64,000 nt of DNA, from positions 250,889,233 through 250,953,232 of the forward strand of contig NC_085137.1 in assembly GCF_035046485.1 (NCBI RefSeq), in the 5' to 3' direction. A program made the position numbers and the translations under genes. The notes below the pieces were generated by a model. That model was given only the letters and a program-made list of their open reading frames with translations. It made no database searches and had not been told where the DNA came from. Position 1 is the first letter of the stretch; each line of letters starts with the position of its first letter. The DNA is from Aedes albopictus. Its lineage: Eukaryota > Arthropoda > Insecta > Diptera > Culicidae. Below, in pieces: positions 1 through 64,000 of this stretch.

Positions 1-2
1 GA

Positions 3-3000
3 TCGGCCAGAACGGACAGCGGTTTTTCGTTGAACGACGCGCTTCTGAAAGGTCCTGTCATTCAGGACGAGCTTCTCAGCCTTCTTTTGCGGTTTCGGAA
101 GCACGAAGTGGCGCTTGTTGGAGACGTTGAAAAGATGTACCGGCAGGTGCAGGTACACGTTGATGATACCAGTTTGCAGCGCGTCTTTTTTCGATTTTCT
201 GCGGACGAACCCATAAAGGTATACGAGCTATCAACCGTCACATATGGGTTGACGCCTTCATCATTCTTGGCGATACGCGCTTTACATCAACTGGCGGCAG
301 ATGAAGGAGCTGAATGCCCGGAAGCAGCTGAAGCTATAATTGAAGACTTTTATGTCGATGACTACATCGGAGGAGCATCCAGCGTAGATGAGGCCATCCA
401 GCTCCAAAACAATCTCGATACGCTGATGAAGAAAGGAGGGTTCGCGTTACGAAAATGGTGCTCCAATAAGCCGGAAGTTCTAGCCGGGATCCCGGCAGAT
501 CAACTTGGAACCAATTTATCCTATTCCTTCGAAATAAACCCGGACGACAAGGTGAAGACTTTGGGAATCACCTGGGAACCTGGGACAGACCAATTGCGGT
601 TTTTGTATGACTCCATGAACAGCGAGCAGAAGTGGACGAGAAGAAGCATCCTGTCATCGATAGCTAGATTATTCGATCCGCTGGGATTGATATCACCAGT
701 GATCGTTACAGCAAAAATGCTAATGCAAGAGCTCGCGTTGCTTAGCACAGAATGGGATGCATGTGTTCCCGTTAACATCGAAGAGAAGTGGAAAGCGTTC
801 CACTCACAACTAGACAAAATCTCGGAAATGCGAATCAACCGATTCGCTTTCATCTCCAATTGGGTGGATATCCAATTCCACTGCTTCGCTGACGCTTCAA
901 CCCTAGCGTACGGGGCGTGTTTATATGTACGGACGATGGATTCAGCGGGAAACGTGTGGATTGAACTACTTGCTTCGAAATCACGCGTCGCACCGCTCAA
1001 AAGATTGACGTTACCGCGGCTCGAACTTTGTGCCGCGAAGGAAGCTGCGCTTCTACACTCGAAAGTGACTAAATCTCTGTCGATGGAAAAGGTACGAACC
1101 ATTTTCTGGTCTGACAGCACAATCGTACTTCATTGGCTACGAGCACCGCCAAATACGTGGCAGACCTTCGTGGCAAACAGAGTCTCGACTATTCAGACTA
1201 CCACCTATATGCATTACACTAGTTTACAGCATTTTTGAACTCGGTAAGCTGATGATCATTTTTGGTGTAGAATCATGCCCTGAGTTCGAAAACGCGAAGG
1301 AAAAAAATTACAGTAGAGCGGAAAATTTTTCGACTTTCCATACAAGGTTGATGATTTGAAATCGATTTTTGTTCTATTTTTAAGCAACGTCGCTCACTTC
1401 ACACACCTCATTCTCCGTAATCAATGCTCCGATTGAGCTGAATTTTTTACTGTAACTCGCCTATGATATATCAAATAAACGTCGAGAAAGAATTTTTAAC
1501 TTGGTTTTTTCTTATTGAAAAAAATACATTTCTTCAAAAAAAATTAGGGAATTTTGCTAAAATTTAAGAAGATCGTCCCTAAAACTCGCCAATATCTTGA
1601 ATTTCATCAATCTGACGCAAAACCTGTATTCAGATGACCGAATGGTATTGTATTCAGCTTTTAATTTATGGAAAAAGATTTAAAATTGGTTGAACAAAAC
1701 GCAATATATTTGAATTTTAGTAAATTACATATTTTGAAAAGTTGCAGAACTCGATATTGAGCTAAATCTCAAAAACTGTTCTACTTTAAATTTTTTGAAG
1801 GTCGGTTTCGAAATCAGCACTAAATTGTGCTTCAAAAATTTTGGTCGTTGACAGAAGTTCACGACTTTCGTTTTATTTTGTAAACTTGTGTTATTGGCGC
1901 CACGTAGCAGGAAAGGAAAACCCTGCTGATTTAGTGTCGCGGGGAATGGCAATCGACGATTTCCTAAAAAGTCAGCTGTGGAAAGTAGGACCCCCATGGC
2001 TAAGTGACAGCGAGGATCGATGGCCTAATAATGGCGAAAATTGTGTTCCTTCGGAAGAACAGCTGGAAATTCGTAGAAATGTCCACACCATCACTATTGC
2101 AGAACCTCCGAACGAACTGTTCAGCCTCCGTTCTTCATTGCCTTCTTTATTACGTGTTATCGCCTATTGTATTCGTTTTGCCCATAATTGTCGCAATCCA
2201 AACGACAGAACGGATTCTTGTACGTTAGCTCCTGATGAAATACAATCGGCAAAGATTGCGTTAACCCGCTTAGCTCAGATCGAACGGTTTCCAGATGAGC
2301 TAAAAACTCTGCAGAAGCAACAGCGAATCCATCCTAAATCGAGCCTGCAGAGACTTTTTCCGTTCCTGGACAACGATGGAGTGTTAAGAGTCGGTGGACG
2401 CCTCCGCCTTTCTAACGAAAGTTATACGGTAAAACATCCCGCTGTTTTGCCAGGTCATCATCCATTCACAGACCTCGTAGTACAGTTCTTCCATTCTCAG
2501 AACTTCCACAGTGGGCCTCTACTTACATTGTCCGAAATACGCCAGGAATTCTGGCCCATACATGGCAAACGTGTCGTCAATGCTGTGCTTCGCAAGTGCG
2601 TTCAATGTTTCCGAACTAACCCAACGCCTATTCAACAACCTATGGGACAACTACCGACTGGTCGCGTACGTCCAGGAAGACCATTTCTGATCACCGGCGT
2701 AGATTATTGCGGGCCGTTCTACTTAAAGCCTCCACGTCGAAACAGCGCTTCTCCCAAGGTGTATATTGCAGTGTTCGTTTGTTTTTCGACAAAAGCCATG
2801 CACCTGGAGATGTCTAGCGATCTCTCTACTGCTAGTTTCATCTCAGTTCTACGAAGGTTCATCGGCTACCGAGGAATTCCTGCTGAAATACACTCGGACA
2901 ATGCTAAAAAATTCTCTGGAGCGCGCAACGAGCTAAAAGCGTTGTACGACCTGCTCAATGACCCACTCAGCTACTCTGCTATTATCAAGGAACTCTCCCA

Positions 3001-3604
3001 GAAAGGAATTAAATGGCAGTTCATTCCTCCACGCGCTCCAAACTTTGGAAGATTATGGGAAGCCGCCGTACGTTCCGTCAAGACTGCGTTAAAGAAAGAG
3101 GTGGGTCTGAGGCAGTTGACTTACGACAACTTCACCACGCTTCTGGTGCAGATCACCGCTACACTGAACTCCAGACCTTTATCTCCTCTATCCGATGACC
3201 CCACGGAATTTGAAGCCCTCACCCCCGCTCATTTTTTGATTGGCTCGGCAATGAAAGCACTCCCAGAGCCCAATTTAACGACCATTCCCATAAACCGCCT
3301 TGACCACTACCAGCAAACACAGCAAATGTTCCAGCGCTTCTGGTAACGATGGAGCAAGCAGTACCTCACGCAGCTACAGGTCTCTACAAAGAACTTGCCG
3401 ATCAACCCCATCCAAGTTGAAGCTATTGGTGTCCTGCGAGAAGACAACATGCCACCACTCTGCTGGCCACTAGCGAGGATCATTGGCCTACACCCTGGCT
3501 CAGATGGCGTCGTGCGAGTTGTTACGATAAAGACAGCGGCCGGAGTATACAAACGCGCGGTCAACCGTTTTTGTCCCCTGCCTAATGAGGACCTAGATAA
3601 ATGA
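3..3604 (+). pseudogene. BEL/Pao pol remnant: RT, RNase H, integrase
   Basis: Copies element RNA to DNA and integrates it. In order: reverse transcriptase with the DVEKMYRQ block (~nt 120-150) and catalytic YVDD (~nt 349-361); RNase H with FADASTLAYGAC (~nt 885-920), LPRLELCAA and WSDST; integrase H2C2 zinc finger (HSQNFHSG then CVQCF, nt ~2490-2620); integrase core D (TGVDYCG), D (EIHSDNA, ~nt 2890) and E (LWEAAVRS, ~nt 3055). Frame 3 is open from the left edge, so the true start is outside the window. An inserted element (1217-1890) interrupts RNase H. An in-frame TAA at 3344-3346 falls in the integrase C-terminal region, after which the same frame continues to the natural stop at 3602-3604. 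Family assignment is firm; activity is lost. Confidence 0.9.
1217..1890. mobile_element. Non-autonomous TIR element (674 bp) inside BEL pol
   Basis: Ends are inverted repeats: CACTAGTTTACA at the left and its near-match TGTAAACTTGTG at the right, one mismatch in 12. It is flanked by the direct repeat TTA (1214-1216 and 1891-1893). Removing the element plus one TTA brings the flanking pol frames back into register, which confirms the borders. It is AT-rich with no transposase frame. The superfamily is uncertain; CAC ends with a 3-bp target duplication would fit a CACTA-like or another 3-bp-target family. Confidence 0.85.
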
Positions 3605-3720
3605 GCTATGAGATCTTCAGTGTTGCCAACAATGTTGTATTTGTAGAATTAGGAACAATCACATTGCATACTCCAGTAGGTTAGTTTAGTTGATTGAAGC
3701 CAGTTCAAGGCGGGCGGTAA

Positions 3721-4132
3721 TGTTAGTTGTTGAAATAGTAAAATAACATAAATATGAATTCTATTGTTAAAACTACAAATTAAAACTTACAGCTAGGATT
3801 GAGCAGGTTAAAATTCAAACTGTTATACACAACACCGAACACACAGTATGCCTAAGAATGTTAGTAACAATACAGTTAAAAACTAACAACACTCAACACA
3901 AAGATACGACGACGATGCTGATGTATAGGTAGTCTTAGCGACCTGAGATTCAAATACGAGATTTCGAAAATAACAACTCAAGTCAGTAGCCAATCGATCG
4001 TTCTACAATAAAGACGTGTAGATTAGAAATTTTCGTTCCTACAATAAACTATCTGACTTTGGTTTCAATAAAGCTTGTGAATTTCAACGGAAAGTAAAGC
4101 GTTATCAGTGAGGTCGCCGAGGAAGAATTACA
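3721..4132 (+). repeat. Probable 3' LTR of BEL/Pao copy 1
   Basis: Starts with TGTTAGTTGTTG directly after a purine-rich tract (AAGGCGGGCGG) that would serve as polypurine tract. Three AATAAA signals lie at 4007, 4043 and 4067. The end is placed at a CA near 4132, but no second LTR is available for comparison, so the right border is a guess. 4133-4292 holds nothing I recognise. Confidence 0.5.
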
Positions 4133-4296
4133 CAATAGTGTCTAGTGTGGAGAGCAAGTTTAATTTGCGTGATTGGACAGAAGTGGTGGCTGGGAATTTG
4201 CACTAAAGCCAGAAAAGTGCCTTCTAAACCCGCGAACCGTGGAGGTTGAAGAACAAAATCTCCCTGGAAGCCATTAAACACTGAACTCGGCTTTAA

Positions 4297-4389
4297 CCCT
4301 TATGTGGCCGGCAGGGTACCCGGGTACCCAGCACCCATTTTAAATACACGGTGTAGAAAAAAGCAAAAAGTTTGCCGGCCACATAACGG
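4297..4389. mobile_element. piggyBac-like MITE (93 bp)
   Basis: Flanked by TTAA on both sides (4293-4296 and 4390-4393), the target-site duplication of piggyBac elements. Ends are 17-bp inverted repeats, CCCTTATGTGGCCGGCA and the complement of CCGTTATGTGGCCGGCA (one mismatch), and start with CC as piggyBac termini do. It is too short to code. The interior contains the palindromic GGGTACCCGGGTACCC. Confidence 0.85.
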
Positions 4390-4420
4390 TTAAAAGAACT
4401 TTCCGTGTACCTATATATAT

Positions 4421-4705
4421 TTAACTTGATGATTTTGTGGCTATATCGGTCTCTTTCTACTCATAAGTATAAGGGAGTAGAGATCAAAGTGGATAATGAA
4501 ATGATAGATATGATAGAATTCAATACATGGCCTACTTGCCAATACATGGCCTACTTGCCTAATTTCACCTTCTATAAAATTTTCACACTTGTTCGCTACC
4601 TAGCGAATTCTATCTTATCTATCATTTCATTATCCACTTTGATCTCTACTCCCTTATACTTATAAGTAGAAAGAGACCGATATAGCCACAAAATCATCAA
4701 GTTAA
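4421..4705. mobile_element. Fold-back element, copy A
   Basis: About 100-bp arms (4421-4521 and 4606-4705) are near-perfect reverse complements, including TTAACTTGATGATTTTGTGG at the outer left and its complement at the outer right. The spacer contains a short direct duplication of ATACATGGCCTACTTGCC. A rearranged relative is at 10026-10367. The imperfect direct repeat GTACCTATATATA lies just outside both ends (4408 and 4738) and may be an older target-site duplication. Confidence 0.7.
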
Positions 4706-5500
4706 TTATAGAATACGGTCGATAAATCAGTACATGGTACCTATATATAATTAACCTAAATGTATTCTACCTTAAAATTTCGTAAGAAAATGCCCGTGAT
4801 TATTATGGGAGCTGGTGCAATACGGCTTCACGATAATCCATTATATCTAAGATGTATTGGGATTGAATCCCCAACAAGCTACCACGCGTCTCCTTTCCCT
4901 TCCAATGCTGCTGCAAAAAGTTCGATGGAGTCCCTAGGTATGTATTTCATTTCAAGCCATAGCCAATAAGCCAGTAGGCGTATTTCCTCAGCCCAGAAGA
5001 GTTTTGAAGGAGACCACATTTCCTTAGATGGGGTGCTATCTCACCGATCTCCTAACTAAAATCTTCGAATAGCAACGTTGTATTTTGTTGTATTCATATG
5101 GCAGGCACGATTATGGTCTATGTTAAAGGATTGATTGATTGATTTATCTTTATTTGAGAGACTATGTTAAAGGAAGTCTTCCTGAAAAGCTGTGCGATTT
5201 CCAACTACATTGACCTACATTGATTGACTATTACATTTTATTCCAACATCTCTAAGAATCCAACAATTTCTAGGTAGAATCACTCAACTCTATTTTAACT
5301 GGAAGTAAGCCATGTCATACCAACATAGTAACGTATCAACATAAACACAGCACGGCTGCCACAGTCCGGAGCGTAGGCTGTGTAAATTTTCTCACTCTCA
5401 TTCTCGTTTCAGGGTCAGCCTCTCGCACGTAATGCATGCAACACCCTAAAATGAAACAACACAGGCATGTGTACAATGTACACAGGCTTGTGTACAATGT
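4706..5500. other. No gene recognised; short 21-bp tandem duplication at end
   Basis: No coding similarity is recognised; a 69-codon open stretch at 4760-4969 has no family motif. At 5461-5502 two tandem 21-bp units carry the palindromic core TGTACAATGTACA and lead directly into the inverted-repeat element that follows. Confidence 0.4.
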
Positions 5501-5753
5501 ACACAGATTTGTGTACTACTAGATCAGCCTCCACCCCTGTGTCAAATGTACACAGTCACTTTTCTGGCTCTAGCGCTGGTATGGGAGCAAAGTTCATAAC
5601 TAATTTTCTCTGAACGATGACATGCATTATCAGGAATCGATCAGTGCAAAAATAATTGTTAATTTTGTTTTCATGCCAGCGCTGGAACCGGAAAACTATC
5701 TGTGTACATTTGACACAGCGGTGAGGCTGATCTAGTAGTACACAAATCTGTGT
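5501..5753. mobile_element. Inverted-repeat MITE (253 bp)
   Basis: Long terminal inverted repeats: the left end ACACAGATTTGTGTACTACT is matched by its complement ending at 5753, and similarity continues roughly 80-90 bp inwards through AGATCAGCCTC and the TGTGTCAAATGTACACAG motif. No open frame. Target duplication not resolved because the flanks are low-complexity ACAC/TGTA sequence. Confidence 0.7.
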
Positions 5754-7520
5754 AACTTCTGTAACCGTGAAGGGGTTTCTTCTCTCGCATTGCAGTCAGT
5801 TGCGTGACATCCGCACCTACAGTGCGACAAATTGAGAGTTCATGCGACGAGAAAGGAATCATCTGTTGAATGTTTTGTAGCAGCATGCTGTTATAAGTAG
5901 AGCAGCGATGCATACTTTGAATGAGAAATGAATATGTACAACATGATGATGATACGCAACTTTCCTATGGGAATAATATGCATGGCAATAATATAAAATC
6001 ATTCCTTAGTGTGACTTTATCATATTAGTGTAAAGTGAAGTAATGCAGGGATCATTTGTAAATGGGCATCAATTAACGATTTTTCAAGTAGGCTCGTAAA
6101 ATTTCATGGCAGCTTTGTTTTCAACCATGTGTTTACAACGAGATTGAGAACAAGATTGAGAAACACATGGAGACGCTTGGTTGTCGCACACTAATACATA
6201 CTTTGGATCACCAAGTCCGATAACTTTTTCATGCGATTAGAACAGCTAAACATCTTACTTGACAGAAGAATATGGAAAAAAAATAAATAAAATGCAATAA
6301 CAGCAACTCAACGTATTCAAACAATTGTCACATTTATCGTATATGTCAACTTGATAATCAATTTAGTTCAACCAATAAGTGGTGTTTATCCTTTTTATCA
6401 TATTCTAGCAAATAAGCAAGACATACCGTCAAGGCACCATTCACCGTGGATCTAAGAGGATTCGGGGCAAATAAGGGCTGTCATTTGACAACAGTCTTAT
6501 AAACATTGTTGGTGCCGCTTTTAAGGCTTTTTACGGCATCATCAGCATCGGCAGCCATGTTGGATATGTGGCTCGAAATTTCAAAGTGATAATTCTCTGC
6601 CACTAAAGCGAATATTTGCATTAAAAAGTATCATCCTATAATATATTATGCTCACTCGCAGTGATTGCGATGTTACTTTTTCTGGTGCGTTGCTGCAGAA
6701 TTGACAGTTTTTATCACTTCAAAAACGCGAGGCAAACAATCATTGAAAAGCAAAAAGTCAATGATTCGTTTGAAAGCTTAGTGATGCATCATGACACCTT
6801 AATTGCCTTCATTAAGGTGAAAATTAAAGCAATATCCACAGAAGTAGAAAATTTTTCACAAAATTTGGTGGTAAGAGTAAAGGGTAGTAGGGTCGCCTAA
6901 TTCCGTGGTAGGTCACCATTCACCGTGGTAGTAGGGACCCATTCACCGTGTATGAGAAATTTTATTCTACTTTGTTTAAAAATGATCAAAACAAGCCAAG
7001 GAAATGTTCTTCGTTCAAATTCATTTCAAGTAATAACTTGCAAGATTTTATTAGAAAAACGAATGTTCACATTTTCGATTTTTTCTAGATATATGGGACA
7101 ATATGGGGCACGGTGAATGGAGACCATTGATTTTTAGGGTACCCATTTACCGTGCCTTTTTGTTTCAATTAAAAAGTACGAGTAATCGTACTTTCTTGTT
7201 AAACTTACTTCGGTAATGCAAAATACATACCTGATATGTGAATTTAATTGCTTCTTGGTGGAATAAAAACGTTACCTACTTCATTTAGTTTATCGCTTAA
7301 ACCACCTTAGCGCAGTTTTCGTTTTTTCACTATGAATGCAGTAAACGAGCAGAAACCCGCTTCATGTAAACACACTTTAGTGTCAAAATGATTAAATGTT
7401 TTTTAATGAGCGTTTTGACATGGTAACAATACATTAGTGTTGTATAGGTGAAATTGAAGGGAAATTGTCATATCATTCAATGATAATATGGAAATAATGA
7501 AAAAATATTAGAAGACACAC
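5754..7520. repeat. Non-coding AT-rich stretch with dispersed CATTCACCGTG motifs
   Basis: No gene recognised. CCATTCACCGTG occurs near 6433, 6912 and 6945, as its complement CACGGTGAATGG near 7107, and as CCATTTACCGTG near 7144. The opposing orientations suggest overlapping or degraded inverted-repeat elements, but no complete ends could be paired. The rest is AT-rich with no motif. Confidence 0.4.
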
Positions 7521-9532
7521 GGGTCTTAGAAACAATAGTTCCATACATGAAAACTTAATCAAAAAATATTTAGAGGTTGCACGCATCGATTTATGAAAAA
7601 TGGACGATTTTTGGTATTTTTACCAAAAAAAAATGCTAATACAAGTTGAAAAATAAAAGAAATAAAAGTCATCAATCAAAGTAAATCATAGTTCTGGGTC
7701 CCGCAAACAAAGTTTGGAGGGAGTTTAGGTCGTCAAAGCTGATTTTATATATTTGGCAAAGGTTACAATATCAAAAAATCGCGATTTCTTTCACCATTTT
7801 TTTTTATTAGGATTTTGAAATTTTTCCTGCGATTCGCAATTCCCTTATTCAATAGCAAATTTTGTGTGGATTATTTCGGCTGAAGACAGTTTTGAGCTAT
7901 CTCTTTCATGAGCTGAGGTATCGGTATAATAATGATAACACAATCAATGAAAAGTCGTGTTTTCTTACGTTAATCGATTTCGTTCACTAGTTTCCATGAC
8001 TACCATGCAACTAAAACAACACACGACAAATGTTTGACATAATAGTACGTGCAAGTGTTCATTTTTGAAGAATTTCAGGAATAATTGGGTTGCTTTGATC
8101 ATTACTGGTTAATACTGCATGACAGTAACAATATGTAATGGTTTTGAGAGTTAATCATCGTTTTATATCTACATATGCTGAACATAACTTTTCACACCCT
8201 CTTTGTGAATACGAAAATATTTTTTTTTTTCTTAGATTTCATCTGTTGAACAGATAACAAAAGCAAGCCATCGATTCAAAACTTGTTATTTTGGTTGAAA
8301 ATTTTGTTTTAACAAGTAAGCTGCGCAGCAGAAAGATTTCAACATTGACATTTATTAGGTTAACACCTCTTGTAACATATTAGGCCAGTCACTAAGATAT
8401 ATTTTTTTTAATAATAGTGGAATCTAAACATCCTGATGCTTTCAGAAATCCAACCCTAGCTGCAAATATGTGCACTAATGGTTTGCTTTTAAAATCGAAT
8501 TATATAAAAGATCTCAATATTGTGTAAAGAATTAGCTTTAGTTAAAATTCGCGTATAAAATGAAGAAATATCCTAATATTCGTAAAATAACTGCATTTCC
8601 ATGCACATATTTAAATGTTTATGTCGATTGGCTGAAACTATAAAACTATATTTTTCTTTCTTACAGTTTTATTAGCTATTTTATTTCCATTTTAGTTGTT
8701 TTCAATGATAGAGCACTAGTTCTGGTATAACTTGAAAGAACCTATTTGTTTGCATAACAAGAGCACCAAAAGCTATTTAAAAAAGGTAAACATTGTTGAG
8801 CGATCTACACATCACTCAAAATATATCATAGAACTTCACACATGGAATTTGATTGTCTGACTTGCGATCACTTATATTATTAAAATTTCGCAGCGAGTCA
8901 CTTTTTGAGTCTTTCTTTGAACCGTTAAGCTCAATCAATGTAAAATTATCAAAGTACAATTGTTTATGGAAATCTTCAAAAATGTACTTGCATAACATAA
9001 CATGTAAAACACTTGTTAGTTGCTTTTTTTGCATGGTAGTCATAGAAACTAATGAACAAAAACAAATAACATAAGAAAATCCGTTTTTTTCATTGATTGT
9101 GTTATCATTTTTAAGCCGATATCTCAACTCATGAAGGAGATAGCTCAAAACTGCCTTCAGCCGAAATAATCTACATAAAATTTGCTATAAAATAAGGGAA
9201 TTGCGAATCGCAGGAAAAATTTCAAAATTCTAATAAATTGAGCATTTTTGAAAAAAATGGTGAAAGAAATCGCGATTTTTTGATATTGCAACCTTTGCCA
9301 AATATATAAAATCAGCTTTGACGACCTAAACTCCCTCCAAACTTTGTTTGCGGGACCCAGAACTATGATTTACTTTGATTGATGACTTTTATTTCTTTTA
9401 TTTTTCAACTTATATTAGCATTTTAATGGTAAAAATACCAAAAATCGTCCATTTTTCATAAAACCGATGCGTGCAACCTCTAAATATTTTTTTATTGAGT
9501 TTTTATGTGTGGAACTATTGTTGCTAGGACCC
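7521..9532. mobile_element. Two-kb element with ~540-bp terminal inverted repeats
   Basis: Left arm 7521 to ~8060 and right arm ~8985-9532 are reverse complements of each other at high similarity, with small indels. They start with GGGTCTTAGAAACAATAG against GGGTCCTAGCAACAATAG on the opposite strand. The ~0.9-kb interior is AT-rich with no transposase motif. This is the layout of a fold-back or long-TIR non-autonomous DNA transposon. No convincing target duplication was seen next to the ends as drawn, so they may be a few bases off. Confidence 0.75.
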
Positions 9533-9704
9533 TAATCTATCATTCTAAGAGTGAGCAAGTTAACTTTTTGACACTTTTTCTATTTTGGGACATGTGCATT
9601 GATATGTGCATTACTTCGGAAATTACTTGAGAACTACTTATGCATTCCTTTTACAAGATCAATCCTTACTCTCTAAAATGAAAACTCTCATTTTTGAGTA
9701 GCGC

Positions 9705-9919
9705 CCATGCCGCACAGGGACTGTGTTGGAAACACACATTTTTTTAAATTGCTCGTACGCTCACATTTTTGCAAAATATCAATATTTTTCGGTATTTGAA
9801 GGTGGTTTATAAACACAGTGAGGTTGCCATGTCGAAATTATTGCAAAATACATGCTCATGTGAGCGTACGAGCAATTTTAAAAAAATGTGTGTTTCCAAC
9901 ACAGTCATGTGCGGCATGG
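9705..9919. mobile_element. Small inverted-repeat MITE
   Basis: Arms of ~65 bp pair: CATGCCGCACAGGGACTGTG at the left and the complement ending CACAGTCATGTGCGGCATG at the right, continuing through GTGTTTCCAACACAG and GAGCGTACGAGCAATTTT. The interior is a short AT-rich loop. Exact borders and target site are not determined. Confidence 0.65.
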
Positions 9920-10025
9920 ATGTTTACTAAAAATGTGCAGGCCGAACACATTTTTGAGCGTAGCCGTTTTTGCGTGTAAGTAGTTCCTTTAAAATTTAGT
10001 CACTAAACTATTTCAAAAAAAAAAT

Positions 10026-10367
10026 GTGATGATTTTTCGGCTATATGGGTCTTTTTCTACTCATAGTATAAGGGAGTAGAGATCAAAGTGGGTAATGATA
10101 GATATGATAGTATTCGCTAGGAAGTGAACAAGTGTGAAAATTTTATAGAAGGTGAAATTAGGCAAGTAGGCCATGTATTGAACGAATACATCGAATGTCG
10201 TACGACCTGTGCTTTTTAACAGATCAGCTTGGTTGGTAGTTAATACCACCTTACCAAGACTGGCAAAAGTTTCAGGCACCCGACTGCCTATGTATTGTTC
10301 TGTTTTCATCACAAATTCTATCGATCGGAATTCTCACTCCAAAAGGAATATAGCCACAAAATCATCA
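10026..10367. mobile_element. Fold-back element, copy B (rearranged)
   Basis: Shares with the 4421 element the arm sequence GGGAGTAGAGATCAAAGTGG, the inner loop GTGAAAATTTTATAGAAGGT and the outer end ATAGCCACAAAATCATCAA. Between loop and right end the expected arm is replaced by ~150 bp of different sequence (about 10180-10335), so the hairpin is broken. A deletion plus insertion, or gene conversion, would explain it. Confidence 0.6.
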
Positions 10368-10689
10368 AATTATTAATAGAATACGGCCGAGAAATCAGAA
10401 TATGAAAATCTCAAAGATATTTCTGATGAAATTACCAGGAAAAATCTTGATAATTTTCCAAAAGGATTAGCAGAAGGACTTTCAAACGAAATTGCCATAG
10501 AAATTCCCAAAACACTTTTCAAAGAAGTTGTCAAAGAACTGTCCAAATAAATGAACAATAGAATTTTTAAAGAAATTTCACAAAAAATTCAAAGGAATTT
10601 CTGAATACATTTCTAAATAAATAACAGAAGTAAAAAAATCCGGAGGAGTTTCAAGGGTTTAGCCAGCTTTTCGGTCAGGGAGGGACGAG

Positions 10690-10925
10690 CATGAATTCCT
10701 CAAGGAATCCGTAGAGGAATTTCAGGAGGAACCCATAGATAAATTTCTGGAGGAATTCCTGTAGAATTTCCCGGAGGAATGCCTGGAGAAATCCCTAGAG
10801 AGATTTCTGGACAAATTCCTGGCGGAATCTCAGGAGGGATTCCAGGCGGCATCCCTGGAGGAATCCCTAGAGGATTTTTTGGAGGAATACCGGGAATAGT
10901 TCCTGGAGAAAACCCTAGAGTAAAA
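10690..10925. repeat. Short degenerate array related to the central 23-bp satellite
   Basis: Roughly ten imperfect units around GGAATTCCTGGAGGAAT follow one another with a 23-24 bp period, on the strand matching the right arm of the large central satellite. It is open in two frames on opposite strands, giving low-complexity Gly/Ile/Pro peptides, which is a composition effect and not evidence of coding. Confidence 0.6.
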
Positions 10926-10929
10926 AAAA

Positions 10930-12900
10930 GAGAAAACCCAAATATACAAGTGAACCAAACCCATACATGCGACACATCAAACCACGGCATTTTCGATGAC
11001 CTGATGGACAATGAACAGGAAAACCATCTCAGACCATATCTGAACCAGTAGTGTTCCGGAACCCGTTCCGGGGTTAAATCTGAAAGAGAAACGAACCCGT
11101 ACATGCGTCACATCAAATAGCGGCTTTTTAGATTACCTAATGAACGGCCAGCAAGTGTTTCGGAATCGGTTTTGAGTGGCCGGAAGAGGCCAAATGTAAA
11201 AGTAAACCAAATCCAGGCATGTGACACATCAAATCGTGGCTTTTGCGATAACCTGATGAACAGTTAGCTAGAAAATAGCCTTACGTCACACTAAAGACAA
11301 CTGGTAGTGTTCCGGAATTGGTTCCGAGAGTTGTCAAACCCTGCATGTTGACACCTTCAATTTGCAGCGTTTTTGGTTAACCGATGAGCAGTTAACATGA
11401 CATTAATGTTAGACCATATTTGGTTCATAATATTGGGTTGCATTGGCTTTTCTCGGTGACCTGTCACCGAGAAAAGCCAATGCAACCCAATATTATATAT
11501 TGCACGGTGATTACTCGAGTTTATCATGTTTGGTTCAGCCGGTAGTTACCCGGAATCAGATCCGGGTAGTAAAATGTAAAATTTAACCAAACCCATGGAT
11601 GCGGTACATCAAATCACGACCAGTTTTGTAAACATTCGACACTTTTTACTACCTTCATTTCGTTGCTGCAGTCGGGTGTCAGTCGGCTTTGTTACATTCG
11701 TGCGCTATCGTTACCTCTTACCTACACACAACACGAGCAGTAGAACGAAGATCAATAAACATAAGAAAGGGTCAAATCAATGTCATCTGACACGATGACA
11801 TGTGTCTAATTCTAGCTTTACGCATAGATTTTCAGCCAATTCCGATTATGAATGTTAATATTAGTTTATTATTGCATATTGCATTGAATACGACACACAG
11901 ATGGGCAACATAGCTCTTATTATGGAAGAAGACAGGAATAACAAAAGCCGAACCGTCTCCCGGAGCCGCTATCGTGGTGAAGTGCATTCGTTTGACATTT
12001 TTGTATCGAACAGTAGTTTGATTGCTTGTGTTGCGAATGTCGGAGACAAAGGAGGCCGAATATCGACGAAAAGGTTCAAATCAACCCCATGAAACGGCTG
12101 TCATCCACATACAACTGGATTGAAGCCAAAAATATGGTGCTGGACGTGGTGCTGATTTAAAAAGGCGGTTGCATAAGGCTGAAAACACAGTGTTTTTTTC
12201 TGTTGGAGCAGGTGCGACATTCAAATTTAATTGACTTTAGTGTTGTTTTAAATGGCTTAAATGTATTTTCATACTTGTGCGTCTTGTAAATTTAACAAAG
12301 AACACTAAACCCATTGAACAATATGTGGAAATGATCGATTTTTGCTCACGAATTTATCTTCGCACGACAAAGTTCGCTTCCGCACGTAGCAGATTGGCCA
12401 GCAGACTGAAATTTCGTAAACAAACCTGTGGCGCCCCACCAAAGGCGGCGGCTTCAAGAACTAACGCTTTCTTCAGGGGGTTGGTTCAAATGAGTGTGAT
12501 CTCTAACAAGACTGATCACGACTTATCGACAACCTGATGGAAAAATAGCGTCAGACCACATTAGATTCCCGGTAGTGTTGTGGGTTCAACTGTGGCTTCG
12601 AATGTGGTTAGAAGTAAAAGTGAAGCAAACCCATTCATGCGATATATCAAATCGCGGTGATTATGTAAAGGTGAATAAATAGCAATAAAATAAGTATTCT
12701 CAGACCATAGTTGGGACAACCGGCAGTGTCATGGTCCATGACTCATGGAATCAGATCCGGCTATCCCACCGGAAATTACCAAATATAAAAATGAACCAAA
12801 CCCATACATACGACACATCAGATCGCAGATTTTTTGATAATCTAATGAACGGTTAGCAAGAAAATAGCCTTAGATCACATTAGAGACTAGCTGTTGTGTA
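10930..12900. repeat. Diverged tandem repeats (~120-170 bp unit)
   Basis: A consensus block, AACCCATACATGCGACACAT followed by CAAATCGCGG and ~60 bp later by GTTCCGGAATCGGTTCCG, recurs near 10960, 11095, 11215, 11593, 12630 and 12800 with strong divergence. Spacing varies from ~120 to ~170 bp where copies are adjacent. 11620-12500 within this span is not obviously repetitive and holds no recognised gene. Confidence 0.55.
11427..11496. repeat. Perfect 34-bp palindrome with 2-bp spacer
   Basis: The left arm, ending in TTTTCTCGGTGAC at 11460, and the right arm, starting GTCACCGAGAAAA at 11463, are exact reverse complements over 34 bp, separated by CT. There is no mismatch although the surrounding repeat copies are strongly diverged. 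Confidence 0.95.
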
Positions 12901-13019
12901 GCAGAACCAACGTTCATGTGAAAAATTAAATCCTGACTATTAAACAAAGGCCTGGTAAACATTAGGTATGAACAACAGTGACGAATAGGTCTAAGTTCTC
13001 ATATATGAGAACAAAATAT

Positions 13020-13880
13020 AGACAAAACTAAAGCGATCTCATCAAATCGTACCATTTCAGATTCCTAAGGTGTAAATTTATAGCAGGATGGGTCAACGTT
13101 GAATGGAAAAATAAGAATATGATCGCGTCAACAGAAGATGGTGGCTGTTTTAAGGAATATTGAGCTCTAAAACTATGTAAAATAAGTGTATTTGGTATGG
13201 GAAATATGTTCGGAGTCCACCAGAGTATCCAAGATAGCGGCCGGTCCAAAGTCCTAGATAATGGCCCAGTATTCAAGTTAGTGCATATTTTATAGGATTT
13301 TCAATTCTTGCATTATGGGCATATTTTGTATGAAAATATGTCCAGAATTCAAAATTTGTAATCAGAAAACCCAAGCTGTGCGCTGTTTCACAAGGTCTGC
13401 AATATGACTATAGTTTGAATGGGGAAGAATGCCGGTCTTCGTCCAAAACTGGTAACCAGGAAATCATAAACGACATGCCAAAATTCAATACGGCGACTAT
13501 TTTATGTAATTTTAGGTGCAGAGTCCAAAAATGCATACCAGAACATCCAAGATGGTGTCTCAATGTTCAAGATGGCGGTTAGTTTAGTTAGGGTAGATAT
13601 CCGGAGTAAAAAAATGAAGACCGGAAAATCTAAAATGACGTTTCAAAATTTTGCGGCTTTATGACACTTGTTTGGTTTGAGTTTTGGATCGTTGTCTTAT
13701 ATTTTCTGAATATTGGATGTTATGCTAATATAGAATGTATCCATATTGAGTAGTTTTAGCAAGCAGTTTTCATTTTGTATTTATGTCGATGTCATCAACA
13801 TGTCGCTCGAGTTTTGTTGAAAGGATATTTTAAAGCACGAGAAAGGCACCATCACCGCTAGGTGGATTAATTAGGGTTTT
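13020..13880. repeat. Dispersed-repeat remnants, no gene
   Basis: Short motifs of the type CAAGATGGCGG / CCAAGATGG recur at ~13230-13580, and the segment ends with GAGAAAGGCACCATCACCG (~13840), which resembles the edge of a multi-copy mosquito repeat. No coding evidence; family not identified. Confidence 0.35.
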
Positions 13881-15744
13881 TTGTTTGTGCGTGCTTACTT
13901 CTTACAAAAAATACAAAAATAAACAGCGAAACAGAAACAAAACAAACAGCGTTCCATTGCTTTGTTTTTCGTATGATGAAAATGGGAGCCACATGTTTAA
14001 TAAGGGAACCAATATCCTATCTTCATCTGCTGAAGTTTTTTTTATAATGGAATATTCAACTTAGGTCTAACTCTTGCCCCACCTAACTCGAACTGCTTTC
14101 GCTAAAATAGTGCAGTTTTCGAGATTTTCACATCAAACTGAGACCACTCACAGCTACAAGAGCACTCGCATCACGAAACATATTTTCTACTCTCGGTGAG
14201 TACAACAATAATCAGAAGAATATCCTTTCATTCCGTTTGCATAATATTGCGTTACATCCCCATCCACTCAACAGGCTTGTGAATATTTAACCATCACAGA
14301 TCAGGCGTAATCTCATTACATCAGGCCAAGCAGCCTAGCACTGGCACTGAGAGGCTTTTTTCCTGGAGGGTTTCCTTCTATCTACTGACTGACGAGTGTG
14401 TTGCTGCTTACAAATGCTGGATGCGTGCGTGCGTGTGTGTTTGTAAAAGCCGTGCATGTTTGTTCTTAGCCTTGGAACAGAAAAGAAAATATCATTTGCG
14501 AAAGCTGCATGTTACGCTTTCGGTAGAACTTGGTTGTCCCGGCCGCCTGCGTACGTTGCGGAAGCATGTCCAAGTATGGCTACACAGGCGGTGGAACTGC
14601 TTGTCTACTTTTCAAAAAAAAAAAATGGAACCTGATCAAGTCGAATTGGGGATAATTACATATGTGTCCTTAAAAATCCTAAATATGTCGGTACATATAA
14701 GTTTATTTATGTCCCCATACAACTTCTAGAGTGTATATTTGAACCAAAAATGTTATAAAATTATAAACGAGCGCTACGTTTTTTCTTATGTTGATTGTGG
14801 ACGAAGATAATTTAACCCTATGGACTAAAATGATATGCTCAGATTTTCGAAACGATCAACGACTTCCAGGATAGAGCATACATTTGTCCGCCACGTCTTC
14901 GATAAAATGAAAAAAATCGTCATCTGGACTGTCAAGTGAATGGAGCATATTTATAGACAAAGTTATCCTGTAGTCCTTCGAAATTCCTGACCTTCTATTT
15001 TTGTTTGTTTGTTTGTTTGTTTTGTTCTAAAACGACGTTACACAACACACCGTGCAATCAGTAGAAAACAGAAAAATGCAAAAAAAATAACAAAATCCCA
15101 GGAAGGATAAAAGCACGAATGAAGTAGAACCTAATTGAAACTCGGAGAAGCAGCATTTCCTTCCGACAACCCGGCAAACAACTTCACCTCAAATTGTGCC
15201 GCGTCGTGCATCGACGTCGATGGTACGACACGCCAGCCAGCCAGCTTCTCTGCTGAAGGGAATGCTTCCTGTTGCTGATTCTTTCTCCGGAGTTTTTACC
15301 TCCCAGGCCCACCACCAGCCAACACATTCCGAAAACGGTCGACCGAGGCCGAGGCCAAGGCGGAAAAAAGGCGTGTAAATATATTTATATCCTCATTTTG
15401 GTTGGGCGCTGGCAAACTCGTTAATAAGTAATTTTGTTATTTGATTTTCTAATTATTATCAGCATGGAATGTGATTTTGGTTGAGTTTACTGCTCGTTGC
15501 TGGAGTTGCGGTGGAGTCGCTGTCTATGAAAGTTACTATTGGCTTCCTTGACGTCCAGTTCTAATTCGAGAAAATGACAGAAAGGCTGGATAAGAACTGG
15601 GTAACGCGTAATACATACCCGTAATACTTATAATGTCATCAGCCTCTTTCCAGAATCTCCTATCCCTCGTGATACCGGTCGGATTGCGAGCAACCCTGTG
15701 GGAGCCACAGATAGGTCCGTCATGAATGAACTTTATAGTTTAAA
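13881..15744. other. No gene recognised
   Basis: No family motif in any frame. A (TGTT)n microsatellite lies at 15002-15022 and a short GT-rich run near 14430. Open stretches of 60-100 codons here lack recognisable domains. Confidence 0.4.
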
Positions 15745-15800
15745 GTGACGTGGGTATTCAACATGACCATGCTGAGGATAACGGGTTCGATTCCCGCTCG
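15745..15800 (+). repeat. tRNA-like SINE fragment
   Basis: Matches the internal part of the tRNA-like head of the SINE at 19841-20128: GGGTATTCAACATGACCATG followed by a B-box-like GGTTCGATTCC. Only ~56 bp are left; the rest of the SINE is absent. Confidence 0.55.
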
Positions 15801-15821
15801 TCTATGCTGGATTCGCTATCA

Positions 15822-17940
15822 AGCGCACTAGTGGGATTGAGCCCCTGGTCATCGGTGAAGACATCAACGCCTGGACGATTGAGTGGGGTAGCCACTCGAC
15901 TAACGCGAAAGGCTGGGCTCTATAGAGTTTACTCGAAGCTATGACTAGACTGAACGTGGACGTCGCGAACGTAGGCGACAGAGAAGCCTACAGTATGAAT
16001 GGTGCAGAGTCCATCATTAATGTGATCTTCTGCAGGAGATAGACAAAATGATCAAGACAGGCAAAATTTTCACTTCTCAAAAAAATATCATGTAACTGTA
16101 ACTTTTCTGAAAGTGAACCAAATATTCTCAAATTTTCACTGTAAGTTGATCAACAAGTTGTGTATCAGTGGACAAAATTTGGAAAAGATCGGACTATTCT
16201 GCACGAAGTTATAAGCATTTTGGGAAAAGGTAGAATTATTCGATAGTCAACTTTGAGCTGTCATATCTCCGGATTCAATGAACCGAATCCAATGAAATTT
16301 TGTCCATTTATGACTTATATAATGAGCTCTGAAAAACGTTCGACTTAACTTGAAATAATTAACAAGAGAAAAAGTTTTAGCAATTTCATTAATTTTATGA
16401 TTTTTTAGTAAATTGGTATATTTTTAATATGCATCCCATTACTTTTTCAATGAATTGCCGCCTATGTTGTTACTTTCGTTCAAAACATATCTGTATTCAA
16501 GACAATTGGAGGGAGTTACAATGAACTATAATTAGCATCTTGAATTTAGGAACGATGTTGAAATTTAAGAAAATTTGATGTTTTTTTTTAGAAAAATAAT
16601 GTAATCGTTATAATTTTCTTCCATGTTCAGAATTTTAAGTTGTGTCAGAAGTTTTTCAAAGCTCATTATATAAGTCATTAATGGTCAAAATTTCATGGCA
16701 TTCTGTTCATTGAATCCGGAGATATATCAGCACAAAGTTGGCTATCGGACTAGTTGATCAACTTACAGGGAAAATTTGAGAAAATTTGATGCACTTTTCG
16801 AAAAGTTACAGCTATTTAATTTTTTTGAGAATAGAAAATTTTACCTATCCCGATCATTTGGTCTATCCCCTGTATATCCCGGGTCTAAGCCCTAGATCGG
16901 ACTGAAGGGTCGACTATGGATACACACACATTGACCATCTGGCGGTTCGATACAGAGTGGAACACGGAGGACGACGGCCACATCCGAAGGTCATCGTCAT
17001 CGAACGGAGTCGGGGAGGCCGGACCTGGCGCTTCGATAAGCCGACATTTGTGGAGCGATTGCTTATGGAGGGTAATACCGACCATCTATCTAGCGATGAT
17101 ATAGTCGGAACCCTAAGCCGTGCATGTGACGCTGCAAAGCCAAGGCGATCCCTACCAAGCAATGGATGCAAACCTGTATACTGGTGGTGTCCAGAAGTCG
17201 CAGAACTCCGCGCATCCTACCTAAGAGCTAGAAGGAGGATGCAAAGAGCTCACACCGATGAGAACGGAGTGAAGTGAGCCCTACAGGGTGGCTAAACTGG
17301 CACTGAACAATGAGATTATTTAGGCGCGTAAGCGGGCGTGCTTCGAAAATCTCTTCCAGGTAGCCAACACGACACCATGGGCCGATGCTTGGGCCGATGC
17401 ATACAGAGTAGTCATGGCCAAAACGAAGGGCTCGTCAGCACCCTCAAAACGCTCCCTCGAAACGCTGCAGAAGATTGTGGAAACGCCGTTCCCGCGCCAC
17501 GATACAAGGCCAAGGAACCCGTACCCTGGGGCCAAAAACGTCCAAAGCGAAGTCGCGATCGTCCTGGTAACGAACGACGAGCTCATCGCAATAGCGAAGT
17601 CGCTTAAGTTGAACAAGGCTTCGGGTCCAGACGGTATCCCGACAGCAGCCATCAAGACGACCATCGAGGCTAGCCCTGACATGTTCAGAATGGCTATGCA
17701 GATGTGCCTGGTTGGAGGCGAATTTCCGGAGAGGTAGAAAAGGCGGAGATTAGATCGATTGCCTCTAAACCATGGTAAGGCGACTCGTCGGCATATAGGC
17801 CTATCTGATTTCTGGACACTGCTGGTAAACTGTTGGAACGGATCATTCTATTGAGGCTGATGGTCTATATACCGAGAAATCCGATGACTCTGGCCGAGGA
17901 ACTACATTTTGGGTATCTGATCAGCAGATTTTCTCATTAT
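15822..17940 (+). pseudogene. R1-type LINE ORF2 remnant (endonuclease to early RT)
   Basis: A LINE endonuclease/RT polyprotein that would nick target DNA and prime reverse transcription. Pieces seen: EPLVIGEDINAW (GDFN-like block, ~15840), NVGDREAY and NGAESIINVIFC (~15960-16030); after an inserted element, WWCPEVAELR and RARRRMQRA (~17180-17250); then LKLNKASGPDGIPTAAIK (~17605-17660), the start of the R1/Jockey-type RT, and a decayed continuation to about 17940. Several stops and frame changes separate the pieces. The K-SGPDGIP motif plus the WW(C/T)PE region points to the R1 clade rather than Jockey; clade call is inference. Confidence 0.75.
16033..16872. mobile_element. Long-TIR MITE inside the R1-type LINE
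   Basis: Ends pair as CAGGAGATAGACAAAATGAT and the complement of CAGGGGATAGACCAAATGAT. Similarity between arms extends inwards for ~230-300 bp, including ATTGAATCCGGAGATAT. The right flank is TA; the left flank is TG, perhaps a mutated TA. The CAG ends and TA target suggest Tc1/mariner-type mobilisation. No transposase frame. Confidence 0.7.
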
Positions 17941-18372
17941 ATAAAAAAGACACATGAGAACATTTGAGATGTTGTAGATCTTCAAAGAAATCAGGACATT
18001 CACTATGTCCAGCTGTGACAAAAATATCAATTAAACTATGACAAAGATCAAGGATAACGAAACGATTTACATTGTCGATAGATAGAGTTTTAATATATGT
18101 TGTAACATTTGTCCTAACGTATTAGTTTGTGGAGTACGGTCATTTAGGGCAATAATCATCGCCGACCAGTATGAACCGCTATAACCAGAACGCACTGCCT
18201 TTTGCACCAAGAGACTCCCAAGCCCCTCGCATCAGTCGCGCTTGCAGATTCCGGCCATCACAGTCGTTCTGGTCCTGCAGTCGAATATGGTGACGGGGGC
18301 CTCCGACCTCTCTCTTCAGGCAAGTTTCCACTTAACTCTCAAGATTCATCCACTGACAAACTCTCATGTTAT

Positions 18373-18441
18373 TGATATGTTCGGATAATAACATCAAGTC
18401 TATGTTTTCTCACTGAAGTGAATACTGACGCCAGGTCACTT
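18373..18441 (-). repeat. Truncated 3' LTR of Ty3/gypsy element
   Basis: Contains GATATGTTCGGATAATAACA and GACGCCAGGTCACTTT, also present in the 5' LTR with a 3-4 bp indel difference. The LTR start is missing; the junction at ~18441 adjoins sequence near the end of gag. Confidence 0.8.
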
Positions 18442-18508
18442 TCTCTTCGATCCTCTCTTGCTGATGGCAACATCCTCGTTGATCGGCTTGGGTAGCTGGA
18501 GCGTCACA

Positions 18509-19475
18509 TTACGCCTTCGCCCAGTCTGATCCCGAATTTTCACCTGCTCCTTGTGAGCCGAGATGAGGGCTGTTCCGATTGAGATCTTCTTCCTCACTTT
18601 CGGAATCGTAGTCTACCCGGAGTCTCTTGAAATAGTCGTGGACTTCCTTTGGCTTTATGACCTCCTTCACCGAGTTGACCGAATCTCCTTGACTATCCTT
18701 ATATCGATAACAATTTTTCTGGATGTGGTCCCGCTTCCTACAAAAATGGCAGACAAAATTGGCAGCTCGAATTCCGTTGTCCCGACCTTGATCGTCCTTC
18801 TCGTCCTTCATATTTCCTATAAACTGCACGCGAATATCCATTTTTACCGATTTGTCTGTCCCTAGACCTACTACGGTCGCGATCATATCTATCCATCCGA
18901 GACTGTCTGTTTCTTAGGCGATTCTTAACAGAATTCACTCCAGCAACAGTAGTTGTCTCGGCAAAATATAGGCTGTTGTTGTTCGCCATTTCAAATCCCT
19001 TAATTATCCTTTCAGCCGAACGCAAATTCAATTCTTCTTCATTTAACAGTCGCTTTTGAAGCTCCCTATTATATATACCGAAAACCAATTGATCACGAAT
19101 AGCGGAGTCACGAAACGCGCCAAAATCGCACGATTCAGCCAAATGCTTAACGGCCAGAACATAATTTTCTCCACTTTCCGTAGGGCTTTGCCGTCTACAG
19201 CAAAACTTATAGCGCAACATTATTTCAGAGTCAATTTTGTCTAGCCGTTCTTTCAATTTTTTTGTTATTTCCAGGTATGTTAACGTCTTAAGATCCGTGG
19301 CTGGATACAAGAGTTTCAATTCTTCAAACACCGCTAGTCCCGCACAACTCATGAATATGTCCTTCTTCCGTTCTTCCGCAATATTGTTTGATGAAAAAAA
19401 ATATTCAATTAACTCTACGTAATTCGAAAAACTGGTGCCGGGGACGTACGGATCGATTGTGCCGATCAACGCCAT
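18509..19475 (-). pseudogene. Ty3/gypsy gag with one frameshift
   Basis: Structural capsid/nucleocapsid protein. The start ATG at 19475 opens 245 codons: an N-terminal capsid-like region (FSNYVELIEYFF, then DFGAFRDSAIRDQLVFG typical of Ty3/gypsy gag), then an Arg/Ser/Asp-rich stretch. The frame is lost at about 18770-18800, and the nucleocapsid zinc knuckle CHFCRKRDHIQKNC (CX2CX4HX4C) is read in the neighbouring frame, followed by an acidic tail to 18509. No protease or RT follows because the element is internally deleted. Confidence 0.85.
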
Positions 19476-19840
19476 TTTGATTGTCTAGCCGCAACTGGAG
19501 ATGTCCTGGTCTCGCTGCAATCCGCTGTTGACCGGTCGCCGGTTCGGACCGTTCCTTAAAGTTGCACTTCCGTGGCCGTCGTCACCACCGTTCTCAGTAC
19601 TAGTTATTCCTTCCTACACGTAACCGATTTGTAATTCCGTTCCCAGACCCAAATAACACCACTGTGAAAATTGCTCAGGCGTCGCTTTTCGACCGGCTGA
19701 AAGCACAACAAACAAAACCACAATTAGAATGGCCTCGCACAATAACACTGTTCCGTAAAACTTTTCGCCGGACAAGATTTCACCTTGTGCGAATCACCAA
19801 CTGCCAAAGCCACTATTCTCACGCGGCCAGATACAGCACC

Positions 19841-20128
19841 TCTCCTCTCCTCTTCTTGGCGTAACGTCCTCACTGGGACAAAGCCTGCTTCTCAGCTTAG
19901 TGTTCTATGAGCACTTCCACAGTTTTTAACTGAGAGCTTCCTCTGCCAATGACCATTTTGCATGTGTATATCGTGTGGCAGGCACGAAGATACTCTATGC
20001 CCAAGGAAGTCAAGGAAATTTCCTTTACGAAAAGATCCTGGACCGACCGGGAATCGAACCCGTCACCCTCAGCATGGTCATGCTGAATACCCGTGCGTTT
20101 ACCGCCTCGGCTACATGGGCCCTTCATG
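19841..20128 (-). mobile_element. Feilai-like tRNA-derived SINE
   Basis: A minus-strand SINE with a tRNA-like head (GTAGCCGAGGCGGTAAACGC, A-box side; GGTTCGATTCCCGG, B-box) and a body with the motifs I associate with mosquito Feilai: GTGCCTGCCACACGATATAC, AAAATGGTCATTGGCAGAGG and AGCTGAGAAGCAGGC. A 16-bp perfect target duplication GGCCAGATACAGCACC flanks it (19825-19840 and 20129-20144). It is transcribed by Pol III and mobilised by LINE machinery in trans. Confidence 0.9.
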
Positions 20129-20333
20129 GGCCAGATACAGCACCACACTCTAATTCTCCGTATAATGGCCACTTCCACCGAAAAATCCTTCCGTATTCCA
20201 CGAACCGCGATAACAATTGCGCTCCCGAATATCAACCAACTCTTTGCCAACGTTTGTAACACTGCCCACTGATATGTCTGCTCTTCTGCTTCTTTTGTTC
20301 AACCTTCACTTTCACTTTTATCTCGCCGCCAAC

Positions 20334-20581
20334 TGATATGTTCGGATAAAAACATCAAGTCTATGTTTTCTCACTGAATACTGACGCCAGGTCACTTTAT
20401 TGCCCGTGCTATTTATAGTCCTTATCAACAATATCAATCATCAAGTTGCTTTGTTTATTTGTATACAATGCACGGCTCATCATCAACACTGCTACTATAA
20501 AATAGAACACAACGTTGATTGTCAACATTGATCAGTTAAGCTGCTGGCCGTGTTGCTAGTAATTCAAATTGGAACTTAACA
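20334..20581 (-). repeat. 5' LTR of Ty3/gypsy element (248 bp)
   Basis: On the minus strand it begins TGTTAAGTTCC and ends CATATCA. Its terminal ~65 bp recur at 18373 to ~18441 as the remaining piece of the 3' LTR. Two bases inside, TGGCGGCGAGATAAAAG (from 20331 downwards) is in the position of the primer-binding site and starts with the expected TGG. Confidence 0.8.
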
Positions 20582-20785
20582 GTTATAATGTAAGCCTTTT
20601 TTCCAACGAACTACGCTTTTACTATCAGAACGTGCATGGACGCCGTACTAAAATCGACGACTTCTTCCTTGCAGTCAGCGGCAGGGAATATGGTGTCATC
20701 ATTTTGACTGAAACGTGGCTGGATGATGCCATCTTTTCTGCACAGTTGTTTGGAAATCATGTAACCGTGCGGTTTCAATATTAAC

Positions 20786-20982
20786 TTGTTGGCTCCACCA
20801 TCAATCCTTTTGCCCAATTCTACAGAAACGTTCACACTGGGAGAGACACACTCACGGCCACGGGTTGACAACACCAGCGGCAAGTGAGCGTCCCCCTTTC
20901 TCGAAATTTACCAATCTAGACAAATCGACTGATTCGAGCAGTTTGAACATGGAAAAACATCATAGCTCACAGGCCTAGTGGT
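20786..20982. other. No feature recognised
   Basis: Short unique-looking stretch between the LINE fragment and the giant inverted-repeat element. No motif, no open frame of note. Confidence 0.4.
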
Positions 20983-21279
20983 TTATGCTACGTTCACACT
21001 GCGCTCTATATCAAGTAATATAGCGAGATGATATCCTATATCAAGTAAGGTGTTCACACTACGCCAACTTGATATAGGTTGACGTTTATGTTGGCGAATT
21101 AAAAAAACGAAAAAACAATAACATTGCGCGGAAACGAAACTAAGTTCTGGTTGGCGATTTCGGTGAAATTACGGGGTAAATTAAAGTTCCCAGGAAGTTT
21201 CTGGAGATATTCTGGATTAGAAAAGCAGGAAAACCAGGATGAATGTTGTCGGCTCGGTTGTCGGTAATCTCATCCATGA

Positions 21280-24110
21280 CTTTTTTTATGCGGTTCCTCA
21301 AGGAGTCCGCGATTCTCTCAACGGTTTTTTTTTTTTCAGGAGTACTTTCTGGGAGCTATCGGTTTCCTCTTGGAGTTCTCCCAAAATTCCTTCTGGGATG
21401 TTTTTAAAAAGTGGTTCTAAAATTGTCGCAAGGAGTTCTTCAATAATTCCCAAGAGTTTCTCGGGAATTTCTCTAGAATAACCCTGGAAATTCCACCAGA
21501 ACTTCCGCATACATTCCCCCAGGAGTACTCCGGGAATACCCCCAGGAGCTTTCCGAGAATTTCTCCAGGATTTCCCCGAGAATACTGCAGAATTTTCATG
21601 TAATTCTTCTAGGGATTCCTCGGGAATTCTTCCAATAATTTGCCGGGAAGATTCCCGGCTTCTTCAGATATATTTCTAGGAATTCCACGAGAGTTATATA
21701 AGTTTCCCTAAATGTGTGGTGTATTTTATACTAGAAATTTCATTAAAATTTCTTTGGAAATTTCTCCATAAAATATACGAAAATTCCCTTCCGAAATTTC
21801 CAAGAAATACTCCAGTAATTATGCATGAATCCCTTCAAGATTTCCCTAAGATTTCATCCTCAATTTTCCTGGAACATTCTTCCGCAGTTCCACGGGAATG
21901 TTTACAAGAGTTCCACAAAAAATCATGCAGTCTCCCGGGTAATTCTCCAGATATTCTCCGTGGAATTCCTCAAGGAGATCCCCAGAAGTTTCTCAATCAT
22001 TTCTCCAGCAGTTCTTAGAGAATTACTCCAGGAGTTCATCAGGAATTCCTCAAGAAGTATCTCAGGAAAACTTTATGAAGGTCCTCGTAAATATCAGTTG
22101 CAAATTTTCAGGAATTTCTCTTGGACTTCCTTTGAGTTTTTCCATAAGTTCCCCATGGATTTTTCAAGATATCCTCAGGGATTTTTATCAGGTGTTCACA
22201 GGGGATCTCCAGCAATTCCTCCAAGAGCTTCCACAAATTCCTCCAGGAGTTTCCTGGGGATTCCTCCACGAGTTTCATGGAGATTCCTCCAGAGTTCCCT
22301 GGGGATTCCTGCATGAGTTCCCTGGGGATTCCTCCAGGAGTTCCCTGGGGATTCCTCCAGGAGTTTCATGGAGATTCCTCCAGGGTTCCCTGGGGATTCC
22401 TTCAGGAGTTCTCTGGGGAATCCTCCAGAAATTCCTCCAGGAGTTCTCCGGGGATTTTTCAGGAGTTCCGAAAGGATTCCGCCGGGAGTTCCCCGAAAAT
22501 TCCTTCAGGACTTTCCTGGAAATTCCACCAGAAGCACTCTAATGATTTCTCCAGGAGCGTCCTGCTGAATCCTCCAGCAGATCTGGAGATTTCTGCAGGA
22601 GTTCCCTGGGGATTCCTCCTAGAGTTCCATGAGGATTCTTCCAGGAGTTCCCTAGGGATTCCTTCGGGAGTTCTCTGGGGATTCCTCCAGAAGTTCCCTG
22701 GGGAAACCTCCAGAAGTTCCCTGGGGAATCCTCAAGGAGTTCCCTAGGGATTCCTCCAGAAGTTCCCCGAGGATTCCTCCAGGAGTTCCCTGGGAATTCA
22801 TCCAAGAGTTCACTGAGGTTTCTTCCAGGAGTTCCCTGGGAAATCCTCCAGAAATTTCTTCAGGAGTTCTCCGGGGATTTTTCAGGAGTTCCGTAAGGAT
22901 TCCTCCGGGAGTTCCCCGAGTATTCCTCCGGTAGTTCCCCGAGAATTGCTCCAGGAATTCCCTGGGGATTCCTCCATGAGTTTTCTGGGGATTCCTCCAA
23001 AAGTTCCATGAGAATTCCTCCAAGAGTTCCATGAGGATTCTTGCAGAAGTTCCCTAGAAATTCCTCCAGAAGTTCCCCGAAGATTCCTCCAGGAGTTCCC
23101 TGGGAATTCCTCCGGAAGTTCCCTATGTATTCCTCCAGGATTTCCCAAGAGATTCCTTCAGGAGTTCTCTGGAGATTCCTCCAGGAGTTCTCTGGGGATC
23201 CCTCCAGAAGTTCCCCGAGAATTCCTCCAGAAGTTCCCCGAGAATTCCTCCAGAAGTTCCCTGGAAATTCCTTCAAGAGTTTCCTGAGGATTCTTCCAGG
23301 AGTTCCCTAGGGATTTCTCCGGGAGTTCTCTGGGGATTTCTCCGGGAGTTCTCTGGGGATTCCTCAAGTAGTTCCCCGAGAATTCCTCCAAGAGTTCCCT
23401 GGAAATTCCTCCAGGAGTTCCCTGAGGATTCTTCCAGGAGTTCCCTAGGGATTCCTCCGGTATTTCTCTGGAGATTTCTCTAAGAGTTCCCTGGGGATAT
23501 CTCCAGGGCTTTTCTGGGGATTCCTCCAGGAGCTCCCCAAGGAATTCTTCTAGGAATTCCTCGAGAATTCTTCTAGGAATTCCTCGAGAATTCTTCTAGG
23601 AATTCCTCAGGAATTCTTCTAGGAAATCCTCGGGAATTTTTTTAGGAATTCCTCCGGAATTCTTCTACAAATTTCTCGGGAATTCTTCCATGAGTTCCTA
23701 AGGATTTATTCCAGAAATCCCTCAGGAATTCTTCCAGAAGTTCCTCGGGCATTCTTCCAGAAAATCCTCAGGATTTCTTCCAGCAGTTCCTCGGAAATTA
23801 TTCCAGAAATTCCTCGTGAATTGTTCCAGAAGTTCCTCGGGAATTGTTCTAGAAGTTCCTCAGGAATTCTTCTAGAAGTTCCTCAGGAATTTTTTCCAGA
23901 AATTCCTGATAAATTCTTCTAGGAATTCCTTGGGAATTTTTCTAAGAATTCCTCGGGAATTCTTCTAGGAATTCTTCGAGAATTCTTTTAGGAATTCCTC
24001 GGGAATTCTTCTAGGAATTCCTCAGAAATTCTTCTAGGAATTCCTCGCAAATTTATCTAGGAATTCCTCGGGAATTCTTCTAGGAATTTCTCGGGAATTT
24101 TTCTAGGAGT
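21280..24110. repeat. Degenerate left flank of the 23-bp satellite
   Basis: Diverged units of the type TTCCCTGGGGATTCCTCCAG, then TTCTAGGAATTCCTCGGGAA closer to the centre, still with a ~23-bp period. Similarity between neighbours rises towards 24.1 kb. All frames give low-complexity Ser/Arg/Pro/Gly-rich peptides with frequent stops. Confidence 0.85.
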
Positions 24111-26897
24111 TCTTCCAGAAGTCCCTCGGGAATTCTTCCAGAAGTTCCTCGGGAATTGTTCCAGAAGTTCCTCGGGGATTGTTCCAGAAGTTCCTCGGGA
24201 ATTGTTCCAGAAGTTCCTCGAGAATTCTTGCAGAAGTTCCTCGGGAATTCTTCCAGAAGTTCCTCGGGATTTTTTCCAGAAGTTCCTCGGCAATTCTTCC
24301 AGAAGTTCTTCAGGAATTCTTGCAGAAGTTCCTCGGGAATTCTTGCAGAAGTTCCTCGGGATTTTTTTCAGAAGTTCCTCGGGAATTCTTCCAGAAGTTC
24401 CTCGGGAATTCTTCCAGAAGTTCCTCGGCATTTCTTACAGAAGTTCCTCGGAAATTGTTCCAGAAGTTCCTCGAAAATTGTTCCAGAAGTTCCTCGGGAA
24501 TTGTTCCAGAAGTTCCTCGGGAATTGTTCCAGAAGTCCCTCGAGAATTGTTCCAGAAGTTCCTCGGGAATTCTTCCAGAAGTTCCTCGGGAATTCTTCCA
24601 GAAGTTCCTTGGGAATTCTTCCAGAAGTTCCTCGGGAATTCTTCCAGAAGTTCCTCGGGAATTCTTCCAGAAGTTCCTCGGGAATTCTTCCAGAAGTTCC
24701 TCGGGAATTCTTCCAGAAGTTCCTCGGGAATTCTTCCAGAAGTTCCTCGGGAATTCTTCCAGAAGTTCCTCGGGAATTCTTCCAGAAGTTCCTCGGGAAT
24801 TCTTCCAGAAGTTCCTCGGGAATTCTTCCAGAAGTTCCTCGGGAATTCTTCCAGAAGTTCCTCGGGAATTCTTCCAGAAGTTCCTCGGCATTTCTTCCAG
24901 AAGTTCCTCGGGAATTGTTCCAGAAGTTCCTCGGGAATTGTTCCAGAAGTTCCTCGGGAATTGTTCCAGAAGTTCCTCGGGAATTGTTCCAGAAGTTCCT
25001 CGGGAATTGTTCCAGAAGTTCCTCGGGAATTGTTCCAGAAGTTCCTCGGGAATTGTTCCAGAAGTTCCTCGGGAATTGTTCCAGAAGTTCCTCGGGAATT
25101 GTTCCAGAAGTTCCTCGGGAATTGTTCCAGAAGTTCCTCGGGAATTCTTCCAGAAGTTCCTCGGGAATTCTTCCAGAAGTTCCTCGGGAATTCTTCCAGA
25201 AGTTCCTCGGGAATTCTTCCAGAAGTTCCTCGGGAATTCTTCCAGAAGTTCCTCGGGAATTCTTCCAGAAGTTCCTCGGGAATTCTTCCAGAAGTTCCTC
25301 GGGAATTCTTCCAGAAGTTCCTCGGCATTTCTTCCAGAAGTTTCTCGGGAATTCTTCCAGAAGTTCCTCGGGAATTGTTCCAGAAGGTCCTCGGGAATTG
25401 TTCAAGAAGTTCCTCGGGAATTCTTCCAGAAGTTCCTCGGGAATTCTTCCAGAAGTCCCTCGGGAATTCTTCCAGAAGTTCCTCGGGAATTCTTCCAGAA
25501 GATCCTCGGGAATTCTTCCAGAAGTTCCTCGGGAATTCTTCCAGAAGTTCCTCGGGAATTCTTCCAGAAGATCCTCGGGAATTCTTCCAGAAGTTCCTCG
25601 GGAATTCTTCCAGAAGTTCCTCGGCATTTCTTCCAGAAGTTCCTCGGGAATTGTTCCAGAAGTTCCTCGGGAATTGTTCCAGAAGTTCCTCGGGAATTGT
25701 TCCAGAAGTTCCTCGGGAATTGTTCCAGAAGTTCCTCGGGAATTGTTCCAGAAGTTCCTCGGGAATTCTTCCAGAAGTTCCTCGGCATTTCTTCCAGAAG
25801 TTCCTCGGGAATTGTTCCAGAAGTTCCTCAAGAATTGTTCCAGAAGTTCCTCGGGAATTGTTCCAGAAGTTCCTCGAGAATTCTTGCAGAAGTTCCTCGG
25901 GAATTCTTCCAGAAGTTCCTCGGGATTTTTTCCAGAAGTTCCTCGGCAATTCTTCCAGAAGTTCTTCAGGAATTCTTGCAGAAGTTCCTCGGGAATTCTT
26001 GCAGAAGTTCCTCGGGAATTCTTCCAGAAGTTCCTCGGGAATTCTTCCAGAAGTTCCTCGGGAATTCTTCCAGAAGTTCCTCGGGAATTCTTCCAGAAGT
26101 TCCTCGGGAATTCTTCCAGAAGTTCCTCGGGAATTCTTCCAGAAGTTCCTCGGGAATTCTTCCAGAAGATCCTCGGGAATTCTTCCAGAAGTTCCTCGGG
26201 AATTCTTCCAGAAGTTCCTCGGCATTTCTTCCAGTAGTTCCTCGGGAATTGTTCCAGAAGTTCCTCGGGAATTGTTCCAGAAGTTCCTCGGGAATTGTTC
26301 CAGAAGTTCCTCGGGAATTGTTCCAGAAGTTCCTCGGGAATTCTTCCAGAAGTTCCTCGGGAATTCTTCCAGAAGTTCCTCGGGAATTCTTCCAGAAGTT
26401 CCTCGGGAATTCTTCCAGAAGTTCCTCGGGAATTCTTCCAGAAGTTCCTCGGGAATTCTTCCAGAAGTTCCTCGGGAATTCTTCCAGAAGTTCCTCGGCA
26501 TTTCTTCCAGAAGTTCCTCGGGAATTCTTCCAGAAGTTCCTCGAGAATTGTTCCAGAAGTTCCTCGGGAATTGTTCCAGAAGTTCCTCGGGAATTGTTCC
26601 AGAAGTTCCTCGGGAATTGTTCAAGAAGTTCCTCGGGAATTGTTCCAGAAGTTCCTCGGGAATTCTTCCAGAAGTTCCTCGGGAATTCTTCCAGAAGTTC
26701 CTCGGGAATTCTTCCAGAAGTTCCTCGGGAATTCTTCCAGAAGTTCCTCGGGAATTCTTCCAGAAGTTTCTCGGCATTTCTTCCAGAAGTTCCTCGGGAA
26801 TTGTTCCAGAAGTTCCTCGGGAATTGTTCCAGAAGTTCCTCGGGAATTGTTCCAGAAGTTCCTCGGGAATTGTTCCAGAAGTTCCTCGGGAATTGTT
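24111..26897. repeat. Homogeneous 23-bp satellite, left arm (~120 units)
   Basis: The unit TTCCTCGGGAATTCTTCCAG+AAG is repeated about 120 times (length divided by 23). Two main variants alternate in blocks, GGGAATTCTTCC and GGGAATTGTTCC, with a rarer marker GGCATTTCTTCC. Marker positions (24427, 24887, 25324, 25623, 25784, 26221, 26497, 26773) are all exact multiples of 23 bp apart, so the array has no net indel between them. Confidence 0.95.
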
Positions 26898-26997
26898 CCC
26901 GAGGAATTCCTAAAAAAAATCCCGAGGAATTCTTAGAAGATTTCCCGCGGAAATCCTAGAAGAATTTCCTTGGAATTTCTGAAAGAATTTCTGAAGA
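26898..26997. repeat. Symmetry centre of the inverted satellite
   Basis: The + orientation array ends at ...GGGAATTGTTCC and the complementary orientation begins (CCCGAGGAATTCC...). This ~100-bp hinge is made of diverged units such as CCTAAAAAAAATCCCGAGG and is the fold point of the potential hairpin. Confidence 0.8.
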
Positions 26998-29430
26998 ACT
27001 TCTAGAAGAATCCCCGAGGAACTTCTGGAAGAATTCCCGGGGAACTCCTGGAACAGTTCCCGAGGAACTTCTTAAACAATTCCCGAGGAACTTCTGGAAC
27101 AATTCCCGTGGAACTTCTGGGAGAATTCCCGAGAAACTTCTGGTAAAAATCCCGAGAAACTTCTGGAAGAATTCCCGAAGAACTTCTGCAAGAATTCCCG
27201 AGAAACTTCTGGAAGAATTCCCGAGAAACTTCTGGAAGAATTTCCGAGGAACTTCTGGAAGAATTCCCGAGGAACTTCTGGAAGAATTCCCGAGGAACTT
27301 CTGGAAGAATTCCCGAGGAACTTCTGGAAGAATTCCCGAGGAACTTCTGGAAGAATTCCCGAGGAACTTCTGGAAGAATTCCCGAGGAACTTCTGGAAGA
27401 ATTCCCGAGGAACTTCTGGAAGAATTCCCGAGGAACTTCTGGAAGAATTCCCGAGGAACTTCTGGAAGAATTCCCGAGGAACTTCTGGAAGAATTCCCGA
27501 GGAACTTCTGGAAGAATTCCCGAGGAACTTCTGGAAGAATTCCCGAGGAACTTCTGGAAGAATTCCCGAGGAACTTCTGGAAGAATTCCCGAGGAACTTC
27601 TGGAAGAATTCCCGAGGAACTTCTGGAAGAATTCCCGAGGAACTTCTGGAAGAATTTCCAAGGAACTTCTGGAAGAATTTCCGAGGAACTTCTGGAAGAA
27701 TTCCCGAGGAACTTCTGGAAGAATTCCCGAGGAACTTCTGGAAGAATTCCCGAGGAACTTCTGGAAGAATTCCCGAGGAACTTCTGGAAGAATTCCCGAG
27801 GAACTTCTGGAAGAATTCCCGAGGAACTTCTGGAAGAATTCCCGAGGAACTTCTGGAAGAATTCCCGAGGAACTTCTGGAAGAATTTCCAAGGAACTTCT
27901 GGAAGAATTTCCGAGGAACTTCTGGAAGAATTCCCGAGGAACTTCTGGAAGAATTCCCGAGGAACTTCTGGAAGAATTCCCGAGGAACTTCTGGAAGAAT
28001 TCCCGAGGAACTTCTGGAAGAATTCCCGAGGAACTTCTGGAAGAATTCCCGAGGAACTTCTGGAAGAATTCCCGAGGAACTTCTGGAAGAATTCCCGAGG
28101 AACTTCTGGAAGAATTCCCGAGGAACTTCTGGAAGAATTCCCGAGGAACTTCTGGAAGAATTCCCAAGGAACTTCTGGAAGAATTGCCGAGGAACTTCTG
28201 GAAGAATTCCCGAGGAACTTCTGGAAGAATTCCCGAGGAACTTCTGGAAGAATTCCCGAGGAACTTCTGGAAGAATTCCCGAGGAACTTCTGGAAGAATT
28301 CCCGAGGAACTTCTGGAAGAATTCCCGAGGAACTTCTGGAAGAATTCCCGAGGAACTTCTGGAAGAATTCCCGAGGAACTTCTGGAAGAATTCCCGAGGA
28401 ACTTCTGGAAGAATTCCCGAGGAACTTCTGGAAGAATTCCCGAGGAACTTCTGGAAGAATTCCCGAGGAACTTCTGGAAGAATTCCCGAGGAACTTCTGG
28501 AAGAATTCCCGAGGAACTTCTGGAAGAATTCCCGAGGAACTTCTGGAAGAATTCCCGAGGAACTTCTGGAAGAATTCCCGAGGAACTTCTGGAAGAATTC
28601 CCGAGGAACTTCTGGAAGAATTCCCGAGGAACTTCTGGAAGAATTCCCGAGGAACTTCTGGAAGAATTCCCGAGGAACTTCTGGAAGAATTCCCGAGGAA
28701 CTTCTGGAAGAATTCCCGAGGAACTTCTGGAAGAATTTCCGAGGAACTTCTGGAAGAATTCCCGAGGAACTTCTGGAACAATTCCCGAGGAACTTCTGGA
28801 AGAATTTCCGAGGAACTTCTGGAAGAATTCCCGATGAACTTCTGGAAGAATTCCCGAGGACTTCTGGAAGAATTCCCGAGGAACTTCTGGAAGAATTCCC
28901 GAGGAACTTCTGGAAGAATTCCCGAGGAACTTCTGGAAGAATTCCCGAGGAACTTCTGGAAGAATTCCCGAGGAACTTCTGGAAGAATTCCCGAGGAACT
29001 TCTGGAAGAATTCCCGAGGAACTTCTGGAAGAATTCCCGAGGAACTTCTGGAAGAATTCCCGAGGAACTTCTGGAAGAATTCCCAAGGAACTTCTGGAAG
29101 AATTCCCAAGGAACTTCTGGAAGAATTCCCAAGGAACTTCTGGAAGAATTCCCAAGGAACTTCTGGAAGAATTCCCAAGGAACTTCTGGAAGAATTCCCA
29201 AGGAACTTCTGGAAGAATTCCCAAGGAACTTCTGGAAGAATTCCCGAGGAACTACTGGAAGAATTCTCGAAGAACTTCTGGAAAATTTCCGGGGAACTAC
29301 TGGAAGAATTCTCGAAGAACTTCTGGAAAATTTCCGGGGAACTACTGGAAGAATTCTCGAGGATCTTTTGGAAGAATTTCCGAGGAGCTTCAGGGAGAAA
29401 TTCCGAGGCATTTCTGGAAGAATTTCAAAT
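26998..29430. repeat. Homogeneous 23-bp satellite, right arm (~100 units)
   Basis: Same unit in reverse complement (CTTCTGGAAGAATTCCCGAG+GAA). It is more uniform than the left arm. A variant pair starting AGAATTTCCAAGG recurs at 27651 and 27881, 230 bp (ten units) apart. Seven consecutive CCCAAGG-variant units lie at about 29083-29240. A one-base deletion at about 28860 shifts phase. Confidence 0.95.
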
Positions 29431-31440
29431 TGAATGTATTCCCGAGCAACTTCTGAAGAATGCTTGAAGAACTGCTGGGAGAATTCTCGACGAACTTCTG
29501 GAAGTATTCATGAGACACTTCTGGAAGACCTGCCGAAGAACTTCAGCAAGAATTCCCAAGGAACTTCTAGAGGGTTTTCTGAAGAACTTCTAAAATAATT
29601 TCCGAGGAAATTTTTTGAAAAATTCTCGGAGAGCTCCTGGAGAGTCTTTGGATGAATTTCCGTGAAACTCCTGAAGGAATTCCTGGAGACATTCCCGGGG
29701 AACTTCAAAAATTCCCAAGGAACTCTTTCCGAGGATCCTGAAGTAACTTTCAAGGAACTTCTGAGGAACTCCTGGAGATATTCCCGGGTAATTTTCAGAG
29801 GAACTCCCTTAAGAATTCTTGAAAAACTCCTGTGGGATTCCCCTAGTAACTAGGAGATAGTCTCGATTTCCGAGAAAACCCTGCTGGAATTTTGGAAGTA
29901 TTGGGGGAATTTGCGAAGAAATCCAGGAAGAATTTCCGAAGATGGTTCTTTAGGAACTCCTGGAGGGATTCCCGAAGAACTGCAGGAGGAATTTCCGAAA
30001 AACACCTTGAATTAGAATGAGTTCCCGAGAATCTCCCGGAGATATCCCCGAATCCTGAACCGTTCACCGAGGAAATCTTGGAGGGATTCTTTAGGAACTT
30101 TTGGAAGAATTCCTGAAGAGCTTCTAAAGGAACTTTTGAAGAACTACTGAAGGAATCCCCGAGAAACTCCTGAAGGAATTTTCGAGGAACTCCTGGTGAT
30201 ATTATAGGAGCAACTTTTATAGGAATTTCTGATAAACTAGTGAAGAAATTCCTAGGGAACTCATTGAGTAATTCTCAAGGAACTTTTAGGAAATTCCCGT
30301 GGGTATTCTGAAACAACTCTCCGGGAACTCCTGGATTTAAAATGCTTGATGAATTTGCGGAAAATTTCTGCTAAAGGACTTCTTTGGGAAATCCTGGAGA
30401 TATTTTGAAATTAAGGAATTTTCGTAGCACTGCTGTAGAAGTTCCTGAAGATTTGCTAAAAGAATTTCTGGGGTCTGGAGGGATTCCCGGTTAACTTCTG
30501 GAGGCATTACCGTGGAACTCGCAGAAATATCTCCATAGAACTTCTGGGGGAATTACCGTGGTAAGTCTGGAGGAATTCCGAAAGAAATCCTGCAAGAATT
30601 CACGTAGAATTTCTAGAAAAATACCAGGGGAACTCCTAGAGGAGCTCCAGGAAGAATTCCCGGGGAGCTTCTACAGATATTCCCGGTGGAACTCCTGTAG
30701 AAATTCTTTCGAATTTCCTGTAGCAATTTAGGGAAAACTGCTGGATAAATTCCCGTGAAACTCCTAAAGGAATTCCCAAGAAACATCTGATAGAATATGA
30801 TGATGATGGACAAATTTTAAATTCTTGATGAATTTCCGGGGACTTTGGGGAAGAATACCCGGGTACATTCTGGATGAATTTCCATAGAACTTATAAACGC
30901 ATTCCCAGGGATTCTCGCATAAACTCTGGAGTAATTTGCGGGAAAACGGTCGAATAATTCCTTAAAAACACTAAATCAATTTTCGAGCAAATCTTGGGAT
31001 TATTCCCAGGGAAATCCAGGAGGAATAACAGGTGAAATTGTGCAGCTATTGCCAGGGAAATCCTGGGGTACATCCTGTGAAAATGCTTATGAGTTCCTGA
31101 TTATGCAGTCTGACAAGAAATATTGTCGAACAAAGTTCAGGGATACACACATAAATGCTCGAGGATGTTGCGGGAACCATCTAGAGAAATTCCTATAGAG
31201 CTCTTCCAAGTATTCCTGAGGAAATCCGAGAGAAAACTCTCATGGTACTGTAGGAGGGAATTCCAGGTAAACTTTTGGAGGGATTCCCGATGAACTAATG
31301 CATTCCCGGGGTAAATTCTGCAGCTGCTGTTGCTCTCAACACACAAGGTTTCATCCGTTATTTCCTCCTATTGTGTCTGGAATTGCCTGGAAAGTTTCCC
31401 AAGCAAACTGCCGAAGAAACTCCAGAACAACATTAAATAA
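29431..31440. repeat. Degenerate right flank of the 23-bp satellite
   Basis: Units such as GGAACTTCTGGAGGGATTCC decay progressively to the right, mirroring the left flank in orientation and in the outward loss of similarity. No coding evidence. Confidence 0.8.
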
Positions 31441-31483
31441 AAAAATTTTGTTCTCACTTTTTACTACTCCGCACGAAAATCAT

Positions 31484-31942
31484 CCGAGTTCAAAGTATAT
31501 AAATATGTACCAAGGTAAGAGATTCCCGTAAATGTCAAAAATGAGACTCACCAACACATCTGCGTTAGTTATGAAAAGTTGGTATTTTTACACTAAAATG
31601 TCATTATTTCAGCAAAGTTTGTGAAGTTTTGTTAGTTTGGATGTTTCTAAATGCTGAAAAAATATGTTTAGAATCAATTAAAAAAAATTGTTACCGATTT
31701 TCAAATAGCGATATTTTCTGTTTTATTGCATGGAGGTCACATTTAATCCAGTCAGATACAATTAAATAATAGCTTCTAAGATGGGAGTGCTTAATTTCTT
31801 AAGAAAGTTTGCTAAATAGTGATGTGCCCATACAAATCAGCGCAAACTTCATAACTATTTTTTGCTTTTTTCCTTTTCTCACTAATCCGTGAATATTAGC
31901 GGGAATCTCTTACCTTGGTATTTAGATACTTTGATCCGAGTT
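31484..31942. mobile_element. Small inverted-repeat element within the right arm
   Basis: ACCAAGGTAAGAGATTCCCG at ~31509-31528 is the complement of CGGGAATCTCTTACCTTGGT at ~31900-31919, and pairing extends outwards through CAAAGTAT and the GAGTTC/CGAGTTC ends. The loop is AT-rich. It was probably a later insertion into the giant element, or part of its original end. Confidence 0.55.
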
Positions 31943-32242
31943 CACCATTTTTTTTTCCTTTTTCTGATGTATGGTTTTTGTTTTGGTTGCGTGCGTCTTG
32001 ACGGTCTTGACGTTTCGCAACATAAAATATCGCCCAGCGCTATGTTGGCCGGGTTGCCAACCACAACTTTTCGGGTTTATATTACGAAACGAACTTGATA
32101 TACGCTATATCACGTTCCATTCTTAATATAGGATGACAACTGATTTGTATGGTATATCAAGTAATATTGAACTTGATATAGCCTCTATATCAAGAATCGC
32201 TCTATATTACTTGATATAGGGCGTAGTGTGAACGTAGCATTA

Positions 32243-33317
32243 GTGTCCAATCCACAGATGGCGATACAACGTAAAGGGTGGACAAATATGGCCCTTAACA
32301 TAAAGTTTATGTGTAATAGATGTTATAAAAGCGGCAATTATCTACAAAAAAAAACTCTCTTGGTGACTTTGATCCTCGAACGGAATCGTAGTGCGCGCGG
32401 TTATTAGTCGAGATTAGAAAAGAAAACCTCTTTTGTGGTGTAAAGTTTTATATTTTTTGAGTTGTTTTTTGTTAAGGGTTGAGTACAAAGAATCGTTACA
32501 AAACCAGTATCTGTACAACAAAATGTGTTAGTAAAATTAGTGAACTGTGTTAGTATGGTTAGTGTGTTAATGTGTTAATTAGTAAAAATCGTATCCTAAA
32601 AACCTAATTCGAATTAAAATGTAGCTAAAAGTATGTAATTCCACGAACAAAAATAAACAAATTAAAAAGATAAGAAAAAGGTAACTATTAAACTAGAACA
32701 AAATTGTGAGGTTAGTTACAGTGATGTCGCAGGGCATTAATACTTGGTGGTCAGGTCCATGCAAGGGGCCTTTTTCTTTTGTGCCTTTTTTATTAAACAG
32801 CCAGTTCTCTACCACGGCGGACAAGTTCACGGAAGAACCCGAACGAAGTTGTGAAGAGGCTGTGGGAATAAAGTGAACGTTGTGCCCATTGTAGACGTTC
32901 GGCAGGCTATCCAGAAACCGCCATTCGACTATTCGGCTATTTCACCGCCATCTTCCAAAAGTCCATCGGGAAGATATCTGTGAGACACGCCGTAACAACT
33001 CTCGGCCAATGTCAGGCAACCCGTCTGCACACCTGGACAAGCAGCCACCAGTGATGACGTTGGTCTTCGACCGGCTACCCCCAGCTACCTCATCAACCAG
33101 GATCCGGATCCACGTCGACCCCTTTTGACGTCACCAATAAATGATTGTAAATTGTAATTAACTTCCGTGGTAGCTTATTAGTAGAAAGTGCAACGCTGAA
33201 TGTGAAACTCTTACACCACTTTGCCCCGTTTTACCGAGTTCATAACGAAACTTCCAATCCTCGCAATTCGGGGATTCCAGTTCTCATTCCATTTACAGAC
33301 GTTGCCCAGTTATGTTT
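32243..33317. other. No gene recognised
   Basis: AT-rich first half (32300-32720) followed by a GC-richer stretch (32810-33120) without recognised domains and ending in AATAAATGATTG. It could be an LTR or leader of an unrecognised element; no paired repeat was found in the window. Confidence 0.3.
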
Positions 33318-33326
33318 GTCCGTCCT

Positions 33327-35326
33327 CAGTGCCGGGTTTGGGCTTCGGGGGGGCCGGGGCAAACTCTGTAAAGTGGGCCCCCAAAAGCAAGGTTTTTAAG
33401 CAAGATTTTTAAACTTTTTGTTTTCAATGTTGTGTATTATTTGTATTTTTATATTTTTAATGTTTTTTTTTTTGCGATTCAGGAAAAAAACTAAGTCACA
33501 CAACTATTTTGTTCATTCAAATTATTATTTTATCATTTATTTTGCATTATTTTCAAGGATATGGTATTGTTGTATGGAATATTCAGGCCGAATATTCTTA
33601 ATACCGATGTCCTATAAAAATGTACTTTTAACAATGCAGTTCTTAAAAATGACGACATATTATTCAAATAAAGAAAAAAAATACGAACATTTATTTTAAA
33701 ACTTTTGCTAAATCATCAAGATACTGCATTCAAATTTACAGCGTAAACGTCATCTTATTCAGATAGGTATAACATATACTTTAAACATTCATTCGAATTC
33801 ATAAGATTCATGCAAATTCTAGAACTAAGCTTTCATTTTAATACCTATGAATGTGGAGAAGTTTTCATTAGGATTGCAATATTCTGCGAGTATTCTAAGA
33901 TTCTGATTGAACAAAGTTAGTACGCCAGGGAGCAACTTTGACAATAAATTCTAAAAAAAAATGACAGTGAAACAGATATGTAAAACCACTGTTCCGAGAT
34001 GTTTCTTGAAACTAGATATTCAAAACTAACCAGAATTTTCCAGGAACATTTCCAGGAATCATTATCTGCTATTTCCCATGATAAAATCTGTCCTCAATGA
34101 ACTTGTGCAGATGGATATTAAGTAGTTGTTTTCAGAATATGATCGTATAATCAACATACTGATGTACAAGTATTGTTTAAGATCTTTTAACGCACTCTGT
34201 TTGGAGACGCTTTTGTGCAGTAATTTTAACATAAAGAAGTTGTTCGGATATTAATCGAGTAATTCAAACTATGTTTTGTAGTAGCCATTGAGGACGTACT
34301 CAAACTGTAATTATTTGAAATATAGTTAATTTTATGGATACATAAATGAATTCAGACTTACAATAAATAGTTTTTTTTCCTCGACTTCTCATACAACAAC
34401 ATCGATATCTGCAAGCTCAACAGGACGACTTCTTCCTAAACCGCAATTTCGAAAATATTTTAGTTAATTAATCGTTCGCTGGACTCGTTCTGTAGTACCG
34501 GTACTAGTTACCTTATGCACTGAACTTCTACTTCACTAACTGTACACTACTTTTCCCAAACTAATCACAAATCTCTTTCTTTTCGTGTCGACCAATTTAA
34601 TTGCTTTTGTTTTTGTTTTGATTTTATCGCTTTTCGTCTACCCCGTCGTCGTTGTTATGTGGTAAAGAAAATCAATGACACCCTACCGCAGTTGACCGGT
34701 TGCGCATACTCTACGCTTCGGTGGCGATGTTCACGTCTCACTGTCTCGCTACGGAATGCACGTATGGAAGAGCCCGACGCCGCCAACAGAAGTTTTTCTT
34801 CTGATCTCAACAAGAACTTTCAAGGGGTTTTGGAAAAAAAACTCGCATATACCAAAATAAAACAAAAACTTTGTTTTACTAAATTGTTGAATACTGTATT
34901 ATATCTCTAGAGCTGAATTTTCTGCATCCAAGCAGTCTAAAAACAATTGAATTGTAAAGAAATTGAAATATTGTTTTGCAGTTTAATCAAAAGATCAAAA
35001 TTTCTTTGTTTCAAAACATAAATTGACAAAAGTTTTATGACTTTAGAATTGCAGCTCATACCGAAAAAAAAAGAAATCCCACAAAAACTTTGAATCCAAT
35101 CTGCAAATAGTTCCAATGCTTCAAAATTATGAAATTTTGGATTTCGATTTCAGATTATAAGCAATCTGGATACCCTTAAAGGACCCAATTACAACAACTC
35201 TAGGACATACAATCAAATATAATCGTCTTTGGTGTGCATTTTTATGGATTCGTTAAACAAAATATATAGTGCTTATAGATTCTTGAGGGCGCTTGCCCCC
35301 TTTGCCCCCCTTAAATCCGGGCCTGG
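33327..35326. mobile_element. hAT-like non-autonomous transposon (2.0 kb)
   Basis: Left end CAGTGCCGGGTTTGGGCTTC and right end, read on the minus strand, CCAGGCCCGGATTTAAGGGG pair as imperfect inverted repeats of the widespread CAG(G)GCCGGATTT type seen in hAT-like elements. The direct repeat GTCCGTCCT flanks it (33318-33326 and 35327-35335), fitting an 8-bp hAT duplication with one extra base. The interior is AT-rich; no hAT transposase motif or long frame is seen. Confidence 0.75.
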
Positions 35327-35585
35327 GTCCGTCCTTGATTGTTTAACCGTTTGTGGAAAGTAGATTCGTAAATTATCCTGTCCTGCTTGATTATCTCATT
35401 TGTGGCTCATTTGTGCACGCTCAGAAAACCGTTCTGATAAACTTGAACAAACAAACCCAAATATGAGAACAAGCAAATACTCACCGTGAATAGGAACTAG
35501 TTCCAGCTGTCAATATGAGCATTCTAGAAAACGTGAAATCTAGTTCACGGTGTACATTTGTTATCGTTGCTATGCATAGTTCCCG

Positions 35586-36083
35586 GTGTTAAACGACCCT
35601 GTAGATCCCTATCCCATGAGCAGCCGAGTTACAATTATTACAGTGCGTGTTTACAGAACCGATCGTAGTCCTATCAATAGCAGGAAATCCAGAGATGGAG
35701 GAGTACTCATTGGCGTTTCACCGAGTATCAGCAGCTATTGTGACCCAGCCGTTATAGATGATTCCCTAAAACAACTGTGGATTCGGCTTGATATGGCAAA
35801 GTTCGTTATCTGCATCGGTGTGTACTCTGTGGGGCCTGATGGAATATTTACAGTATGTTGCTAGAACGTTGTCATTCCATTGTACAAGGGCCGTTAGCAA
35901 CGATTTACAACCTCTCCTTTAAATGCCAGCAGTTCCTGATCAGCTGGAAGTATTCGTTTCTGTTCCCAGCCCAAAGGGGACAAACGTGATGCGGGTAACT
36001 ACCGTGAAATAACTTTGCTCTCTGCTTTCTCTAAAGTATTCGAAATTATAGTAAACAATGCATTGTTTGCTTCTTTTCGACAC
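35586..36083 (+). pseudogene. Jockey-like LINE remnant (endonuclease + RT fragments)
   Basis: Endonuclease piece: VYRTDRSPINSRKSRDGGVLIGVS (shown here only by VYRTDRSPINS and GGVLI, ~35640-35720), then LWIRLDMAKFVI. It then jumps to RT-like VGPDGIF (~35830) and KGDKRDAGNYREITLLSAFS (~35970-36030), the usual RT block before the catalytic domain, ending at ASFRH where a Tc1/mariner-like element interrupts. Internal deletion and stops are obvious. It may be the continuation of the LINE that begins at 18.2 kb. Confidence 0.7.
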
Positions 36084-36085
36084 TA

Positions 36086-37757
36086 CAGTGTATCAAACAA
36101 TTGTCCGTACCATTTTTTTTTGAAAGTTTTACACCGTATTATGCATAAAATAATGTGAATACTCTCAGTCGTTTTAATTCACATTTGTAAGGTTCTCGTA
36201 CTGATTGCATTGCTTTTATATGGCCCAAAGTCACCCCCAAAACGAAGTATTTGTACTACAGCTTGAGTAAATAAGTTTTTCATGCAAAATAGCATACCAA
36301 ACCAAGAAAACTTATTATACCTTTCAAAACAACCACACAACACACCGAGAAAACAGTAAATCATTACATGTTCGGTTTTCAGCTGTTTTCTGCTGGGCAT
36401 TTTATAACAATGATATTGTGCAGTACGCCTAATGATAAAATTCACATCAAGTTTTCTTAATAGAAAATTGACTAAATGTGACTTTTTTCTACATCGAATG
36501 GTCAACGCAAGTTATATTTACCGTATACCATCCACTTTTTGACAATCACTTTGATAAATTTTAGTATTTTGAGCGAAACATCTTTCTTGATTTTTGGCCC
36601 AAAGTTACCCCCCAGGCCCAATGTCACCCCGACTGGCGGTACAGCAATTTTTTTTGTCTAAATATTTTTTCATACAAATATTCATAACTTTTTTATATGT
36701 TATTCAAAAACGTTGAAATTTTGACCAATCGAAGCTCCATTGGTAAAATCTTGAGCTAGATTGGATAAGTTTTCTGGAAGTTATAAAACTTTAAGTAAAA
36801 GCTTGACAGTTTATTAAACAAGCTTTCAATAATCTATATCTCAAAGAATATTGGATGAAATATATTCAAACTTTTTTGAGAGAAAATTAAGGACAAACAT
36901 CTTGAAATCCCGCCTCAATAGTGCATCCGAACTTCAAACGCACAAATCTCAAGAAGCAAGCTTCAAACAACAATGCATTTCATTATTCTGTTCTTGCTCA
37001 CTTGTACTAAGCTTAAAATAAGAAGATCAGGTGCACTGGTTTTGTTTACAACGAGATTTGTGCGCTCGAAATTGTGAGTATGTGCCAAAGTCGGCCATTG
37101 TGGCAGCCATGTTGGGATTCGAACAAGTCTGTCCTTAACACATGAACATTTCAAACGCAATCTTGGTAGGGTTAATTTGTTCACTACAAAAATATGAAAA
37201 ATGTTTATGTAGTTGACAATGTTCATAAATTTACCATATTTTGCCCATATAATCTGCCAAACGTTTTGCACCAATTAAAGGAAAAAATAATGGGACCTAC
37301 TCTGCATATGTAGTTTAGTAGGTCCTGTATAAAATATTACATTAAGGAAGTTGTAAGAAGTTGAAAACACTTGGCACTTTTACTGATCAAAATATGATAA
37401 ATTTACAAATAATGCTCTGAACATATACAGATTTTTTATATTTTTTGTAGTGAATAATAAACCTCAAACAAAGCAGCATATGTAAGCATCATGTATAAGC
37501 TTTATGTCACAGCTTAAAAAAGTTTCATAAAGTACATATTAAGATATAATGTTTCAAAAATCATTTAAGTTTTACGAAAAGTTCTATAATTTTCAGAAAA
37601 CTTATTCGATCTTGCTAAAAATTTTACCAATGGAGCATTAATACATTGTTTATGATTGGTCAGCGCTTTTGATAGACGTATAAAAAAGTTATGAGCATTT
37701 GAATGAAAAACTATTTTGACGAAAAAATTGCTCTACGGACAATTGTTTGATACACTG
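36086..37757. mobile_element. Tc1/mariner-like non-autonomous element (1.67 kb)
   Basis: Perfect 24-bp inverted ends beginning CAGTGTATCAAACAATTGTC, flanked by TA on both sides (36084-36085 and 37758-37759), the Tc1/mariner signature. Subterminal inverted similarity links 36640-36810 with 37560-37740 (GCTCCATTGGTAAAATCTTG against its diverged complement). No DDE/DDD transposase frame. Confidence 0.85.
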
Positions 37758-37850
37758 TACATGGTTGTCAATAGCCTTGGTGACTGTATTGAACTGCAGA
37801 CGCTCTTGGGCCGATTTGAGCAGTGGTGTGTAAATAACTGCCCAACCTAA
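37758..37850 (+). pseudogene. Jockey-like LINE remnant, RT 3' piece
   Basis: Continues the LINE frame on the far side of the Tc1/mariner-like insertion: MVVNSLGDCIELQTLL and RFEQWCVNNC match the RT thumb-side block (NSLGDC..LQ..L..F..WC..N) of Jockey-type LINEs. Much of the RT between the two pieces is missing, so the LINE was deleted internally. Confidence 0.65.
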
Positions 37851-40800
37851 TCAGTAAAGGCTGACCCGAGAGAGTGAGCGTCCTTTCGAAGAAGAGTTAG
37901 GCTCGGCGAGAAAAATCGTCGGGATAGTTGGAAGATAGCCGTAAAGAGAAGAGGTAATACAAATTGGATAATGTTGTGCTACCGAAATCCGTGACCCGTA
38001 ATTACGACCGGCTACTCCAAAGGTCAATGTACACCGGCGGCCGATCAGGAAAAAGTCCCAAGAAATCGACGCGCCCAGCCAACGCAGGTCATCTTCCAGC
38101 CGCCACCATCTCGTCCGTCTCGGAACGAAGCCCGGCCAATTCCACCCCGTGAACATCTCTTCAGGCCGAAGCCATCACCTTCTCGGCCATTCGTTCAGCG
38201 CTCGGCCGTCGAAAGTCGGCCATTTTGGACCAAAGCACGGACAAGTTCACGTGTCCGTAGCCACACCGGGTCAGCCTGATCACCCGCGTCCGACCACCCC
38301 AAGAACATTTCCTCCGGCCAAACGTTTCATGTCCGGCCGTCGAAAGCCGGTCCTTTCGGAATGAAGTAAGGGTGCATCCACGCGCCCCAAAGCCCACCAG
38401 GTAGGCCTGCCTCCTCGATCTCGGCCGCCCCGGCTGCATTTCCTTGAGCCTGGACTGCTCCCTTCCGCTGTCAGCGCCACTGCTCCAAGCTACCGCCGTC
38501 GTCACCGCGTCGCCCGCCACCGAAGATACCGCCCTGCCCCCCGAAGCCATCAGCATCGCCAGTGAAGACGCGTGTCTGCCCAGGTTCGGTATTTTTACGG
38601 AGTATTGCTATTAATTAGGATCTTGCACTCCGAAAGCTCCCCCTCCTTCCGTTTGCCCTGAGGCCCGGATCCAGAAGAGGTCGTGAGAGCACACCCCAGA
38701 GGCTGTCGTCGGCTTAGACCAGCAGCCTGGGGATTTGGGGCCGGTTTCCCTCTGAAACTGAAACCGATTGGTTCGGGGCCAAAAGTAAGAGTCTTATACC
38801 TGGTTTTACTAGATTTGCTCCGTTCACGATCGCAAGTGTAAGTGGACCATCAGGGAGATTCCCGAAGCCAGCAGTCTCGACGGCCCGATCGACCCCTGGT
38901 TCATCCAAAAATCAGGTCTAAAGGAAATTTAAAAAAAACCAGTGGCATCGTTCAATAAAACTAAGACTGAGCCATCCCCAGGCAAGCTGAAAAAACTTCC
39001 AATTGCAATGCTTAGCTATGATTTAATTTAAAATTTAATACCTGTTACGGTATGTAACAAATTATTTATCATGAAATCGCTTCATTAAAATATTGTGTAA
39101 AATTTGTGTTAAAATGATATACTATCCAGCATTGCAATAATTCATCACTTAAAATGAGTCAGACTTCCAAGAAACAACGGTCTCAAACCCAGCTCTACCT
39201 TGGCGAACCGCTCTAATGGGATGCAATTTTTATTATCTTCCCGAACATCAGCAACTCCGGAGCGTTGTTGAACTACTCATTCATCGAGTGAATTATTACG
39301 TTTCCATATTAGTTCGACATAATTAAACTCGACAGAAATTTACGACCGCCGATCGCCGGATTCAGGTAGGTTGGCTTCTTCCTTTCGCCCGCTCAATCAT
39401 TATTAGGTCGCTCCACTCCGTTCTCTGTGAATGGAAGTTCCCTCTGAAACTCCGGCGAAGACTCGAAGACAGATGTGGTAACTTTGCCCCGTTCGTTGAT
39501 CAAGATTTCAACAGCCATTCATCGCGGTTGACTTTATGAGCGTGTGTCTGGTTCTCCACGGGGGTGACCCGCTTGATCTTCTCTCTGCTTTCTAGAGATG
39601 CGCCGCCAAGTTGTCGTACCTGATTCGATGCATATCATTTGAATATTAACTGGGCTGCATCTCCCGTCGAACAAGACAAGATGCAGCAGCTCCAGCTCGA
39701 TGGGGCCCATCGAGGCTCGCTCATATCTGGTCGTTACTACCGGTAGGGGGTCTCTGCACGGACACAAGCTGTCCTTCGCTGCTTAGAATAAAAGGTGAAC
39801 CGCAATGCAACCAGCCACACGGTGTAACCTTTCCCAGAAGAGGTGGCGCTTGGCACTCGAGTCGAGTCGGCGGCGAGAGCGAAATTCCAACGAAAGGCTA
39901 CGGCGATCGATCCATCCATTTCTTGCTGCCGCCGCTGCGATCGCCGTGTTGTCGATCTTATCTTGATCATTTGAGTACCACTTATTCAAACGAAGACAGA
40001 TTATTATCTAAACGAGGGCTCATAAAAGCCCACTGCAGTCAGAGCTCTCGCAACGCGGAACGTTAACAGTGAACTCAATCTTCAGGCTCAAGAGTCACCT
40101 TCTGATCTTTTGAACAACAAGCATGGAGTTTGGAATATACTGCATATGTGGAATCGGGTGGTTCCTTCAGCGAGCCTCATTTGGCTTATTGAAACGCAAG
40201 GAAAGGGTCACCCTACCATCTCGTATAACTTGATAAATTGGAAAAGTGTTTTCAAATAAAACAAATTTAGATAAGTATCTCAGCTGCTATCTTCGAACTT
40301 CTTGTATTCATTTCTCATTTCGTTTTGGACTTTTCCTTTGGTCAGTGGTTTCAGCGCTCTCCATTCACATATCTATATCTGTCTGCAAGTGGTGAATGTT
40401 TGCCGAGTGTGTTTTTCAACTTAACTCACCAGCAGAGCTGACCCCACACGCCAGCGACGCGTCGAAAGGGAATGCTTGAGATGTTTGGTTGGAATCCCTG
40501 TCCGGTGAGCTATGCGGCTGAGCTGTTTATGCTTAGCCCTTATCTCGAGTTTATAATTTATCGACTGTTTGTTTGTTTTGTATGGCTTTTTAAAAAGCTG
40601 AATGGTTATTGAAACGGGTTGAAGATTCTCGGAAACTGTTGGAAATGACAGGCATTTGAAACAAACACATTCGTTAGTGTTATCTTTGGAAATCAAAACA
40701 TATTGCAAACAATATAATTACATACTAGTTCAACCGAAATGAATAAGATCAACTTCACTACTATACCATTCCTGATAGAACAACAGAATACCCAGTGTAG

Positions 40801-40948
40801 GCTTTGATATTGGTATTGGTATTATTATTATTATATTGGGTTTCTCGTTACTGTTTAGACTACTGTGATAATTTGATAATCCATTGAATCATCATTTCCC
40901 AGCGAAATTTCACACTAATCAAACTTATTTTGTTTACCTGTTGTGCAT
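37851..40948. other. No gene recognised; GC-rich block at 37.96-38.65 kb
   Basis: 37960-38650 is GC-rich and Pro/Arg/Ser-rich in translation, unlike its AT-rich surroundings, but has no domain I recognise; it might be the leader or gag of a decayed retroelement. 39300-40000 has scattered short open frames on the minus strand without motifs. 40835-40870 contains a TTATTA-type simple repeat. Confidence 0.35.
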
Positions 40949-40968
40949 TCATTCATTCATTCATTGTT
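40949..40968 (-). repeat. (GAAT)n 3' tail of the LINE
   Basis: On the minus strand the element ends in about five tandem GAAT/ATGA units directly after CAATAAACA, a position expected for a LINE 3' tail. Confidence 0.7.
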
Positions 40969-41134
40969 TATTGTCCAGTAGCGTAAGATATACATCTTTT
41001 TTAAATTACTACCTCCGATTTCAAAATAAGTCTCAACATTTCTTAACTAAAACAATTTTTCACTTAATCTATAAAAAACATTTCTTAATTAATCTATAAA
41101 AAAACATTTGTTTTTCCTACTTGGTGTCATTTAT

Positions 41135-44016
41135 CTACACATTACGATTCCAAAAGTCGATGCAGCCCCTCTTGAAAAATGCTTCTGACGACGATCGTTT
41201 AATAGTTGGTGGTAACCTGTTCCAATTCACCACACCTCGTACGAACAGTGAATTTCCGTAGCATGCTGTATTATTGGCTGGAATAATCAGGTTCTGCAAT
41301 CGAAGACCCCTGCACTGTATGAGTCTTCCATATAATGTTGCTGGGGTTCGTGTCATCTGCAGACTTCTCAGAAAAACGCAGGAACGATGTGCATAGAAGG
41401 CTTCGAAAGGACATCCAATGAGATTCCGTTGTAGGTGACTAACATGATCATAGCGATTTAGTCCGTAGACATAACGTACACAGCAGTTGAGCGCCACACG
41501 GAGTCTATTAAAAGAGCTTGCACTGGGACGTACATGTAAAATGTCTCCGAACATAAAATGCGGCAAAATTAAAGACTTGAATAGCTTCAACTTGGTATCA
41601 GGTGGGGCGGCGGAGGTACAGCAGTATAACGTTCGAAGACTGGCGTAGATCTTTCCACACTGTTGGTCAATCAACCTGTCCCACTGTAAATCACTTTGGA
41701 AAATATAACCTAGGTTGCTAGCGTTTTCTGACCAATCGATGTTCTGACCATCCATCACGATTCTTGGGACGGATGAAGTTATAACTTCAGCATTTCGACG
41801 TCGGCTAGTAATGAATAGCGCCTTGCTCTTAGCAGGATTTACTTGAAGGTTGTTGCGTCGCGACCAATCAGCAACACGTTCGAGGTCTGCATTCACCATC
41901 CTCACGAGGTCATAGGCACAAGGACCTAGCCGGCCAATATAAAGTTCGACATCATCAGCGTAAACTTGGATGGAGCAGTACTGTAAAACCGTTGGTAGGT
42001 CATTTATATGACAACTGAAAAGTAGAGGACCAAGAACCGATCCTTGTGGCACACCAGATGAAACTACAGCGCTAATAGAGTGACGTTCGCCGCAGAAGAC
42101 CGTCTGCCTCCTACCGGACAAGTATGACTCCATAAGACTCACTGCGCTATTGGAGAACCCAAACTGCGAATCCAATTTGTCCAATAGTTTTCCATGTGGG
42201 ATACTATCAAAAGCTTTGGAGAAGTCCAACAGTAACAGTATACCAGAGCCTTTTTTGTCGACAATGTTCCCAAGGTCGTCGTATACTCTCAGAACAGCGG
42301 TTTTGATACTCTGCCCTCTACGAAAGCCAGCCTGAAAATCCGACAACAGGTTATTTGCATCAATAAAACAGGTCATTTGTTGTTTTAGTAGCTTTTCAAA
42401 AGCCTTCGACAGAGCAGGGAGTATGCTGATAGGACGCAGGTTGGTAATGTCGCGTAGGTGTCCTTTTTTCTTCAAAGGCAGAATCTTAGCATGTTTCCAG
42501 CAATCCGGAAACGCAGCTGTTCATATAAACATGGTAAACAAATGCGTTAGGTGGTGCACAATCAGTGGTAAAATGATTTTAACGAAGTTAATCGGCAACC
42601 CGTCTAAGCCAACTGCATTTGATCTAATATCCCAGATAGCATTGACGACTTCCCAGTACCGCACCGGACGAAAAGAAAAGCTGTTAGTTGACGAAGGTGC
42701 TGTTGTAGCAGGTCTAACTACACGCTGGGTACTGTCCTGAAAATTACTAAGAAACATTCGATTAACCTCATCTGGATCAAACTCACACGGTCGTGACTCT
42801 TTATTTTTTCCGATTCCAAGGCTTTTCCCCCTTTTCCAGAGAGTTTTTGATGGAGTACTGCTGTCTAAAAACCGTCTTAGATGCTGTTGCTTTGCCTGAG
42901 CTATTTTCGTATTCGCACGGTTCCTCAACACCTTGTATCGTTGCCGTTTCTCACTCTTCAACTGCGTTGTAGATTGCAACCAATCCTTGTATGCTAAGTC
43001 CCGTTCAAGTAGCGACCGACGTATACTATCCGAAAACCATGGATTGTGCCGCGTTCGGATGGAACCCACGCGCAGAGGAATACAAATATCGTGTGCTTCT
43101 TTAATATGCGCATTAAAGAATTCCATAGCGTCATTAGGGCTCTCATATTCATAGAATCGGTTCCATGGGATTGATAAAATAGTATTCTCCAATGCGTGTG
43201 AGTCAAAATTGGTGTAATCACGATAAGTGTAACGGTTGAGAGGTGCAGCAATGTCATAATCTAACGACGCAAAAAAAAGATCATGATGTGACAATCCCGG
43301 AAAACTGACCTGGCCGAATTGTAATACACTTTCACTACTGCTTGTAGTAAAAGATCAAGTTGCGAGCAACCTCCATCGTAGAAAAACGTTGGCTCTTCAC
43401 TAACAAGTGTCAGAGAGTGACTAAAAAGCATTGCTTCAAACTGCGTACGTTTATTACCAGGACGAAGCATGTCGGTATTAAAGTCTCCTACCAGAAAAAT
43501 ACTTTCATAACGAATAGCGTAATCACTTAACTTCTCTGATAGAAACGATGAGCAGTCATTGTCTGGAGGATTATACACGACCAGTAACAATATTTTTTGG
43601 CTATTCACCCGAAACTCCAACGCCATACATTCCGTTTTATCAACCGATGCGTCAGTTAGCACTGTGCCGAACACTTTGGAACACGTGAGATTCTCTCTGT
43701 AGTACACTACGATTCCTCCACCGCGCCTGTACGTTCTATCATTCCTCATAACGGAGTAACCTGAGATGCCAATACTACGATCACTGTTTTTTGATGTAAG
43801 CCATGATTCGGTGAAACATGCCACTTCTATTTTAGATCCTAACAAAACGAGGCGTATTTCGTCGAGTTTACTCATATTACGCGCCATAAGACTTTGAGCA
43901 TTTCCGTGGCAAATATTGAGTTTTTTAGGAAACAGAGCAGCGTTCATCACTGCCCCCGGAATGTTCGTAGAGGTGTGGTTGTATGACGGAAGCATCAGAC
44001 ATAAAAGGGGAAGCAT
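41135..44016 (-). pseudogene. LINE ORF2: endonuclease-reverse transcriptase
   Basis: ORF2 nicks the target and reverse-transcribes the element RNA. ATG at 44016. The apurinic-type endonuclease shows HGNAQSL, CFTESWL, VGDFNTD and SQLDLLL (43.4-43.9 kb) and the terminal SHHD block just past a frameshift at about 43315-43330. RT shows GLDGLPINFVK, NLRPISILPALSKAFEKLL, LLLDFSKAFDSIPHGKLL, SGVPQGSVLGPLLF and catalytic YADD (~41.96 kb). The C-terminal region has CVFLRSLQ and NRLPPTIKRS. An in-frame TGA at 42521-42523 interrupts the segment just before RT; the same frame continues afterwards. Otherwise open for ~2.9 kb, so inactivation is recent. Confidence 0.85.
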
Positions 44017-44169
44017 TTTCTAGAGGGCTGCATTATTACGGAGGCAAATGAAACAAATTTCTCTGACATACAATCTTCAATACAAACACAAACTAAAAAT
44101 CAGACATCACATAAACAAAACTTCAAAAAATGAACGGAAAAAATACTAGTAATAAAAAGTAACATATTG

Positions 44170-45012
44170 CTACGAATACTTCTGTAGGTCATTTTCCGAT
44201 CGTATTACCACTGCTAGTTCGCTACCTGTAGGTTTCACATGAACGACTCCCTGTTTGGTGTAAACGGATGTCAACTTGCCCAACTTCTTCAGGTGTAGTG
44301 CCGCAGATTTCAGCTTACGTGCTTCGGTAGTCAAACTTTCGTTGATGTAAATACGGCGATCAGAGTCCAATCCGATGTGTCTCAGCTTGAGGTTTCTTTC
44401 CCGCAGATAAGCACCGTAGAACTCGTCCCGTGCTGCCTTAAGCGCGAACTCGACCACGATGAGACCGTCTCTGTCCGAATTGGGACCAGGTTTGATTCGT
44501 CTTGTTTCCACCATCTGGGTTGTTGCGCTTTTTACCGCAAGGTGCCTACCGATAGCATTCACTGTTGACTGCAAATTTTCACCGTCTACGGATGGAACGC
44601 CGCTGATGATAAGCTCGTTCCGATTTTCCAAAGCCCCAAGTTTGTGGGAAACACAATCCATCCTCTTGTTTAGGGAAACCAATGCAGAGTCGTGTTGCTG
44701 AAGTTTCGCTGCGCACTCATCTTTCACCGATTTTATGTCGTCCTTCAGTTCGGTTTTAACCACATCAATCCTTTTGTTGACATCTCTGATTTCACCCCGC
44801 ACTGTATCTATCAGCTGCCTTGTTTCCGCGAACTGCTGCAGCATCATCTTCATCATACCGTCCAAAGAAATTGAGCAAGGTCCTGCGGCATCATCCATAG
44901 AAGTCATATTTTCCCAGCTTTGGTCGTCGATTCGCTGTCGCTTCTTTGTCAGTGACGTGTTGTTGTTGGCGGTGGATTTACCAGCTGGAGGAGTGCGTTG
45001 TAGGTTCGCCAT
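44170..45012 (-). CDS. LINE ORF1 protein (nucleic-acid-binding, coiled coil)
   Basis: ORF1 proteins bind element RNA and act as nucleic-acid chaperones. I chose the ATG at 45012 (good context, GCGATGG), giving 280 codons; upstream codons are open but lack an ATG. The N-terminus is polar with a basic KKRQR. Residues ~45-130 are heptad-rich and predicted coiled coil (MMLQQFAETRQLIDTVRGEI, VNKRIDVVKTELKDDI). From ~135 comes an RRM-like/C-terminal region: LENRNELIISGVP, then DGLIVVEFALKAARDEFY, RIYINESLTTEARKL and GVVHVK. No frameshift or stop inside. The stop is 154 bp before the ORF2 start codon. Confident as LINE ORF1; exact family not named. Confidence 0.75.
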   Translation of the reverse strand: MANLQRTPPAGKSTANNNTSLTKKRQRIDDQSWENMTSMDDAAGPCSISLDGMMKMMLQQFAETRQLIDTVRGEIRDVNKRIDVVKTELKDDIKSVKDECAAKLQQHDSALVSLNKRMDCVSHKLGALENRNELIISGVPSVDGENLQSTVNAIGRHLAVKSATTQMVETRRIKPGPNSDRDGLIVVEFALKAARDEFYGAYLRERNLKLRHIGLDSDRRIYINESLTTEARKLKSAALHLKKLGKLTSVYTKQGVVHVKPTGSELAVVIRSENDLQKYS

Positions 45013-45120
45013 CGCGTATGAATAGATGAACGCAGAACAACACAACTAGGTAGCTTAGGTGACCAGTGAGATGAACAGAACAATCACGAACACAATTTCA
45101 CTGTAGGGGAGCTGCAGCAA

Positions 45121-46374
45121 TGTTTGATGCGATTAAACCGGTTAAGTTGCACAGATTCCGACTTGCAAACGGGTGTGGAATCGCCACAGTTACACCGGAA
45201 CGGGATAAAACGGTTGTTGAGATTTTTAAAACGGTGGAACTTCACTTTTGAAGCTGTTTACTTAGCAACTGTTATCGACACATTTCTCGCGTCTCTCACG
45301 TCTCACGTCTCAATCGGATATGGATCCGGATGGATGGCATCCGACGCCTCTGGTATGAACTCAACCGAAATTGTGCATGCCAGCCGCTGCGAAGTCGTGT
45401 GCGAAATTCGACTGTGATGATAATGAATTTCGGCCGAGTCTAAATGGGTGCAAATGTCGAAAATTATTAAATTAGGTGCGATTTGATCGTCAATTTCACC
45501 CCTTGGCAAACGAGGGCTCCATAAAATTAACCCAACAAAAGTGGTTTTCATCCTGTTTATCATGTTTTGCGAATAAGCAAGAGAAATTTGAAATCCTTGA
45601 CTTTATGCAAAAGGTTTCAGAGAGATTTACCCACCAGCTGCTTTGTTGGTTTTGAGTGGTGAATGGTACCCTTAACATCCCTAAAAAAGCGTGGAAGTTG
45701 GACCACCGATGAACCGACGTGACAGTGGTGTTTCAAAAGTGTCCCCCCCCCCCTAAATTTAACGGTCGACCAGCGAAGCGAGCGAACGCTTCTGTCAAAC
45801 CAGCGCAGACGCGAACCTTTTCCTATATGAACACACAGGGGTTTGGGGCCAAGCTATCAAATCAACGCGAACCGTTATAGAGGTGGCGGTAGTGTTCGGC
45901 AATTTTTCATCATGACGTCGAGGACAATAAATTTGAATTTGTTTGTTCAAGGTGTCACGTCGGTTCGTCAGTGGTTGGACGTCCTCTGCTGCACTGACTC
46001 AGTTGTTCCCTCCGTTCCCGTGCCTATAAGATCGGTGAACTGGTAGGTTCCAGCACCTGGAGAACCTTTCGGTCCGGGATTTGTATTGGCCACAAGCTAA
46101 GAGAAAGATGTGAACATAAGACGATCACAACGAAGACTCTTTTAAGCTGGGTTATCTACGGCAGTCGACGAGCAGCGGAAACCAATTTTCTGCACAGGCA
46201 GACGTATATCTGCATGAAACAAGAAGAATAGAGTATTCCCATGAAGCCATGGCTGAAAAGCTACTTCAACGGTTTAAATAATCCGAAACGTATCTAGTTT
46301 CTTCTGTTGTGGGTTGTGCAGAATCCCAAGAAACTCAGCAAAGTACTTAAGGGCTAGTGTGAGATTCAATGGCC
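45121..46374. other. No gene recognised
   Basis: Between the 5' end of the minus-strand LINE and the RTE remnant. CTCACGTCTCACGTCTCA short repeats at ~45295-45312 and a C-run near 45745. Open stretches of 60-97 codons have no motif. Confidence 0.35.
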
Positions 46375-46973
46375 ACGGTCGATATAGTATCGCTAAACAC
46401 AGGTCCTGATGGCCTGCTATGGTCCTTCGGAAAGTAGGGGGTTGGTTTCAGGCCCTACGAGCTAGCCACAAAAAACATTATACCGAAAAATCAGCAACAG
46501 AATAATACGAGCCGAGACCAACGGCAACGACCCCCGCGTACAAAAAGAACTTGCGATTGGAAACTCGGTACGTGGAACTGCCGCCATTTGGGAGCACCCG
46601 TATAGTCGTTGATCTACTGAAGGGCCGCGGGTTCGGGATCGTAGCGCCGCAAGACTAGATCCATGGTACGAACGTTTAGAGGTAACCATACCATTTACCA
46701 GAGCTGCGGCAACACACACGAGCTGGGAACAGCTTTCATCGTGATGGGTGCAGAGAAGCGTGATCGGTTGGTGGCCGATCAACGAAATAATGTGCAAGTT
46801 GAGGATCAAGGGCCGATTCTTCTACTTCAGCATAATAAACGTGCACACCTACAAACCTCACTCCGGAAGCACTGATGATGACAAGGACGCATTCTACGCG
46901 CAGCTCGGACACGGGTACGATAACTGCCCTAGACACGACGTCAAGATCATCATAGGACACCTAAACGCTTGTA

Positions 46974-47262
46974 CAGTAGACGTTCGATAACTGCAACATG
47001 TTTACGTTTCACTTAGCGAATAAAATTCGATAATTGCAACGACTGACAGACTTCAAAGAACTGTCAGTTGCTGCAGAATGCAGCCAATGTGCATACGAAA
47101 AACATCGCACTGCAACAAAAGTGCATGCGAAAAACATCGCATCGCTGTTGACGTTTCGTTTTGACGGATAGCGGTGCGATAACTGCAAAATTGTTGCACT
47201 TAGCGGACTTGCAATTAAAAAGCATTGCGGTTAAAGCGTTTGCACCGAGCGAACGTCTACTG
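46974..47262. mobile_element. TA-type MITE inside the RTE remnant
   Basis: Left end CAGTAGACGTTCGATAACTG and right end ...CGAACGTCTACTG pair over 13 bp. The left flank is TA (46972-46973). The right flank is hidden by the gap that starts at 47263. Interior repeats of GATAACTGCAA/GCATGCGAAAAACATCGCA type. Tc1/mariner-like by ends and target. Confidence 0.8.
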
Positions 47263-47285
47263 NNNNNNNNNNNNNNNNNNNNNNN
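47263..47285. other. Assembly gap (23 N)
   Basis: Run of N immediately after the right terminus of the MITE. The RTE coding similarity resumes right after it, so the hidden part is probably small or contains the duplicated TA plus a few bases. Confidence 0.98.
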
Positions 47286-47438
47286 AGCATTCGTTACACG
47301 CTCAGGTAGGCCAGCAGATAGAATTCAGACCGATGATTGGCGCCCACCAGATGACGAACGAAAACGGCCTACGCCTAATTGATTTCAACTGCCTCCAAAA
47401 ACATGGCCATACGTAGCACCTTTTTCCAACACACCATC

Positions 47439-47598
47439 GGGGCTGTTCATAAACCACGTAGACCAAATTTTGGCCATCTCAGACCCACCTCCCCCCCCCC
47501 CCCTCCCCCATTGTAGACTTTTGTCAATACAAAAAAAAAATGTATGGAGCGTAGTCCCCACTCCCCCCAAAAAGTCTATGCGGTGTATGAACGGCCCC
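47439..47598. mobile_element. 160-bp MITE with GGGGCTGTTCAT ends
   Basis: Left end GGGGCTGTTCATAAACCACG pairs with the right end (complement of GGGGCCGTTCATACACCGCA). Direct repeat ATC on both sides (47436-47438 and 47599-47601). The interior has a long C-run and a CTCCCCC-rich segment. Discounting the element plus one ATC joins the RTE endonuclease sequence without loss. Confidence 0.85.
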
Positions 47599-48179
47599 AT
47601 CCCTTTTTGTTACATTTGAAGATCACCACAGCAGACAGAATCGGCAACCACCACTTACTGATTGACGATCGGCACTTCTCCGACATTATCGACAACAGAA
47701 TCTCGAGGCAGCGTTGTCAGACAAGGGCGAGCTCGATGTGGTCCCTTTAGAAGACAGCTGCAGAATAGTAAAAGCAGCCATCAACGACGTAGCTGAGAGC
47801 ACCTTCGGGTACATGCAAGTAGTCGACGAAATGAATGGTTCAACAAGAAGTGCAGAGCGATTTTTCGCGGCTCTGTTTCAGAGAGAAACCGGCCTAAAAC
47901 AGGCTGCTGGTCTAAGCCAACGGCAGCCTCCGGGGTGTGCACTCACGGCCTCTTTTGGGACCGGATCTCTGGGCGAACGGATGGAGGGGAAGCTTTCGAA
48001 GGCGGGAACCTAACTCGTAACAAGGTACTTATACGGTCAAACAGTTTATTGATCCTTTTGGATGGATTCCAGGTTCTAATCGTGGCAGTGTGGGCGGTGG
48101 ACCATGGCGAGGCAAAAACGGCGGTGGCTGGACAGATGGGCATTGGGCACGTGAGTAGTAGCAATAAATAGGCCGTGGG

Positions 48180-48540
48180 CTTCTGACCCACGGGGTGCGA
48201 TGACTTCGTCCCGAAGAGACCGACCCGTAATGGCCGAGCGCTTGGTTACTGGCAGCGTGGGTGGTGTGTAACGGTTGAACCACAACGGCGATGGCGGAGT
48301 TTCTGACCTACGTGTTGCGACGACGGCTTCGTCCCGAAGAAGCCGGCCCGGAATGGTCAGACGCTTGGCAGCGGGCGGCGTGGGTGGTGGACAACGGCGG
48401 GTCGACAGCGGCGGTTACTGGCCAGGTTAGCGGCGTTAATCGCGACCAAGGCCGTGGTTTCTAGCCCACGTGGTGTGCCAACTTTGTTTCGAGGAAAAAG
48501 GCCCGGGATGGCCGGGCGCTGGACAACTAGTTTGAGAGGG
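48180..48540. repeat. GC-rich diverged tandem repeats
   Basis: Three imperfect copies of a block of the type ACCCACGTGGTGCGATGACT, TTCGTCCCGAAGA, GCCCGGAATGGCCGAGCGCT start near 48196, 48307 and 48467. A related block (TTTCTGACCCACACGGGATG, TGTGGCCGGAAGCTTG) sits at ~49795-49865. It may be the untranslated part of a retroelement. Confidence 0.45.
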
Positions 48541-48795
48541 CTACAACTGTAACTACCGATAGGACGCTCCACGCGTCCTGTGGTATCAGCGTCCATACGC
48601 CCAGGCCAGCTCACCTTTGAAGTCCCTCAGGGTCGGCATTGATCAGGGGAAAATTCGAGCAATCCTACACTTACCTGCCAACTGAATTTAGCGGAACAAG
48701 GGAAAGACCAAGCAGACTGGTAGGGAAATTAATCTCTCGTTTTTGGAATCCAAAGGGATCGAGTTGATTTTTTATTCTACTATATTGATATCTGG

Positions 48796-49212
48796 GTGTG
48801 TGGGTTAGTATCTACAAACATCATTTTTATCTTCTTCATTGGGGCCCATTGCGGTGAGGTAGAGGGAGAGGAGACGGTGACATACCTGCCAGAGCACGTG
48901 GTCGGCGTCAACACGATGATAGCCGGAGCGAGCGCCGAGACGGTGGCGCTTCGGGTGAAGGGATGGGTTCGGAACCGATGGTCGACAGCATGTTTGGTGG
49001 CCGACGGCGTCGCGTCGGAGGGCGGCTGGATTGACAGTGGCGCTTCACGAGATGTGCACCGTAATCACAAGGTGAGGCTCGCGTACCGGAGTAGGGTGGC
49101 CCAAGACTTGGTGGTGATCCGTTCCGAAAGATTTGTCCGGCTAACTTCACGTTTGATAGCAATGGATCGGGTGCTAATTCCAAAGAATACGTTTCGGGTG
49201 TGTAATGGCTGA
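48796..49212 (+). CDS. Unrecognised GC-rich open reading frame (138 codons)
   Basis: GC content is well above the surroundings. The N-terminal ~20 residues are hydrophobic (STNIIFIFFIGAH), followed by EGEETVTYLPEHVVGV and the motif GGWIDSGASRDVH, which superficially resembles the DSGAS active site of copia-type aspartic proteases, though the flanking residues do not follow the usual pattern. A competing open frame exists on the minus strand (48908-49288). Whether it codes is unknown; it lies in decayed repeat sequence. Confidence 0.2.
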   Translation: MCGLVSTNIIFIFFIGAHCGEVEGEETVTYLPEHVVGVNTMIAGASAETVALRVKGWVRNRWSTACLVADGVASEGGWIDSGASRDVHRNHKVRLAYRSRVAQDLVVIRSERFVRLTSRLIAMDRVLIPKNTFRVCNG

Positions 49213-50040
49213 CCCGCGAATCTGGTTTAGGAGGTCTCCGACCTCTGGAGCACTTGCCAGTCCGAAAATAGTCCGAACGCTGGAGCACTTGTCACCTCGA
49301 AAATCGCACAAACTTCGTCGCGAACTTCTCGTTCGCTTGCTATCCCGAAAACGACTGCCCTTGATTCCACCTTCCCGTTTTGCTCCTCAAATCCTCTCTC
49401 CAGAAAACCTTCTCCTCCTCCTTCTTCTAACCCCCCCCCCTTCCGTTGATCCTTATTTCTTTATCATTCTTCATCCCGGATTTAGTGTTTATACATATTA
49501 ATTTTGTTCCCTTTTCTAACCTTTTTGATAATCAGTCGGGGGACATACATTGGGAATTCATAGCAAATTTGAATTCAATTTTATATTGGAGCAGGGGTTC
49601 CCAAATTATTATTTTTTTCACTAACAATACTAACAACTATTATAACAATTTTTAATTTTACTAACATTTATCCTTACAGCGTTTTTTGTATTATTTTTAC
49701 CAAAGACAAAACTACTAACAAATACAATAACAAAAAAACATTTGCTTGGTTTCCCGTTGTTGCCGTTATTGCCGGAAATACAACCAACCGGCAGATTTCT
49801 GACCCACACGGGATGGGGGTTACTATGACCCGGAAAAACCAGCTCTTGTGGCCGGAAGCTTGATTACTCGCGCCGCACCGGTCTGCTTTTACAGGGCAAC
49901 AACGATCCCTGTGAATGGTAACCGGCGAACAGATAGCTTGACAGGGCACGTGGAAGCCGTGCTCGTACGGGACAGATGCTGGAGCCTTACAATGGCTACT
50001 TGGAGTGGCACGATAACCAGCAAGATTGGCACTCGTGGAG
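49213..50040. other. No gene recognised; insertion-site flank of BEL copy 2
   Basis: C-run at ~49430, AT-rich 49500-49740, then a block related to the 48.2-kb repeats. It ends in TGGAG, the target duplication of the BEL element. Confidence 0.4.
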
Positions 50041-50337
50041 TGTTAAGAATAGGTTTAATTTTGAATCACCCTAATTGTAAATTCGCTCTCACTTCTCTTC
50101 ACACAACGATAAACCTCTCTGATCATCTATCCATCCGATAGGTGAGCGAAAGCAAATAGTTCTACTCACTTCGTATCCCCAAACGTGCTCTGTGCGTATC
50201 ATATAGCCAGTATAGAATAGCCAGGCCTGCCAGTTCAAACCCGATCGCCGAACCGCTTAGATCATTGGTATCTTCTCGCAAATAAACGTACCCCTTTCAA
50301 ATTCCGATACCGAGCCAATCGAGTTTCATTTCGTACA
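50041..50337 (+). repeat. 5' LTR of BEL copy 2
   Basis: Begins TGTTAAGAATAGG and ends TTTCGTACA; 297 bp, matching 58587-58883 with no difference by eye. Contains CAAATAAACG as possible polyadenylation region. Confidence 0.95.
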
Positions 50338-50345
50338 TAAAAAAT

Positions 50346-50364
50346 TGGTCCTTCGAGCCGGATT
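50346..50364 (+). promoter_or_regulatory. Primer-binding site, tRNA-Tyr type
   Basis: TGGTCCTTCGAGCCGGATT starts 8 bases after the LTR. It is complementary to a tRNA 3' end reading AATCCGGCTCGAAGGACCA, which is the usual 3' end of eukaryotic tRNA-Tyr. Confidence 0.75.
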
Positions 50365-51598
50365 GATTGGCCTCGGTATAATCGCGTAGTTTTCGGTTCG
50401 CGTGTGAGCAGCTGCTTCTCGTGAAAATAGTGTTCAAATCAGGGTTGAAAAAATCTCATTCAATTGAATGAATTTCTGCTGAACTGAATGCTTTTGACAT
50501 TCATTTTCAGCTCCGCTGTGAGATACTTGAAAGTGAACGCAGAAAAATTCAACTACATTGTGGAGGTAATGACTGCACCATCCTCAACACACGCTCTGCG
50601 CTGATGGATGCTTCAATTCAACACCGGCCGCATGAATGCGACTCGCCCATAAGCAAACGTGGTGAATTTTTGTCGTTTGAGTGCCGGTCACAGGAAAAAT
50701 GTTGCTTTTGAACCTCGCTGTCTCCCCGGTGTGAGCGAAGAGAGAATTTTTATTCTCTTTTCAATTGTCTCCGTGAAGGACAGGGGCTTCAACGTCAGAT
50801 GCAGTGTGGTGAAAAGACAAAAACAAAAACTCACGTTCGTTGGAAGCTTCGGATTTTTTGCAACCGTGGTTCAAATCGTCGCAAATCCCGGTGTCGCGGT
50901 AAACTCAGTTTCGCATCGGTCGAAAGTAAGATACCGCGAACGGAATCGTTGATTGTCGTACCGCGTGCGCGTGAGTGTAGTTGAGGTTAAGTGTCGAGAA
51001 GAACCCAAGCTCACCGTAGCTTAAAGTGAAAACTTGGAAATTGAACGAAAAAATATCAAATCATATCCAAAAGTGTAACCGCATTGATCAGAAAATCAGT
51101 GAAAGTGCATTTGTGACCAACAGAAAGTGTACATAGCACCAAAGCGTGACTCGAGCTGACCGCGTGGTCAGCAGATAGCGTGGCGTCGTGTCGGTCCATA
51201 CAACTGGATCGGAAAGAATAGCCGCCAGCACAAAGGCCAAGCCCCGTCGGCCCACCGCCGCGCGCTTCACTGCCGCGCGCTTCACCGCCGCGCGTCGCAC
51301 CACGGCGCTGCCCGTCACACTGCACTGTTGCAGATAGATGAGGTAAGCGAGTAGAAGCATACGACTAACCCCTTGCGCAAAACGAAGCAATCGCAGAGAG
51401 AATTTGAGCGCTTTTTTGAGAGCTTAGAGCTGAGTGTTGATGATTAGCGCACGCTTGCACGCCGGACTAACACGAGGTGGTGGATTGATTTCTCGTGGCG
51501 TGAGCGAGCAGAGCTGTTGGTGGTTTTACATCGAAACCGAACCGTTATTCGAACGTTTTTTGAGCTTTTTGTGGGTTTGACAGTACTGAATCGGAACA
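50365..51598 (+). promoter_or_regulatory. Long 5' leader of BEL copy 2
   Basis: About 1.2 kb without a long plausible frame between primer site and gag ATG. Open stretches at 50659-50952 (+) and 51056-51390 (-) have no motif. CCGCGCGCTTCACTGCCGCG-type short repeats lie near 51260-51300. Confidence 0.6.
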
Positions 51599-52546
51599 AT
51601 GGCCCCTGATTTGCGAGCATTGGACAAACAAGAGCGGTTTTGCTTCGACACGTTGAACAACGTGGTCAAATTTATTAATGACTACGATGAAGCGCGAGAT
51701 AAGGGTCAGATCGCGGGTTGGATGGATCGCTTGGAGGGGCTTTTTGAGAACTTTTTGAAGATTCGCTTAGAAATTGATTTGCTGCAGGATGATGAATCGC
51801 CAACTGCAGACGAAGATGAAAAGCTTAGTCGTGCCTCACGTGATCGGTTTGAAAAGATCTACGTGCAGGTGAAAGGTTTTCTCGTAAATGCTGAACGCAC
51901 AGCTAACGCGGTGCCCTCCACCAGTGCAGGTGCGGGTTCACATGTCAATCGCGACAATCCAATGGCTCGGATAAAGCTTCCCGAAGTCAAGCTTCCTTCC
52001 TTCAGCGGATCAGTCACTGAGTGGCTGACTTTTCGAGACACGTTCAAGAGTCTCATCGATTACAATCCAAATCTTTCTGATGTGGACAAATTTTCCTATC
52101 TTGTCGCATCATTGAGAGGGGAAGCTAAGCGGGTTGTCGAGCCTATCGACATTACTGATGCCAACTATGCCATTGCTTGGCAGTCTCTGACAAAGCGCTT
52201 CGATAACAAAAAGCTTGTGGTTAAAACCTATATAGATGCGTTTCTTTCCGTCGAACCCCTGAAGCGGGAAAGTTACGAATCCCTTTCTCGACTGATTGAC
52301 GACTTCGAACGAAATCTGCAGATGATTGAGAAAATGAACATCGACACCCAGGGTTGGAGTGTGTTGCTGGCTCACATCGTGTGCTCTCGTCTCGACACTG
52401 CAACGCTCAAGCAGTGGGAAAAGCATCACAAATCGACAGACGTTCCCCGGTACGAGGTGCTCATCGATTTCCTACGTTCCCATTGCATTGTTCTCCAGTC
52501 AATCGCGCCTGGGAAAGCGCGGGCCTCTGATCCCCCCCCAATCTGA
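51599..52546 (+). CDS. BEL/Pao Gag (capsid-like, DUF1759 region)
   Basis: N-terminal part of the Gag-Pol polyprotein that forms the particle shell. The ATG at 51599 has good context (ACAATGGCC). Residues ~120-300 carry the conserved gag block: IKLPEVKLPSFSG, VTEWLTFRDTFKSLI, DKFSYLVASLRGEAKRVV, YAIAWQSLTKRFDNKKLV and LLAHIVCSRLD, matching the DUF1759 family typical of BEL/Pao. The frame ends prematurely at 52546 because of an 8-C run (52532-52539). In the next frame the sequence continues at once into zinc knuckles, so a single polyprotein frame was the ancestral state. Confidence 0.9.
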   Translation: MAPDLRALDKQERFCFDTLNNVVKFINDYDEARDKGQIAGWMDRLEGLFENFLKIRLEIDLLQDDESPTADEDEKLSRASRDRFEKIYVQVKGFLVNAERTANAVPSTSAGAGSHVNRDNPMARIKLPEVKLPSFSGSVTEWLTFRDTFKSLIDYNPNLSDVDKFSYLVASLRGEAKRVVEPIDITDANYAIAWQSLTKRFDNKKLVVKTYIDAFLSVEPLKRESYESLSRLIDDFERNLQMIEKMNIDTQGWSVLLAHIVCSRLDTATLKQWEKHHKSTDVPRYEVLIDFLRSHCIVLQSIAPGKARASDPPPI

Positions 52547-54913
52547 TCCAGCGCGTGTGCCGAAGATCAAGGTTAGCAGCGTGCATTCCGTCGTTAATTC
52601 CCCTCAAAAGCCATGCTGTTTCTGTGATCAGTCTGCCCACTCGCCGTTCAAATGTGATGTGTTCCGCAAGCTGGCCGTTTCCGAACGGTACGATTTGGTG
52701 AAGAAAAGGAGTCTCTGCATCAACTGCCTGTCCGCTGATCACCAGGTTAGGAACTGCGCATCCGGTGCCTGCCGCGTCTGCAGTCAAAAGCATCACACGA
52801 TGCTCCACCAACAAGCTCCCATTCGCAATCCTCCCCAACCACAGGGTCCCAAACCAAACTCAAGCCAGCCCTCCACAAATCAGACTCAATCTCAACCTCA
52901 AATCGCTTCAACTACGTCGTCCAACGCAAATAAGTCTTCCTCGCCATCTATCGTCCCTGACGAACAGACACCATCCACGAGTGCCCTTAGTCATTGCTCC
53001 ACCTCCTCGGTTGCCAACGTCCGCCGAATTCCATCAACCGTTTTGCTGCAGACGGCGCTCGTGAAGGTCATCGATTCGTCGAAAAACACCCTGTGGGCTA
53101 GAGCGTTGCTCGATCCCGCCTCGCAGCTGAACATAATTTCCGAAAGCTTGGCCCAACGATTGCAAGTGCAACGGGTCAAGGAACACCACATCGTCGGGGG
53201 AATCGAACAATCCTCTACTCCGTCCACACACTCTGTCGTAGTCCACATCCAGTCGCATTGCTGCCGTTTTCGTACCCAGCTTAAGTTCCACGTGCTGCCT
53301 GCTGTGACACGTGAACTTCCTTCGAATAGCATCGACGTAGACGAATGGAATTGGCCTACCGGAGTAATCCTGGCAGATCCCCAATTCAACAAACCAGCAG
53401 CAGTGGATATGATTATCGGAGTGGATGCGTATTATGATATGCTTCTCGATGGACTGATTCGCCTAGGCCCCGGACGGCCTGTGTTGCAGAATACCTTGCT
53501 GGGTTGGGTCGTCTCCGGTCGGGCTGGTAATAGCCGACCAGATCCCGAAATTGTTAGCATCGTTCACGTTTGCAGCACGGACGGGCTCGAACAGCAGTTG
53601 TCCAGATTTTGGGAACTTGAATCCTGTCAGTCCTCCAGCACATTGTCCGTAGAAGAATCGACTTGTGAGGCTCACTTCGTCGCCACTACCACGAGAGCTG
53701 AGTCCGGTAGATTCGTTGTCCAACTTCCGAAGAAACCCTCCATTCTATCGCAGATGGGGAACTCGTATGATATCGCCAAACGTCGGTTCCTATCCGTGGA
53801 ACGCCGATTACAAGCCAAACTCCAACTGAAGACAGCTTACTCCGCTTTCATCGAGGAATACCGAATCCTTGGACACATGAAGGAAGTAGTAGATGTTAGT
53901 CAGCCCACACCGTATCGCCCGTATTATCTTCCACACCACTGCATCGAACGTCCCGACAGCGTAACCACGAAGCTTCGCGTAGTTTTCGACGCGTCTTGCG
54001 TCACGGACACCAACGTTTCTCTGAACAACGCGCTGATGGTGGGACCCACCGTCCAAGATGACCTCTTCTCGTTGATCCTGCGGTGGCGAACCCATCGATA
54101 CGTGATTATTGCGGACATCGAAAAAATGTACCGCCAGATTCAGGTGCATCCTTCAGACCAGTGTCTGCAACGGATTCTTTGGAGAGATGATCCGTCGGAG
54201 CCGATTCGCATTTTCGAGCTCTCCACGGTAACGTATGGCACTTCTTCAGCGCCGTATCTAGCCACCCGCTGTCTGAAAGAACTCTCCGTGATAGGCCGTC
54301 AGTCTCATCCTCTCGCTGCCAAAGTCGTAGATGAAGACTTTTATATGGACGATCTCTTTACCGGAAGCAAGACCATTCGATCTGGAAGGGTCTTGTGCAC
54401 GCAGCTCCTTCAGCTTCTGCATTCCGCTGGATTTCCACTGCGCAAATGGTCGTCCAATTCTCCGGAGATTCTCTCGCATATTCCTGAGGCACTACGTGAT
54501 GAACGAACCGTATTGGGCCTCGATCCAGGAGCTTCCATCAAAACTCTCGGGCTTAGGTGGGAGCCAGCTTCCGATTGCTTCGGCTTCCACGTTCCAAAAT
54601 GGAAGCAAGACATTTGCGTTTCCAAGCGGCAAGTGGTTTCCGATTCTTCGAGCCTTTTTGATCCGCTCGGCTTCATAGGCCCAGTTATCGTAGTTGCCAA
54701 GTTGTTCGTGTAGGACCTCTGGCGAAGCAAGCGTTCCTGGGACGAGCCGCTAGAAGACGGACTCCAACAAAGCTGGCTGCAATTTCGGTCCGAACTTGCG
54801 GCAATCGAGACAATTATCGTTCCTCGTTGGGCCGTCCCAATCGTCGATCCAACTTCCATCGAATTACAGGGTTTTTGTGATGCCTCCGAAAGGGCTTATG
54901 GGGCATGCATCTA
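52540..54913 (+). pseudogene. BEL/Pao Gag-Pol: zinc knuckles, protease, RT, RNase H N-part
   Basis: Continues the polyprotein one base out of phase from gag. In order: zinc knuckles CCFCDQSAHSPFKC and CINCLSADHQVRNC (both CX2CX4HX4C) and a third CRVCSQKHH (~52.6-52.8 kb); retropepsin-like RALLDPASQLNII (~53.1 kb); RT with VVFDASC, NNALMVGPTVQDDL, IADIEKMYRQIQVH, ELSTVTYGTSSAPYLATR and catalytic YMDD (~54.34 kb); connection KTLGLRWEP and DPLGFIGPV. An amber TAG at 54711-54713 interrupts; the same frame continues to GFCDASERAYGAC of RNase H, where a MITE is inserted at 54914. Confidence 0.9.
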
Positions 54914-56130
54914 CACTCCCGTTCAAAAGTTTGGGGTCACCCCCTCAAAAACATGTCATTTTTTTAGGCCCATATCTCCGCCAATTTGCGTCCGATTTTG
55001 AAACCCTAGGTTTCATTCAAAAGATAATAAGTCAAAGAAACTTTGAACATGATTTAAAAGAAACTTTTTTAACAAATTTTGTATGTAAACTTAACCCAAA
55101 GTTGCCAAATTTTCTAAAAAATGAATATAAACTTACGGCAGTGTCGCTGGAAGTTGGGTCGACCAAATTTTAAGATGAGAGCGGTAATATGACCCATTTT
55201 CTATTAGCTTTCAACTGCTTTTTACAGAACTTAGCAAAAAAATCTAGAAAAAAAGTTATTAAGTAAATTAATCCTTGATGTCATCGACCAAAAGTTTGGG
55301 GTTACCCCTCAAAATGATGTATCGGTCAAAAGTTTGGGGTCACTATCGTAAAACATGGAAAAGTGATTTGTTGATATCTTCGTCATCTATAGTTCAATTT
55401 TAATTCTTTTTGGCTCATTTCAAAGATAATTAACTAAATTTACGTTTGATGTCTTTAACTTAACGTATTTAATGATTTTTGTATATAAAAATGTTATGTA
55501 AAGTTAGCACATTTTACCCCGCTTCAAAAAATGAGGCAACTTTACGTTAAGTTTTAGTATGTAAATTTCAACAAATATGTGTGGTTCAATGTCTATGCAG
55601 TAAGTATCATTTATTTTGTTTCAAATAAGCCAAGTAGAATTAAAATTGAATGAAAGATGACAAAGATATCAACAAATCACTTTTCCATGTTTTACGATAG
55701 TGACCCCAAACTTTTGACCGATACATCATTTTGAGGGGTGACCCCAAACTTTTGGTCGATGACATCAAGGATTAATTTACTTAATAACTTTTTTTTCTAG
55801 ATTTTTTAGCTAAGTTCTGTAAAAAGCAGTTGAAAGCTAATAGAAAATAGGTCATATTACCGCTCTCATCTTGAAATTTGGTCGACCCAACTTCCAGCGA
55901 CACTGCCGTAAGTTTATATTCATTTTTTAGAAAATTTGGCAACTTTGGGTTAAGTTTACATACAAATTTTTTTGAAAAAGTTTCTTTTAAATCATGTTCA
56001 AAGTTTCTTTGACTTATTATCTTTTGAATGAAACCTAGGGTTTTGAAATCGGACGCAAATTGGCGGAGATATGGGCCTAAAAAAATGACATGTTTTTGAG
56101 GGGGTGACCCCAAACTTTTGAACGGGAGTG
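54914..56130. mobile_element. Fold-back MITE (1.22 kb), TA target, in BEL RNase H
   Basis: Perfect long inverted ends starting CACTCCCGTTCAAAAGTTTG, flanked by TA at 54912-54913 and 56131-56132. The arms are nearly identical complements for ~500 bp each around a ~200-bp AT-rich core, with the internal motif CAAAAGTTTGGGGTCAC repeated in both orientations. No transposase. Discounting element plus one TA leaves the pol frame in register. Confidence 0.95.
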
Positions 56131-56132
56131 TA

Positions 56133-58185
56133 CCTCCGCGCCGTGTGCTCCAACGGCGACACATCCGCTCGTCTTCTAACCTCGAAGTCGAAACTGGCAC
56201 CTCTAGGAAACAGCAAGAAACAAAAAAGAGTCTGTCTGCCTCGCCTCGAACTTTCTTCGGCGCTATTATTGGGCCACTTAGTTCAGAAGGTCCAGGAAGC
56301 ACTGAATCTCCCAATGAAGTGTTTTTTCTGGACTGATTCGATGATCGTCCTCCAGTGGATTTCAGCTGCCCCATCCCGCTGGAAAACGTTTATGGCAAAC
56401 CGAGTGTCCGAAATACAACACCTGACGGAAGGCGGACTGTGGAATCATGTGCCTGGAATCGAGAATCCGGAAGACATCATCTCCCGCGGAATGCTGCCCG
56501 CGGAACTCAGAGATTGCGCAGCATGGTGGAATGGTCCACCGTGGCTCAGTCAACCAAACAGATTCTGGCCTGCTCTTGTCCGTCCAGCATTCGAGAACTT
56601 CGAAGCAGAACAACTCGAGGAAAGAGCAATTGTCCTACCAATCCAAGTCCACGAGCCAAACCCTATCTTCAGTCTTCGGTCTTCGTATACCGGCCTAGTC
56701 TCGGTGGTGGCATATCTCCTGAGATTTTGCCACAATTGCAAGCAACGAAATCCCTCAAATCGACGAACCGGTTTTCTGAAGACTACTGAGTACAAGGACG
56801 CGCTCATGCGTTTGGTTCGTTTAGCCCAACAAGAGTCGCTGACCGAAGATGTCAAAGCCGTCGATGCCACAGGAGAAGTCAAGCCCAACTCCAAGCTAAA
56901 ATCCCTAGCACCAATCTTGGAAGGCGGAATCCTGAAGGTTGGTGGCCGTCTTCGCAACGCTCCGGTGACGGAAACACGCAAACACCCGATGATCCTGTCT
57001 CCGAGCCACCCCTTCACCAAAATCGTAGTCACCTACTATCACCAGAAGCTTCTTCACGCCGGTCCGCAATTGTTAATCGCCCACTTGCGGGAGCAGTTTT
57101 GGCCACTAAGAGTACGCAACCTGGCGCGGAAAGTGGTTCAAGACTGTATCAGATGCTATCGCTGCAAACCGACCGTCCAGGAGCAGTTAATGGGAGATCT
57201 TCCTAGCGAACGGGTGACTCCCACCTACCCGTTCCTGAAAACCGGCGTAGATCTTTGCGGACCGCTATTCTACCGTCATCATGGCCGCAAGTCTCCTCCG
57301 GTAAAATGCTATGTCGCCATCTTCGTGTGTCTCGTCACCAAGGCGGTACATATTGAATTAGTGGCGGATCTAACAACGGACGCGTTTATTTCTGCTCTGA
57401 AACGGTTCATTGCCCGTCGCTCTAAACCCGCAGTCATCGAATGCGACAATGCGAAAAACTTCCAAGGAGCATCACGTGCGCTAGCCGAGCTTCTAGCGCA
57501 ATTCCGGTCGCAGCAGCACCAGCACTCCGTTGGTTCCTTCTGCGTAGAAGAAGGGATCGAGTTCAAGTTTATACCGCCTCGATCACCCAACTTCGGTGGC
57601 CTCTGGGAGGCCGCCGTAAAGTCGTTTAAAAAGCACCTGAAATCGACTATCGGAACAATTGTTTTGTACAAGGACGACCTCGAGACGCTGCTCGTCCAGA
57701 TTGAGAGCTGCCTGAACTCCAGGCCGCTTACCCAGTTGTCTACTGACCCCGAGGACCTGGAGGTCCTTACACCCGGCCACTTTTTGGTCCACCGTCCCTT
57801 GGTCGCTGCCGCCGAACCATCGTATGAAGAAATCCCACAGAATCGCCTAAACCGTTACCAGATGACGCAGGAATTTGTTCGCCGAATTTGGAAGCGCTGG
57901 AGCACAGATTACCTTTCCGGACTGCACCCGCGCACCAAATGGACCCGCCAGCGGGATAATCTTGCTGTCGGAACCTTAGTACTCCTGAAGGACGAAAAAC
58001 TGCCGCCACTCCGGTGGTGTCTCGGCCGTGTTACCCGACTTTTCTATGGCGACGACGGGAATGTTCGCGTCGTTTCCGTGCGGACGAAGGATGGAGAATT
58101 CAACCGGGCAATCAGCAAGGTTTGCGTTCTGCCCATCCAGCAATCAGCCAGAGCTGATGAAGACGTGGTCCTCGCCGACATGTAA
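56133..58185 (+). pseudogene. BEL/Pao Pol C-part: RNase H end and integrase
   Basis: Resumes directly after the MITE. RNase H end: LPRLELSSALLL, WTDSMIVLQWI, VPGIENPEDIISRG. Integrase: zinc finger HQKLLHAG ... CIRCYR (H2C2, ~57.04-57.16 kb); core D in TGVDLCGPLF, D in VIECDNAKNFQG (the usual SDN is CDN here), E in GLWEAAVKSF (~57.6 kb); C-terminal RYQMTQEFVRRIWKRW and VLLKDEKLPPLRW. Natural stop at 58183-58185. No lesion in this segment. The MITE-interrupted junction is the only reason it lacks its own start. Confidence 0.9.
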
Positions 58186-58570
58186 CTTTGCTGAAATCCA
58201 ACAGCGCTTAGGCGCTTTTCGTTATTGTTGTCCCTTTGTCTATTGCATATCTAATGCCTTCTATCGTTCCATGTTGCTCAACCGTACTATTCCATCGAGA
58301 TTCTTCGCGCTGCTATGGTGGTCAACCGACCCCCCTCGGCGTACCTGCGAACCGCCAAGCGAGGGTATCGATAAGCTGGCTCCACGTCCCCTAGCCAACC
58401 GTGGGAACACCAACGTGACGGAGGCCGCCATGCTCCCAGCCGACGACATCTAGAACTGAGGTCGAGAACTCGTAGATCATCATTTCTTAGAAATCAGTAC
58501 GCAAGTGAAGTGACTTAGGCTAAGGTTAATATTGTAAAATAGTAGATAAGGTTTTGAAAATCACACTTTT

Positions 58571-58586
58571 CAACGGAGGCCGGCTA
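58571..58586 (+). promoter_or_regulatory. Polypurine-tract region of BEL copy 2
   Basis: CAACGGAGGCCGGCTA directly before the 3' LTR occupies the polypurine-tract position. It is only moderately purine-rich, similar in style to AAGGCGGGCGG before the LTR of copy 1. Confidence 0.5.
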
Positions 58587-58883
58587 TGTTAAGAATAGGT
58601 TTAATTTTGAATCACCCTAATTGTAAATTCGCTCTCACTTCTCTTCACACAACGATAAACCTCTCTGATCATCTATCCATCCGATAGGTGAGCGAAAGCA
58701 AATAGTTCTACTCACTTCGTATCCCCAAACGTGCTCTGTGCGTATCATATAGCCAGTATAGAATAGCCAGGCCTGCCAGTTCAAACCCGATCGCCGAACC
58801 GCTTAGATCATTGGTATCTTCTCGCAAATAAACGTACCCCTTTCAAATTCCGATACCGAGCCAATCGAGTTTCATTTCGTACA
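58587..58883 (+). repeat. 3' LTR of BEL copy 2
   Basis: Same 297 bp as the 5' LTR with no visible difference, followed by target duplication TGGAG at 58884-58888. Confidence 0.95.
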
Positions 58884-58888
58884 TGGAG

Positions 58889-59400
58889 AATTGGATCGTG
58901 TCTCCATTTCCGCCCACACTCAGTAGGAATTCAGTGGAGATTGCCACCCACCATATTCTGGCACCCATTTTTGCCATTCATACGCGATGCGCTTCACGGT
59001 CACTTTAGGCGTAGCGCTCCGAATTGACCGTTGGGAATTTACGCTATCTGTACAAATATTTCTCTACTTTCCCGCACTCAAATATGGGTTTCTTCAACAC
59101 CAATGTTACCCACCGGTAACAACCTAAATGGCGTGGAGGGCGTATGCATGGGAAACCACGACAACGGAACGACTACACCATTGCAGCAGCAGAGGATGGA
59201 AATGAGCCAACTCCCGTACTGAGGGATGTTAATGATGCCTGGTCGATACTTGACCATTGGTGGAAACTGGCGGAACCTTCGGCTGAAGGTGGCCTCGATG
59301 AGTGGCCTTGATGGATGGCCGATGAAATCGTCTCAATCGGCTGATTGAGACGGACACACTGCTACGTTTGCAGTTTGGCGGAATAATCTCGAACCTTTCG
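58889..59400. other. No gene recognised; right flank of BEL copy 2
   Basis: No domain in any frame. GATGGCCGATGAAATCGTCT followed by an ~8-bp inverted pair (CAATCGGCTGATTGAG) near 59335. Continuous with 49740-50035 if the BEL element is taken out. Confidence 0.35.
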
Positions 59401-59982
59401 AAATATTGTATCCTTGCGAAACTTCAGGCCGATTGCTCTAATGGTTTGAGAGCGTAAGGTTACTGAAGTGGCTCAGATAAAATATTGTCGAAGAGGTGAA
59501 GTGAAACTTCTGAGATGAAAATTCAAAACCTAAGAGCTGGTTACTTGCATTAGAAGTCCTGGCTTTCTTAGAGGATTGAAATCCACCTTGGTAGAGGAGT
59601 CACTTCCCGAGGATGAGTTCTTTCACAGTGAAACGCACTATTTCGACTGACAAAAGATCATGTATTTCGTTGGTTCAAGTAGTGCTTATATACTAATTCT
59701 AAACCTAAAGGAATCACACATCGACACCTTATCATGCTTTCTTTCTGAATCACGTGATCAGCCTACGACTGCGTGGTGCAGTAGGGTCCTAACCTTATCA
59801 GTTGTTAGGTTGCGTATTCTCTTTTGGTTCGTTTATACAGGGCGACAGTCTACTGTGATGATTCATTGATTAAACTTGATAAGCTATTAGTGCATGGAAA
59901 GAGGCAGATAATTACGTCTATTTAATGTGTCGAAATCTATGATTTATGTAGAAATGCTAACTCTTCGCAATGGTTGCGAACA
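59401..59982 (-). repeat. Probable 3' LTR of BEL copy 3
   Basis: On the minus strand a G-rich tract (GCGCGGGGGGTGAA) is followed at 59982 by TGTTCGCAACCATTGCG, the expected LTR start. The other border is not determinable because the 5' LTR is outside the window; 59401 is only a rough limit. Confidence 0.45.
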
Positions 59983-62900
59983 TTCACCCCCCGCGCTTAA
60001 ATCTAAAGCGTTATTGGATTGTGGGACATTAGACTCAAAGGGAAGTGGGGCCAACTTGGATACTGGTCGGCGATACAGACCAGCGGCAGTCTGGACATCA
60101 GCAACACGAATAGTGCAGTCAGCACCTGGATACCCTGTCACAATTTTGCCTAATTTCCACGACTGGGGCGGCGTATTTTCTTCCTTTAACAAAACTACAA
60201 CTCCTGGAGTAATGTTTTTTGAATGTTTGGTCCATTTTTGACGAGTTTGCAATGTGTTCAAATATTCATTTGACCAGCGTTTCCAAAAGTGGTCCCGTAA
60301 TTTCTGTAGATGTTGCCAACGGGTCAACCGATTTTCTGGGACATCTTCCAAGGTAGGTTCAGGAATAGCAGTTAATTGACGACCTATGAGGAAATGCGCT
60401 GGTGTAATCACCTCGAGTTCAGTAGGATCAGTGGAGTGGGAAAAGAGAGGGCGTGAATTGAGGATAGCCTCAATCTAGGTCAACACAGTGTAGTATTCTT
60501 CGAATGTTAGGGAAGCATTGCGTAATATTTTCTTCAAGTGTGTTTTTGTGCTCTTCACTCCGGCTTCCCATAGTCCACCAAAGTTTGGAGCGCGAGGTGG
60601 AATGAATCTCCATATTATCTCCCGTGGTTGACAGAAATCATTCAACTTTCCTTGCATTTGATCCTTTTGAAACAACAGATATAAATCGTGTAGTTCAGTT
60701 CTAGCACCGGCGAAATTAGTTCCATTGTCTGAATGTATTTCTTCGACAAGACCGCGTCGGGCCACAAATCGATGGAGTGCTGCTATGAATGCTGCTGCAG
60801 TCAGATCCGATACGACTTCGAAATGTATTGCCTTTGTAGACAAACAGATGAATAGCGAGATATAGGCCTTGACCGGTACTGATTTTCTTCCTCCTCGACG
60901 AATAAAAATCGGCCCTGCCAAATCAACTCCTGTTCTGGAAAATGGAGCGGAAGGAACCACTCTGGCTTCGGGCAAGTTACCCATTGGTGGTTGAAGCAGT
61001 TTTGGGTTGGATCGGAAACAAATAATACAGGATCTCGTTACCTTACGTACTGTGTTTCTGGCGTTGAGGAGCCAAAACCGTTGTCTAATGAGGGATATTA
61101 AGCCGGACGGACCAACGTGTAAATTCTCCTCATGTAATGCTCTCACAAGGGACTCCGTTATAGGATTTTTGTTTGGAAGAATTAGTTGGTGTTTAGCATT
61201 GTATGATAATCGTGAATTTTGCAACCGACCTCCAACACGCAGAAGATCGTTATCTATGATGGGACAAAGGTTTGCAAGTCGACGAGTAGGTTGACCAGAT
61301 TTCAGGGAATGGATATCTTCAAATAGTTCGGTTTGTTGGATATATCTGAAGATGACTTCCAATGATTGTCTCATCTCAGGAATGGTGAGAAATTTTGAAA
61401 TATTTCTTAGGGACCTAGGCAATTTAGTGTTCCTTATAAATCGCAAAATATATCCGACAATTCTTTGGAGTCGTCGGAAGGAACTAAATTTGGTCATAAA
61501 TGGAAGAGTCTCGAGTCGAACGACAGGCGTAACAATCACAGTGGGCTTCCATTCTGGTAACTCGCAATCTGGAATAGGTTCAGGTTCTTCATTCTGGATC
61601 ACATGGTTGCGGAGGAATGATGGTCCATTCCACCACAAATAGTTCACGGCAAGCTGTTGTGGTAGTTGGCCGCGGGATACCACATCAGCTGGATTCTCAT
61701 CTGTTCGTACATACCTCCATTGGGCGTTTTGTGTCTGATTGTTAATCTCCATGATACGGTTGCGAACGAATAATTCTAGTTGAATGGGAGACTTTCTTAG
61801 CCACCCAAGGAAGATTTGGCTATCAGAATAATATGTGATTTGGTTGAAATTCATCTTGAGGGCAGGAACAACCTTTGAGGCTAATCGAGATAGCAATAGC
61901 GCAGCACAGAGCTCCATTCTTGGCATGGTTAGACCATTTATTGGCGCTATTTTGGATTTACTGCATATCAACGTAGTTTTCACGATTTGATTTGATACTG
62001 CACGAATATAAATACACGCACCGTATGCCAGGTTGGACGCGTCGGCGAACCCATGAATTTCGTAATGAATAGCTGCATGTAGTGCCATATATCTTAGAAT
62101 TCTGATTTGTTGGATTTGATGAAGTGAATCACGAAATATTTGCCATTCCGTAAGTAAATCACCTTCAAGTATATCGTCCCAATCTAACTTGCTTAACCAT
62201 ACCTGCTGCATTATAGCCTTGGCGTTCACTATTACGGGAGACACCAAACCAAGGGGATCGAAAAGCCTTGCAATTTCGGAAAGAACACGACGTTTGGTCG
62301 GAGGTTCTTGGTTTGATGAAAAACAATCAGGAACAAAGAGGAAAATGTCCTTTTTTGGATCCCATAGTAATCCTAGCGTTTTTATGGATTCGTTTATATC
62401 AGCATCTTCAAAGGTAAGGAATTTTTCTCTTTCCCCTTCTGGAACTGTTTCAATGATGGCTTCGTCGTTAGCACACCATTTGTGTATGGGAAAACCTCCG
62501 GAATGCAAAAGATGGGTCAGCTCCAATCGGGATTGAATAGCATCTTCGACGGTATCGGCACCAGAAAGGACATCATCAACGTAGAAATCCTCTTCCACAA
62601 TTTTCGCCGCTACGGGATAGCGTTTTGTTTCATCGATGGCCAATTGCTTCAAAGTTCGCGTGGCTAGAAATGGTGCACTGGATGTCCCGTAGGTGACGGT
62701 TGTCATTTCTAGAACTTCCAGCGGATCGGTTGGTTCTTTTCGCCAGAAAATTCGTTGCAAGGATGTCTGGCTTGGGTCGATGCGGATTTGGCGATACATT
62801 TTGGAAATGTCTGCAGTAAAGGCATAGCGATGCCTACGAAATCTTAAAAGAATTGAAAAGAGGTCATCTTGGACTGTTGGACCAATCATCAATGTCTCGT

Positions 62901-64000
62901 TGAGGGAAACACCCGAGGATTTCGCTGAGGCATCAAACACAACTCTAAGCTTTGTTGTGGAACTTGATGGTTTGAGGACTGCGTGATGTGGTAGATAATA
63001 AGTTATCTTTCCTGGAGTGTCGTCAAGCTCATTCACTCGCTGGCAATGACCAAGTTGTTTGTATTCATCAATAAATTTGCCGTATAACTCCTTCATCTCG
63101 TATTTTTTCTTAAGTCTCTGTTCTAGCATAAAAAATCGACGGAGAGCAAGGGATCGATTGCTCTTTAGGTTAGATGCTGTGTCCTTCAAAGGTAGCTGGA
63201 CGATGTAGCGACCGTTGATATCACGAGTAGTTGTTGAACAGTATTTGGATTCGCATTGCTGCTCTTCGTTAGATAGCAATGGAGATGATCCGACGGATTC
63301 CAGAAACCAAAACTTTTCCATGGTTTTATTCAGTGGTTCAAGAATGACAGCATGGCACTGTTGTCGGTTGTAGATTAAATCCACGTTTTCGTCGTCCATA
63401 GCTCCAGCGACAACCCATCCTAGACGAGTTTCTTGAAGTATAGGAAGATCGTTGGAAATCTTCAGCTGATTTGGCATCAGTAGTTGGAAAAATAGCTTGA
63501 TTCCTATCAAGAGATCTATTTCCCCTGGAATGTGGAACGTTGGATCTGCAAGTGGTAATCCGGGAGGAATTGACCAGAATTGCGTGTTGATTTTTCGAGA
63601 TGGCATCACACCTGTGATCCGATCTGTAACGAGGCACTCTATTTGTGCATGATAATCGGAATGTATGGAACGTATTTCAGTTTTGGCCATATTGTTGAGA
63701 GTTGTCTTTTTTCCATTGGCCCCAATAATCTCAACCTTGGCAGGAATGTGTGGAAGCTTTAGCATTTGCAGAAGTCTTGCCGATATCAAGTGAGCCTGCG
63801 ATCCACAATCCAAAAATGCTCGGCATGGATGAAATTTGCCATTACTATCCAGAATATTAACAACAGCCGTCATCAAAAGGCTATTATCAAGAGGAGCCTT
63901 ACTTATTGAACAAGATGTTGTAATAGGTTTTTCTTCAGGAACTTTTGGGATTTGTCCAAGCTCTTGTTTGAATGGCACAGGTTTCGTATTCACAAAGGAT
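59944..64000 (-). pseudogene. BEL/Pao Pol, copy 3 (one amber stop, runs off window)
   Basis: Protease to integrase of a BEL/Pao element; the frame is open to the right edge, so gag lies beyond 64000. Protease-like RAFLDCGSQAHLISARLL (~63.8 kb); RT with VVFDASAKSS, NETLMIGPTVQDDL, FTADISKMYRQIRI and YVDD (~62.58 kb); RNase H GFADASNLAYGACIYIR and MPRMELCAALLL; integrase H2C2 (HEENLHVG ... CIICFR), core D (TGVDLAGPIF), D (EIHSDNGTNF) and E (GLWEAGVKST, ~60.57 kb). A TAG at 60475-60477 interrupts ~35 residues after the catalytic Glu; the same frame then continues 178 codons to the stop at 59944. A frame this long with one stop implies a young copy. Confidence 0.9.

Follow-up and report, generated by a model that had tools for sequence, protein, structure and literature searches.

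A foldback-like transposon family, probably of PIF/Harbinger type, with long opposed arms of a 23-bp satellite in Aedes albopictus

Foldback-type elements described in Drosophila and Meloidogyne, as far as the available portions of the papers go, are precedents for the locus analyzed here, an element (copy E1) in a 64,000-nucleotide stretch of Aedes albopictus DNA (hereafter the window), for whose exact build an earlier note knew of no described family. Tetris of Drosophila virilis, like E1, is a non-autonomous foldback element with an external flank and tandem repeats in each inverted arm and a variable middle; its repeats expand into arrays resembling satellites, with as many as 66 copies, and repeat gain within an arm has been explained by unequal crossing-over (PMC4079207). 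Tetris was assigned to Mutator and has ~220-bp repeats and an 8–10-bp duplication, whereas E1 has 23-bp units and a TWA duplication, and long arrays are thought to disrupt Tetris, whereas the ends of E1 are intact and enclose about 210 near-identical units (PMC4079207). Tm1 of Meloidogyne shares with E1 composite inverted arms of variable-number short tandem repeats (13–15 bp in Tm1), arms that are unequal between the two ends, and a transposase-bearing group, but makes a 9-bp duplication and has a Mutator/Phantom-like transposase (PMC3169594). Galileo of Drosophila resembles the E1 family in its long, internally repetitive arms, independent arm expansion, and chimeric copies, and has extra transposase sites within its tandem repeats, but belongs to the P superfamily and has ~210-bp repeats, two or three per arm where present (PMC3573991, PMC3688188). 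The Xenopus MITEs miDNA4 and Xstir also carry an internal tandem array able to become a satellite, but the accessible part of the review that covers them describes no 10-kb element with a pair of inverted arms (PMC12628747). Finally, PIF/Harbinger elements share with the E1 family a TWA duplication and, with its gene-bearing kin, a DDE transposase plus a Myb/SANT protein (PMC4482050). A literature search, in the portions of the sources available, found no foldback-type or satellite-armed PIF/Harbinger member, and what looks new here is the combination of this superfamily (3-bp TWA) with scale (about 210 near-identical units).

E1 very probably belongs to a foldback-like family of non-autonomous transposons, with the TWA duplication of PIF/Harbinger and with nearest gene-bearing kin of that same type. 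The terminal 14-mer TGCTACGTTCACAC matched exactly at 20986–20999 (+) and 32226–32239 (–), with no third exact match in the window, and with up to three mismatches allowed there were 7 matches (3.2 expected). Aligned as an imperfect inverted repeat, the ends cover 61 and 69 bp and are 81% identical over 70 columns (E 5e-11), with 4-bp gaps at two places; the terminal repeat of ~38 bp described earlier is thus real, but that figure covers only the ungapped first part, and the true extent is 61–69 bp. All seven occurrences of TATATCAAGT in the window lay at the ends of E1 (three left, four right), where shuffling predicts 0.06. Arm polarity and the exact end 14-mers confirmed that the 23-bp satellite lies in two opposite arms between transposon-like ends. 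A literature search found no mention of part of the end sequence. Scans of a viral-contig collection with three patterns gave 0, 0, and 8 matches, on which no conclusion rests.

Features of copy E1, in positions of the window.
Feature	Position	Strand	Size or remark
Whole element, copy E1	20986..32239		11,254 bp; basis: ends, TTA/TTA, paralogous loci without the block
Left target-site duplication, TTA	20983..20985		
Left terminal inverted repeat, L-type end	20986..21046	+	
Three subterminal TATATCAAGT sites	21007..21076		30 bp start to start; candidate transposase sites
Left outer arm, strongly decayed 23-bp units	21190..22236	+	limits are the analyst's reading
Left arm, B variant GGGATTCCTCCAGGAGTTCCCTG	22237..23540	+	
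Left arm, transition variant GGAATTCTTCTAGGAATTCCTCG	23541..24105	+	
Left arm, homogeneous A variant GGAATTCTTCCAGAAGTTCCTCG	24106..26895	+	about 121 units
Axis and first ~11 diverged right-arm units	26896..27140	-	
Right arm, homogeneous A variant	27141..29240	-	about 91 units
Right outer arm, decayed units	29241..31430	-	limits are the analyst's reading
Unrelated nested element with inverted ends	31491..31933		443 bp; limits are the analyst's reading
Four subterminal TATATCAAGT sites	32093..32218		candidate transposase sites
Right terminal inverted repeat, R-type end	32171..32239	-	
Right target-site duplication, TTA	32240..32242		

E1 inserted precisely at TTA with a 3-bp duplication. First, a query in which a single TTA connects the two flanks of E1 identified 12 paralogous loci that span both flanks without the block (90–92% identity), and the three of these loci read base by base across the junction all had GGTTTAGTG with a single TTA, as expected for an exact insertion. 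Second, E5 lies within a tandem array that supplies its own empty sites, and its joined flanks plus one TTA aligned in 200 of 200 columns, at up to 97.5%, with uninterrupted units of that array. The empty TTA site that the earlier note had proposed to look for therefore exists in the form of paralogous copies of the target repeat, found in the one assembly in which the end-copy checks were also made; the ends, both TTAs, and these sites bear out the claim of a single element with transposon ends. Third, the trinucleotide before the 28 located left ends was TTA in 14 and TAA in 10, counts that are not all independent because L035 and L036 have a common flank. Fourth, both termini were intact in 12 copies, and 9 of these were flanked by identical 3-bp duplications (5 TTA, 3 TAA, 1 AAA; E4 and E5 are near-duplicates); E2, E3, and E10 had no matching duplication. 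The trinucleotides of 24 of 28 left flanks and the matching TTA or TAA of 8 of 12 intact copies fit the 5'-TWA-3' duplication reported for PIF/Harbinger (PMC4482050, in the part available).

These junctions also bear on two other classifications. If the family inserted at the dinucleotide AT, the TTA would be accidental; the boundary A/TGCT...AGCA/T fits the flanking A...T with inner T...A of the ATon families of Aedes aegypti (PMC3422177), and ISL2EU duplicates AT (PMC4482050), as given in the accessible portions of both papers. This model predicts the empty site GGTTTATTAGTG, however, and the three empty sites read contain one TTA rather than TTATTA, which shows it to be false for E1; as eight of the 12 intact copies have either TTA or TAA on both sides, it is extremely unlikely for the family. 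A Mutator- or P-type foldback element would account for the build of unique ends, opposed tandem-repeat arms, and a variable middle, as in Tetris, Tm1, and Galileo (PMC4079207, PMC3169594, PMC3573991, PMC3688188), but the available texts give duplications of 8–10 bp for Tetris and 9 bp for Tm1, whereas here the empty sites and 9 of the 12 intact copies show 3 bp. No duplication longer than 3 bp was observed, and we regard such an origin as very unlikely.

At least 19 end pairs, matched by position, lie 5–18 kb apart in the genome. Copies of the end thus occur genome-wide as inverted pairs, most with TTA or TAA duplications, as the earlier note's reading required, but its term MITE-like does not suit elements of this size, since MITEs are short (under about 500 bp). 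In all seven copies read whole (E1–E6 and E12), the 23-bp satellite ran inward from each end, giving composite inverted arms of a unique flank plus variable tandem repeats, and one master 23-mer was the commonest matched unit in both arms. Inside every one of the 28 located left ends (scores 80–533) and of the 8 right ends fetched (scores 56–224), satellite was present within ~1.25 kb and always in the inward + orientation. Outer flanks scored 41 or less at 29 of 30 left-end loci; the thirtieth, L054 (outer score 385), has a truncated end that the script did not orient. Three of the eight loci fetched by the exact 14-mer had little or no satellite over the next 1.3 kb (L009, 14; L013, 36; L011, 54; shuffles 23 or less). 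L013/L085 represents an old, broken relative. A 69-mer of three master units occurred exactly at 1,649 places genome-wide (control, 0).

Within E1, clear 23-bp units ran from about 21364 to 26899 on the + strand and from 26896 to about 30915 on the – strand, and more decayed units reached out to about 21190 and 31430. In 230-bp bins, unit identity was 0.93–1.0 over about 24150–29200, except for 0.86 in the first right-arm bins beside the axis, and was 0.61–0.86 outside this zone in both arms. Both arms share the master unit, which is exact in 54 of the 121 units on the left and in 62 of the 100 on the right, but variant C7G accounted for 30 of 100 matched left-arm units and 2 of 77 matched right-arm units, and G2C,A4T occurred in five left-arm units and no right-arm unit (the register was off over the first 15 right-arm units, which makes the list of shared types too short). 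Because the arms differ in variants, E1 is not a hairpin assembly artefact. Alignment of the outer arms revealed no single clear register, and the arms are therefore one satellite family in inverted orientation rather than a strict inverted repeat; only the 61–69-bp ends and the unit orientation mirror each other. A simple inverted duplication of one array was rejected on these grounds (different variants, no register clearly best).

The description of the locus as an 11.25-kb mirror-image satellite holds for the opposite arms but not for the nested element or for the non-satellite DNA adjoining the ends (~200 bp left; ~360 bp right with the nested element excluded). The nested element is flanked by the 9-bp duplication ATCCGAGTT (31482–31490 and 31934–31942) and is absent from the sister copies E2 and E3, where the alignment has a gap. 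E2 has its own 5-kb insert, which encodes gag-pol-like ORFs (the analyst's label) and not a transposase. We also rejected a single inversion within an ordinary array, for which the zone order (B-T-A, then T-A-outer) might be taken, because the axis of sister copies is occupied by a core. This middle core, present in E2–E6 and partly self-inverted, was not recognizable at the E1 axis, which is thus better read as having lost it. In E4 and E5, reverse matches of 73.5%, a modest excess over the ~70% for any satellite stretch, are no more than suggestive of an inverted core.

Decay toward the edges with local homogenization is typical of satellites, and satellites are often misassembled. Both facts would suit an ordinary tandem satellite with an inverted middle whose transposon-like ends arose by chance or assembly error. 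That account is hardly credible, given the 18 further end pairs (six read whole with the same polarity) and arms whose variants are not those of a reflected read, and the exact insertion relative to paralogous empty sites refutes it unless those sites too are assembly artefacts.

Comparison of copies indicates that arrays travel as cargo, since several copies have collinear decayed units in their outer arms. The left outer arm of E1 was 91–96% identical to those of E2–E6, with the next register at about 65%, and its right outer arm was 92.9% identical to that of E2 and about 97% to that of E3; long arms thus predate the insertions of related copies. A history in which each inserted copy expanded its own satellite from a short seed could explain why the main right-arm run varies from 1.6 to 5.0 kb among E1–E6 and the C7G share of matched left-arm units from 30/100 in E1 to 4/73 in E2 and 8/36 in E3. 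We consider this history improbable, however, in the face of collinear outer units and 19 pairs that all span at least 5 kb, with no short progenitor among them. Arm length and unit variants have nevertheless been altered in individual copies. Moreover, the right outer arms of E4, E5, and E6 and both outer arms of E12 were not homologous to those of E1, though the ends are, so arms have been exchanged or rebuilt, and simple cut-and-paste gives no account of such arms. Neither history proposed earlier, a captured internal repeat that expanded or a short palindromic element amplified in each arm, is borne out as stated; long arms pre-existed and then kept changing.

At two kin loci, the DNA inward of an R-type end contains satellite with adjoining ORFs for Myb/SANT and DDE_Tnp_4 (DDE_Tnp_4, 82.4 bits; Myb_DNA-bind_4, 47.3 bits), and these loci are 97–99% identical to each other through arm, Myb, and transposase DNA. 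Their R-type end, the only end type in common, is 82% identical to that of E1. About 300 bp of their right-end region aligned at 82–86% with E1, E4, E5, E6, and E12; E2 matched in two pieces at 84%, and E3 at 70% over 817 columns. The array on the second side has a 24/12-bp period rather than 23 bp. At one locus, a search of 10.8 kb running onward from the genes detected no L-type end; at the other, about 13 kb separates end and arm. The kin transposase and Myb matched none of the other fetched copies, and none of the 150 scored DDE_Tnp_4 matches (of 227 candidates) lay inside the 19 pairs, E1 included. The matches C1:103145003 and C3:264756899 were rejected as autonomous partners; they encode a different transposase (39% amino acid identity) and lie ~550 bp outside a family end, in duplicated DNA with one common insertion. 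Another match, C1295:36206, lies 8.5 kb inside a left end.

We envisage that a PIF/Harbinger transposase and its Myb/SANT partner would recognize the ends and subterminal TATATCAAGT sites, and that the whole 10-kb unit would be excised and pasted into TWA. The 23-bp units may then grow and homogenize within each arm by unequal exchange or slippage, probably fastest toward the middle, which would leave decayed units outermost. Opposite orientation would allow the arms to pair, and such pairing could account for the core loss in E1 and the apparent core inversion in E4 and E5. Alternatively, the satellite might be working machinery rather than passive cargo, its unit bound by the transposase, the Myb/SANT partner, or a host protein, so that the mirrored arms would form arrays of great length for recognition or pairing and the unit sequence would be fixed across subfamilies. 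The constant unit, despite left ends that differ between E1 and E12 at 24 of 189 aligned bases, speaks for this alternative; the same constancy would also follow, with no function needed, from sequence exchange among copies, and we think the alternative unlikely, if worth considering. If true, it would define a class of transposon that moves and maintains satellite DNA within its own mechanism.

The family offers many insertions of one satellite within one genome. Outer arms record shared history and inner arms copy-specific growth, and array growth and homogenization can therefore be compared between copies. The Tetris authors did not decide whether foldback elements have a special tendency to seed satellites, and they also quote the view that the foldback build evolved independently across transposon lineages (PMC4079207, in the portion available). 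The E1 family extends this architecture to an apparent PIF/Harbinger element and agrees with such independent origins.

E1, an 11,254-bp element, was bounded by transposon-like inverted ends, with exact TGCTACGTTCACAC found in the window only at its two termini. Alignment of the ends (61 versus 69 bp) gave a terminal inverted repeat with 81% identity over 70 columns and two 4-bp gaps (E 5e-11), and all seven occurrences of TATATCAAGT in the window fell at E1 ends (0.06 expected). TTA adjoined the element on both the left and the right, and two opposed arms of a 23-bp satellite lay between the ends; the earlier note had claimed each of these features, and the window sequence bears them out. Identity to the 23-bp unit was 0.93–1.0 in the middle, 0.86 directly right of the axis, and 0.61–0.86 outside, and no single common register was found for the outer arms. 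The commonest exact unit (master unit) was common to both arms, accounting for 54 of 121 units on the left and 62 of 100 on the right. Its one-base variant C7G made up 30 of 100 matched units on the left versus 2 of 77 on the right (a narrow match pattern was used, so these totals differ from the 121- and 100-unit counts), and because the C7G share differs between arms, the mirror symmetry is not a product of reflection during assembly.

Empty sites, paralogous copies of the target sequence without the element, support insertion at TTA. The E1 flanks, joined minus one TTA, gave at least 20 matches, and the 20 listed comprise 12 loci matching across both flanks at 90–92%, the window's own two flanks, and six partial matches. 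An empty TTA site, which the earlier note proposed to seek in other strains, was present in this assembly at all three paralogous loci fetched, each with GGTTTAGTG at the junction, a single TTA, no gap nearby, and indels relative to E1 away from the junction. These single-TTA junctions show that the 11,254-bp element inserted at TTA in a dispersed repeat and duplicated the TTA. E5 inserted likewise; its host is a tandem array with units of roughly 87 bp (by our own reading), and all 200 columns of its joined flanks aligned with uninterrupted neighbouring units, the best reaching 97.5% identity.

Multiple observations make the E1 family a real, well-supported transposon family of foldback type. 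First, the exact 14-mer end occurred 42 times in the 1.344-Gb assembly searched versus 32 times for a reversed control, a count that alone means little; the weight is carried by inverted pairs, and the recurrence of E1's end in such pairs, which the earlier note's reading implied, was found in five further exact cases (E2–E6, spacing 9.6–18.1 kb). Scoring 40 of 164 candidates for the 205-bp left end gave at least 41 matches, and scoring 40 of 80 for the 295-bp right end gave at least 64; together these searches added at least 13 pairs called by position (E7–E19), for at least 19 including E1. One end is incomplete in E15 and E17, and the right terminus is damaged in E8, E11, and E13. Left ends of E2–E6 differed from that of E1 by 1.6–3.7%, and E1 is therefore not brand new.

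Second, the terminus was located in 28 of 30 left-end loci fetched and not in 2, and the trinucleotide 5' of it was TTA in 14, TAA in 10, and another in 4. Both termini were intact in 12 of the 16 copies with both ends fetched (E1–E16), and nine of these had matching flanks: TTA/TTA in E1, E4, E5, E9, and E16 (E4 and E5, being near-identical, are not independent), TAA/TAA in E6, E12, and E14, and AAA/AAA in E7. Flanks were mismatched in E2 (TAA/TTA, though each side reads TTAA), E3 (TTA/TAG), and E10 (GGA/TTA). PMC4482050 gives TWA as the PIF/Harbinger duplication and AT as that of ISL2EU; for E1, the single-TTA empty sites exclude an AT-type duplication.

Third, satellite lay inside the end at all 28 located left ends (scores 80–533) and all eight fetched right ends (56–224), in inward sense without exception. 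Outer flanks scored at most 41 at 29 of 30 left-end loci; the thirtieth, L054 (385), has a truncated end that was misoriented in the scan. Among eight loci fetched by the bare 14-mer, five scored 134–533 within the next 1.3 kb, and three had little or no satellite there (L009, 14; L013, 36; L011, 54). Finally, the seven copies read in whole (E1–E6 and E12; the middle was read for E7) run from end through decayed units, + arm, middle, – arm, and decayed units to end, with nested inserts in E2 and E5. The middle of E2–E6 is a core of mixed units, not recognisable in E1.

The decayed outer units act as fingerprints. At the matching place, E1's left outer arm was 96, 93, 93.5, 93.5, and 91% identical to those of E2, E3, E4, E5, and E6, respectively, and at the next register ~65% identical for E2, E3, E4, and E6; the second match in E5 was a 112-bp piece (92%). 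E1's right outer arm was 92.9% identical to that of E2 and, in two pieces, ~97% identical to that of E3. Because these units match place by place between copies, the outer arrays were carried along when the elements transposed. The right outer arms of E4, E5, and E6 (91–100% identical among themselves) and both E12 outer arms had no homology to those of E1, though the ends are homologous; these arms were exchanged or rebuilt. Inner arms differ copy by copy; C7G constituted 30 of 100 matched left-arm units in E1, 4 of 73 in E2, and 8 of 36 in E3. By our own grouping on outer arms, left ends fell into two types (17 and 9 of 30; 4 in neither). E12 is of the second type, and despite a left end differing from that of E1 at 24 of 189 bases, it shares the exact master unit.

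A genome-wide search for DDE_Tnp_4 gave at least 150 matches (150 of 227 candidates scored), and none of the 150 lay inside the 19 end pairs. One lay 4 kb inside a right-type end on C1 (first kin locus) that is directly preceded by TAA and 82% identical to E1's end; over ~300 bp it matched E1, E4, E5, E6, and E12 at 82–86%, and it matched E3 at 70% over 817 columns. Between this end and the genes is decayed 23-bp satellite (lag-23 self-match 0.42 versus 0.27 in two controls). This locus encodes a Myb_DNA-bind_4 ORF (47.3 bits), with a DDE_Tnp_4 ORF (profile positions 40–158, 82.4 bits) on the opposite strand; beyond both genes lies an array of 24/12-bp period, and no left-type end was found in the 10.8 kb searched. 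A second kin locus is 97–99% identical to the first over arm, Myb, and transposase DNA, has two stops within its transposase match, and has a family right-type end 16.8 kb from the transposase on the same side, ~13 kb away from the stretch of arm that was read. Autonomous PIF/Harbinger elements mostly have these two kinds of ORF, transposase and Myb (PMC4482050). The kin genes support the PIF/Harbinger superfamily; they are not proof of one element with both ends and genes, nor that the kin transposase moves E1.

Positions of E1, kin loci, and other features in the window (G000:C2:250889233-250953232) and genome
Feature	Position	Strand	Remarks
E1	20986-32239
E1 left TGCTACGTTCACAC	20986	+
E1 right TGCTACGTTCACAC	32226-32239	-
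E1 left arm	until 26899	+
E1 right arm	from 26896	-
12-bp-unit array GAATTCCTGGAG	10693-10908		Outside E1; decayed, 18 copies, 62% matches; unit resembles half-unit of 23-bp satellite
23-N run	47263-47285		Sole gap in window
Pao-type retroelement repeats	50041-50348, 58587-58894		308 bp, 99% identical
1.2 kb within Pao-type retroelement	54912-56132		Matches own reverse complement at 91%; between two halves of Peptidase_A17 domain; self-palindromic insert, host retroelement otherwise young
E4 and E5 (L021-L024)	C3:212110727-212120374, C3:212260486-212272869		~140 kb apart, inverted relative to each other; long stretches 98.9-100% identical; right flanks identical 300/300, left unrelated; either inverted duplication ending exactly at transposon end or assembly duplication
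First kin locus, right-type end	C1:29466535
Second kin locus	C1:125233785-125238631
L012, L049, L088, L089	C1:103146045, C3:264757953		97-99% identical across a different Harbinger-type transposase gene and a satellite-element start ~550 bp away; a shared insertion within duplicated DNA
Dense exact-master-unit cluster	C1:37656812-37658801		16 kb from family left end, outer side; either stand-alone array or element with missed ends

In the likely mechanism, a PIF/Harbinger-kind transposase would bind the family ends, cut out the 10-kb unit, and paste it into a TWA target; units within arms would expand and homogenise via unequal exchange, and pairing of the inverted arms could lead to core loss or core inversion. 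Satellite growth within transposons has been modelled for MITEs (PMC12628747) and Tetris (PMC4079207). Elements of foldback type whose inverted arms consist of tandem repeats are already established, including Tetris (PMC4079207), Galileo (PMC3573991, PMC3688188), and Tm1, with arms of 13–15-bp repeats (PMC3169594). Duplications in known foldback elements are 8–10 bp where these texts report them, whereas those of the E1 family are 3 bp. No PIF/Harbinger foldback or satellite-armed element was found in the literature searched, and because Repbase and TEfam were outside its scope, the E1 family may be catalogued in those databases under another name. The interest of the family lies in its scale, its superfamily, and its copies as a means of comparing satellite growth.
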